DNA from: Lachnospiraceae bacterium
Lineage (GTDB): Bacteria > Bacillota > Clostridia > Lachnospirales > Lachnospiraceae
DNA length: 43,887 nucleotides
Assembly: GCA_017626325.1 (NCBI GenBank)
Contig: JAGAIZ010000029.1
Coordinates: 1 to 43,887 of the forward strand
Direction: 5' to 3'
In this document: one piece after another, positions 1 through 43,887 of the stretch
How the letters are laid out: each line of letters begins with the position of its first letter
Position numbering within the stretch: position 1 is the first letter of the stretch
The notes under the pieces: generated by a model
Seen by the model: the letters and a program-made list of their open reading frames with translations, nothing else
Databases searched by the model: none
Told to the model about the DNA's origin: nothing
Translations under genes and position numbers: made by a program

Positions 1-310
1 ACATATAAAAGCAATCATGTTTTAATAAAATTTAATAATCAAGAATTATCTACCGGATCATTCCAAATTATCCGGTAAATTGTTAAATACCTTTTTGCTA
101 CTACTAATCAACCATCAATAATCGGGAATTATCCTTTATTCCTGTGTTCTTATTATATCCATATTAAATCCATAATTCAATATATACTTCTATTATTTTT
201 CACACTTCTCTTTTGATATTGTATGGTCTGACATATACCGCTATATTCCAAGAATGCGGAAAAAGAAATAAGTGCATTATAAACCATTAAAATGGTCTAT
301 GGCTGCTCTA
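1..310. other. AT-rich intergenic stretch
   Basis: No gene was seen on either strand. The only structure is a short inverted repeat, TACCGGAT at 51-58 and ATCCGGTA at 70-77, with a 11-base loop and no T-run, so it is not a convincing terminator. The rest is low-complexity AT-rich sequence. Confidence 0.5.
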
Positions 311-345
311 AAGAAAAGACCTCGCAGATTCATTCCGCAAGGTCT
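311..345 (-). terminator. Rho-independent terminator
   Basis: On the minus strand AGACCTTGC and GCGAGGTCT form a 9-bp stem with one mismatch (317-325 with 337-345), followed directly by TTTTCTTT. It lies 15 bases after the stop of the nuclease gene at 360-1163 and should end that transcript. Confidence 0.7.
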
Positions 346-359
346 ATGTTGAACTTTTC

Positions 360-1163
360 TTAAAATCTTTTTAAAAGGAGTTGCCTGTCATCCTCCGAAA
401 TCTTCATCGCATTCATCGCCTGCTCTGCTGTCCATTTCATGGATTCCATCAATGCCTTGACATTGTTGAACATGGTATCGGCTCTCTCTTTTTTCCTCAT
501 ATCTTCAATCGCTTTACACATTTTCTGCTGACCTCCTTCCGTTTCCTTAAAATATCTGATCTGCCTTGCCAGTTCGGAATAGAACATATCGGCTGCCCTT
601 GTACTCCTGAAATCATGCATCAGCCGGCCAACCGGATCTTCGTCATTATGATAGGCTCCATTGACATATATTATATGGGAGCCATCATTAAACAGTCCAC
701 CCGACTCCCTTATCGTCCGCTCAATATGGTACATTGGCAGTCCCATTCCCATTGTATCATTTTCTGTAATAAAAATGACATAGGAATCGTGAAGTTCCTT
801 GAATTTCTGTTTTTCTTTCAGCATTCTGGTGTTCAGAGTGCTGCTATGGTATCTGGCCCGGTGTACATCTGCCCCTTCATCCTGTCTTTGGACCTCAACA
901 TCGTAGTTTTTACCCTCAGAGTCCTTTGCGAATATATCAAGGACTATTGACCGTCCGCCGATGATGGGATTTTTCTCTTCTTTTTGTGTGATGACTTCCA
1001 TAACCTCTATATCTCCCCGCTTCAGGAGAATATTGAGCAGAAGTTCTGTTGCCTCTTTATTCTCTTGGAACACCATCGTCATAAAATCATCATCTAAGAG
1101 CCGGAAACCTTCCAGTATCTGTAAATCTTCTTTGTTTATCTGTAATTCTCTGCTGTACTCCAT
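360..1163 (-). CDS. PD-(D/E)XK nuclease family transposase / Rpn-like protein
   Basis: A 267-residue protein of the PD-(D/E)XK transposase-like group that is widespread in Lachnospiraceae. The nuclease core is visible around residues 70-95: an aspartate in VLDIF (D76), then a strand ending in DVEVQRQ (E90, Q92). The C-terminal part is helical and charged, with a TAEQAMNAMKIS segment typical of the family. The start at 1163 is chosen over an upstream in-frame start at 1193 because AGAGGG lies 7 bases before it. It stands alone between two weak intergenic spaces and has its own terminator. Members are thought to be mobile-element or recombination nucleases; DNA cleavage here is inferred from the motif only. 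Confidence 0.85.
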   Translation of the reverse strand: MEYSRELQINKEDLQILEGFRLLDDDFMTMVFQENKEATELLLNILLKRGDIEVMEVITQKEEKNPIIGGRSIVLDIFAKDSEGKNYDVEVQRQDEGADVHRARYHSSTLNTRMLKEKQKFKELHDSYVIFITENDTMGMGLPMYHIERTIRESGGLFNDGSHIIYVNGAYHNDEDPVGRLMHDFRSTRAADMFYSELARQIRYFKETEGGQQKMCKAIEDMRKKERADTMFNNVKALMESMKWTAEQAMNAMKISEDDRQLLLKRF

Positions 1164-1389
1164 AATATTCCCTCTTAATAAGTATATTACCACAAAATCC
1201 TCTATGACTCAAGAAAACCATCGCGACAAGATAATGTTCCTGCACTCCATGGTTACTTTTCACACCCAATGTCAGTTAGTTAAGAACTTTGAAAATTGAA
1301 TAAAGTGTCATTCAAGAATGAATCTTGAAACAAATGGTGTGTATGATACCATTTACCCAGAAAGTTTTTGTTTTATTGCATGGCAAATA

Positions 1390-1412
1390 AGCAGGTATGA
1401 AAAATGCCTGCT
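1390..1412 (-). terminator. Possible terminator after the transposase remnant
   Basis: AGCAGGCAT and ATACCTGCT form a 9-bp stem (one G-T pair) with a 5-base loop, followed on the minus strand by TATTT. It lies 23 bases past the transposase stop. The T-tract is weak, so it could instead be part of the end of the insertion sequence. Confidence 0.4.
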
Positions 1413-1435
1413 ATGTGGTACAATGATTCTGTCAG

Positions 1436-2329
1436 TTAAAATCGATATGTAAAGCTGACTGGTACTTGGAATCTTTGCTGGCGGGCAAAGTTCCTGGAAG
1501 GTCTGACGGGAAGCGTGTGCTTTCTGATCAGGTCTTCCACGTCAGGTGGTTCTTCTCCTGAATGCAGCCGTAGAAAGTGACGACAGGTTTTGAAAGCAAT
1601 CGAAAAATCAACCTGATGGATATGCTTCCGTTTCTGCTCCTCAAATGTGACCTGACCTGTTATGTAAGAACAGAAATTAAAAAGTATGAGTCTCGCCCAT
1701 ATCTCATGAGTTATCATCTGCCTACTTTTTGAGTGGAAATTCACTGCAGCGATTGCGTGTTTCAGTGTGCAGAATGAAGTCTCAATGCCCCATCTGAGAC
1801 GGTATATTTCCTTGATTTCTGCCGCAGAAAATTCATTTTCAGGGAGGTTTGTTATGATGTTTTCATATGTGCCATTCCCGAGGGGGAAACGGATGACACG
1901 CAGGGATATTTCGTATTCCCCGTATCCTTCAGCCGGGAAATAGTCAAAAGCAACCTCTGGGCAGATATAACGATACTGATCTGCCGATTCCGGATACAAG
2001 TATTTCTTTTTTGAATGACTTCTTGTAAGATACCTTACTACCTGGATGTCAAATATTTCCTCTTTGGGGAGGTCGCTGCCAAGAAGCCGCTTCATCTTCA
2101 TGTCAGCTGCCCGAATAACAAAAAAGGCATCATTCTCAATGGCATGCGCAAAAACATTGTACGCATGGAATCCTCTGTCGGCAATGAATATGGGTGTTGT
2201 TCCACTGCAAGGAGTGTGTCTGTCAATGAGTTCGTATAATGCAGCAAACTCATTTCTTTTTCGCATGGGCTGGATGGCCGCATCCGTATAAACCTTATTG
2301 AGCAAGTCATACAAAGGAACGAGGTACAT
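1436..2329 (-). pseudogene. IS4-type DDE transposase, 5'-truncated remnant
   Basis: 297 residues of reading frame match the middle and C-terminal part of an IS4-family transposase. The second catalytic aspartate is in FIADRGFHAYNVF, and the YREK signature is complete in YRLRWGIETSFCTLK with the correct spacing Y-2-R-3-E-6-K. Family members are usually well over 400 residues and carry the first catalytic aspartate in a part missing here. Homology seems to begin at about LVPLYDLLNKVYTDA, directly at the junction (about 2330-2335) with the coding sequence of the upstream cluster gene. No clear terminal inverted repeats remain. The copy should be inactive. The open frame has no stop, so the loss is not very old or the frame is by chance kept. 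Confidence 0.85.
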
Positions 2330-2606
2330 TGGAAGTAATAATCCCTTTTCTGTCCGGGGACACTTCCGATGTGTAGCTTTTCATCAATCTGTTAAATCCT
2401 TCGGATTTGTTTTGGAACTGCCCTTTTGCAAAATCCTCATAAGCCTGTTCCCTGATCTGCTTCCGGTATTCTTCATCACTGACACCGCTTTTCTTTTTAG
2501 AGAAAACATATTTGTCATTGAAGTCCGGCAGATGGATGCCGCCTATACTGCCTGTTCCAGAAAAGAACCTTTGGTGTAATGAACCATTGGACGAATTAAC
2601 CTGCAT
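2307..2606 (-). pseudogene. Uncharacterised cluster protein, 3'-truncated by the IS4 remnant
   Basis: The frame starts at an ATG that overlaps the stop of the preceding gene (TAATG), so it was translationally coupled to it. The first ~92 residues (LPDFNDKYVFSKK..., VSDEEYRKQIREQAYEDFAKG..., SPDRKGII) look like a genuine protein with charged helices. The last seven residues run into transposase sequence read in another frame and then stop. The lost 3' part is not found further down the minus strand. It is the last member of the operon that begins with the two-component system at 7317. I do not know its function; similar small proteins accompany DUF6033-type proteins in Lachnospiraceae. Confidence 0.65.
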
Positions 2607-3277
2607 TATTCCACCCTCTCCTGTAAATTTCCTAATATGTTTAATATTTGATATATCTGGCTATTGCCAAACATATAACTTTGCAAGACAAGCGGTTTCT
2701 CCGCCTGTCTGTTTTCCCGGTACAGTTTCATATAGGCATCCTTCGCCTGATAAAAGCTGTCCTCCAATTCTTCCATGTCTTTTGTTGGTATTTCAGGAAT
2801 ATTCCCCTGAAATACCTGCCCTTGTGCTGCTATCCTGGCACAGGACTTCTGCCATGCCACTTCCTGCTCATATTGCATATCCAGCCACTCTATCTCATCT
2901 TCTTTTGTCAGCGGCGTCCCATCTACCTTATAATACTGTTCATTTTCATGGCGCTGTTCAATTTCAGAATACAGCCTTGCATAACTCAGCCCACAGGCAT
3001 TCACAACATCCGAATAACCATACTGTCCTTTCTCTTCCCTGACTTCCTTTAATATTCCAGCTCTCATATCGCTGAGTGATGCCACCGACTGCACCACCGT
3101 ATGCTTAATTTTATCCATTAAGATTTCCCTGTTTTTCGATAATTGGGAAACTTCTAATGAATCTCTATCAAATACTTTCTGGTCTTCATTTTGACTTCCC
3201 TGAGATTTCAAATACTCTCTATTAAGTTTAAAATCATCCTGTAAATGAACACGATAATCTGAAATACTAATTGACAT
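2606..3277 (-). CDS. Uncharacterised cluster protein (223 aa)
   Basis: A soluble, acidic, mostly helical protein with no signal peptide or membrane segment. It opens with MSISISDYRVHLQDDFKLN, much like the MSISGVGQNYY start of the DUF6033-like protein four genes upstream, which suggests a shared N-terminal signal or fold. The middle (QYGYSDVVNACGLSYARLYSEIEQRHENEQYY) and the C-terminal heptad-like helices suggest coiled-coil or protein-protein contacts. The start is supported by TAGGAG 9 bases upstream, and the next gene starts within its stop codon. I do not recognise a characterised family. Context: third to fourth gene of the operon behind the LytTR system. Confidence 0.7.
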   Translation of the reverse strand: MSISISDYRVHLQDDFKLNREYLKSQGSQNEDQKVFDRDSLEVSQLSKNREILMDKIKHTVVQSVASLSDMRAGILKEVREEKGQYGYSDVVNACGLSYARLYSEIEQRHENEQYYKVDGTPLTKEDEIEWLDMQYEQEVAWQKSCARIAAQGQVFQGNIPEIPTKDMEELEDSFYQAKDAYMKLYRENRQAEKPLVLQSYMFGNSQIYQILNILGNLQERVE

Positions 3278-3430
3278 ACATTTTTCTCCTATTTAAAATA
3301 TCCGCCCAAATGGTAAAATGCCATCTATACTATCCGTCCTAATACTTAGTCCCTCTCCCATTCAGAGCCCCCTGCACCCTATTCCGCAGATGCAAAGATT
3401 TATACGTCTCTGTGGAATAAGATGTAAAGA

Positions 3431-4099
3431 TTATATTTGTATATCCAATGAACCGCCCGATTTCTTCAAGGTCGATTCCACTGATTTCCTCGTAATACCG
3501 TCCAATGCTCCGGATTTAATGGGCTTTCCGATTTCCCACTTGGGATCAGCTTTCCTTGCAGCATCCAAAAATGCCTGCCTATATGCACGTTCATACTGCT
3601 GCATAGTATATCCCGCTGCTAATCGTTCTTTTTTCTGTACCTTGCGATACATATTTGTATATACATCTGAGCGTTTTGTCGTATCTCCATTTAGGACGCC
3701 ATTTTCCTACAGAAATTCCTTTTTCGTTTGTTCAAACATTTCATCTTTGCTGCTTTCTGGAATGGAAATAATACGTTTTTGACTACTTGCATTTTCATCT
3801 GTCAGCAAAAGACCTGCTAATCCTGTCGTTGGATCAATGTAATCTCCATCTTTGTCGTAACTTTTCATCAAATTTTTAATACTCTGGATATTTGTGTACA
3901 TCGCCCCATTTGCATTTGACATCATCTGCTTTATTGCAGCCTTATATTGGGCGCTGTTTGTATCAATACCCGCTGCCTTTAACTGCGACTGTATAGAACT
4001 GCTGTTTAACTGTGACAGCCGGAAACTGCCAGTCGGATTCGTCTTTGGCGTTCCAAACATACTCTGAAATAAAAAACCATAATCTGTAATTTTAGACAT
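3431..4099 (-). pseudogene. DUF3879-like protein interrupted by an in-frame TAG
   Basis: The frame opens with MSKITDYGFLFQSMFG behind a good AGGAGG and runs 130 codons to KKEFL. A TAG at 3707-3709 follows, and the same frame continues without another stop for 91 codons: ENGVLNGDTTKRSDVYTNMYRKVQ, then RLAAGYTMQQYERAYRQAFLDAARKADP. The continuation reads as the natural C-terminal half of the same protein, so one CAG-to-TAG change (Gln to stop) is the simplest explanation. From memory the whole resembles the DUF3879 family (about 220 residues), function unknown. Without suppression only the first 130 residues would be made. A restart at the ATG at 3652 has no obvious ribosome binding site. Confidence 0.75.
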
Positions 4100-4131
4100 A
4101 TCTCATACCTCCTTGTATGATTGACCATTTA

Positions 4132-4437
4132 CTAATCCTGCCATTTTAGACAGTCCACTGTCCCTAAAATCCTGTACTCTGCTATGTTGAACTGATAATA
4201 GTCCGCATCGTCCACATCCGACAATCTCCCCTGCAGATATCCGTCCGGCTTGTTGATAAGCGAAGTCAGGTCAAGCGCCCTCCCAAAGCTGTCCACGCCT
4301 TCAGCTTTATTACTCTTTCAGTAATAGTCATTGGAAACTTTTTCATTTTCCTTGATAACTTTATTGAAATTCTGCTTCACGGCAAATTTCTTCGGATTCC
4401 AATGGATTACTTGGTTTGATAATGATACACCATTCAT
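4132..4437 (-). pseudogene. Decayed cluster gene remnant with in-frame TGA
   Basis: An ATG at 4437 lies 4 bases after the stop of the DUF6033-like gene, with GAGGTA upstream. The frame gives 39 residues (MNGVSLSNQVIHWNPKKF...KVSNDYY), a TGA at 4318-4320, and then 61 more codons in the same frame before a TAG at 4132. The second part (FGRALDLTSLINKPDGYLQG..., DVDDADYYQFNIAEYRI) has the look of a pre-peptidase C-terminal-like beta domain (DADYYQF), after which the sequence degrades. This is inference from a short motif. The gene would have been the second cluster member after the kinase. Confidence 0.55.
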
Positions 4438-4441
4438 TACA

Positions 4442-5125
4442 CTATACCTCACTGCCTGTCGCGGTTTCCGTCATAACATTTGCGTCATAAGCATTGGAGG
4501 CCATCGCCATCTGCCTCTTACTGCTCCATGCCTTTATCAGCCTGCTCCTCTCCAATTCCTGCTTTGCAATCTTTTCTTCCAACGCCTCCTGCTGAAATTC
4601 CTTCATCTGCGCCCGCTTTTCCAAATATTCTTCCAGCAGTTCCTTCTGCCTTGCCTTTTTCTGCCGTCCGGCATCAGTTCCCTTTGCGGAGGAACTCCCG
4701 GAATAACCGTCATTCTCCTTCATTCCCTGCGTATAGCCGTAACATTTCTCATATGTGTCATCTATATGGGTATACGCAACCACCGGGATATTTCCCCCGA
4801 AATCAACAGCCTTGTTCTTCGCCAGCGCATCCAGAATCTTCTTCTCGTATTCCGGGTCTGACTGCATCCTCTTATATGCTGATTCTGTTATATCAATTGT
4901 CCAATTCATGCCTCTCTGTGAAGGGTGGGTATACAAGCCACTCATCTTTTCATTAAAATACTCCTTGTATTCCTCCAAAGTCATATCTTCCAGGGACACT
5001 GAACTTTTCTCTGTGACCTTGCCAGCAAAGCCGTCTGTTTTTTCCGTGCTGTTCACATTTTTGGTATTTTTCGTTGTTGCCACATTGTTGTGATAATAAT
5101 TCTGACCTACTCCACTAATGCTCAT
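4442..5125 (-). CDS. DUF6033-like protein
   Basis: 227 residues, soluble, without signal peptide. It begins MSISGVGQNYYHNN, followed by a Thr/Asn/Lys-rich linker (about residues 15-45), then a conserved core: YKEYFNEKMSGLYTHPSQRGMNWTIDITESAYKRMQSDPEYEKKILDAL, GGNIPVVAYTHIDDTYEKCYGYTQG. A long charged helix follows (KKARQKELLEEYLEKRAQMKEFQQEALEEKIAKQELERSR), probably a coiled coil. The layout resembles the DUF6033 family of Lachnospiraceae; no function is known to me. It starts 57 bases after the kinase stop behind a GGAGG, so it is likely co-transcribed with the two-component genes and possibly controlled by them. Confidence 0.75.
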   Translation of the reverse strand: MSISGVGQNYYHNNVATTKNTKNVNSTEKTDGFAGKVTEKSSVSLEDMTLEEYKEYFNEKMSGLYTHPSQRGMNWTIDITESAYKRMQSDPEYEKKILDALAKNKAVDFGGNIPVVAYTHIDDTYEKCYGYTQGMKENDGYSGSSSAKGTDAGRQKKARQKELLEEYLEKRAQMKEFQQEALEEKIAKQELERSRLIKAWSSKRQMAMASNAYDANVMTETATGSEV

Positions 5126-5182
5126 TTCTCAATATCCTCCATTTTGATAGATTTTTTATTTCGCTGATAGCGCAAACTCAAT

Positions 5183-6589
5183 TTATTTAGTTTTCACTTC
5201 CCCCTGCTGTAACATGACTGTCACATGGAAAACCTCCCCTTTCACCTTTATATTCACCCTTCCAAAATACCTCTCAGCTATGTCCCGTACATTTTCAAGG
5301 CCAATCCCATGTTCCGTGACGATATCCGGCAGAATACTCTGTTTTGTTGTAATCGGGAGTGAACCGTTCTTCTTCACAGGAACAACCCCATCAAAGCTGT
5401 TTTCCACGTCAAGCAACAGGAACTGCTTCTTCCGCTTTAAAGAAAGACGAATAAAGCCTTTCCCCACTTCCAGTTTTTCACAGGCTTCTATGGCATTGTC
5501 CAGAAGGTTGTTCAGTATGATTCCCATATCAAACACAGGGATTTCCCCTCCATACTGAAAATCTGAATCAAACCGGATTCCCGCTTTCTCCGCCCTGCGG
5601 CATTTATCGTTGATGATGACATCCGTGACCGCATTACCTGTCACATACTTATATTCCAGCTCCTGCATGGTCTCATCCATCCGCCGTACATAGTCCTCTA
5701 TCTCCCCATATTCCCCGGCTCCTGCCAGCCCTTTGATGTTCGCCATATGGTTCTTCATCTCATGGCGCACTTTGCGGATGCTTCCATAAAAATTCTCCGC
5801 TTCCTCCAGTCGCTTTTTCATGGCCTTGACCTGCTGTTCCTCCACGAAATGTTTCTGCCTTTCGGAAAGCAGGACGCGGTACCTCTGCCAAAAATAAATC
5901 AGCGCGGCTTCTCCCATAAATATAAGAACTGCAATCAGCGGCATCTTCCATAACAAATCTGGTTTCTCATCAAACAGAATGAAAAAACTGTCATCTATCT
6001 TTACAGTACTCAGCTCAATGATAATTTTTGTAGTCATACTCCCCACAAAATTAAGTACAGAAAGCAGAATAATGTCCTGCCATGCCATTACGGCTTCCCC
6101 TTTTATGAGCCTGTGAAAAATAACGGTCATTGTCACAAATAATGCGGTATAAAAGAAAGCGAATACAGTCTGCCCAACTGCCATACAGTGGTACACCTGC
6201 TGCATATAGTTTTCCTGTAATGCATCAAGTTCTTTCATCATCACATTTGTTACTTCCACATAGATACTGTTTGCAATCAAAAAACTCAGGCTATGGAGAT
6301 TATAAAATGCAAGCATTACAAAAACCGCTTTGCCAATATTTTTTTTATAATGTGCTACGCTATATCCCAATACAGCAAAAGCCGATATAGCATACCTTAC
6401 CCAAGCAGTACATGGCAGAAACCCTATCCCTACATTTACAAGAATAAACAGAACTGCGGCAATGCCATCCTTTTTTCCTTTTTTCACGCTGAAAACTGAT
6501 GTCCATAAAACAAGGAACATTATGGCTTGTATGATGATCTTCCATATATCCAAGATGCTATTCACTATTTCAAACGCTGACTGGCTCAT
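5183..6589 (-). CDS. Membrane sensor histidine kinase, GHKL domain (AgrC-like)
   Basis: 468 residues. The N-terminal ~235 residues contain about six or seven hydrophobic segments (for example 15-35, 43-60, 65-80, 86-108, 140-160, 170-190, 215-235). A linker helix follows, then the catalytic part: phosphoacceptor H276 in VRHEMKNHMANIKGL, the N-box around NNLLDNAIEAC (360-370), and a G-box HGIGLENV near the end. This is the HPK10 pattern of AgrC-type kinases that sense peptides or membrane signals. It overlaps the response regulator by ATGA (6586-6589) and has its own GGAGGAAAG site, so the pair is one system. No agrB or agrD-like peptide gene is nearby, so the signal is unknown. Confidence 0.93.
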   Translation of the reverse strand: MSQSAFEIVNSILDIWKIIIQAIMFLVLWTSVFSVKKGKKDGIAAVLFILVNVGIGFLPCTAWVRYAISAFAVLGYSVAHYKKNIGKAVFVMLAFYNLHSLSFLIANSIYVEVTNVMMKELDALQENYMQQVYHCMAVGQTVFAFFYTALFVTMTVIFHRLIKGEAVMAWQDIILLSVLNFVGSMTTKIIIELSTVKIDDSFFILFDEKPDLLWKMPLIAVLIFMGEAALIYFWQRYRVLLSERQKHFVEEQQVKAMKKRLEEAENFYGSIRKVRHEMKNHMANIKGLAGAGEYGEIEDYVRRMDETMQELEYKYVTGNAVTDVIINDKCRRAEKAGIRFDSDFQYGGEIPVFDMGIILNNLLDNAIEACEKLEVGKGFIRLSLKRKKQFLLLDVENSFDGVVPVKKNGSLPITTKQSILPDIVTEHGIGLENVRDIAERYFGRVNIKVKGEVFHVTVMLQQGEVKTK

Positions 6590-7317
6590 AGGCTTTCCTC
6601 CGAAATGTAATCCATGTATGCCTGCACAAAGCCGTCATACTTATACCTTGAAAGCAGCAGCTTATCTCCATTCGCCATCCTTACCTCCGTCCTGTCATAC
6701 CCCTCCACATGGAAAAGGTTGATAAGATATCCCCGGTGGATGCGGTAAAACTGTCCTGCCAGTTCCTCCTCCAAGTCCCCGATCTTCGCATAATATTCTA
6801 TATTTCCGCTTTTCAGGTACAGGACGATATTGTGATTCCGGCTTTCAATGTAATAAATGTCATTGAGCGGTATGGCCTTTCCCTCGCCGCCATACTGGAC
6901 CACAAGTTTTTTCTTCCGCTGCTCTGCCTCCGATACGATCTGCCCCACCGCCCGGCAAAACACCTCTGCAAATTTCTGTTCGTCCACGGGCTTTACCAGA
7001 TACTGGAACGCCCCTACGTCAAAGGCATCATAAACGTATTTTTCATATCCTGTAACAAAAATGATGATGGGCTGTTTCTGCGCCTCCATGCCCCGGATAT
7101 GCCTTGCCAGCCCCATGCCGTCCATGCCTGTGCCGGAGCCGCCCATCTCTATATCCAGAAATATTAGGTCATGCTCTTTACCATCTGATAAGTACGCATC
7201 AGTAGAGGCATATTCCGTAATACTGCATTCCCTGCCCTGCTTTTTAATAAGTGATACAAGATAAGACCTTATGTTTTTTTCATCATCACACACCGCAACT
7301 TTTACCGTATCTGCCAC
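6586..7317 (-). CDS. LytTR-family response regulator
   Basis: 243 residues: receiver domain about 1-125 with acidic pocket D11-D12, phosphoacceptor D55 in LIFLDIEM and K109 in LVKPVD; LytTR DNA-binding domain about 140-240 (KAIPLNDIYYIESRNHNIVLYLKSG...RIHRGYLINLFHVEGYDR). It should be phosphorylated by the kinase encoded immediately downstream and bind paired direct repeats in promoters. The start is a GTG (7317) that overlaps the best Shine-Dalgarno-like run (GGAGGTG), so the exact start is unsure; a stop codon four codons upstream (TGA AGA CTG GAG GTG) excludes a much longer form. First gene of the presumed operon reaching to 2307. Confidence 0.92.
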   Translation of the reverse strand: MADTVKVAVCDDEKNIRSYLVSLIKKQGRECSITEYASTDAYLSDGKEHDLIFLDIEMGGSGTGMDGMGLARHIRGMEAQKQPIIIFVTGYEKYVYDAFDVGAFQYLVKPVDEQKFAEVFCRAVGQIVSEAEQRKKKLVVQYGGEGKAIPLNDIYYIESRNHNIVLYLKSGNIEYYAKIGDLEEELAGQFYRIHRGYLINLFHVEGYDRTEVRMANGDKLLLSRYKYDGFVQAYMDYISEESL

Positions 7318-7545
7318 CTCCAGTCTTCAACTAACTTATCGGAAAAAGAAGGACGATTTCTAACGTCTACTTCGTGAATGGTTAATCTGGCTACGTGAAT
7401 CGCAGATTTTACTATTTTTGATAATATAGTCTGCCTATCCCGCCACTTGCATATTACCTCTAAGTTCCCAACTTTCCAAGTAATTTCCGTTATCATGCCG
7501 CCCGGCCTGCCTGGCAGAAAGGCAACGTCTTCGCCTTATGCTGAC

Positions 7546-7585
7546 AGACCGCCGCATATGGTAGTGAGCCATAGTGCGGCGGTCT
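7546..7585. repeat. Long perfect-stem inverted repeat in the 7318-7655 gap
   Basis: AGACCGCCGCA (7546-7556) pairs perfectly with TGCGGCGGTCT (7575-7585), and ATGG/CCAT extend the stem inside. Neither strand has a T-run next to it, so it is at best an imperfect bidirectional terminator between the lipoprotein operon and the two-component operon. Nothing else was recognised in the 338-base gap; a 64-codon open frame at 7302-7496 overlaps the regulator gene and has no support. Confidence 0.6.
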
Positions 7586-7655
7586 TGCATAGTTTCCTAT
7601 CCTGATTTAATAAACAATTCCAAATCACAGGCTCCATTTTTACATCTTGTACCCA

Positions 7656-8147
7656 TTACTCATCAAACTCAGCCAACGACAAAATGAAATTTATATCTTC
7701 ATCTGATACAGTAACATAAAATGTCAAAAACTCTTCGGGAACATATCCCTCCTTTATTGTTTCCGGGGCAATCTGTTCTTTTATGATATTTGAATCTTCA
7801 TATACCGTCAGTTCCATCAATTTTTCTAAACTTCCATCATTATAGGCCGCCACTGATGTCTTGTATAAAACAATTGTGCATAATACGTTAAGATCTTCCA
7901 TTTTACTCTCCAGCGCGTCCATCTCCGCATCTGTATCAGACGGAATGTCCGTATAATTTAAATCATTAAACTGGCTGAGAATTTTCTCATCCAAAATAGT
8001 ATCTATCAAATGCCCATCACTTGAATATATTTCTATCTGTGAAAGCCCCTGTAAATCTTTTCCTCTGTCACTCTGGTCTACACCACAGCCAGCCAAGCCC
8101 ATGGCGGTCAGAATACCCATCAGTATAAATAAAATTATATTCTTCAT
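7656..8147 (-). CDS. Putative lipoprotein (163 aa)
   Basis: A clear lipoprotein signal: MKNIILFILMGILTAMGLAGC with lipobox LAGC and the modified cysteine at position 21. The mature part is acidic (QIEIYSSDGHLIDTILDEKILSQFNDLNYTDIPSD...) and ends ITFILSLAEFDE-like with repeated Asp/Glu. It should be anchored on the outer face of the membrane. It overlaps the upstream XRE membrane regulator by ATGA (8144-8147), so the two are translated together and the lipoprotein may be a sensory or immunity partner; that is inference. No named family recognised. Confidence 0.8.
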   Translation of the reverse strand: MKNIILFILMGILTAMGLAGCGVDQSDRGKDLQGLSQIEIYSSDGHLIDTILDEKILSQFNDLNYTDIPSDTDAEMDALESKMEDLNVLCTIVLYKTSVAAYNDGSLEKLMELTVYEDSNIIKEQIAPETIKEGYVPEEFLTFYVTVSDEDINFILSLAEFDE

Positions 8148-9043
8148 TTAGATTCCCTCTTTTCTATCAGAAGTTTACAGATAGTTACCAGTAATACACA
8201 AAACAGGAATATGATTGGAAAAACCGGGCTCCACGCATTTGTGACAAGCCCTATCACCACTGCCAGAACTGTTACAGGCAAAGCTACATAAACCCATGCA
8301 AACTTACCGTGTGAATTTTTCTTATGAATATACTCTGTATTCTGTGCAATGATATTTTCCGCATGGATTGACATACTCGCCATGATCAATAGCATAACTG
8401 CCGCAGCATCTGTCAGCCAATCCAAGGCATTGCATACTTCACTTCCCACGATATCTTTTGCCATAAATATAAATTCTGATCCAAAGAAGAACAGCAAAAC
8501 GCTTAATACAATCATACCTGCATATCTTTTCCGGTTCCGGCCGCTCTCCTCACGAAAAGACTTTATGATTGCCTCATCAAACAGCAATGAATTTGAGCAG
8601 ATTTCCTGATAATTCTTCGGCTGAAAAAAAGTCCATACCAATATGGCTATACCTATTGCCATAGTTCCCCAATATAGTGGGAGCAGAAGCTGCCTGTAAT
8701 CGGAAAAACTGCCAAAAATATCAGAACTAATAATCAGCCCCACCCCAATAGCAATGTTCTTTGCACGATGCCGCTTATAGGAAAGAAACCCATCAATCAT
8801 CTCCCGGCTTACATAATAGCCACCGCTTTGGTTATTCTCATCCGGACTTTCACTTTTCAGCAGATAATCCAATGTCACACCAAACATATTGCTGATTTGC
8901 AATAATTTATCAATCTCCGGTATTCCCCTGTCGCTTTCCCATTTGCTTACAGCCTGACGTGACACATCCAGCAGTCCTGCCATCTCCTCCTGAGAATATC
9001 CTTTCTCTTTGCGGATAGCCTTCAATTTCTCTCCAAAAGTCAT
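8144..9043 (-). CDS. XRE-family regulator with C-terminal membrane domain
   Basis: 299 residues. Residues 3-62 are a typical Cro/C1 helix-turn-helix (FGEKLKAIRKEKGYSQEEMAGLLDVSRQAVSKWESDRGIPEIDKLLQISNMFGVTLDYLLK). Residues ~95-135, 175-230 and 250-290 hold five or so membrane segments. This architecture, a cytoplasmic HTH tied to the membrane, is common in Firmicutes near transport or stress genes. An ATG at 9043 with AGAGAGG 9 bases upstream is preferred to a TTG at 9052. Just upstream lie a TATAAT-like box (9079-9084) and 21-bp spaced direct repeats (9112-9144) that may be its operator. Co-transcribed with the lipoprotein gene. Confidence 0.88.
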   Translation of the reverse strand: MTFGEKLKAIRKEKGYSQEEMAGLLDVSRQAVSKWESDRGIPEIDKLLQISNMFGVTLDYLLKSESPDENNQSGGYYVSREMIDGFLSYKRHRAKNIAIGVGLIISSDIFGSFSDYRQLLLPLYWGTMAIGIAILVWTFFQPKNYQEICSNSLLFDEAIIKSFREESGRNRKRYAGMIVLSVLLFFFGSEFIFMAKDIVGSEVCNALDWLTDAAAVMLLIMASMSIHAENIIAQNTEYIHKKNSHGKFAWVYVALPVTVLAVVIGLVTNAWSPVFPIIFLFCVLLVTICKLLIEKRESK

Positions 9044-9111
9044 TTTTAACAACCTCTCTTTCTGTTTTTCTGTTTGGATTATAAAATCAAAGCTGTCTAA
9101 ATGCCACCACC

Positions 9112-9144
9112 TTAGCGTGCCATCCTGTCAATTTAGCGTGTCAT
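9112..9144. promoter_or_regulatory. Direct repeats spaced 21 bp upstream of the XRE-membrane gene
   Basis: TTAGCGTGCCAT (9112-9123) and TTAGCGTGTCAT (9133-9144) differ at one base and start exactly 21 bases apart, two helical turns; a weak third copy may start at 9154. They lie about 30-60 bases upstream of a TATAAT-like box (9079-9084) on the minus strand. Most likely a binding site for a dimeric regulator, perhaps the XRE protein itself; not proven. Confidence 0.45.
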
Positions 9145-9197
9145 TCCCTGATTTTACGCCTTGATTCCGTTTTAGACAGAAAGCAGATACTAAATCA

Positions 9198-9371
9198 TCA
9201 TTCCATCTCCTTAAACGTGCCATCCATTCCTCCCACAAGGCTCCACTGGCGCTGCATATAGGATTTCAGATTTTCCATGCTTTGCTGATATGCTTCACAA
9301 GCTATTTGGGGATTATCAAAATGTTCCATAATCGCACAGGCGGCACAATACCCGCTTTGAATGTACCACCC
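9198..9371 (-). pseudogene. C-terminal fragment of a FAD-dependent oxidoreductase
   Basis: The minus strand is open for 57 codons from a TAA at 9372-9374 to a TGA at 9198. The peptide (SGYCAACAIMEHFDNPQ..., AYQQSMENLKSYMQRQWSLVGGM...) matches what is expected at the end of geranylgeranyl-reductase-like flavoproteins, where an ESGY/SGY..A.AI helix follows the FAD-binding GEGI segment. The N-terminal part of such a protein is present at 13307-13789 on the same strand, so the two are probably halves of one broken gene. No start codon or ribosome binding site is present. The family assignment of this short piece is inference. Confidence 0.5.
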
Positions 9372-9426
9372 TTAAGAAAAAATTGGCTCCAAATCAAAAC
9401 AGCTTATGTGGTAATACTATCTATAC

Positions 9427-10002
9427 TTAATTATCATAATTTACATCATATTTTGAAATAAATCCTTCTTGCTCTTTTGGGATTTCATTTTCAATATAAT
9501 CCATATACATTTCTTTCTGACTTTCATCTCTATATTCTATATCACCAAAAAACTCCTCTAAAATCAACTCCCCATCAGACTGTCCAAAAGCCATAAATAT
9601 ATATGTCTTTCCCTCCTGTGGGATATCTCTTGTATTCTCAATACGGTCTGAGCGAGGGTATAATAATGTACCATTACTTAAATACCCTCCATGCCGATAA
9701 CATTCTATATTCTTAGTTAATTCACCTTTCAAATTTTCTTCAACTGTAATTGCATATCGGCTATAAGTATCCATGTTGTTCGAGGTGTTGTAATCCACTG
9801 CATTGTCAAGAACTTCATCAACAGTTCCAATAAAAATATAATCTACTTGCCCCACCGTCTCATACATATTTGTTTCGTCATATACCATCGTGAGGTGATA
9901 ACATTCCATTTCTCCATTCCACTCAATAACCTTTTGACTAGAGCAAGCTGACAAAAAAAGAATACAGATAAGCATAAGGGCGATTTTCATTTTTATTTTC
10001 AT
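9427..10002 (-). CDS. Putative lipoprotein (191 aa)
   Basis: Start at 10002 behind GGAGG; an open extension to 10113 is upstream promoter sequence. The signal is MKIKMKIALMLICILFLSAC with lipobox LSAC, Cys20. The mature domain has alternating beta-strand-like segments: VDYIFIGTVDEVL, YSRYAITVEENLKGEL, IECYRHGGYL, GKTYIFMAFGQSDGE. This resembles secreted single-domain proteins in which an IxVxxxLKG strand precedes a GG and a P-x-x-GK-x-Y-I-F motif; no function is known to me. It lies inside the island between the two flavoprotein fragments and has the module-A promoter in front. Confidence 0.75.
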   Translation of the reverse strand: MKIKMKIALMLICILFLSACSSQKVIEWNGEMECYHLTMVYDETNMYETVGQVDYIFIGTVDEVLDNAVDYNTSNNMDTYSRYAITVEENLKGELTKNIECYRHGGYLSNGTLLYPRSDRIENTRDIPQEGKTYIFMAFGQSDGELILEEFFGDIEYRDESQKEMYMDYIENEIPKEQEGFISKYDVNYDN

Positions 10003-10041
10003 ATTTTTCCTCCATATTTCACATAAAATGATATTAGGAAC

Positions 10042-10125
10042 ATTATACCATAGAAATTTTTCTTTTTTGTCCGATGGCACAAAATGACTATTTTTCGGGA
10101 ATGCAAAGCACAAAAGGACTACGCA
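10042..10125 (-). promoter_or_regulatory. Promoter module A (related to module B at 13865)
   Basis: Reading the minus strand, a TATAAT (10042-10047) lies 40 bases before the lipoprotein start, with no good -35 at 17 bp. The upstream ~75 bases closely match the sequence before the flavoprotein gene at 13865-13940: GTGCCATC, then an A-rich run, ATTTTCTRTGG and TAYAAT, as well as the outer CTATTTTYYNGGAATG block. The shared block without a strong -35 suggests activator-dependent control or a common origin as a mobile or replication element. Confidence 0.55.
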
Positions 10126-10175
10126 AGCAGCCCTTTTCCATTATTTCATTCTGTGTTTATCATTTTTCTGTACAC

Positions 10176-10270
10176 TATCACGAAAACTGCTTATACAATC
10201 ACGGAAACCATTATATTATCACGAAAACTTATCGGCAGTTTTCCGTGTTTGTATCCGAGTTTCTGTGATA
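10176..10270. repeat. Iteron-like array A
   Basis: Three direct copies of a 12-mer (TATCACGAAAAC at 10176 and 10217, AATCACGGAAAC at 10197) are spaced 21 and 20 bases. Two inverted copies follow, GTTTTCCGTG at 10238-10247 and GTTTCTGTGATA at 10259-10270. Direct copies first and inverted copies last is the same order as in array B at 14009. Periodic 20-bp spacing fits binding of a multimeric protein on one face of the helix, as in plasmid Rep iterons. Confidence 0.6.
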
Positions 10271-10278
10271 ATATCCGA

Positions 10279-10516
10279 CTTTTGCCTACGAGTATAAACT
10301 ATCAGGCAAAAGAGCCCCAGAACAGAAGTTCACCCACTCCCAAATGTAAAAAACCACTTAAAAGCACACAAAAATAATGTAACTTTTAGACCTATGTAGT
10401 GCCAAGAATGCCGTATTTACGGGCTTTGTGGGGTTTCCGCAACCTTATCCACCAGAAGCTAAGACACCTTTGTATGCTAGAATTATTATTCCCAATTTAT
10501 GTCAAACAACTTCATA
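10279..10516. other. Intergenic stretch with inverted repeat
   Basis: CTTTTGCCT (10279-10287) and AGGCAAAAG (10304-10312) are a perfect 9-bp inverted repeat just beyond iteron array A. The left arm resembles the inverted iteron of array B (CTTTTGCCAAAT). No gene was recognised between here and the holin stop at 10517. Confidence 0.45.
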
Positions 10517-10921
10517 CTACTGCTTTCCGTCTTTAAGTTGCTCCAGTATATCCTTTAATTTCTGTGGTATTGGCAAACCCAGTGTTGCTACATTTTCCAT
10601 AATTATAATCCCTTCATTAGAAAGATAAAAGAGAATGACTACTGTACGAACCATATTTCCATTCTGAATAATCAGTGCATCAATCACATTCCCCACTGCC
10701 ACTAAGAAAAAGATAGATACTTTCTTTGCTATCCCACAGAAACCAATCTCATTGGATATTTTTTTATTCAAAATTGAAATCAGTATTTGAGTCATATACT
10801 CCACTACCATAAATAAAAGCAAAGCAGACAATAAACCATCCCACCCTCCAAGCACAACTTCAACTATACCTCTTTCCACTACAAACAATATCCGCTGTTC
10901 CATAAATAAAAACATTTTCAT
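10517..10921 (-). CDS. Phage holin family protein (TcdE/Cph1-type)
   Basis: 134 residues from an ATG at 10921 with a GGGGA 8 bases upstream; an open extension to 10987 is not supported. Hydrophobic segments at about 20-48, 68-86 and 92-110 surround the family pattern GGWDGLLSALLLFMVVEYMTQIL...KKISNEIGFCGIAKKV...FYLSNEGIIIMENVATLGLPIPQKLKDILEQL. Holins of this family open the membrane for phage endolysins or export large toxins. No endolysin or phage structural gene is nearby, so this is an orphan holin, perhaps a prophage relic or recruited for export or lysis of the host. Confidence 0.88.
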   Translation of the reverse strand: MKMFLFMEQRILFVVERGIVEVVLGGWDGLLSALLLFMVVEYMTQILISILNKKISNEIGFCGIAKKVSIFFLVAVGNVIDALIIQNGNMVRTVVILFYLSNEGIIIMENVATLGLPIPQKLKDILEQLKDGKQ

Positions 10922-11178
10922 TCTCGTATCCCCACTTCTCTTTATTATTTTTGCTGTATTGCTTATCATGATGAATTGTATCCTCATGATGGTATTATTG
11001 TATCAAGACTCTCTACTTGAGTCGTTACTATTTGAATCAACATTCGAAATTTAGAGTTGCTTCATTAAGCACCTCTGTACAAGTCTTATAAATACTGCTT
11101 TTGCAGATAATAAAGTATTTGAAATTCTGAAAATTAAATATAAAAAACCACCATGCTACCATAAGCAGTCATGATGGT

Positions 11179-11574
11179 CTATATTATCTCAGAGAGTTCT
11201 TCCTGATAGCCCCTATACATCGCTATTACACTTCTGGCAAAACTCTGCCTTGCCGTCGGACTCAATTTGGTGAGATTAATATTCAACGCCTGCATCCAAT
11301 CCAGTTCAGGTTCGCTGACCACTTTACCAAGCGACGGTCCCACCTTATCTTTCAAAAGATCTACTAAATCAACATCCAAAGCATCTGCCACCCGCATCAA
11401 TGTCTCCAGCGATGGCTTTTGTGCTCCATTTTCGTAACGGGAGATTGCGGATTTGCCGCTTCCAACACGATTAGCCAATTCTGTCTGTGAAATACCTGTC
11501 GCATTCCTAGCCATGCGAATATTGCTTCCGATTGCTCTATACTTTTCGCTGTAATCGTTTGCAAAACTATCCAT
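11179..11574 (-). CDS. XRE-family transcriptional regulator
   Basis: 131 residues with a Cro/C1 helix-turn-helix at about 14-72 (IGSNIRMARNATGISQTELANRVGSGKSAISRYENGAQKPSLETLMRVADALDVDLVDLL). The C-terminal ~55 residues (LDWMQALNINLTKLSPTARQSFARSVIAMYRGYQEELSEI) are a short helical tail, probably for dimerisation. The start follows GGAGAG by about 9 bases. It is divergent from the 379-residue gene at 11981. The 406 bases between them hold a 20-bp repeat array and a 22-bp palindrome, so it is the natural candidate to control that promoter and its own. Confidence 0.9.
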   Translation of the reverse strand: MDSFANDYSEKYRAIGSNIRMARNATGISQTELANRVGSGKSAISRYENGAQKPSLETLMRVADALDVDLVDLLKDKVGPSLGKVVSEPELDWMQALNINLTKLSPTARQSFARSVIAMYRGYQEELSEII

Positions 11575-11725
11575 CCGCTTTCTCTCTCCTTTCTTTCGTA
11601 TTTTCTATTCCCTATGCTTACACAAATGTAAACGTTTATAATCATTTTACATTTCCTCTTAATCTACATTTCTCAATCTACTAATACTCTACCACAAAAA
11701 AAGTCAACGAGGTTTTCATCATGCT

Positions 11726-11800
11726 ATCCAATTTATTCTGACAATATCCAATTTGTTCTGATAATATCCAATCTGTTATAGCAATATTCAACATCTTCTC
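11726..11800. repeat. Tandem array of 20-bp repeats
   Basis: Three head-to-tail units of exactly 20 bp (11726-11745, 11746-11765, 11766-11785) share ATCCAATYTRTT at the start and end in AAT; a fourth, poor copy (ATTCAAC...) follows. ATCCAATTTGTTCTGATAAT is the middle unit. They lie between the divergent regulator and the 379-residue gene. The even two-turn period fits cooperative binding of a repressor. Confidence 0.7.
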
Positions 11801-11846
11801 TCCTTTTAATCACCACGTTCCGTGAACATCTTGAATACTTTATTTT

Positions 11847-11909
11847 ATCAACAGAATATTCTGTTGATTTCAACAAATTATTTACATTTGTATTTTAATA
11901 GTGTATAGT
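11847..11909 (+). promoter_or_regulatory. Promoter of the 379-residue gene with a 22-bp perfect palindrome
   Basis: A -35 TTTACA (11881-11886), a 17-bp spacer and a -10 TATAGT (11904-11909) make a good sigma-A promoter about 70 bases before the start codon. Twelve bases upstream of the -35 is a perfect 22-bp palindrome (11847-11868; half-site ATCAACAGAAT). It is a likely operator or activator site. It does not match the Gram-positive LexA box. The opposite promoter region also contains TTTACATTTGT (minus strand, about 11624-11634). Confidence 0.7.
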
Positions 11910-11980
11910 AAATGATGAATAGATGTATATATGTATTCAATTTTTAATAATAGATTTTGTTTTGAAAGGTGGTGGTTGCA

Positions 11981-13120
11981 TTGCAGCAAAATACTCAAAA
12001 TTTCATGCTAAATTTTGCGACTCTGTTCCAATGCTCCATCAAACCGCTCAAATCTAAAAACCAAAGAGAAGCCGTGAATGCTTTGTTAATTGAACCAGGG
12101 GCAGAAAACATCTCAGATGCCGCTAGTTCCAATTACACGACTGGAAAGCGCGTTGTTCCCGATGACTATCGTAGCACTCTTGCCGCCCTCTCAGATGAGG
12201 AACTTACTGAACGCCTTACCTATATTGGCATCTTAGAATACGATAGAATGTGCGTGGCTCTCCGACGTCTTGTGGAATGCGCTAGAATTCCCTCTAGTCA
12301 ACGCAAACGTTTGATTGATACCTACCAAAATTCTGGACAAATAGAGTTCATTAAAAGCACTGTTCGGGCTGCTGCTGATTGCAAAGAAATTGTGCAACTG
12401 ACCAATAGCGATATCAATCACCTTGCAGAATTTGCCAATGTGGAATCCTCCGCAGAGCCGATGAATAACAAACCCACACCAGATATTGAAGCAGAAGCAA
12501 CCATAAGCAATCCTACCAGATACCCTCTATTCACACAAAAGTTCGAGGATAAATACAACCACAACTGGATTTCCGAGTATACTCCTCAAAATACAGATAT
12601 AGAAGATCTCCGAAGTAGGGATTTCTTTGGCTCGACCGTTGTCTCAAGTCAGCAAGATCTCAATATGCCCTATGACTTTCCCAAACTCCTTTGCTTTCTG
12701 ACACCTATGGTAAAAGGTAATCCAATAGATGAATTCACAGTTGAGGAGTTTATGGATTGTATGAGCATTAGCATCATTAATAATAAAGTTACAAATGGAA
12801 GCATAGAATGTCTGAAACTCGCTGGTCCTGCGAAAGGCGTGGTTAAATTCATCTCAAGGCTTAATCTGTCAGAAGTATCTGATGTTGCCTTTCTTATGGC
12901 TGGAAAGATCACTAATCGGGATGCTAAGGATATAGAAAATGCCATCCGAACTGCATCTAACAAGAACGTGAACTGTATCCATTCCATGTGGTACGATGAA
13001 GAAATACCTGAGATTGAGCTGACACTTATAACGCATCTATGCCCAGGGAAAGCCAAGCAACAATCCACTTATGAGATTGACGAGGATGGAGTAAAGATAC
13101 CAAAACAGGATAAGGAATAA
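11981..13120 (+). CDS. Uncharacterised protein (379 aa), divergent from XRE regulator
   Basis: TTG at 11981 is preferred as start because AAAGGTGG lies 8 bases before it; GTG at 11969 overlaps that site. The protein is soluble. Residues ~1-140 are helical: NFATLFQCSIKPLKSKNQREAVNALLIEPGAENISDAASSNYTTGKRVVPDDYRSTLAAL..., then SSQRKRLIDTYQNSGQIEFIKSTVRAA. The part up to GKRVVP resembles an N-terminal domain I have seen on varied effector-like proteins, but I cannot name it. Residues ~180-345 form a second, more polar domain (CFLTPMVKGNPIDEFTVEEFMDCMSISIINNK, ISRLNLSEVSDVAFLMAG). The tail is charged. No catalytic motif is visible. Codon use and lower G+C differ from the core genes at 14-43 kb. 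A defence, phage or element-maintenance role is possible but unproven. Confidence 0.75.
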   Translation: MQQNTQNFMLNFATLFQCSIKPLKSKNQREAVNALLIEPGAENISDAASSNYTTGKRVVPDDYRSTLAALSDEELTERLTYIGILEYDRMCVALRRLVECARIPSSQRKRLIDTYQNSGQIEFIKSTVRAAADCKEIVQLTNSDINHLAEFANVESSAEPMNNKPTPDIEAEATISNPTRYPLFTQKFEDKYNHNWISEYTPQNTDIEDLRSRDFFGSTVVSSQQDLNMPYDFPKLLCFLTPMVKGNPIDEFTVEEFMDCMSISIINNKVTNGSIECLKLAGPAKGVVKFISRLNLSEVSDVAFLMAGKITNRDAKDIENAIRTASNKNVNCIHSMWYDEEIPEIELTLITHLCPGKAKQQSTYEIDEDGVKIPKQDKE

Positions 13121-13189
13121 AGATTATTTCTCATAAGAATTTAAATCCGGATAATTAGAAAGAGAAGAATTGATCTCATCATACTATTA

Positions 13190-13322
13190 TATTTTTGAAT
13201 TTAAATGGATCATAAAACCCGAACCACAAAACGATTGAAAAAATATACGAATCAAATCAGAAAGAATATACAAACATCTTTATAGAATATTTTTTATTTG
13301 ACGGCTTTATGATTCAAAAATA
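13190..13322. repeat. Imperfect inverted repeat at the right end of the island
   Basis: TATTTTTGA plus ATCATAAAACC (13190-13198 and 13209-13219, separated by 10 extra bases) matches inverted GGCTTTATGATTCAAAAATA (13303-13322). The right arm ends about 13 bases before the point where the flavoprotein frame is broken. The repeat may mark the end of the inserted segment or a recombination site; the 83 bases between the arms contain no gene. Confidence 0.45.
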
Positions 13323-13789
13323 AGATACAGCACCACTAGGAGAAGTCGGGGATACCTTGCGCTTTCCGTATAATTACTTTCCCCATGCAGGCTGATTTCC
13401 ACAAAACCATCCTTTTCCGTGAAGGAAAGTGCCGCCACACCATCCCTGACCTCTGCGCCACTCACCTTTGCCTTTTTAGCAAGCCACCCGTCAAAATGGC
13501 TGCGCCATACATTCAGCCCCTCTTGCTCAAAACGGTATTCTTTCCCCACGTCATTTGTGAAGATCATTCCCCTGTTCTCTGTCGGAGTACACATGGCAGA
13601 CTCCGGCACATCCTCCCCGAAATAAGTCTTTACAAGTTTCATTGATTTCTTTATCAGAACGCCCGAACAGGACTTATACCTTGGCATTTTGAATTTCTCC
13701 ACCAGAAGAACCTTATAGCCCTTTTCCACTAAGACCTTAGATGCCGTACATCCTGCAAGCCCAGCACCGACCACTACCACATCATACAT
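13307..13789 (-). pseudogene. FAD-dependent oxidoreductase, N-terminal half (geranylgeranyl-reductase-like)
   Basis: The frame starts MYDVVVVGAGLAGCTASKVL with the Rossmann GxGxxG motif and continues LLVEKFKMPRYKSCSGVLIKKS, a typical flavoprotein with the KSCSG segment of the geranylgeranyl reductase / halogenase superfamily. It follows AAAGGAG. After about residue 145 (YTESARY) the sequence turns into PRLLLVVLYLIFES and stops. Full-length relatives are about 370 residues, so roughly 60 percent is missing, including the substrate domain. A probable C-terminal piece lies at 9198-9371. The product would be non-functional. The upstream promoter module B (13865-13940) is intact. Confidence 0.8.
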
Positions 13790-13864
13790 CTCCTTTCCAT
13801 TCTCTCTGTTGTTTCCTATTACTTCTACAGAAATCTGTTCCTGCTAAAGTAAAAATCCCCATTG

Positions 13865-13940
13865 ATTGTACCACAGAAAATTTCTTGTATTTATCGGATG
13901 GCACGAAACGGCTATTTTCTAGGAATGAAAAGCATAAAAC
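13865..13940 (-). promoter_or_regulatory. Promoter module B of the broken flavoprotein gene
   Basis: A TACAAT (13865-13870) on the minus strand lies about 75 bases before the flavoprotein start. Upstream are ATTTTCTGTGG, an A-rich run, GTGCCATC and a CTATTTTCT/GGAATG block that match module A at 10042-10125 almost base for base over about 75 bases. As in module A there is no good -35 hexamer. Confidence 0.55.
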
Positions 13941-14008
13941 GACCAAAAAGAGCCTGCACAGCTCCTTATCATTTTCCCATATTCTTTTTATTACTTTACT
14001 CATATATC

Positions 14009-14076
14009 ATTTGGCGAAACCCTATACATTTCAGCAAAACTATACCTTTCAGCAAAACCCCTGACTTTTGCCAAAT
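14009..14076. repeat. Iteron-like array B
   Basis: ATTTGGCGAAAC (14009-14020) and two copies of TTTCAGCAAAAC (14029-14040, 14047-14058) are direct repeats spaced 20 and 18 bases; the inverted copy CTTTTGCCAAAT follows at 14065-14076. The order and spacing match array A, while the sequence of the unit differs. The remaining gap to 14181 shows no gene. Confidence 0.6.
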
Positions 14077-14181
14077 AGTGTGCTTTTATCCCCAATCGCA
14101 ATGCTGTCAGCCCTATCCCCAAACCACAATAAAAGAGGCCCACCAGTCAATCCGGTGAACCCCTTTATACTCAAAATCCTT

Positions 14182-14209
14182 AGCTGAAAGCCCTGCTTTC
14201 AGCTTTTTT
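14182..14209 (+). terminator. Rho-independent terminator on the plus strand
   Basis: AGCTGAAAG and CTTTCAGCT form a perfect 9-bp stem with a 5-base loop, followed by TTTTTT. The nearest plus-strand gene ends 1 kb upstream at 13120, with the broken flavoprotein gene between, so its original gene may have been lost. Confidence 0.7.
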
Positions 14210-14368
14210 AAGCCATTTTTACAAACTTTTGCTAAGACTGCCATGCAGCCTCCACTGCGCTCCGCTCCGTGTCGGTCACAGGCTTCGCCTACATACGCAG
14301 ATTGAGTCGTGCAATACAGTGTCTTGCCGCTACGCGCCAATCCACATGCGTTGCACTTTCATAAACAT

Positions 14369-14406
14369 TAAAAGAAGCCCGGCTTCATGCAAGCATAAGC
14401 CGGACT
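14369..14406 (-). terminator. Terminator of ppdK
   Basis: AGTCCGGCTT and AAGCCGGGCT pair over 10 bp (one mismatch) with an 11-base loop, followed on the minus strand by TTCTTTT. It starts 31 bases after the ppdK stop. The flanking TAAACATTAA / TTAATGTTTA could extend the structure. The 150 bases further left (14213-14360) contain nothing recognisable. Confidence 0.8.
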
Positions 14407-14436
14407 CCTTATTAATGTTTACTCAATCTGCTTATC

Positions 14437-17058
14437 TCATTTATTCTGAATTGCCGCCTGTGCCGCCGCCAATCTCGCAATCGGTACTCTAAACGGTGAG
14501 CAGGAAACATAGGTAAGACCTACCTTGTGGCAGAACTCAACGGAAGACGGATCTCCGCCGTGCTCGCCGCAGATACCAAGCTTGATGTTCGGTCTGGTTG
14601 AACGTCCTTTTTCTGCCGCCATCTGAACAAGCTGTCCTACCCCCTTCTGATCGAGTCTTGCGAACGGATCAGACTCGTAAATCTTATTCTTGTAGTAGTC
14701 GCCTAAGAACTTGCCCGCATCGTCACGGGAGAAGCCGAAGGTCATCTGGGTCAGATCGTTCGTACCGAAGGAGAAGAACTCAGCCTCTTCTGCGATCTCA
14801 TTAGCAAGCAGTGCGGCTCTCGGAATCTCAATCATGGTTCCGATATGATACTGAATATCGGAATTTTTCTCTTTCTTCACCTGTTCCGCTACTTCCACTA
14901 CCACATCTTTGACAAATTTCAGCTCTTTCTTCTCGCCTACGAGCGGAATCATAATCTCAGGTACGATATCGTAGCCTTTCTCATTCTTCACTTCGATAGC
15001 TGCTTCCATAACAGCTCTTGTCTGCATCTTGGCGATTTCAGGGTATGTAACCGCGAGACGACATCCTCTGTGTCCCATCATCGGGTTGAACTCATGCAGG
15101 GAATCGCAGATTTCCTGTACTTCCTCAGCCGTCATCATCATCTCTACAGCCAGATCATCGATATCATCCTTCTCAGTAGGTACGAACTCGTGAAGCGGCG
15201 GGTCTAAGAAACGGATTGTAACCGGTCTTCCCTCCATTACTTCATAGAGTGCCTTGAAGTCGCCCTTCTGGAACGGAATCAACGCATTTAACGCTTTCTC
15301 TCTCTGCTCTAAGGTTCTCGCCAGGATCATCTGACGAATCTTCGGAATTCTGTCAGGATCGAAGAACATATGCTCGGTACGGCAAAGGCCGATTCCCTCT
15401 GCGCCGTATTTAACAGCGTTCGCCGCATCTGCCGGCGTATCCGCATTGGTGCGCACCTGTAAAGTACGGTACTGGTCTGCCCATGCCATGATACGTCCGA
15501 AGTTGCCGCTTACGGTAGCCTCTACCGTCTTAATGTCACCTTTATAAATCTTACCGGTGGAGCCGTCTAAGGAAATATAATCTCCCTCGTGGAATACTTC
15601 GCCGCCTAACTCGAATACTTTATCTTCCTCATTGATCGCGATCTCACCGCAGCCGGATACACATGCCGTACCCATACCACGGGCTACTACTGCCGCATGG
15701 GAGGTCATACCGCCGCGGACTGTCAGAATACCTTCTGCCGCATGCATACCTTCGATATCCTCCGGCGACGTCTCGAGACGTACCAGTACGACTCTCTCGC
15801 CCTTCTCATGAGCGGCCTTTGCTTCCTCAGCGGTAAAGTATACCTTACCTGCCGCCGCACCGGGAGATGCAGGAAGCGCCTGTCCGATCACCTGGCCTGC
15901 TTTCAGAGCGTCGGCATCAAAAGTAGGATGCAGAAGCTGATCCAGGGACTTCGCCTCGATACGAAGTACAGCCTCTTCGGGTGTAATCTTGCCTTCATCT
16001 ACCAGATCGCAGGCGATCTGCAGAGCCGCCGGAGCAGTTCTCTTACCATTACGGGTCTGTAAGAAGAACAGCTTGCCTTCCTCAATCGTAAACTCCATAT
16101 CCTGCATATCACGATAGTGATTCTCTAACTTATTGGCGATCTCCATGAACTGCTTATAGCACTCCGGAAGATCCTCTTCCAGCTTGGTGATCGGCTGAGG
16201 TGTTCTGATGCCTGCTACCACGTCCTCGCCCTGTGCATTAATCAGGTACTCGCCATAGATGCCCTTTGCGCCGGTAGAAGGATTTCTGGTGAACGCAACG
16301 CCCGTGCCGGAGGTTTCTCCCATATTACCAAATACCATCGCCTGTACATTAACGGCGGTACCCCAGTCTCCGGGGATGTCGTTCATACGGCGGTATACGA
16401 TAGCTCTCTCGTTATCCCAGGAACGGAATACGGCTTTGACAGCCTCCATCAACTGTACCCTGGGATCCTGCGGGAATTCTTCTCCCTTATTTTCCTTATA
16501 AATATTCTTAAATCTGACAATGATTTCTTTCAGGTCTTCTGCGGTTAAGTCTGTATCGAATTTAACGCCTTTGCCCTCTTTGATCTCATCCAATATCCTC
16601 TCAAAATAGGATTTGGGAATTTCCATAACAACGTCGGAGAACATCTGGATAAATCTGCGGTAAGAATCATAAGCAAATCTCGGATTACCTGTCTTCTCAG
16701 CAAATCCCTCTACCGCCACGTCTGTCAGACCCAGATTTAAGATGGTATCCATCATACCGGGCATAGAAGCTCTCGCGCCGGAACGAACCGACACCAGAAG
16801 CGGATTCTTCGTATCACCGAATTTCTTACCCTGCTTCTCTTCCAGATTAGCCAGCGCATCAAAAATCTGTCCCTGAATTTCCTCCGAAATCTGTCTGCCA
16901 TTGTTGTAATAATCGGTACAGGCCTCCGTAGTCACGGTAAAGCCCTGTGGAATCGGCAGTCCAAGATTCGTCATCTCCGCCAGATTTGCTCCCTTTCCAC
17001 CAAGGAGATTCCTCATGTCGGCATTGCCTTCTTCAAATAAGTACACCCATTTTGACAT
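14437..17058 (-). CDS. ppdK: Pyruvate, phosphate dikinase
   Basis: 873 residues, the normal length for the clostridial enzyme. It converts pyruvate, ATP and phosphate to PEP, AMP and pyrophosphate and works in both directions in anaerobes. The N-terminal nucleotide-binding domain opens with KWVYLFEEGNADMRNLLGGKGANLAEMTNLGLPIPQGFTVTT. The swivelling phosphohistidine domain has GGMTSHAAVVARGMG (His near residue 455). The C-terminal TIM-barrel pyruvate domain ends with SCSPFRVPIARLAAAQAAI, carrying the catalytic Cys. The start at 17058 follows AAAGGAAGGAAAAAGGG; an open extension of 35 codons upstream is not protein-like for this family. It has its own terminator. A TAAAAT -10-like box about 17190 suggests its own promoter. 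Confidence 0.98.
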   Translation of the reverse strand: MSKWVYLFEEGNADMRNLLGGKGANLAEMTNLGLPIPQGFTVTTEACTDYYNNGRQISEEIQGQIFDALANLEEKQGKKFGDTKNPLLVSVRSGARASMPGMMDTILNLGLTDVAVEGFAEKTGNPRFAYDSYRRFIQMFSDVVMEIPKSYFERILDEIKEGKGVKFDTDLTAEDLKEIIVRFKNIYKENKGEEFPQDPRVQLMEAVKAVFRSWDNERAIVYRRMNDIPGDWGTAVNVQAMVFGNMGETSGTGVAFTRNPSTGAKGIYGEYLINAQGEDVVAGIRTPQPITKLEEDLPECYKQFMEIANKLENHYRDMQDMEFTIEEGKLFFLQTRNGKRTAPAALQIACDLVDEGKITPEEAVLRIEAKSLDQLLHPTFDADALKAGQVIGQALPASPGAAAGKVYFTAEEAKAAHEKGERVVLVRLETSPEDIEGMHAAEGILTVRGGMTSHAAVVARGMGTACVSGCGEIAINEEDKVFELGGEVFHEGDYISLDGSTGKIYKGDIKTVEATVSGNFGRIMAWADQYRTLQVRTNADTPADAANAVKYGAEGIGLCRTEHMFFDPDRIPKIRQMILARTLEQREKALNALIPFQKGDFKALYEVMEGRPVTIRFLDPPLHEFVPTEKDDIDDLAVEMMMTAEEVQEICDSLHEFNPMMGHRGCRLAVTYPEIAKMQTRAVMEAAIEVKNEKGYDIVPEIMIPLVGEKKELKFVKDVVVEVAEQVKKEKNSDIQYHIGTMIEIPRAALLANEIAEEAEFFSFGTNDLTQMTFGFSRDDAGKFLGDYYKNKIYESDPFARLDQKGVGQLVQMAAEKGRSTRPNIKLGICGEHGGDPSSVEFCHKVGLTYVSCSPFRVPIARLAAAQAAIQNK

Positions 17059-17276
17059 AGTTTCCCTTTTTCCTTCCTTTCTACTTTCATCCGTTGCCGG
17101 ACCTTGCTCGTAAGCAGTACTATAAAACGCCATAACTGGTACTTTATGGCATTTTACATGCACATTACTGTGTGCCTTTTTAACATTTTATCATAAGTTC
17201 GGGAATTTAGCACTGATTTTTTCAGAAAAATTACTAAAAAATTTATTTGATTTCATCTTTTTTTAGCCATAATTCA

Positions 17277-18128
17277 TCACTTTTCATTGACAGGGCGGAA
17301 ACTATCGAAAATAAAGACGTCGAAATCCCCCCGCATGGCCTCCAGATCCTTCTGACTCTGGATGGTCCAGGCCGCTGCCGGACACCTGTAGAGTTTCTTA
17401 CAGATTCTTCTTCCGGGCTCTTTATAGAATTTATGATTATAGGCAATAAAATCCGGTTTGGTCAGGAAATTGAGCAGTAAATGCGTCATAAAGAAATACA
17501 TTACATGGGTATATCCCCCGTCCTTGCGGAAATTAGAGGATAACTGCCCCCTCACCACGCTGCCGTGATGGAAACGGAACCACCAGAGCACCAGAGGATT
17601 GAAGGACTCGATGCAGTATGCGCCCCGGTAGGCACGCAGAAGCGCGTCGATCTTCTCACAGGAAGGCGCAACCTTCACCGATTCCGATTTGATCTCCACA
17701 ATAAGCGGCACTCTGCCCCTTACCATAGCAAGCAGCTCCGCGAAGCTGGGTATCCGCTCCCCGGAATCGCAAAGGGTAAACTGCTGCAATTCTTCATAAG
17801 TATAATCCTCAACGCACCCGGGTACGCCGCAGATACGTTCCAGCTTAAAGTCATGGAAAATCACCGGTATGCCGTCCTTCGACACATGCACATCCAGTTC
17901 CATGCCAAAGCCTGCCTCCACCGCCTTAAGAAAGGCCGCCATGGAATTCTCCGGCGCCTCTGACGCGTTATCATGCAGGCCTCTGTGGGCAAAATACACC
18001 TGACGAAACAGTCCCGTATCCGGGCAGCCGATCACACGCGGCATGATCGCCAGCATATACAGCGCCGCCAAGCTCATGACAACAACTATTGTGATAATGA
18101 TTCCATACAATACTGTACCTGATACCAT
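17277..18128 (-). CDS. Glycerophosphodiester phosphodiesterase family protein, membrane-anchored
   Basis: 283 residues. One N-terminal membrane segment (about 4-26) is followed by the GDPD domain: FAHRGLHDNASEAPENSMAAFLKAVEAGFGMELDVHVSKDGIPVIFHD contains the HRG and ELD-x-H metal/catalytic motifs, and VEIKSE the following acidic strand. Members hydrolyse glycerophosphodiesters from phospholipids to glycerol-3-phosphate and an alcohol; the membrane anchor places it at the cell surface. The start at 18128 has GATGAGG 6 bases upstream; an ATG at 18140 is the alternative. ppdK follows 218 bases downstream on the same strand. Confidence 0.92.
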   Translation of the reverse strand: MVSGTVLYGIIITIVVVMSLAALYMLAIMPRVIGCPDTGLFRQVYFAHRGLHDNASEAPENSMAAFLKAVEAGFGMELDVHVSKDGIPVIFHDFKLERICGVPGCVEDYTYEELQQFTLCDSGERIPSFAELLAMVRGRVPLIVEIKSESVKVAPSCEKIDALLRAYRGAYCIESFNPLVLWWFRFHHGSVVRGQLSSNFRKDGGYTHVMYFFMTHLLLNFLTKPDFIAYNHKFYKEPGRRICKKLYRCPAAAWTIQSQKDLEAMRGDFDVFIFDSFRPVNEK

Positions 18129-18283
18129 CTTGATCCTCATCCTTTTGTAATCCGCTTTCCTACTTATGCATTATAGTACGACAGCCTGAAACTGCAAGTG
18201 TTTTTTCCGCCCGGCATTTGCGCCCGGCATTCGCATTCCGAGCCCTGTTCTCCACTCCTTTCCCGCCCCGCTTAGATTTTTCA

Positions 18284-18311
18284 TTGAAAAAAGACCGGCT
18301 TTGTGTATAAT
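18284..18311 (+). promoter_or_regulatory. Sigma-A promoter of the ABC-F operon
   Basis: TTGAAA (18284-18289), a 16-bp spacer and a perfect TATAAT (18306-18311), 94 bases before the ABC-F start codon, facing plus. It should drive the ABC-F, PHP and HAD genes. Confidence 0.75.
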
Positions 18312-18404
18312 AGTAACAGTAATTGTAAATACACATTTAATTAGGAAAACAAAGCGAATCAGAAAATCCATCGATATGCCGGTTTTCTGAAATGGAGGAA
18401 TAAC

Positions 18405-20045
18405 ATGATTCAGGCAAATAATGTAACATTACGCGTAGGAAAAAAGGCGCTGTTCGAAGATGTTAATATCAAATTCACGGAAGGAAACTGCTATGGCTTG
18501 ATCGGCGCAAACGGCGCCGGAAAATCCACTTTCTTAAAAATACTTTCAGGCGCATTGGAAACCACAAACGGCGACGTTACCATCACGCCCGGTCAGCGTC
18601 TTTCCGTCCTGGAACAGGATCACTTCAAATACGATGCCTATCCTGTGATGGACACCGTAATCATGGGAAACGAGCGTCTCTATCAGATTATGAAGGAGAA
18701 GGACGCCATCTATGCAAAGGAAGATTTCACCGATGAAGACGGTATCCGCGCCAGCGAACTGGAAGCGGAATTTGCAGAGATGGACGGCTGGGACGCTGAA
18801 TCCAACGCCGCCATGCTCTTAAACGGTCTGGGCGTCGACACGGAGCTTCATTACACGATGATGGGCGATCTGAATGGTAATGAGAAGGTGAAGGTACTGC
18901 TTGCCAAAGCGCTGTTCGGCAACCCGGATATTCTGCTTCTGGACGAGCCTACCAACCATCTGGATCTGGACGCCATCGCATGGCTTGAGGATTTTCTCAT
19001 TGATTTTGAAAACACGGTCATCGTGGTATCTCATGACCGCTATTTCTTAAATAAAGTATGCACTCACATTGCGGATATCGACTACGGTAAGATTCAGCTT
19101 TTTGCCGGCAACTACGACTTCTGGTACGAATCCAGTCAGTTGATTATCAAGCAGCGCAAGGAAGCCAACAAGAAGAAAGAGGAACAGATCAAGGAGCTGC
19201 AGGAGTTCATCTCCCGTTTCTCCGCCAATGCAAGCAAATCCAAGCAGGCCACTTCCAGGAAGCGCGCCCTTGAGAAAATCGAGTTGGACGACATCCGTCC
19301 TTCCAGCCGTAAATATCCCTACATCGACTTCCGCCCGGAGCGCGAGATCGGTAATGAAGTGCTGACGGTGGAAGGTATCAGTAAGACCATAGGCGGCGTG
19401 AAAGTATTGGATAATATTTCCTTTATTGTAGGACATGATGATAAGATCGCTTTCGTCGGCGGCAACGAACTTGCCAAAACGACACTGTTCAAGATTCTGA
19501 CCGGCGAACTGGAACCGGATGAAGGCACTTATAAATGGGGCGTTACCACCTCCCAGGCCTACTTCCCCAAGGACAATACCGCGGAATTTGACAACGATTA
19601 CACGATTACCGAATGGCTGATGGGCTACTCTCCTGTCAAGGACGTCACCTATGTGCGCGGCTTCCTCGGACGTATGCTTTTCGCCGGAGAAGACGGCGTG
19701 AAGAAAGTAAAGGTATTGTCCGGCGGCGAGAAGGTAAGATGCCTTCTTTCCAAAATGATGATCAGCGGCGCCAACTGTCTGCTTTTCGACGAACCGACCA
19801 ACCACCTGGACATGGAATCTATCACGGCGCTCAACGAGGGCATGAAGAAGTTCAAAGGTGTGGAACTGTTCTCCTGCCACGATCATCAGGTCGTACAGAC
19901 AACTGCCAACCGTATCATGGAGATTCTGCCAAACGGCAGCCTGATCGATAAGATTACCACCTATGACGAGTATCTTGCAAGCGATGAAATGGCAAGAAAA
20001 CGTACTGTCTACACAAGCACCGCCAAAGAAGAGGACGAGGATTAA
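18405..20045 (+). CDS. ABC-F family ATPase (YbiT-like)
   Basis: 546 residues with two ATP-binding domains and no membrane part, as in ABC-F proteins that act on ribosomes. NBD1: Walker A GANGAGKST (34-42), Walker B ILLLDEPTNHLDLDA (176-190), His switch VVSHDRYF. The linker (about 245-300) is charged and helical. NBD2: Walker A is GGNELAKTT (352-360), where the usual Gly before Lys is Ala; signature VLSGGEK (438-443); Walker B LLFDEPTNHLDMES; switch SCHDHQ. In NBD1 the signature is LNGNEK rather than LSGGEK. I believe these deviations are shared by the Clostridia branch of YbiT-like proteins, so they are not a sign of decay. AGGAGG-like GGAGG precedes the start. First gene of a three-gene operon. 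Confidence 0.93.
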   Translation: MIQANNVTLRVGKKALFEDVNIKFTEGNCYGLIGANGAGKSTFLKILSGALETTNGDVTITPGQRLSVLEQDHFKYDAYPVMDTVIMGNERLYQIMKEKDAIYAKEDFTDEDGIRASELEAEFAEMDGWDAESNAAMLLNGLGVDTELHYTMMGDLNGNEKVKVLLAKALFGNPDILLLDEPTNHLDLDAIAWLEDFLIDFENTVIVVSHDRYFLNKVCTHIADIDYGKIQLFAGNYDFWYESSQLIIKQRKEANKKKEEQIKELQEFISRFSANASKSKQATSRKRALEKIELDDIRPSSRKYPYIDFRPEREIGNEVLTVEGISKTIGGVKVLDNISFIVGHDDKIAFVGGNELAKTTLFKILTGELEPDEGTYKWGVTTSQAYFPKDNTAEFDNDYTITEWLMGYSPVKDVTYVRGFLGRMLFAGEDGVKKVKVLSGGEKVRCLLSKMMISGANCLLFDEPTNHLDMESITALNEGMKKFKGVELFSCHDHQVVQTTANRIMEILPNGSLIDKITTYDEYLASDEMARKRTVYTSTAKEEDED

Positions 20046-20077
20046 AGCATTGGGAACCGGAAGGGAAGGCAAGCATT

Positions 20078-20968
20078 ATGAGAGCAGTTGACCTGCACAC
20101 CCATACAAACAAATCGGACGGCAGCTTCACCCCCACTGAACTGGTGGATTATGCCGTCGCAAAAGGACTTGCAGCCGTCGCCATCACCGATCACGACACC
20201 ACGGAGGGCTTAGAGGAAGCGCTCTCTTACGCCGCCAGTCTGCTGAAGCAGAACAAGCCTTCCGTAGAAGTTATTCCCGGCATCGAATTTTCTACCGAAT
20301 ACGAGGGTAAGGATGTGCATATCGTCGGTCTGTATATCTCTTACAACGCGCCCGCCTTTCAGGCACAGCTCAAGGCGTTCGTAGCTTCCCGCATCAACCG
20401 CAATATCAAGATGTGCGCCAGACTGCGGGAAGCAGGCATCGATATTACCTTCGATAAACTGCAGGCGGCCAATCCTGACGCCGTCATTACCAGAGCGCAT
20501 TACGCCGCCTATCTTGAGACACATGGTTATGTGAAGAGCAGACAGGAGGCGTTTGACCGGTATCTGGGCGATCACACCCGATATTTTATTCCCAGAGAGA
20601 AAGTAACCCCCACACAGGCAATACAGCTTATCTTAGAAGCCGGCGGCATTCCGATTCTGGCGCATCCGCCGCTCTATCATATGGGCAAAGAAAGACTTAA
20701 CACATTAACCGCTCTCTTAAAAGAAGCCGGTTTAATGGGAATTGAGGCCTTCTACAGCACCTATACGAATCAGGACGAACGGGACATGCGCCGCCTGGCC
20801 GATCAATACGGGCTTCTGTTAAGCGGAGGCTCTGATTTCCACGGAAACAATAAGCCTGGTCTGGATCTGGCCGTCGGATACGGCAGATTATTCGTACCGG
20901 AAGAACTGTTGGAGCAGATCAAAGCGGCGCGGACAGCCTGCGCCGACCAAAAACCAAAGGGAGTTTAA
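20078..20968 (+). CDS. PHP-domain phosphoesterase (RNase AM / YciV-like)
   Basis: 296 residues. The PHP metal site is clear: DLHTHTNKSDGS (H7, H9, D14), ITDHDT (D38, H39), GIEFST, THxx region ITRAHYAAYL, ILAHPP and SGGSDFHG near the end. This arrangement matches the TrpH/YciV group, which removes 3'-phosphate from 3',5'-nucleoside bisphosphates and acts as a 5'-3' exoribonuclease. It starts 32 bases after the ABC-F stop behind GGAAGGGAAGG and ends 4 bases before the HAD gene, so the three form one operon. Confidence 0.9.
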   Translation: MRAVDLHTHTNKSDGSFTPTELVDYAVAKGLAAVAITDHDTTEGLEEALSYAASLLKQNKPSVEVIPGIEFSTEYEGKDVHIVGLYISYNAPAFQAQLKAFVASRINRNIKMCARLREAGIDITFDKLQAANPDAVITRAHYAAYLETHGYVKSRQEAFDRYLGDHTRYFIPREKVTPTQAIQLILEAGGIPILAHPPLYHMGKERLNTLTALLKEAGLMGIEAFYSTYTNQDERDMRRLADQYGLLLSGGSDFHGNNKPGLDLAVGYGRLFVPEELLEQIKAARTACADQKPKGV

Positions 20969-20972
20969 GACG

Positions 20973-21788
20973 ATGAAATTACTATTCACTGATTTAGACG
21001 GAACACTCTTGAATAATGACAGCCGGGTTTCCTCCGGCACCAAGGATTTTCTGGACGAGTTCTTAGCCGCAGGCAACAAGCTCATCCTCAACTCCGGCCG
21101 TCCCCTTGGAAGCGTGCTGGAAGTAAAGAATGACGCCGGACTAAACCACCCCGGCATTCTCCTGATTTGCAGCAACGGCACATTGGTCTATGACTGTGAC
21201 AGCCGCCGCCCCATTCTGGAGAAAAGGCTGCCTCTTAAATACATCCCCTATTTACAGGAGCAGGCCCGGAAATATGATCTGCACATTCAGACTTACCGTG
21301 ACGACGCGGTCATTTCCCCCGCGGACGATGAAGAGATCCGTTTCTACCGCAGGCGCATTCACCTGCCTCTCATCATCTCTCCCGACTTGGCGGACGCCCT
21401 TGATAAACCTCCCTTTAAGATGCTTGCCATCAGCTTACATGATTTTGATAAGCTGGAGGCTTTCCGCAAGGGCATCTCCGACTGGGCGGAGCACAAGATT
21501 CAGAGCATCTATTCCAATGATATCTATCTGGAGCTTTTTGACTGGAACGCCGGCAAAGGAAACGCCGTACGTTTCGTCTGCGACTACTTCGGCGTGCCCC
21601 TGACAGATTCCTATGCGGCAGGAGACGCTGACAACGATATCTCCATGCTGGAAGCAGCCGGAACAGGCATCGCCATGGCTAACGCCACAGACAAAGTAAA
21701 GAAGTCCGCCGATGTCATCACCGATCTGGACAATGACAGGGACGGACTCGCCGATATGATGCGTAAGCTGCTCACCGCAGGCTTTTAA
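20973..21788 (+). CDS. Cof-type HAD phosphatase
   Basis: 271 residues of the Cof/HAD-IIB sugar-phosphatase type. Motif I is FTDLDGTLL (D7, D9), motif II LILNSGR, the cap domain lies about 85-190, and motifs III/IV are GNAVRF and GDADNDISMLEAAGTGIAMANA. Members dephosphorylate sugar phosphates, flavin precursors or other small phosphates; the substrate cannot be told. Translated from the same transcript as the PHP gene, 4 bases downstream with GGGAG upstream. A second, distinct Cof protein lies at 22192-23010. Confidence 0.92.
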   Translation: MKLLFTDLDGTLLNNDSRVSSGTKDFLDEFLAAGNKLILNSGRPLGSVLEVKNDAGLNHPGILLICSNGTLVYDCDSRRPILEKRLPLKYIPYLQEQARKYDLHIQTYRDDAVISPADDEEIRFYRRRIHLPLIISPDLADALDKPPFKMLAISLHDFDKLEAFRKGISDWAEHKIQSIYSNDIYLELFDWNAGKGNAVRFVCDYFGVPLTDSYAAGDADNDISMLEAAGTGIAMANATDKVKKSADVITDLDNDRDGLADMMRKLLTAGF

Positions 21789-21789
21789 T

Positions 21790-21902
21790 ATTCCTCTTTT
21801 ATGCAAAGCAGATGTCTCTCACATAGGATTCTCTTTTATGCAAAGCAGATGCCTTTTGCAGAGGTTCCGCTTTTATGAATAACAGATGTTTCTTTCAGGA
21901 GG
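21790..21902. repeat. Three tandem repeats of about 38 bp
   Basis: Units at 21790-21827, 21828-21864 and 21865-21902 share CTTTTATGCAAAGCAGATG (more divergent in the third) and end in an AGG. The array lies directly after the HAD stop and before the terminator. It looks like local tandem duplication; no function is evident. Confidence 0.75.
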
Positions 21903-21932
21903 TTCTTGGTTTACATAAATCAAGAACCTTTT
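21900..21932 (+). terminator. Terminator of the ABC-F/PHP/HAD operon
   Basis: AGGTTCTTG (21900-21908) and CAAGAACCT (21921-21929) make a perfect 9-bp stem with a 12-base loop, followed by TTTT on plus. It overlaps the end of the convergent small gene at 21931. Confidence 0.75.
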
Positions 21933-22188
21933 ACGCTTCCACGATCAGATACCTTCCATCTCCGATCTCAAATACCTCGTCCGCTTCCAATATGCCCGCT
22001 TCGTCGGCTCCTTCCATATCAACGCCCTCTTCCTCAAAGAACTCCCACACTTCTCTGACGGAATTTACAACCACCGCCATGCATTCTTCCAGGAAATTCT
22101 CCGCTTCCTTCAGCGTTTCCGCCACCGGCTCAGGATATAACTGCAATTGTTTATCCAGAAAACACTGTAATACGATAGTATCAAACAT
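21931..22188 (-). CDS. Small acidic conserved protein (85 aa)
   Basis: A strongly acidic 85-residue protein (FLEECMAVVVNSVREVWEFFEEEGVDMEGADEAG...). It begins MFDTIVLQCFLDKQLQLYPEPVAETLKEAENFLE and ends with a short strand GDGRYLIVEA. No signal peptide or membrane segment. It starts 3 bases after the HAD stop behind AGGAGG, so it is translated from the same message. I recognise it only as a small Lachnospiraceae protein of unknown function; the well-placed ribosome site and coding bias support it as real. Confidence 0.75.
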   Translation of the reverse strand: MFDTIVLQCFLDKQLQLYPEPVAETLKEAENFLEECMAVVVNSVREVWEFFEEEGVDMEGADEAGILEADEVFEIGDGRYLIVEA

Positions 22189-22191
22189 CTC

Positions 22192-23010
22192 TCATACCTC
22201 CTGTTCCATTTTCTGTTGACTTATCATTTGCCGTATCACATGATACACACCCTTGTCCTGATAGGACGGACAGACATGCTTCGCCTGTGCTTTTACGCTG
22301 TCTCTGGCATTTTCCACCGCGTAGCTTTCGCCTGCCGCCATTAACAGCCCAATGTCGTTGTCATTATCGCCAAACGCCATCGTCTCTTCCGCTCCTACGC
22401 CGATATACTTCTGGATTACCTTCAGCGCGTTTCCCTTATCCACAGAAGAATCCATGAAATCCACCCATTCTTCACCCGCCATGCAGATCTTTACTTTATC
22501 CTGCCACTGAGGAATGAGAATATTCTCGCCCAGATCGCGGATACTTCCCTCGCGGTAGATGGCTATCTTCATAATATCCGTTCCTTCCATCAGAACATCC
22601 TTTACGATACGGTATTTATTATGATATCCCTGCGCAAAAAATTCCAGAAATCTCTGATTGTCCGTCTCCAGCAGACTTCCTTCCGCGGAAGATACCACCA
22701 CGTCGCAGTCGTCGTAATACGTACGAAGCTGCGCCATAATCTGCTCCACATAGTCTCTCCTCATCTTACGCACCAGAATATCCTGCTCCCCATACCGCAC
22801 ATGGGCTCCGTTCTCCGCCAGATAAATGATTCTGTCAGAAACCTTCTCAAACATATGCCTTATACTGTAGTACTTCCGCCCGCTTGCCACACAGAAGTAA
22901 TTGCCTCTGTCTGTCCACTCACGGATCAGTTCAAGCATCTCCGGGTATATCTCCGAAGTCGATTCCTTCACCAGAGTACCATCTATGTCTGTCGCTATCA
23001 ATTTTATCAT
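22192..23010 (-). CDS. Cof-type HAD phosphatase
   Basis: 272 residues. Motif I IATDIDGTLV (D8, D10), motif II CVASGRKYYSIR, cap domain about 85-190, motifs III/IV DKGNALKVIQKYIGV and MAFGDNDNDIGLLMAAGESYAVENA. A HAD-IIB phosphatase of unknown substrate; only moderately similar to the one at 20973. It lies in the minus series after maf (36 bases downstream) and is coupled to the small acidic gene. Confidence 0.92.
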   Translation of the reverse strand: MIKLIATDIDGTLVKESTSEIYPEMLELIREWTDRGNYFCVASGRKYYSIRHMFEKVSDRIIYLAENGAHVRYGEQDILVRKMRRDYVEQIMAQLRTYYDDCDVVVSSAEGSLLETDNQRFLEFFAQGYHNKYRIVKDVLMEGTDIMKIAIYREGSIRDLGENILIPQWQDKVKICMAGEEWVDFMDSSVDKGNALKVIQKYIGVGAEETMAFGDNDNDIGLLMAAGESYAVENARDSVKAQAKHVCPSYQDKGVYHVIRQMISQQKMEQEV

Positions 23011-23046
23011 AATGAATGTTATTCTCCTGTTTTGCTAAAATCGTCT

Positions 23047-23634
23047 CTAAATCAGTCCCCGTTTCTTTAACTCCTGATATACTCTTCCCACAGGCAGACC
23101 AACTACATTATTATAGTCGCCGCAGATTCCCTGTATATAGGCGGCGCACAACCCCTGAATAGCATATGCGCCCGCCTTATCCATAGGCTCGCCGCTGTCC
23201 ACGTAGCGCTTGATCTCTTCCTCCGTCATAGAATACATCGTTACATCGGTACATTCACTGAACGTCGCATACATAGCGGACATATCTTTATGCTTCCAGG
23301 CAAGCGTCACGCCCGTATACACCTGATGGCTGCCGCCCTGCAGCCCATGCAGCATTCACGCCACGTCCTCTTTGTTCTCCGGTTTGCCTAATATCTCGCC
23401 CCAGCAGGACACGACGGTATCCGCGCCGATCACCACGAAATCTTCTTTTCCTTCCTTCGTCAGCCTCCCGCACACATCAACCGCTTTCTGGTAAGACAGT
23501 TCTTCCACTGCTTCGCCGGGATCCGTCTTCGTAATCTGCTCTTCCACCAGACTCGGCATCGTCTTAAAGGAAAGCCCCACCTGCTTGAGCAGTTCCTTCC
23601 TTCTGGGAGACGCCGACGCCAAATATATCTTCAT
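23047..23634 (-). pseudogene. maf: Maf nucleotide pyrophosphatase interrupted by an in-frame TGA
   Basis: Codons 1-92 give the Maf N-terminal half: MKIYLASASPRRKELL with the S-x-S-x-R-R substrate motif, SYQKA and IGADTVV. A TGA at 23356-23358 follows (GAC GTG GCG TGA ATG CTG). The same frame then continues for 102 codons with the C-terminal half: QVYTGVTL, and MDKAGAYAIQG as the conserved catalytic loop, ending GLPVGRVYQELKKRG. In relatives the stop position is normally an Arg, so CGA to TGA fits. The ATG immediately after the stop could allow reinitiation and two-piece expression, but there is no separate ribosome site. Maf proteins hydrolyse non-canonical or modified NTPs. A sequencing error cannot be excluded. 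Confidence 0.85.
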
Positions 23635-23735
23635 ATTTTTATCCTTCTTCTTTTTAATATCTTTCCAATATCTTTCCGCCACTGCTGTGAGAATAATGCC
23701 TGCTTACGCCACTCATCCGTGCGAAACTTTTCACA

Positions 23736-25862
23736 CTACGTGTGATGCGTTTTCGGAATAAAGACTCTCTTACTGCCTATGTCCGCCTCCGCCTTTGCGG
23801 CTGCCTTTGCTTCCACGCAGAACGTAAGCTGCGCATTGAAGATTTCCTTGCCCCGTTTATCTATCTTCTCATAACTGCCGTCTGGCTGTAAGATGGAGGC
23901 TTTCACCGTATCCTTAAGCTGGCATTCCAGAATGTGCCATAATTTCTCCTGCAGCGCCGGCTTCTCCACCGGGAATAAGATCTCCACGCGGCGCTCCAGG
24001 TTACGCGGCATCCAGTCCGCGCTTGCGCAGTAATACTCCGGTTTGCCATCGTTCTCGAAATAGAAGATCCTGGCATGCTCCAGATAATTGCCAACGATAG
24101 AACGCACCGTAATGTTCTCGCTGACACCCGGTATCCCTACCTTCAGGCAGCAGATTCCACGGATGATCAGATCGATCTTTACCCCCGCCGCGCTCGCCTC
24201 ATACAGCGCCATGATAATATTCTTGTCGCAAAGAGAATTCATCTTGGCAATGATGCGCGCCGGCCTGCCCTGCAGCGCATGTTCCTTCTCTCTGCCAATC
24301 AGGCTTAAGAACCTGTCTTTTAACCAAAGCGGCGCCAGAGATAGCCGGTTCCAGCTTCTTGGTTCCGAATAACCGGACAGCATATTAAATACCGCCGTAG
24401 CGTCCTCTCCGATCATCTCAGAGCAGGTAAAGAGCCCCACATCCGTATAAAGCTTCGCCGTGGAATCATTATAGTTGCCGGTTCCCAGATGCACATACCG
24501 GCGAATGCCGTTTTCTTCCTTCCTGACAACCAGCGTAATCTTACTGTGCGTCTTTAAGCCCACCAGTCCGTATATAACGTGACACCCGGCTTTCTCCAGC
24601 TTCTTCGCCCACACGATATTGTTTTCCTCGTCGAAACGCGCTTTCAGCTCCACCAGCACGGAGACCTGCTTACCGTTTTCCGCCGCCTGCTCCAGAGCTG
24701 CTATGATCGGCGAATTGCCGCTGACCCGGTACAGGGTCTGCTTGATCGCCAGCACGTCCGGATCCTTCGCCGCCTGTCTGATAAATCGCACCACCGGCTC
24801 GAAGGTCTGATAAGGATGGTGCATTAAGATATCGCCTTCCCGGATTTTCTCAAACACATCCGCGTCCTCCGGCAGTTCCGGCACCGGCTGCGGCTTTAGG
24901 TAGCTGTGCTCCTTCAGCGTATCAAGACCCTCCAAACCATACATTTTCATAAGGAAGGTCAGATCCAGCGGTCCGTTGATAGGGTAGATATCTTCCTTCT
25001 GAATGGCCAGCTCGTCCCTGATCAGCCTAAGGAGCCTGCTGTCAATGCCTTCTTCCACCTCCAGACGGATAACCTGCCCCCACTGACGTTTCTTAAGCTG
25101 TTTCTCGATTTCCTGCAGCAGATCTTCCGCTTCTTCTTCCTCGATCGACAAATCCGCATTGCGCATGATCCGGAACGGATAAGTACAGACGATATCATAG
25201 TTTAAGAACAGCTTATGAATATTCCGCTCGATCACTTCCTCTAAGAGAATGATCTTCGTCTCCTTTTCATCGGGAATCAGCACGATACGGGACAACACGC
25301 TGGGTACCTGAACCGTAGCGAATTCCAATTCCCCGTCCCCGTTCTTCTTCGTCACAAGCGCTCCCAGATTCAGGGATTTGTTCCGTATCAGCGGAAAAGG
25401 TCTGGAAGAATCTACCGCCATCGGCGTTAATACAGGATATACATTATCCGCAAAATAACGGTCCACATAAGCGGCATCCTCCTTATCCAGATCCTCGTGG
25501 TGCCGGATAATATGCAGTCCCTGCTCCAGAAGCAGCGGCGTCAGGGAACGGTTGTATGTGGTATACTGCTGCTCTACCAGCCTGTGTGTCTCTTCATTCA
25601 CCGCAGACAACTGCTCCTCCGCAGTCATCCCCGCAATATCCTTCTTCTTATACCCCGCGTTTACCATATCCTTCAGAGAAGCCACCCGCACCATGAAGAA
25701 CTCATCCAGATTAGACGCCGTAATGCTTAAGAATTTCAATCGCTCAAACAATGGAATCTGTTTATCCTTCGCCTCGCTTAAAACCCTCTTATTGAACAGC
25801 AGCCAACTGAGTTCTCTGTTGGTATAATATTCATTCTTTGAAAAATCCACCGTATTTGCCAT
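23736..25862 (-). CDS. ppk1: Polyphosphate kinase
   Basis: 708 residues, full length. The N-terminal domain opens YYTNRELSWLLFNKRVLSEAKDKQIPLFERLKFLSITASNLDEFFMVRV, the hallmark of PPK1. The catalytic phospholipase-D-like domains contain QTLYRVSGNSPII, HSKITLVVR (autophosphorylated His) and HLGTGNYN, then a second SADWMPRNLERRVEILFPV. It makes polyphosphate from ATP reversibly. It lies downstream of ppx on the same strand, so polyphosphate synthesis and breakdown are paired. The ribosome site AAGGAG is 12 bases from the ATG, unusually far. Confidence 0.98.
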   Translation of the reverse strand: MANTVDFSKNEYYTNRELSWLLFNKRVLSEAKDKQIPLFERLKFLSITASNLDEFFMVRVASLKDMVNAGYKKKDIAGMTAEEQLSAVNEETHRLVEQQYTTYNRSLTPLLLEQGLHIIRHHEDLDKEDAAYVDRYFADNVYPVLTPMAVDSSRPFPLIRNKSLNLGALVTKKNGDGELEFATVQVPSVLSRIVLIPDEKETKIILLEEVIERNIHKLFLNYDIVCTYPFRIMRNADLSIEEEEAEDLLQEIEKQLKKRQWGQVIRLEVEEGIDSRLLRLIRDELAIQKEDIYPINGPLDLTFLMKMYGLEGLDTLKEHSYLKPQPVPELPEDADVFEKIREGDILMHHPYQTFEPVVRFIRQAAKDPDVLAIKQTLYRVSGNSPIIAALEQAAENGKQVSVLVELKARFDEENNIVWAKKLEKAGCHVIYGLVGLKTHSKITLVVRKEENGIRRYVHLGTGNYNDSTAKLYTDVGLFTCSEMIGEDATAVFNMLSGYSEPRSWNRLSLAPLWLKDRFLSLIGREKEHALQGRPARIIAKMNSLCDKNIIMALYEASAAGVKIDLIIRGICCLKVGIPGVSENITVRSIVGNYLEHARIFYFENDGKPEYYCASADWMPRNLERRVEILFPVEKPALQEKLWHILECQLKDTVKASILQPDGSYEKIDKRGKEIFNAQLTFCVEAKAAAKAEADIGSKRVFIPKTHHT

Positions 25863-25930
25863 ATTCCATGCATTCTCCTTCTATGTTATCCCTTACCGCC
25901 GGCTTCATGCGCCCCGGCTCCGCGCACATG

Positions 25931-26020
25931 TCCGCGCCGCTTTACTGTTTGCTCTGCCTGCCCGCGCCGCTTTACTATCTTCTCTGCCTGCCCGCGCCGC
26001 TTTACTGTCTGCGCTGCCTG
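25931..26020. repeat. Three 30-bp tandem repeats spanning the ppx stop codon
   Basis: Units at 25931-25960, 25961-25990 and 25991-26020 share CGCGCCGCTTTACTRTYTKC and CTCTGCCTG-type ends. On the minus strand each unit encodes RQ(R/S)(R/K)Q followed by a stop in the ppx frame, so the last codons and stop of ppx are present three times. Confidence 0.85.
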
Positions 26021-27534
26021 ATCACAGGCTTTACGCTGTATACTTCCTCGAAGAACTCCGCCCGCTTCGTAAACAATCCCTTCTCCAGCGTAATATCTAC
26101 AGAAGAATCCACCGTAATAATTAACTGCTCGCCCTTCAGCGTAGTCTTCACATCCTTGAATTTCTGCTTGTGGCTCCTGTCCAGTCCATTGGCAATCTTC
26201 AGGATAGCCGTCAGCTTGGCCGCAGTCAGATATGCTTCTCTGTCAATAGAACTGTTCTGCCTCATCACATCATAATAATCAAAATCCATATGGTTATACT
26301 TCACCACATTGGCCACGATCTCCCGCTCCGTGTGAGACAGCCCGATAATCTCGGTGGACATGATAATATTATAGGAACATTCGCCCAGGTTCACCAGGCT
26401 GATATACTTGCCGCAGTCATGCAGCAGCGTCGCGATTCGCAATAACAGCCGTTCTCTTTTGGAAAGGCCATGTACCTTTTTCATGCTGTCATAGATCGTC
26501 AGCGCTATCTTCTCCAGGGTCTCGCTTCTCCGCCTGCTGCCCATATAACGCTTACTGATATTCCGTGCACAAGCTATGATATCCTGCTCGAAGTCGTGAT
26601 CTTCCCTGATCATTTTATTCTTCTCGCCATATTCATATGCCATGCCGTCGCATAGACTTACGCCCGGCGCCCAGATCAGCTTCGCGTCCATCATCTGCGC
26701 AATCCGGTTGATCAATATGCCTGAAATGCACAGAAGCGGAATCTTCTCCTCCGGCATTCCCAGTCTCTTCGCCGCTTCCGGCAAAGGCTTCTCACGAACC
26801 CGCTCCAGAAAGCCTCCCATAGCGGACGCTTCAATGCTTTCCTGCTCAAGTCCTGCGATATTCTTACCTACGACAGCGGAAATATAATCGTCCACCACTA
26901 TGATATTCTCGATCTCCCTATCCTTCAGATACAGTTTCTTGAATACCGCGAGCTGGGAACTGATCAGTTCATCCAGAATCGTCTCGTACTGGCCGGAACG
27001 GATATTCAGCCTGCCGATCTGATCCTGCAGGCGTAGCACGCCCAGCTTCATGTTCTGCGTAGTGACCAGCGTGTCTTTGTCAAAAAGCGACAACTGAATA
27101 CTGCCGCCTCCTATATCCACAATCGCGGCGCCCTTCTCAATAATTCTGTTAAAAGCATCGCCCCTGGACGCAATCGACTTATAATCCAGAAAGCGCTGTT
27201 CGGAATTGCTGAGCACTTCGATCTGGATACCGGTGCGCTGGGCGATCTGATCTAAGACAATCATCGTATTCTCCGTCTCTCTGATCGCACTCGTACCATA
27301 GGCCTTATAGTCGTCCACCCTATAGCTTTTCATGATCTCCCCGTAATCCCTGAGCACGCTGCATAACTCGTCTACCCTGCCGTAGCTGATCTTACCTGTG
27401 GTAAAGGTATCCGTACCCAGATCGATACGCTGTCTGATATGATCAATCTCTTTAATGCCGTTCTTGGCAGAAATCTCGAATATTTTCATCGCCAGTTCAT
27501 AAGAACCCACATCTATCGCCGCAAATGTCTTCAT
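26002..27534 (-). CDS. ppx: Exopolyphosphatase / GppA-type phosphatase with HD domain
   Basis: 510 residues. The actin-like Ppx/GppA part (about 1-300) has FAAIDVGSYELAMKIF, YGTSAIRETENT and the P-loop IVDIGGGSIQLSLF. The C-terminal part (about 320-500) is an HD-like domain with LLRIATLLHDCGKYI and NHMDFDYY. Such two-part enzymes hydrolyse polyphosphate or pppGpp. The start overlaps the DUF815 stop by ATGA (27531-27534). The C-terminal RQRRQ end lies in a 30-bp repeat. ppk1 follows 139 bases later. Confidence 0.95.
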   Translation of the reverse strand: MKTFAAIDVGSYELAMKIFEISAKNGIKEIDHIRQRIDLGTDTFTTGKISYGRVDELCSVLRDYGEIMKSYRVDDYKAYGTSAIRETENTMIVLDQIAQRTGIQIEVLSNSEQRFLDYKSIASRGDAFNRIIEKGAAIVDIGGGSIQLSLFDKDTLVTTQNMKLGVLRLQDQIGRLNIRSGQYETILDELISSQLAVFKKLYLKDREIENIIVVDDYISAVVGKNIAGLEQESIEASAMGGFLERVREKPLPEAAKRLGMPEEKIPLLCISGILINRIAQMMDAKLIWAPGVSLCDGMAYEYGEKNKMIREDHDFEQDIIACARNISKRYMGSRRRSETLEKIALTIYDSMKKVHGLSKRERLLLRIATLLHDCGKYISLVNLGECSYNIIMSTEIIGLSHTEREIVANVVKYNHMDFDYYDVMRQNSSIDREAYLTAAKLTAILKIANGLDRSHKQKFKDVKTTLKGEQLIITVDSSVDITLEKGLFTKRAEFFEEVYSVKPVIRQRRQ

Positions 27535-28823
27535 TCCGCTCCTCCCTTTCCGAGAAGGTAATCAATAAACTGCTGTGCCGTTCTGCCGGACAGCCCGCCA
27601 TGGGAAAGCTCCCATTTATTCGCCTCCAAATACAGCTCCTCCTCCGGCATGGCAATCCCGTAACGATCCGCCAGCGTCTTCACGATCTGCTGAAACTGCT
27701 TCTTATCCGGCGCGCAGAAGAAGATAGAGACGCCGAAACGATACACCAGAGACAGCTTCTCCTGCACCGTATCTCCCGCATGCATATCCTCCGTCCGCCG
27801 GTCCTCCTTGTCACTGTAATTCTCCCGGATCAGATGCCGTCTGTTGGACGTCGCATAGATCAGCACATTCTCCGGTTTCTTCTCCAGGCCGCCCTCGATG
27901 ACTGCCTTCAAATATTTATATTCTATCTCGAAATCCTCGAAGCTCAGGTCATCCATATAGATGATAAATCTGTAATTTCTGTTCTTCACCTGTGAAATGA
28001 CGTCGATCAGATCTTTGAACTGATGCTTATAGATCTCGATAATACGCAGCCCCCTGTCATAATATTCGTTGGCGATTGCCTTAATGCTGGAAGATTTACC
28101 GGTGCCCGCGTCTCCGAAAAGCAGGCAGTTATTCGCCTTCCTGCCTGATACGAAGGCCTCCGTATTGTCGATCAGCTTCCGCTTGGGGATTTCGTACCCC
28201 ACCAGATCATCTAACCGCACATGGGCAATATTCAGGATCGGCACGATTCTTGCCCCCGTCTCCTCATGCACCACACGAAACGCTTTATGTAAACCGAATT
28301 TTCCCACGCCGTATTCCCGGTAAAATTCAGTCAGCGTTCCCTTCATGGCCTGCGCGTTCCGGTTCTCCACAAACTGCTCCGCCAGATGACAGATCCGGTC
28401 TCTGATACGCTTATTATAGACCTTACTGTCCTGAGAAGGGCTCTCATAAGCCAGAACGATACCAAACTCCGGCGCCTTAAGAATTTCCATCATTTCTGTG
28501 AAATCATAGTCATAGAACTCCTTAAAAATCGTAATATCATGCAGCACCAGCTCGTTGATGCTGCCCTCCACTTCCCCGCGAATCTCACATGCCATGCTGT
28601 AGCTGTTCTCATTGTTCACCAGCAGATTCGTCAGGTAACAGTGCCAGAGATTCCCATAGAATCCATGATCCGCCGCCATCTCCAGCAGTCTGTGCATACA
28701 CTCATACAGAAGCGGCCTCGCCTTGCCGTCTCCCAGACGGTAATGCTCCATCAGCCAGACCATATCCTTTAAGATCTCTCCGTCTTCAAAATCCTTATAA
28801 ATGATTAATTCTTCTTCTCTCAT
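27531..28823 (-). CDS. DUF815 AAA-type ATPase
   Basis: 430 residues. A helical N-terminal half leads to an AAA domain: LVGYEIPKRKLIDNTEAFVSGRKANNCLLFGDAGTGKSSSIKAIANEYY (Walker A GDAGTGKSS about 245), FIIYMDDLSFEDFEIEYKYLKAVIEGG (Walker B), IYATSNRRHLIRE (sensor) and GLSGRTAQQFIDYLLG. This is the DUF815 family, uncharacterised but widely linked to phosphate-metabolism genes in clostridia; here coupled to ppx by an overlap. Cytoplasmic ATPase of unknown target. Confidence 0.93.
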   Translation of the reverse strand: MREEELIIYKDFEDGEILKDMVWLMEHYRLGDGKARPLLYECMHRLLEMAADHGFYGNLWHCYLTNLLVNNENSYSMACEIRGEVEGSINELVLHDITIFKEFYDYDFTEMMEILKAPEFGIVLAYESPSQDSKVYNKRIRDRICHLAEQFVENRNAQAMKGTLTEFYREYGVGKFGLHKAFRVVHEETGARIVPILNIAHVRLDDLVGYEIPKRKLIDNTEAFVSGRKANNCLLFGDAGTGKSSSIKAIANEYYDRGLRIIEIYKHQFKDLIDVISQVKNRNYRFIIYMDDLSFEDFEIEYKYLKAVIEGGLEKKPENVLIYATSNRRHLIRENYSDKEDRRTEDMHAGDTVQEKLSLVYRFGVSIFFCAPDKKQFQQIVKTLADRYGIAMPEEELYLEANKWELSHGGLSGRTAQQFIDYLLGKGGAE

Positions 28824-28844
28824 GATATCCTGTACTCCTGTTGC

Positions 28845-29972
28845 TTAATAATTGCCCAGAATCTTCATACTGCGCGCTTCCTCACGCAGTCCCCGCAGGG
28901 CGTTCTTCACCGCGCTGTCCGCGAGATTGCCTTCGAAGTCGATGAAGAAACGGTATTCCCAGTTGCGCTCCTCGATCGGCCGGCTCTCGATCTTCGTCAT
29001 GTTCAGATTATTATAGATAAAATGAGATAACATGTGATATAACGAGCCGCTCTCGTGAGACACCTCCAGGCAGATGCTTACTTTTCCGGCGTCCTTTAAG
29101 AAGATCTTCTGATTCGTGACAATGATGAACCGGGTCGAATTCGTCTCCGACTGATTGACGCCCCGCTCCAGAATATCCAGCCCGTATATTTTCGCCGCCT
29201 GCTCGCTGGCAATCGCCGCCTGGCTCTTATCCCCGTCCTCGCTGACCTTGCGCGCCGCAAAGGCATTGTTCTGCATACTGATCTGCCGCCAGTTGTCATG
29301 CTCACTCAGATAACGCGCGCTCTGCATCAGGGACTGCGGATGGGAATAGACCGTCCTGATCTGCTCAGGCTCCGTGCCCGGCAGCCCCATCAGACAATGC
29401 TCGATCTTAATAATCTGCTCTCCCACAATATAATTCTCGAATTCAACCAACAGATCATAGATCTCATTCACAATCCCCGCCGTGGAGTTCTCGATCGGCA
29501 GCACCGCGTAATCGGCGCTCCCCTCTTCTATAGCGCACATAGCGTCCCGGAATGTATCTACATGGAAACAGTTCACCTTATCTCCGAAATATTTCAGCAT
29601 TGCCATCTGGGAATAAGCTCCCTCCGCTCCCTGAAAAACCACGCGCGCCTGCTCCACCTCCAGCCTGTCCACACTGATGAAAGGCAGTCTGCCGATACTG
29701 CCCGCTTGCGCCAGCTTATTATACTGCAGCTTGCGGCTCATGGACATAATCTGCTCAAACAGTTCCTGTACTCCATGGGCATTGAACTCATTGTGCGTCA
29801 ACGCCTTAACCCTGCGCAGTTTCTCTTCTTCTCTCGTTTTATCGAATACTTTCCTGCCTGTTTCTATCTTATAATCAGCCACCTGGGAACAGACGTCCAT
29901 CCTCTCCTCGTAGAGCTTCACGATCTGTTCGTCTATTCTGTCCAGTTGATTTCGTAAATCCAGTAAATCCAT
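28845..29972 (-). CDS. pheA: Bifunctional chorismate mutase / prephenate dehydratase
   Basis: 375 residues. Residues ~1-85 are an AroQ chorismate mutase (MDLLDLRNQLDRIDEQIVKLYEERMDVCSQVADYKIETGRKVFDKTREEEKL). Residues ~108-290 are prephenate dehydratase (VVFQGAEGAYSQMAMLKYFG..., YAVLPIENSTAGIVNEIYDLL, NSTRFIIV). A C-terminal ACT domain (about 295-375) has the Phe-binding ESRP motif. The enzyme makes phenylpyruvate for phenylalanine; the ACT domain predicts feedback control by Phe. DUF815 follows 21 bases downstream. Confidence 0.97.
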   Translation of the reverse strand: MDLLDLRNQLDRIDEQIVKLYEERMDVCSQVADYKIETGRKVFDKTREEEKLRRVKALTHNEFNAHGVQELFEQIMSMSRKLQYNKLAQAGSIGRLPFISVDRLEVEQARVVFQGAEGAYSQMAMLKYFGDKVNCFHVDTFRDAMCAIEEGSADYAVLPIENSTAGIVNEIYDLLVEFENYIVGEQIIKIEHCLMGLPGTEPEQIRTVYSHPQSLMQSARYLSEHDNWRQISMQNNAFAARKVSEDGDKSQAAIASEQAAKIYGLDILERGVNQSETNSTRFIIVTNQKIFLKDAGKVSICLEVSHESGSLYHMLSHFIYNNLNMTKIESRPIEERNWEYRFFIDFEGNLADSAVKNALRGLREEARSMKILGNY

Positions 29973-30030
29973 AGTCCGGTAACCCTTTCTTCCTGCGTTT
30001 CTGTGTAATAATCACATTACTGTTCAGGCC

Positions 30031-30055
30031 GCATCATGCACTTGCTGCATGATGT
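30031..30055. other. Hairpin in the pheA upstream region
   Basis: GCATCATGCA and TGCATGATGT pair over 10 bp (one G-T) with a 5-base loop, about 60 bases before the pheA start on the minus strand. There is no T-run. It may be a leader hairpin of pheA or a chance repeat; no T-box or leader peptide was seen. Confidence 0.35.
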
Positions 30056-30097
30056 CGGAGCCTAACATAATCACTAACATCTTACCCCAAATTCCCC

Positions 30098-30147
30098 TTG
30101 ATAGCAAGCCGGATTGTAGATATAATAAGGTAGATAAAACAATCCGG
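30098..30147 (+). promoter_or_regulatory. Promoter of the DUF5050 gene with inverted repeat around the -10
   Basis: TTGATA (30098-30103), 17 bp, and TATAAT (30121-30126), 54 bases before the start codon. A perfect 9-bp inverted repeat, CCGGATTGT (30109-30117) and ACAATCCGG (30139-30147), surrounds the -10. It may be a repressor operator or an early transcript hairpin. Confidence 0.7.
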
Positions 30148-30180
30148 AAAGCCTGCCATATGGCAGAATGAGGGGGAACA

Positions 30181-31215
30181 ATGACTACGAAACAGAAGAA
30201 TATAGTAATCCTGTCAATAACAGGTGTTGTATTAATTTTACTGCTGATTCTTGTGATTTTCAGCGGACGCATTCCTTTAAACGATGATACTGCCGCGGGC
30301 AACACTCCCGGCAATTTGAACAACGGCGGTTATTTCTGTGAAACAGACGGCAAAGTCTACTTCGCCAACGCCTATGACAATTATGCCCTGTATTCCATGA
30401 ATCCGGATGAAACAGATCTTACACGGCTAAACGACAACTCCGTCTCTTACATCAATGCGGGCGGAGACTATCTGTATTACGCCATGTCCAGCAGCTCCAA
30501 CGGTTCGGGACTCGGTTTCATCCGCAGGACTTCCGGCATATACCGCAGCAAATTAAACGGCCGCGGCGTTGTCTGTCTGGACAGATGCCATATCGTCACC
30601 ATGCAGTTGTGCGGCAATTATCTGTATTATGAGAAATACGACAATACGGACGCGGTTTCCTTAGACAAGATCAGGATAGACAAGAAAGAAAAACAGACGC
30701 TTGCAGCAGAAAGGATCAATCCCAACTGCTTCGTAAACGGTCTGATCTATTATCCGGGTACCGAAAAGGATCATTATCTTCACGTACTGGATACCTCATC
30801 CGATACCACGAACGTGATCTGGCAGGGCGACGTCTGGGATCCTGTTTATCAGGACGGCTATGTATATTATATGGACGTGGCAAACAACTACAGATTATGC
30901 CGTTACTCCACAGACGACGACGTTGTCGAGATCTTAACCAATGACAGGATCGATATGTTTAACGTCTACGGCAATTATATTTACTACCAGGTCAGCTCCC
31001 AGGATGCTCCTGCACTGAAGAGGATGCTGATCGACGGCAGTTCGCAGGAACTGGTACGCGAGGGCGTTTACCAGAACATTAATATTACCTCCCAGTACGT
31101 GTACTTCAACGCTTTCGGCGAGACAGTACCCGTCTACAAAACAAGCACCTTCGGCCCCGTCAATGTAACCGCCTTCGATGCCGGTATGCAGGCCGCTTTA
31201 GAATATATGGAGTAA
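30181..31215 (+). CDS. DUF5050 domain protein, membrane-anchored
   Basis: 344 residues. One N-terminal membrane segment (about 7-28) is followed by an extracellular domain of repeated beta-strands with paired tyrosines: GGDYLYYAMSS, GNYLYYEKYD, DGYVYYMDVANNYRLCRYS, GNYIYYQVSS, SQYVYFNAFG. This six- to seven-blade propeller-like pattern is typical of DUF5050 proteins, thought to be surface or sensory proteins. Excellent GAGGGGG ribosome site. It is transcribed away from pheA and converges with the acetyltransferase gene, leaving only 9 bases between their stops. Confidence 0.85.
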   Translation: MTTKQKNIVILSITGVVLILLLILVIFSGRIPLNDDTAAGNTPGNLNNGGYFCETDGKVYFANAYDNYALYSMNPDETDLTRLNDNSVSYINAGGDYLYYAMSSSSNGSGLGFIRRTSGIYRSKLNGRGVVCLDRCHIVTMQLCGNYLYYEKYDNTDAVSLDKIRIDKKEKQTLAAERINPNCFVNGLIYYPGTEKDHYLHVLDTSSDTTNVIWQGDVWDPVYQDGYVYYMDVANNYRLCRYSTDDDVVEILTNDRIDMFNVYGNYIYYQVSSQDAPALKRMLIDGSSQELVREGVYQNINITSQYVYFNAFGETVPVYKTSTFGPVNVTAFDAGMQAALEYME

Positions 31216-31224
31216 TACCTTCCC

Positions 31225-31836
31225 TTACTCCGCCGTTATTTTGAAATTGTTCTGCAGCAGCTTCTCGCTGTGCATACACCGATAGATTCCCGTCACCTTC
31301 CGCGCCATGTCTTCGCCCGCCTTCTTATCAGCAACAGGCAGTATCATGATACGGTAATCTACTCCGAATACCCGGCTTCGGGTGTCTGTCATCCGGCAGC
31401 CGTTGCGGGTATAGAAATCGATTCTCCTGTTCCTGGTCTCTCTTACATGCTCTTCCAGTTCCAGTTCATTGTCCTCCACTTCAATTACGATTCCCCGAAA
31501 GCCGCTGCATTCCTTCCTAAGCTGCTGCAATGCCGCAGAACCGTAGCCCTGCCCCCGCGTGTCCGCGCAGGCGGCGAAATAATCCAATAATAACATTTGT
31601 TCTTCATGATCCGATACAAAGAATGCATAAGCGCGCAGCACATCGCCGGCATCACTGCATTCCTCTTCTGCCTCCATCGCCTCATAAAAACCAAACGCGA
31701 AATAATGTCCCCTCTCCCACATATCTTCAATCATATAGAAGGGCTTCAACTCGTCCCTCGGAAAATCCACCGTCATATAACGCTCATAAATTTCCTTCGC
31801 CTGTGCCAGCGTCAGTTTCCCTGCCTGTAGCCGCAT
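31225..31836 (-). CDS. GNAT-family N-acetyltransferase
   Basis: 203 residues. The acetyl-CoA motif A is ADTRGQGYGSAALQQLRKEC (R/Q-x-x-G-x-G/A), preceded by LLDYFAAC and followed by the C-terminal NRRIDFYTRNGCRMTDT. Substrate unknown. The ATG at 31836 has GGAGG at good distance; an in-frame ATG two codons upstream touches it. It starts 12 bases after folBK and is the last gene of the folate operon. Confidence 0.9.
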   Translation of the reverse strand: MRLQAGKLTLAQAKEIYERYMTVDFPRDELKPFYMIEDMWERGHYFAFGFYEAMEAEEECSDAGDVLRAYAFFVSDHEEQMLLLDYFAACADTRGQGYGSAALQQLRKECSGFRGIVIEVEDNELELEEHVRETRNRRIDFYTRNGCRMTDTRSRVFGVDYRIMILPVADKKAGEDMARKVTGIYRCMHSEKLLQNNFKITAE

Positions 31837-31848
31837 CTTCATCCTCCT

Positions 31849-32685
31849 TCACAGCACGTGCGCCTCCCCATGCCGCATCACCTCCTGATACAACCGCATC
31901 ACGGATTGATGCAATACCGGATGTATCTCATAAGGTGCGATCTGTGCAAGCGGAGCCAGTACGAAATCACGATTCTGCATATCCGCATGCGGAATCTTCA
32001 GGTCTTCCGTATACAGAACACAGTCCTCATACAGAAGAATATCCAGATCCAGTGTTCTGGGTCCCCAATGAATCTTGCGTTCCCTGCCATTCTCACTTTC
32101 AATCTCATGAATGCGCTCCAACAGCTCCTGTGGCGTATAAAGCGTCTCTATGGCAATCGCGCCGTTTAAGAAATCATCCTGCTCCACTGTCCCGTAAGGC
32201 GTAGTAGACATCCAGTCCGAGACGCGAAGCACCCGGCATCTTGGATCCTGCCGCAGCGCGGTCACGGCGGCATTCAGATAAGCTTCCCGTTCCCCCATAT
32301 TGGAACCGCAGGCCAGATATGCCTTTTTCCATCCTCTCGTCACCTGTACGGATACAGACTCAAAGGGCAGGGGAATCGGCGCCTCCGGCTTACGTATCTC
32401 CAACGTAATGCGCCGCACAAGCGGAAATGCCAGAAGCGCTTCTTCCGCAGTTCTCTGTGCCGCCGTCTCAATCAACTGATAGGTATGCTCTGTCAGGAAG
32501 CGTTCCATAAACAGACATACTTCTCCGTAATTGGTGGATAATCCGAGATCATCCATAACACCTGCTTTTCTTACGTCCGTCTCCAATACCGCGTTGATAT
32601 AGAAATTCTGTCCCTTTTCGTTTTCCTCGGCATATACGCCGTGGTGGGCATATATCCGCAGATTTTCTATTTTTATCTGATCCAT
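31849..32685 (-). CDS. folK: Dihydroneopterin aldolase - HPPK fusion (FolB-FolK)
   Basis: 278 residues. The first ~118 residues are dihydroneopterin aldolase (IKIENLRIYAHHGVYAEENEKGQNFYINAVLETD, YGEVCLFMERFL...IETAAQ). The rest is hydroxymethyldihydropterin pyrophosphokinase (KKAYLACGSNMGEREAYLNAAVTAL, DWMSTTPYG, ESENGRERKIHWGPRTLDLDILLY, PHADMQNRDFVLAPLAQIAP). The fusion channels two consecutive steps of folate synthesis. Ribosome site AGGAG. It lies 34 bases after folP. Confidence 0.96.
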   Translation of the reverse strand: MDQIKIENLRIYAHHGVYAEENEKGQNFYINAVLETDVRKAGVMDDLGLSTNYGEVCLFMERFLTEHTYQLIETAAQRTAEEALLAFPLVRRITLEIRKPEAPIPLPFESVSVQVTRGWKKAYLACGSNMGEREAYLNAAVTALRQDPRCRVLRVSDWMSTTPYGTVEQDDFLNGAIAIETLYTPQELLERIHEIESENGRERKIHWGPRTLDLDILLYEDCVLYTEDLKIPHADMQNRDFVLAPLAQIAPYEIHPVLHQSVMRLYQEVMRHGEAHVL

Positions 32686-32719
32686 GATAATTGCTCCTCA
32701 TTTCCGGGCGGCTCATTCA

Positions 32720-33529
32720 CTACTCTCCGTCCCGGATGGCTTCCGCCATCTTAATCGCCCGCACATTCTCTTTCACATCATGCACTCTGACAAACATCGC
32801 CCTCTTCAGCACCGCATACACAGTAGTGACTAAAGTTCCTTCCACTCTCTGCTGCGCCGGAAGAGCCAATGTCAGTCCGATCACGGATTTGCGGCTGCAT
32901 CCCAACAGAAGCGGACATCCCAGAACATGCAGCATCTCCATCCTGTTAATCATTTCCAGATTATTACCGTAGGTTTTACCGAAGCCTATGCCGGGATCCA
33001 ACAGAATCTTATCCTTTTCAATCCCTGCTTTTTCCGCAATAACAAGTGTTTCTTTTAAGTCCTCCAACACCTCTTCCATGTAATTCTGATAGACTGCCTC
33101 CCTGCGGTTATGCATCAGACAACAGGGCAATCCGGCTCCGGCTATCACATTCCCCATCGTTTCGTCATATTTCAGTCCCCAGATATCATTAATCAGGTCC
33201 GCCCCGGCTTCCACACCTGCCTGCGCCACTTTTCCTTTATAAGTATCCAGAGAAATCGGTATGTCAAATCTGGATTTAATATTCTCAATTATAGGAATAA
33301 CGCGGCTGATTTCTTCCTCCTCAGACAACAGCGTATATCCCGGTCTGGTAGATTCTCCGCCGACGTCCACAATATCCATACCTTCTGTTATCATTTCTTC
33401 CACGTGATACAACGCCTTGTCCAGCTTATCAAATCTCCCGCCATCCGAAAAGGAATCAGGTGTTACGTTTAAAATTCCCATAACGTAAGTGTGTCCCTCA
33501 ACTGCAAATTCTCTGTTTCCGATTCTCAT
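32720..33529 (-). CDS. folP: Dihydropteroate synthase
   Basis: 269 residues. The pterin/phosphate signature MGILNVTPDSFSDGG is at 17-31, followed by DVGGESTRPG, PISLDTYKG, INDIWG, CCLMHNR, LLDPGIGFGKTYGNN and LLGCSRKS. It joins the pterin pyrophosphate to p-aminobenzoate; sulfonamides act on this enzyme. Start behind GGAGG. Within the folate operon between the HD gene and folBK. Confidence 0.97.
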   Translation of the reverse strand: MRIGNREFAVEGHTYVMGILNVTPDSFSDGGRFDKLDKALYHVEEMITEGMDIVDVGGESTRPGYTLLSEEEEISRVIPIIENIKSRFDIPISLDTYKGKVAQAGVEAGADLINDIWGLKYDETMGNVIAGAGLPCCLMHNRREAVYQNYMEEVLEDLKETLVIAEKAGIEKDKILLDPGIGFGKTYGNNLEMINRMEMLHVLGCPLLLGCSRKSVIGLTLALPAQQRVEGTLVTTVYAVLKRAMFVRVHDVKENVRAIKMAEAIRDGE

Positions 33530-33631
33530 ATATTAATCCTCCATATCAGAGCAATTCATTTCCTGTTCTTACTCAGCCTGCAAAAAATATATATGCTGCG
33601 TCTCCATTGCGTCACGCGCAAACTGCAGATT

Positions 33632-34114
33632 CTACCATATTAAATCCTGATTTTTCTTCCTGCCGCTCCAATTACATTCCTGCGCCGCAGCGCATATGTA
33701 GCAAGCCCTGCTTGCCTTATCGGCGCGATACAGCAGTCCGTTTAAATTGCGCTCCTCCAGAACGGCGGCATTCCTGTGATTTCCGATCGCTTCTGTAATA
33801 ACATCCGTCTCGTTATCATCAAACCCGCATTCTCTGAGGATCTGCGGCGCCAACTGCGCACTGGCTCTTTCATGAGGCGTTCCGTCTTCATACTGCCTGA
33901 ACCGCCCGATATCATGCAGAAGCGCGGCGGCATACACAAGCTCTTCCGGCAGCCCGTACGCTTCTGTCAAATTAAATAACATCCCTATTCTTGCCACATC
34001 CAGCAAGTGTCCTACGTTATGACGGCAGAAGCGCCGCTCCGCTTCTGCCTGTTCGTTTCGTTCCAGATATTCTTTGTATAAATCATGATTTAATATTTTA
34101 TTAACCCGTTCCAT
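33632..34114 (-). CDS. HD-domain protein in the folate operon
   Basis: 160 residues with a classic HD metal site: H33 region FCRHNVGHLLDVARIG, LLHDIGRFRQYEDGTPHE, EAIGNHRNAAV and LLYRADKASR. HD hydrolases usually cleave phosphate or nucleotide bonds. It lies between folE and folP. No Nudix (FolQ-type) gene is seen in the operon, so it may remove pyrophosphate or phosphate from dihydroneopterin triphosphate; this is inference. The ATG at 34114 is preceded by GGAAGGA at 8 bases (GTG at 34117 is the alternative). The last residues, ICAAAQECNWSGRKKN, contain two Cys. Confidence 0.88.
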   Translation of the reverse strand: MERVNKILNHDLYKEYLERNEQAEAERRFCRHNVGHLLDVARIGMLFNLTEAYGLPEELVYAAALLHDIGRFRQYEDGTPHERASAQLAPQILRECGFDDNETDVITEAIGNHRNAAVLEERNLNGLLYRADKASRACYICAAAQECNWSGRKKNQDLIW

Positions 34115-34132
34115 CACGCTAATCCTTCCACG

Positions 34133-34220
34133 TCAGAGTGATTTTTCAACCTAGTCCTCATGTCAGAGTGATTTTTCGACCTATCCTTCCATATCAGAAC
34201 ATTTTTTCAACCTGCTTACC
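34133..34220. repeat. Three tandem repeats of 30-31 bp between folE and the HD gene
   Basis: Units start at 34133, 34163 and 34194 with TCAGARYRATTTTTCRACCT. On the minus strand each unit contains a GGAAGGAT- or GAGGACT-like stretch, so copies of a Shine-Dalgarno-like sequence are present in the folE-HD gap. Confidence 0.75.
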
Positions 34221-34773
34221 TTCTGATCATTTCAAAAAAGTACTGCTGAAGCTGTGGATTCTCCCGGAAACATCCTCTGGCTGCCATAGTCACCGTCTTG
34301 CTGCCCGGCTTCTCCACTCCGCGCATCGTCATACACATATGCTCCGCCTCCGCCATAACCATTACGCCCTGCGGATTTAAATGCTCCATAACCGCGTCCG
34401 CAATCTGCGCGGTCATCTGCTCCTGTATCTGCGGTCTCCTCGCGTAGACCTCTACCGTCCGCGCCAGCTTGCTCAAGCCTGCCACCCGTCCATCCGGCAG
34501 ATAAGCGATATGAACCTTTCCGTAGAACGGCATTAAATGATGCTCACAGATAGAATAAAACGTAATATCCTTCACAACTACGATTTCATTACTGTCTACC
34601 GTAAAGGTTTTAGACAGATGTCCGGCCGCATCTTCATCCATCCCCTTATAGATCTCCTGATACATCCGGGCAACCCTGTTAGGAGTGTCTATCAGTCCCT
34701 CTCTGTTTACATCCTCGCCAATGCCTTCCAGCAGCAGCCTTACCGCCTGTTCAACCTTCTTCAAATCTACCAT
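34216..34773 (-). CDS. folE: GTP cyclohydrolase I
   Basis: 185 residues. The zinc ligands are C76 and H79 in [20 protein letters not shown] and C147 in [33 protein letters not shown] and [13 protein letters not shown] are further family motifs. It makes dihydroneopterin triphosphate from GTP, the first step of folate synthesis. Its start lies inside the end of folC (23-base overlap), so it is coupled to it. Confidence 0.97.
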
Positions 34774-36082
34774 GAGAATCTCTCCTGATCGTATCTCTAT
34801 GTTCTACCACATCCATCAGTTCGCCCAGATATGAGAGCGAGCCAAACGCGATGATCACCGTATCCTTATCCAGTCCGGCTAACAGGTATGCGATCTCTAC
34901 CGCTTCCTGTATACTATCCGCCACTGTCACGCTGTCGTGGTACTCTCTCACCGCCTGCGCCAGATCGTAAGCATGCAGCGCACGATCCCTGACAGGAGGC
35001 GTCACTGTGATAATATGCTCCGCCAGTTCATAAGTATTGCGGATCACCTTGTCATACTCCTTATCCTTCAACACTCCCATTATATATATGATTCGTTTAT
35101 TTGTAAAATAAAACCTTATGCTCTGCGCCAATTTCATGGACGCATCCTCGTTGTGCGCCCCATCCGCAATAAAGAGCGGCTTCTTTCCGATCACATCGAA
35201 TCTGCCCTGCCATTTCGTCTCCGCAAGCCCTTTGCGCAGTTTATCCTCAGGAACCGGATAGCCGCATCTGGCAAGCGCCGTCAGCGCTTCTACGGCCGCC
35301 ACAGCATTTTCGATCTGGAACTGCCCCGGCATCGTGATCTCCAGATTCTTGTATTTATCATAACTGAAATGCTGCTTCGTCAAGCCATATTTTACATGCT
35401 TTACCCTGGTAATATCCGCGGTAAAAAACTTCGCCTTGCGAAGAAGCGCTGCCTGCCGCAGAACCTTCGTCACCTCCGGCTGCTGCTTTACCGATATTAC
35501 ATAACACTTGTCTTTAATAATGCCCGCTTTCGCCAGCGCGATCTGCTCAAGCGAATCTCCCAGAACCGCCATATGATCCATACTGATCGAGGTGAAAACA
35601 GCCGCCACTGTAGTGGATATCACATTCGTCGCATCCAGAGAACCGCCCAGTCCGGTCTCCAATACGACAACGTCGCACTTCTTATCCACAAAGAATAAAA
35701 ATGCCGCCGCAGTATCCGTCTCGAAGGGTGTTGGATGCGGGAACCCTTCCGACACCATGGCTTCCGACGCCTCTTTTACCACTTCCAGATATTTACAGAA
35801 TGCCACCTGGGTAATCATCCTGCCATTCACCTGAAAACGCTCTCTGTAATCCCGAATCGTCGGTGAGATATACCGCCCCACTCTGTAGCCTGCCGTCTGC
35901 AGTACTGTGGAGATATATGCAAGCGTCGAGCCTTTACCGTTGGTTCCCGCAATATGGACAAACTTTAGCTGATTCTGCGGATTGCCAAGGCGCGCGCACA
36001 GTTCGCGCATCGTATCAAGTCCCAGAACGCTGCCGTACTGCTGCAGTTCCTCTACATATTCCATCGCTTCTCTGTAATTCAT
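34751..36082 (-). CDS. folC: Folylpolyglutamate / dihydrofolate synthase
   Basis: 443 residues. The ATP loop is [43 protein letters not shown] (GTNGKGS at 46-52), then [68 protein letters not shown]. It adds glutamate to dihydropteroate or folates. First gene of the folate operon (folC-folE-HD-folP-folBK-GNAT). GAGAAGGGAG precedes the start at a somewhat long distance. Tandem repeats lie directly upstream. Confidence 0.96.
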
Positions 36083-36105
36083 GCGCGCACTCCCTTCTCT
36101 CCGGC

Positions 36106-36195
36106 CTTCGTTTACTTACTGACCTCCGTTTACTTGCTGGCCTCCGTTTACTTACTGACCTCCGTTTACTTGCTGGTCTCAGTTTATTTACTGTC
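36106..36195. repeat. Five 18-bp tandem repeats upstream of folC
   Basis: Units at 36106, 36124, 36142, 36160 and 36178 alternate between CTCCGTTTACTTACTGAC and CTCCGTTTACTTGCTGGC types. On the minus strand they read AGTAAACGGAGG repeatedly, each with a GGAGG, upstream of the folC start. On plus they give an open SVYLLT-type frame joined to the CmpB-like gene, which I regard as chance. Confidence 0.8.
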
Positions 36196-36253
36196 TCTTC
36201 TGTTTTTATTGCCGAATGGTATAAAAAACGCCTGTTTTGTCCATCCTAATCGT

Positions 36254-36670
36254 ATGAAAAAACTAATCCACAATTTCATACACTGCGGGCTGCTGGGATG
36301 GTTTCTGGAGATTACCTTTACGGCGTTCCATGCGTTTCGCAAGCGGGATTACCGTCTCCCCGGCGCTACCTCGATCTGGATGTTTCCGATATACGGACTT
36401 GCCGCCTTCCTTGCCCCTGTCAGCCGTATGATACGCAACTGTAACTTCATATTCCGCGGTCTGGTCTATACCGTCATCATATTCGCCGGCGAATATGTCA
36501 CCGGGAGATGGCTTGGCAGGCGTGAGCTTTGTCCCTGGAACTATGAGCATTCCAAATGGAATCTTCAAAAAGTAATCCGGCTGGACTATGCTCCCTGCTG
36601 GTTCCTGTCAGGACTTCTGTTCGAACGGCTGTTAAAGGAAAACGACGAACCCCTCCGCCCAGACCGCTGA
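36254..36670 (+). CDS. CmpB-like putative ABC transporter permease (membrane protein)
   Basis: 138 residues starting MKKLIHNFIHCGLLGWFLEITFTAFHAFRK. It has four hydrophobic segments (about 8-25, 40-58, 65-85, 110-125) and the family motifs GATSIWMFPIYGLAAF, GEYVTGRWLG and CPWNYEHSKWNLQKVIRLDYAPCWF. This is the short CmpB-like membrane family; its transport role is unproven. No good ribosome site precedes the ATG. An in-frame extension to 36134 through the 18-bp repeats is rejected. Confidence 0.8.
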   Translation: MKKLIHNFIHCGLLGWFLEITFTAFHAFRKRDYRLPGATSIWMFPIYGLAAFLAPVSRMIRNCNFIFRGLVYTVIIFAGEYVTGRWLGRRELCPWNYEHSKWNLQKVIRLDYAPCWFLSGLLFERLLKENDEPLRPDR

Positions 36671-36719
36671 ACCGTTCGGCAGCCGCCTTGACGAAACGTC
36701 CGCTTCCCTGATGCCCGGC

Positions 36720-37211
36720 CTATATGTCATCCAGATCATCCGCGTTAATATTCAACGTGTTGAGCGTGCGGCGTTTCCTGCGCGCCTCTTCTGATGTTCT
36801 TAAAATATAATTCTTGATTTCCTTCGCATGCTTAATATGCTCTAAATAGAGCTGCGGATGCGTATTGTCGCCTGTATAACATGCCACAGTTCCAAGGCCG
36901 AATATACGCTCGACCAGGCTGGTCTTTAACTCCACATCCTGCACCTTGTATAAATAACAGTCGTTTTCCAGCGTGCTCAGCAATCCTGCATCGATGGTGA
37001 TCACTTCCTCATTCACCGTATACTTCGTAAAAGTAAAAGGCAGGCCGAAAAACAGCCACCGTTTCCGTTCTACATACTCTTTCTTCGTTTCTTCCTGCCC
37101 TGACGTTTCCTTTTTATTTTCTGTCTTTTCCGCTCCCGTCCGGTTGTTTTCCGCTTTCTCTTCCTCTTTATTTTCCTTTCCCTGCTTCTGCTCTTTCATT
37201 TCTTCTGCCAT
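36720..37211 (-). CDS. PH-domain (bPH2 / YdbT-like) protein with acidic-basic N-terminal tail
   Basis: 163 residues. The first ~45 are low-complexity Glu/Lys/Asn/Thr. The rest is a bacterial PH domain: RKRWLFFGLPFTFTKYTVNEEVITIDAGLLSTLENDCYLYKVQDVELKTSLVERIFGLGTVACYTGDNTHPQLYLEHIKHAKEIKNYIL. The C-terminal tail is basic (EEARRKRRTL). The start at 37211 has GGAGG 7 bases before; ATG at 37223 is less likely. Such domains often occur in membrane or peptide-export contexts; function unknown. Confidence 0.85.
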   Translation of the reverse strand: MAEEMKEQKQGKENKEEEKAENNRTGAEKTENKKETSGQEETKKEYVERKRWLFFGLPFTFTKYTVNEEVITIDAGLLSTLENDCYLYKVQDVELKTSLVERIFGLGTVACYTGDNTHPQLYLEHIKHAKEIKNYILRTSEEARRKRRTLNTLNINADDLDDI

Positions 37212-37382
37212 ATTTTCCTCCATTTCGATCCGCCTGCACCCGGATCCTATGTTCTATGCCGCGTTTCTGCTTCTAAATCTGCATGCGTCCTGTCTTCTAT
37301 CCACTATAACACACCCCTCTCTTTTCCACAATCCACAGACTCAAAAACCATCCGCAACCTCCGAAAATTCTCTCCTGCTGTC

Positions 37383-37411
37383 TTGAAACCCACTTTCCTT
37401 TATGGTAGAAT
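37383..37411 (+). promoter_or_regulatory. Promoter of the nitroreductase gene
   Basis: TTGAAA (37383-37388), a 17-bp spacer and TAGAAT (37406-37411), 54 bases before the start codon on plus. The match to sigma-A boxes is good but not perfect. Confidence 0.65.
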
Positions 37412-37465
37412 ATACAAAATATAGTTGGGGAACGTACATCACATACAGAATAAGGAGGTATTTTC

Positions 37466-38008
37466 ATGACAGCACAAGAATGTATTGTAGGACGCAGAAG
37501 CATCCGTAAATTTAAGGCAGAGCCTGTTTCACATGAACTATTAGAGCAGATTGTGGAGACCGCATCCTACGCTCCCAGTTGGAAGCACACACAGATTACG
37601 CGCTACATAGTAATCGAGGGTGAGTTAAAAGACAGGATCGCCAGAGAAGCTACCTCTGTTTATCCCGGCAACGGTAATATTATTGCAAATGCACCCGCAC
37701 TGGTAGCAGTTACCTTCATCAAGAACCGCAGCGGTTTCGAACGTGACGGCTCTTTCAGCACCCCTAAGGGCGACCGCTGGCAGATGTATGACGCGGGCGT
37801 TGCTTCCCAGACCTTCTGTCTGGCAGCTTACGAGCAGGGTCTTGGCACTGTCATTCTTGGCCTTTTCGATCAGGACAAGATCGAGGACATGCTGCAGCTT
37901 CCTGAAGACAGAGAGCTTGCAGCGCTGATTCCCGTTGGTTATCCCGATGAAGCGCCGGTTGCTCCCAGAAGGAAGCCTGTTACGGATTTAATATCCTATC
38001 AATCATGA
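37466..38008 (+). CDS. Nitroreductase family protein
   Basis: 180 residues. The FMN-binding start is IVGRRSIRKFKAEPVSHELLEQIVETASYAPSWKHTQITRYIVI, and QMYDAGVASQTFCLAAYEQGLGTVILG and LIPVGYPDEAPVAPRRKPV follow. Members use FMN and NAD(P)H to reduce nitro compounds or quinones; the natural substrate is unknown. AAGGAGG precedes the start. It has its own promoter and is followed by a terminator before pyrB. Confidence 0.93.
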   Translation: MTAQECIVGRRSIRKFKAEPVSHELLEQIVETASYAPSWKHTQITRYIVIEGELKDRIAREATSVYPGNGNIIANAPALVAVTFIKNRSGFERDGSFSTPKGDRWQMYDAGVASQTFCLAAYEQGLGTVILGLFDQDKIEDMLQLPEDRELAALIPVGYPDEAPVAPRRKPVTDLISYQS

Positions 38009-38016
38009 GAATAGAA

Positions 38017-38047
38017 ATAGAAGAGATACCATCTCTTCTATTTTTTT
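38017..38047 (+). terminator. Strong terminator between the nitroreductase gene and pyrB
   Basis: ATAGAAGAGAT (38017-38027) and ATCTCTTCTAT (38031-38041) form a perfect 11-bp stem with a 3-base loop and a T7 run. It begins 8 bases after the nitroreductase stop and ends 20 bases before pyrB. No promoter was seen between the T-run and pyrB, so it may act as an attenuator on pyrB as well as ending the upstream gene. Confidence 0.85.
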
Positions 38048-38067
38048 GAGAAAGGAGCCTGTAAATT

Positions 38068-38982
38068 ATGCGACATTTAATGAATCCTCTTGATTTTACA
38101 GTAGAGGAGCTGGATCAGCTTTTTGATCTTGCCAATGATATCGAAGCTCACCGGGACAAGTACGCCCATGCATGTGAGGGCAGGAAACTGGCGACATGTT
38201 TCTATGAACCCAGCACCCGCACCAGACTCAGCTTCGAGGCCGCCATGCTGAATCTTGGCGGACAGGTGCTTGGCTTCTCGGACGCTGCCTCTTCCTCCGC
38301 AGCCAAGGGGGAGAGCGTATCAGATACAATCCGTATTATCTCCTGCTATGCGGATATTTGCGCTATGCGCCATCCCAAGGAAGGCGCGCCCATGGTTGCC
38401 GCCAGTCGTTCCGGTATTCCGGTCATCAATGCGGGCGACGGCGGTCACCAGCATCCCACGCAGACTTTAACCGACCTTTTGACCATCCGTTCCCTGAAAG
38501 GACGCCTGGGAGGCTTTACCATCGGACTTTGCGGCGATTTGAAGTTCGGCAGGACGGTTCATTCCCTGATCAACGCGCTCATCCGCTATCCTGACATCCG
38601 TTTTGTCTTTATTTCTCCGCCGGAGCTTAAGGTTCCCGATTATATTACGGACATGCTGACCGAACAGGGCGTCCCCTTCGAAGAGGTAATCAGTCTGGAG
38701 GACTGTATGCCTTCGCTTGATCTGCTCTACATGACGAGAGTACAGAAGGAACGTTTCTTCAACGAAGAGGATTACGTACGTCTGAAAGATTTCTATATTT
38801 TAAATAAGGAAAAGTTATGCGCCGCCAAGCCTGATATGCTGATCCTGCATCCGCTGCCCCGCGTCAACGAAATCTCCGTGGAGGTGGACGACGACCCAAG
38901 AGCCGTATATTTCAAGCAGGCACAGTACGGCGTCTATGTAAGAATGGCGCTTATCCTGACGCTTCTTAACATCAGACTGTAA
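38068..38982 (+). CDS. pyrB: Aspartate carbamoyltransferase catalytic chain
   Basis: 304 residues. The carbamoyl-phosphate site is [13 protein letters not shown] (STRTR at 49-53), with the aspartate-binding region [17 protein letters not shown] and the HPLPRVNEI loop near 265. It starts pyrimidine synthesis by making carbamoyl aspartate. AGAAAGGAG lies 10 bases before the ATG. pyrI follows 49 bases downstream. The strong terminator in front suggests attenuation control. Confidence 0.97.
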
Positions 38983-39031
38983 CAGAAACCGGACTTACGT
39001 ACTTCCCATACTGACAGAAAGGACGAAAACT

Positions 39032-39478
39032 ATGTTAAACGTAGGAAAAATCGAAGAAGGCTTCGTACTGGATCATATCGAAGCAGGCAAGAGTCTCTCG
39101 ATCTATCATCACCTCCAGTTGGACAAGCTGGACTGTACCGTTGCAATCATCAAGAATGCCCGCAGCAACAAAATGGGTAAGAAGGATATCCTGAAGGTGG
39201 AATGTGACATCAATACGCTGGATCTGGACATTCTCGCCTTTATCGATCATAATATCACCGTCAATGTCATCAAGGACGGAGAAATCGTAGACAAGAAGGA
39301 ACTGGTACTGCCGAAGGAAATCCGCAATGTCATCAAATGCAGGAATCCCCGCTGTATTACTTCCATCGAGCAGGAGCTCCCCCACATCTTCGTGCTGGCG
39401 GATGAATCCAAAGAAATCTACCGCTGCAAGTACTGTGAAGAGAAGGCAAGCCGTTCCGCTGCCGCCTGGAAATTCTAG
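39032..39478 (+). CDS. pyrI: Aspartate carbamoyltransferase regulatory chain
   Basis: 148 residues. The N-terminal allosteric domain (MLNVGKIEEGFVLDHIEAGKSLSIYHHLQL...) binds nucleotides. The C-terminal zinc domain has four Cys, C103 and C108 in KCRNPRCI, C132 and C135 in RCKYCE. It joins the PyrB trimers into the regulated holoenzyme, so this organism has the allosteric enzyme. Start behind AGAAAGGA. A terminator follows at 39556. Confidence 0.97.
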   Translation: MLNVGKIEEGFVLDHIEAGKSLSIYHHLQLDKLDCTVAIIKNARSNKMGKKDILKVECDINTLDLDILAFIDHNITVNVIKDGEIVDKKELVLPKEIRNVIKCRNPRCITSIEQELPHIFVLADESKEIYRCKYCEEKASRSAAAWKF

Positions 39479-39555
39479 GTTTTCGTAAGAGCATTACCCA
39501 AAGATGTATCGACAGGTTTATACACGCAAATGCATCGATAGACATATATACGACC

Positions 39556-39583
39556 AAAGGAGCAGATGTATTCTGCTCCTTTT
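39556..39583 (+). terminator. Terminator of pyrBI
   Basis: AAAGGAGCAGA (39556-39566) and TCTGCTCCTTT (39572-39582) form a perfect 11-bp stem with a 5-base loop, ending in TTTT. Good but with a short T-run. Confidence 0.75.
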
Positions 39584-39680
39584 ACATGCCGGCATTTCTC
39601 TCGTCCGCTCTCCCGGCGCTATATTTCTTTCTATTTCCTGATACTTCCTATCTCCTGCTTCTTACAGCCCTTAACTGATC

Positions 39681-40793
39681 CTATACCGCTTTGTCATCCT
39701 GGGCTGTTTTACTCTCCTGCGCGGCCTGCTGATTTGCTTTGGCCACCGCTTCAAATTCCGCCCTCACACGCGTCAGACATTCCATCAGCTTCGGAGAAAA
39801 CACGCCGCATTCCCCTCTCATAATCATATGATAAGCCTCGTCCGTCGTATAAGCCGCCTTATAACATCTTTCGCTGACAAGAGCGTCATATACGTCTGCC
39901 ACTGACACAATCTGTGCGGAAATGGGAATTTCCTCGCCCTTTAAGCCGTCAGGATAACCCCGTCCATCGTACCGCTCATGATGATGGCGGCAGATTTCAT
40001 AACTTACCTTGCCATAATCCCCTTTCTGGATGTCAGCCATCATATTGATGATCTCACATCCTCTGGTGGTATGGGATTTCATAGTCTCGAACTCTTCTTT
40101 GGTCAAACGGCCGGGCTTCAGTAAAATCGCGTCTGATATGGCTATTTTGCCCACATCATGAAGCGCCGAAGCGGATGTAATCATGTTGATGGCCTGATCA
40201 TCCAGCTTATACTCGGGATAAAGCTTCGCCACCTGCTTCGCCAGTATATTGGTAAAAGTCTTCACACGCTTTACATGATCGCCGGACTCCAGATTACGGA
40301 ACTCCACCACGTTACTCATGGTGTCAATAATACGGTCGTTCATATTCTGCAGCTCTTTCGCCTGTTTGCGCAGTACATTGGTCTGCAGTTCCACCATTTC
40401 CTCGAGATGCCGCTTATTGTAATACAGCTCGATCACATTCTTGGTACGCTGCTTGACTATGTAAGCGTCGAAGGGCTTGCGGATAATATCGCTTACTCCC
40501 ATCTGATACGCCTTACGTTCAATCTGCGTAGTCGCCTCTCCGGTAATAAGCAGCACCGGAATATTATTGATCCACTTGCGCTTCTTCATCTCCTCCAGCA
40601 CAGCCATGCCGTCCATAACCGGCATAACCACGTCTAAGAGCACTACAGATATGTCTTCCGGCTTCGAAGCGATGATTTCGATCGCCTGCCTGCCATTCTC
40701 CGCCTGAAGCGTATTGCACTCTTTGAACATTTCGCACAAAATCTCTCTGTTAATATCGACGTCATCAACAATCAATATGGTTGGTTTCTTCAT
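39681..40793 (-). CDS. Response regulator with HD-GYP phosphodiesterase domain
   Basis: 370 residues. Receiver domain about 1-125 (D10, D11, phosphoacceptor D54 in LLDVVMP, KPFDA). A helix (about 125-165) leads to the HD-GYP domain (about 165-350) with ALHDVGKIAI (H212, D213), SHTTRGCEII and HHHERYDGRGYPDGLKGEEI. It should hydrolyse cyclic di-GMP or another cyclic dinucleotide under control by a kinase that is not in this window. The tail is Ala/Gln rich. The ATG at 40793 has weak GAGAAA upstream. The FapA-like gene ends 25 bases before it on the same strand. Confidence 0.93.
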   Translation of the reverse strand: MKKPTILIVDDVDINREILCEMFKECNTLQAENGRQAIEIIASKPEDISVVLLDVVMPVMDGMAVLEEMKKRKWINNIPVLLITGEATTQIERKAYQMGVSDIIRKPFDAYIVKQRTKNVIELYYNKRHLEEMVELQTNVLRKQAKELQNMNDRIIDTMSNVVEFRNLESGDHVKRVKTFTNILAKQVAKLYPEYKLDDQAINMITSASALHDVGKIAISDAILLKPGRLTKEEFETMKSHTTRGCEIINMMADIQKGDYGKVSYEICRHHHERYDGRGYPDGLKGEEIPISAQIVSVADVYDALVSERCYKAAYTTDEAYHMIMRGECGVFSPKLMECLTRVRAEFEAVAKANQQAAQESKTAQDDKAV

Positions 40794-40818
40794 AATTTCT
40801 CTTACTTTACACAGCCGC

Positions 40819-43236
40819 CTACTTGGCAAACAATGCAATCCTTTCACCTTTCTTTTTAATCGTTACACCCTTAACCATGGATTTGCAGTACCATATATCC
40901 CCGCCGATCTCTACTGCGGTACCCGGATATACGCCGCCGCGTATGACTGCTTTACACTCTCCGCTATCGCCGATCTTCTGCTGCAATGCCAGCAATTTAG
41001 CCTGCTCTGCGGCAAGCTCCTGCTCCTTCATCTCGATTGCCTGAAAGATCTTAATAAAAATGTCCATTCCTCTGAGCTTCTCTAAAGGATGCTTGTTCAG
41101 CAGCTTATCTCTGCCGTCGTAGAATATCTTCAATTCCCCCTGTACTTTGCTGATATTCTTGCCGATTTCATACCACTCCTGCATCATCTGTCCCGTCAGG
41201 CCGAGCTTGACAGCCGTTCTGACCTCCGCAACATTCCCGAGCTGATAAGCGTTGACGCCCTGCACGCTCTGGGTGAACCCGCCGATAATCGCGCCCTTAT
41301 TGCCGGAGACAACCACCCGCGCGCCGGCGTCGATATTGCAGTTCATCACATAATTGGCAAAGACAGACGACTGCGTCCTGATGGTTACCGCCTCAAAAAA
41401 CTTCCCGGAAACCTTACCCGCAGCCTCCAGATAGCCCCTCTCATTGCCCATCATACCGCTCTTTAGCATGATATTGCCCTTCGCCTTAATGGTAGCGCCC
41501 TCTACGTTGCCTTCCACCGCGATATCCTCGTCCGCTTCCAGCACAACGCCGCTTCCCACATAGCCGCGCACCAAAATACTGCCCGGGAACTTCACATTTC
41601 CGGTAGACAGTGTGACGTCCTCCAGTACGCACAGACGGGAAACTCTCATTTCATTGCCGCTGATCTCGACTTTACCCTGAAAAGCCGCCACATAAGTTCT
41701 TTTATCCTCCAGCAGAAGGAATCCCTTTCCGGTCAGAACCGGCTTATCAATCCCCTTCCTCGCCGGAATCACATTGCCAAGTACGTCATACCCTTCCTCG
41801 CCGTACTCCGCTTCATGATAGATGGCCAACGTCTGTCCTGCTTCCACCTGCTCGAAATACTCAATATTCTGATAATCCACAGAGCCGTCAGGCAGTTCCT
41901 TGGGGATTCGCGGCATGTTGCCCCTTACCCGGAATTCAAAATAACCGTCAATGCCTTCTCCCGGCTTCCTGCCTCTTGCCACCACGATCGGTTTATCATA
42001 TACCAGATTGGAAATCATCTTGCGGATAATTTCCTGGTCTATCCCCTTCTTAATGCCCTGCAATTCCAGAACATGCACAATTTCTTCTACTTTATGGTTA
42101 CAGCCGGAATCTAACGTCAGATAGGCTTCCATTCTGTTATTGCTGATACTTACAATCATATGGGAACTGATCTCTACCTGTCTCTCCAGCTCCACATAAT
42201 CCTCTATGCTTTCCTTATTCTCCTTCTCAAGCTGATGACGCATACGCTTCATGTCGCTTGGCGAATACATCATACTGGAATAAGGCTCCACATCAAGCCC
42301 TTTCTCCAGTCCGAGACGAATCTCGCGCATCTGTTCCCACAGATACAAGGGTTTCGCGTATATCTCCGCCTTGATGCGGCGTTCCAAGCCCAGCCGTATC
42401 TCATGCATCTGCCTGTAATTGAACTCTACCTTAGCATACAGCGCCACATCCAACTGCTCTTCCATGCCAATGCGGATTTCCCGCACCGCCTCGCCTCTGA
42501 ATTCCGCATTCAGATATTCAGACATGTCCACGCCATGCTCCAGAGCGATACGAATCTCTTTTAAGACCTCCGCTTCATAGCCTGCTCTGACATAAGCGGA
42601 TATATCCACGCCGCTCTTCTGCGCTTTCCTGAGTTGGTGCAGCGCCCATGCATCGCATTCTAAGCCCAGATAAGGCGTCAGATCTATGCCAGCCTCCAGG
42701 CCTTTACGGATCTCACGCATCTCATGGCTTGTAATCTCCTTATTCGCATACAATGACACATCGATCTGATGCTCCAGCCCGAGACGGATCTCTTCCATCT
42801 GGAACCAGTCATAGGCAGGATCTGAATACAGCATAACAGGTACGCCGGACAGAAGGCCCCGCCGGATTTCCTTCATCTGCGCCGCCAGATATTCCTTCTT
42901 CGCAAATACGGAAACATCCACCCTGTCTGCCAGCCCCTGACGGATTTCCTCGAGCTGCATCCAGTCGAAACCTGCTTTCCGGTATTTGGACAGATCCAGT
43001 CCTTCGCTTAACTCAAGCCGGATTTCCTCCATCTGAACCCAGGAAAGAGAGGGATCCATATATGCTTTCACATCGATCTTATCTTCCAGACCTTTACGAA
43101 TCTGTTCTAACTGGTAGACATCATATTGTGCCGCGTCTAACGCTGCGGCATCCAATCCCAGTTCGATGCACCGTTTTCTTTCTTTCCGAAAAATCTCTTC
43201 TGTATTTATCAATACGCTTTCGCTTTCCTTCGGCAT
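40819..43236 (-). CDS. FapA (DUF342)-like protein with twelve 26-residue repeats
   Basis: 805 residues. Residues ~35-345 are about twelve tandem repeats of 26 residues with consensus QM-x-EIR-x-GL-E-x-G-x-DVS-x-Y-A-x-P. Residues ~370-800 are the FapA/DUF342 domain: YLTLDSGCNHKVEEIVHVLELQGIKKGIDQEII, VVARGRKPGEGIDGYFEFRV, QTLAIYHEAEYGEEGYDVLGNVIP, then the right-handed beta-helix (VRGYVGSGVVLEADEDIAVEGNVEGATIKAKGNI). It lies 25 bases before the HD-GYP gene and may be co-transcribed. DUF342 proteins are linked to surface or motility processes in some species; here the partner is unknown. ATG at 43236 with GGGGGA upstream; the 28 residues upstream overlap the promoter. Confidence 0.9.
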   Translation of the reverse strand: MPKESESVLINTEEIFRKERKRCIELGLDAAALDAAQYDVYQLEQIRKGLEDKIDVKAYMDPSLSWVQMEEIRLELSEGLDLSKYRKAGFDWMQLEEIRQGLADRVDVSVFAKKEYLAAQMKEIRRGLLSGVPVMLYSDPAYDWFQMEEIRLGLEHQIDVSLYANKEITSHEMREIRKGLEAGIDLTPYLGLECDAWALHQLRKAQKSGVDISAYVRAGYEAEVLKEIRIALEHGVDMSEYLNAEFRGEAVREIRIGMEEQLDVALYAKVEFNYRQMHEIRLGLERRIKAEIYAKPLYLWEQMREIRLGLEKGLDVEPYSSMMYSPSDMKRMRHQLEKENKESIEDYVELERQVEISSHMIVSISNNRMEAYLTLDSGCNHKVEEIVHVLELQGIKKGIDQEIIRKMISNLVYDKPIVVARGRKPGEGIDGYFEFRVRGNMPRIPKELPDGSVDYQNIEYFEQVEAGQTLAIYHEAEYGEEGYDVLGNVIPARKGIDKPVLTGKGFLLLEDKRTYVAAFQGKVEISGNEMRVSRLCVLEDVTLSTGNVKFPGSILVRGYVGSGVVLEADEDIAVEGNVEGATIKAKGNIMLKSGMMGNERGYLEAAGKVSGKFFEAVTIRTQSSVFANYVMNCNIDAGARVVVSGNKGAIIGGFTQSVQGVNAYQLGNVAEVRTAVKLGLTGQMMQEWYEIGKNISKVQGELKIFYDGRDKLLNKHPLEKLRGMDIFIKIFQAIEMKEQELAAEQAKLLALQQKIGDSGECKAVIRGGVYPGTAVEIGGDIWYCKSMVKGVTIKKKGERIALFAK

Positions 43237-43272
43237 CCTGATGTCCCCCAATACTGTAAAACCATATAAAAT

Positions 43273-43302
43273 ATTATACTCCACATCTCTATTCATCGTC
43301 AA
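43273..43302 (-). promoter_or_regulatory. Promoter of the FapA-like gene
   Basis: On the minus strand TTGACG (43297-43302), 18 bp and TATAAT (43273-43278), 37 bases before the chosen start at 43236. It shows that the longer reading frame to 43320 is upstream of transcription. Confidence 0.75.
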
Positions 43303-43448
43303 TGTGCTAAATAAAAGCAATGTTTCAAAAAAAATACAATTTTCCTTTATAAAAGTCTGGACTTTTTCCTGAAAGATGATATGATAATTATAACAGTAAT
43401 AATTACTATTATCAAGTATAAAATATGAAAAAACAGGAGGTATTTACT

Positions 43449-43688
43449 ATGAAACAGAACGCACAGGTAGACAATCTCGTTAATCTTTTGGATGGTTACG
43501 CATCCAAGGGCGGCCATCACTTAAATGTCAATGTATTAAACAGGGATACACTCTTAGACGCGCAGAAGCATCCCGAGAATTATCCGCAGTTGACCATCCG
43601 CGTATCCGGCTACGCAGTAAACTTCATCAAGCTGACCCCGGAGCAGCAGGCGGATGTCATCAGCCGTACGTTCCATGAGAGTGTATAA
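43449..43688 (+). CDS. grcA: Stand-alone glycyl-radical domain protein (GrcA/YfiD-like)
   Basis: 79 residues equal to the C-terminal end of pyruvate formate-lyase: [58 protein letters not shown]. The radical glycine is G54 in RVSGYAV. GrcA proteins replace the oxygen-damaged C-terminal part of pyruvate formate-lyase. This one lacks the longer N-terminal part of the E. coli protein (127 residues). The ATG at 43449 follows AGGAGG by 8 bases; an upstream ATG at 43425 overlaps that site. A TGGACT-16-TATGAT pair about 43360-43385 could be the promoter. No pyruvate formate-lyase gene is in the window. Confidence 0.9.
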
Positions 43689-43755
43689 TCCTGTACAGAA
43701 TAATATTAAATTATCATTCCTTACAAGCGTACACCATAAGGCGCATTAATCGAGT

Positions 43756-43826
43756 AGGAGGCTAACCATTAGTTGATTAGCCGTCCTCTCACACCACCGT
43801 GCGTACGGTTCCGTACACGGCGGTTC
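43756..43826 (-). ncRNA. Group II intron domains V and VI
   Basis: Domain V spans 43792-43826 and starts GAACCGCCGTGTACGG, pairing with CCGTACGCACGGTGGTG in the usual 34-35-nt hairpin with a GGAA-type loop. Domain VI follows (about 43752-43788): GAGAGGACGGCTAA with TTAGCCTCCTACTC, leaving a bulged A at 43755 as the likely branch point, about seven bases from the 3' end. Confidence 0.85.
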
Positions 43827-43827
43827 C

Positions 43828-43887
43828 TTAGTTTTCACAAACCATTAGATAATGGTCAAGCATGGATGTATATCCTAGCTTGGCTAT
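43828..43887 (-). CDS. Group II intron reverse transcriptase/maturase, last 19 codons
   Basis: The minus strand reads IAKLGYTSMLDHYLMVCEN and then TAA at 43828-43830, immediately before domain V. This is the expected place and style for the end of a group II intron maturase. Most of the gene lies past the window edge, so domains cannot be described. Confidence 0.7.
   Translation of the reverse strand: MAKLGYTSMLDHYLMVCEN

Follow-up and report, generated by a model that had tools for sequence, protein, structure and literature searches.

The window is a stretch of 43,887 bases that corresponds to contig C9 of the 3.1-Mb draft genome of a Lachnospiraceae bacterium. Read along the minus strand, its features follow one another as ppdK, the terminator-like element T1, iteron array B, core B, a truncated FAD gene, an oppositely oriented gene of 383 aa, an HTH gene, a holin of phage type, iteron array A, core A, a lipoprotein-like gene, the relic of an FAD gene end, another HTH gene, a 163-aa ORF, and finally the LytTR and GHKL genes. 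The ppdK gene (14437..17163, minus strand) encodes pyruvate phosphate dikinase, with the Pfam domains PPDK_N and PEP-utilizers, and is the putative attachment gene of the elements described below. Its att-like 3′ end (CGGCGGCACAGGCGGC; 14453..14468, minus strand) encodes the terminal residues ..AAAQAAIQNK* and is of the same kind as the end that starts 62 of 64 elements elsewhere.

The first of two related modules adjoins ppdK. T1 (14132..14166, minus strand), found by a terminator scan in the interval between ppdK and array B, consists of a 15-pair stem with a T-rich tail. Array B (14001..14082, minus strand) is of type II (GTTTTGCTGAAA / GTTTCGCCAAAT) and contains three direct units (14001-14058), spaced by 18 and 20 bp, and a single inverted one (14065-14082). 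It is separated from core B by a terminator-like hairpin, T2 (13945..13967, minus strand), which was read from the sequence, is absent from the terminator scan and has homologues at other loci. Core B (13865..13945, minus strand) is a predicted LytTR-type promoter with half-sites at 13921-13927 and 13899-13905, 22 bp apart, and a -10 element at 13865-13870. Downstream of it lies a truncated FAD oxidoreductase gene (13307..13789, minus strand) of 160 aa, compared with 343-349 aa in intact relatives.

The second module follows the same plan. Array A (10168..10311, minus strand) is built of type I units (GTTTTCGTGATA; GTTTYCGTGATAATAT), with three direct copies at 10168-10228, spaced by 20 and 21 bp, and inverted copies at 10238-10311; on this side, similarity to locus L061 runs on to ~10468. 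No ppdK-like end lies beside array A in the window. A second T2 hairpin (10112..10137, minus strand), likewise read from the sequence, absent from the terminator scan and with homologues at other loci, occupies the interval between array A and core A. The predicted LytTR-type promoter of core A (10042..10125, minus strand) has half-sites at 10097-10103 and 10075-10081, again 22 bp apart, and the -10 sequence TATAAT at 10042-10047. It serves a lipoprotein-like gene (9427..10002, minus strand), which is named from its N-terminus only and has no match in Pfam or NCBIfam. Next to it is a relic (9198..9356, minus strand) of a second FAD oxidoreductase gene; it preserves the 3′ end, with 92% identity to the end of the gene at locus L079.

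Further along are a LytTR response regulator (6586..7317, minus strand; PF04397 and PF00072) and a GHKL histidine kinase (5183..6589, minus strand; PF14501). The promoter region of this operon carries its own direct repeats, CGATTCACG / CCATTCACG (7373..7402, minus strand), 21 bp apart and matching at 8 of 9 positions; shuffles also reached 8, and for this single promoter the support is recurrence in its class. As an observation in its own right, the regulator matches phrog_8810 at 203 bits, and its best phage record, 64% identical, is an unannotated fecal contig.

The first-pass annotation had described the two cores as matching almost base for base. Both lie on the minus strand and align with few gaps, but 61 of 78 positions are identical (~78%, one gap; counted from the alignment over positions 22-99 of the first sequence), so the likeness is real and the wording too strong. 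Its account of the arrays holds: each has three direct units and inverted units besides, the spacing falls within 18-21 bp, and the 12-mers differ, being type I in A and type II-like in B. With these corrections, the observation of two modules is confirmed.

Putative promoter cores and iteron arrays of this kind recur in gut Lachnospiraceae. With 7-8 candidates scored per genome and an E-value of 0.01, a query with module A (10030-10290) found a match in 28 of 98 genomes and one with module B (13850-14090) in 34 of 98; hits beyond the genus score low and resemble noise. A BLAST search of the window's own genome with core A recovered core A alone. In the collection of named genomes, a strict core pattern matched 72 stretches, whose records are labelled Lachnospiraceae, other Clostridia or just bacteria; a core profile distinguished 89 cores in the loci examined. 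The earlier proviso, that a core confined to this genome would make shared function unlikely, does not apply, since both core and iteron spacing recur elsewhere. An array lies within 300 bp upstream of 40 of the 89 cores (37 of 83 among those with at least 400 bp upstream), and 49 of the 89 have none within that distance. A unit finder returned 153 arrays of at least three units in 133 sources, versus one in a single mononucleotide shuffle of the same 1.27 Mb; because the sources overlap and were chosen for their likeness to the window, these counts indicate that the arrays are real repeats and do not give a genome-wide frequency. A larger locus set held 125 distinct arrays, or 103 after merging and orienting.

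Viral contigs contain no match to the core pattern; one array pattern was found there in none and another in three. In two of these three, for which longer sequence exists, the array sits beside serine recombinases and an amidase gene. An origin of the modules from a plasmid or phage was considered and dropped, as window positions 10030-10480 have no match in plasmid and phage collections at E 1e-5.

By layout, the core looks like a LytTR-type promoter. Its half-sites, of the CATTCCC and CGTGCCA types, are direct, and among 81 cores their spacing is 22 bp in 57, 21 bp in two, 27 bp in one and -9 bp in one, with 20 not called (57 of 61 called cores at 22 bp). A -10 match is present in 45 of 50 called cores (of 82), in all 45 at 34-36 bp after the second half-site. 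Direct half-sites 20-23 bp apart, just upstream of the -35/-10 region, are what is expected of a LytTR promoter, and binding of a LytTR protein at the core would fit the half-sites, the 22-bp spacing and the position of the -10. Direct repeats in LytTR systems are described as mostly separated by 12 bp and lying just upstream of the -35 (PMC6193735). The HdrR/BrsR and AgrA-family promoters treated there have two direct repeats at two-turn spacing just upstream of the promoter, in common with the cores (PMC6193735); here, in contrast, a single promoter family serves several gene types. Genes downstream of cores include an FAD oxidoreductase with an OmpR-type two-component system, a metallo-beta-lactamase-fold protein, LytTR itself and, in the window, the lipoprotein-like gene. 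Inspection by eye also revealed a leader inverted repeat (of the TTACTTTAGCAG..CTGCCGAAGTAA type) after the -10 in many of 30 cores, core A not being among them.

The same layout precedes many LytTR genes, and several classes have their own direct repeats spaced by 20-22 bp: CATTCACG for the 243-aa class of the window, and ATTCACGCT, TTTCGTTCC and GTTTCGTGC for others, although several of the LytTR promoters in the repeat list score no better than their own shuffles. The iterons are unlike these repeats. It had been proposed earlier that the modules represent a family of regulators with co-evolved operators. Linked regulators are indeed present (LytTR at 6586-7317 and GHKL at 5183-6589), as are LytTR classes with their own repeats; the iterons do not appear to be those operators, and the half-sites in the core are similar in kind to the repeats of those classes.

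The arrays themselves are mosaics of units of ~20 bp, the fullest single form being ><<<<<<<>>>, which occurs in both type I and type II (L063, L074). Of 77 genomes examined in the genus, 28 have a type I unit and 12 a type II unit, with chance accounting for some of the lone hits; a search pattern of two units failed to pick up type I. Array type and core sequence are inherited together. For 43 of 43 cores the nearest neighbour carries an array of the same type, a value reached in none of 2000 label shuffles, with relatedness uncorrected and with 36 cores lacking a typed array and one type III core left out. This co-inheritance supports the earlier view of one module with diverged iterons. 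On COE1 C16, for example at 145451-147739 and 248018-250338 (L199, L204), one or two unrelated genes are bracketed by two portions of an array, a layout that would suit a cargo slot inside the array.

One reading of the iterons is that they are operators of the linked LytTR regulator, or of another cassette regulator, which would set core activity from upstream. The ~20-bp spacing suits LytTR proteins, the arrays lie upstream of regulated promoters and in several cases near LytTR genes, and array and core are co-inherited. However, several LytTR classes have different repeats of their own by their promoters, and LytTR proteins that are 91% identical follow a type I array in one case (L060) and a type II array in the other (L065). 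A terminator-like hairpin with a T run, usually seen by eye between array and core, would separate such operators from the promoter. Moreover, of 76 arrays flanked by a gene on each side (counting ORFs from 150 aa upwards, with 16 arrays left unoriented), 13 face a convergent downstream gene, within 250 bp in 12 of these. As operators of the linked LytTR protein the iterons were dropped on the strength of the separate promoter repeats and of the two array types upstream of 91%-identical proteins, and the broader version is very unlikely. The iterons are an element separate from the core promoter.

A structured RNA would account for the largely complementary central < > pairs and for the excess of G-T over A-C mispairs (73 versus 45 in 69 distinct pairs). 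This excess, however, stems from one position (37 versus 14, against 36 versus 31 elsewhere), which is not Watson-Crick in 51 of the 69, and the array regions of the window have no Rfam match at gathering thresholds. The unit's fifth base varies regardless of its dyad partner (not Watson-Crick in 51 of 69 distinct pairs), a pattern that favours DNA half-sites for a protein over an RNA structure. An RNA hairpin was rejected on these grounds, and an RNA role of any kind is highly improbable. We infer that the iterons do not serve as operators for the linked LytTR protein and do not form an RNA structure.

What lies upstream of the arrays points to the nature of the larger unit. A conserved stretch there, which contains no long frame, was recognised as the 3′ end of ppdK. 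The motif CAGGCGGC..GCCATAG selected 64 elements, of which 62 encode QAAI..stop in the ppdK frame; the five ppdK genes in the set end alike. The ppdK-like end is where the element joins its left flank, and at least three such flanks are unrelated to one another. A large serine recombinase on the same strand lies within 2.5 kb of 22 of the 43 attachment ends with enough sequence, compared with 38 recombinase places in 1.79 Mb; none lies within 2.5 kb of the other 21. The one recombinase scanned has PF00239 and PF07508, and PF07508 has no match on the window's contig. A recombinase beside the attachment end (22 of 43) and an attachment site within a host gene (62 of 64) are the marks of a serine-recombinase integrative element.

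The units are arranged in series. In COE1, where 40 of 62 candidates were scored, hits reaching 200 bits number 11 on C16 (257 kb), all on one strand, and three on C14, all on the ppdK strand just beyond ppdK. In A4, all four hits on C34 share one strand. The ppdK genes of these genomes are on C14 (COE1) and C40 (A4), contigs other than C16 and C34 with their unit series. Together, the COE1 and A4 stretches contain clusters of 15 LytTR-family, 14 serine-recombinase and 12 GHKL ORFs, fragments included. In strain 28-4 the array abuts the ppdK end, and in Eubacterium plexicaudatum ASF492 it lies 13 kb beyond, with amidase and recombinase genes before it. Far from its ppdK (0.68 Mb), ASF492 also has an attachment end, an array and LytTR together at two places, ~4.13 and 4.94 Mb; another four hits are weak and show no attachment end, and two of them include an array. 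Many of these contexts are draft genomes or metagenome bins. Separately, COE1 C16 (L201:9915-19644) carries DISARM-like defence genes, with matches to DrmB and DrmA, a weak one to DrmE, and a methyltransferase.

The first-pass annotation had also suggested replication-initiator sites of an integrative element. The integrative element is borne out by the ppdK-like attachment ends, the serine recombinases and the serial units; the initiator is not, as no Rep was recognised among the proteins scanned, which are part of the genes. The search for a linked Rep or regulator gene yielded a regulator pair, LytTR and GHKL. An array serving as the replication or transfer origin of an excised cassette, bound by Rep or relaxase, would be in keeping with iteron-like units in both orientations that adjoin the attachment end and, in a circle, presumably the recombinase. 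Against this, none of the seven PF03432 relaxases of COE1 is on C16 or C14 (one family, part of the island genes), and the scanned proteins include no recognised Rep, so that an origin is quite unlikely. Both earlier ideas are partly supported: there is an integrative element, and there are regulators that have operators of their own, but the iterons could not be linked to either as its sites.

A survey of ppdK ends in the genus covered 62 loci (L222-L283), 10 without a readable end and 13 with less than 400 bp. The end reads AAAQAAI in 50 of 52 loci, followed by a differing tail, giving 30 distinct ends in 52. Of the 39 ends followed by 400 bp of sequence, four score positive in the array test, which indicates that the array comes with the element and is not native to ppdK; three loci that fail it (L224, L229, L278) have parts of the element by eye. 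Across the survey, many unrelated sequences follow ppdK and its last codons vary. The gene is an apparent hot spot for several mobile elements, beyond the array-bearing one.

An alternative that dispenses with mobility regards the array as a BIME-like mosaic repeat at the 3′ ends of transcription units, with sites for gyrase or nucleoid proteins, spread by gene conversion. It agrees with the alternating orientation within a mosaic, with unit types mixed within arrays and with the position of arrays at the 3′ end of the preceding gene, which runs in the same direction in 65 of 76 cases. Whole type I units, as read from the sequence, are nevertheless not palindromes, and the distribution in the genus is patchy (28 of 77 and 12 of 77, some by chance) and tied to one mobile family. 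This explanation seems unlikely. BIME and REP elements, in the partial descriptions available, resemble the arrays in their regularly spaced units of alternating orientation in intergenic DNA; the present units differ in being ~20 bp long, non-palindromic in type I and tied to mobile-cassette ends.

The modules are probably the unit boundaries of a family of mobile cassettes that inserts at the 3′ end of ppdK, with a LytTR-type promoter as core. The cassette family, its recurrence, its ppdK-like ends, its link to recombinases and its serial order are documented at the level of sequence. On the transcribed strand, a boundary would consist of a replacement ppdK end and T1 (alternatively, the tail of a different unit upstream), array, T2 and core, and the core would fire into the next operon, of which a lipoprotein-like gene and an FAD oxidoreductase remnant persist in the window. 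The window itself is a decayed case of the ppdK cassette, comprising ppdK, array B, core B, the truncated FAD gene, array A and core A. In genome G046, array A and the LytTR operon are kept, ~80 bp replaces the 2.6 kb that holds core A in the window, and core B and the FAD gene are missing; both differences start right beside an array. Tentatively, a DNA-binding protein with a role in cassette excision or upkeep may use the iterons as half-sites, at the end of the cassette nearest the attachment site. A more speculative model is a ‘cassette chromosome’ of gut Lachnospiraceae at ppdK, in which serial serine-recombinase units would each be capped by an array; the layout of the array would be constant, and the sequence of its units would change from family to family. 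A cassette protein that binds the array might then distinguish the units and determine which of them is released, with LytTR-type signalling governing the adjacent promoter.

Some prophages and integrative elements use the end of a gene as attB. The cassettes resemble them in restoring the gene's 3′ end and, in several units, in having phage lysis genes beside the recombinase, but differ in that units repeat in series with arrays at their boundaries. They have no PF03432 relaxase on C16 or C14 of COE1 that would place them with ICEs or IMEs. The staphylococcal (SCC) and Enterococcus (ECC) cassette chromosomes share a serine recombinase with Ccr-like domains, insertion at a housekeeping gene and variable cargo (PMC6222049). 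Composite SCC islands are also on record, comparable to the serial units here. The target here, however, is ppdK and not the rlmH that defines SCC, and the one recombinase scanned falls far below the cut-off of the NCBIfam Ccr models NF047343, NF047347 and NF047344 (135.2 bits versus 900). Iteron arrays and LytTR promoters at the boundaries are likewise absent from the available part of the SCC/ECC descriptions (PMC6222049). The literature matches listed, mostly from outside subscription journals, include none on a ppdK insertion site or on the iteron arrays.

These features suggest that ppdK is an insertion hot spot shaping large variable islands in common gut bacteria; among the cargo are two-component regulators and genes for phage lysis and for defence (DISARM-like in COE1). 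The promoter and iteron parts, separate yet co-inherited, also pose the testable question of what reads the iterons.

Two minor observations concern other parts of the window. DUF3879 and DUF6033 proteins occur near LytTR-GHKL pairs (window 3707-4099; L064:70-813), in clusters of five ORFs in five loci and seven ORFs in five loci, respectively, and no literature matched either name. At the end of the window, positions 43749-43825 have an Rfam match to a group II intron.
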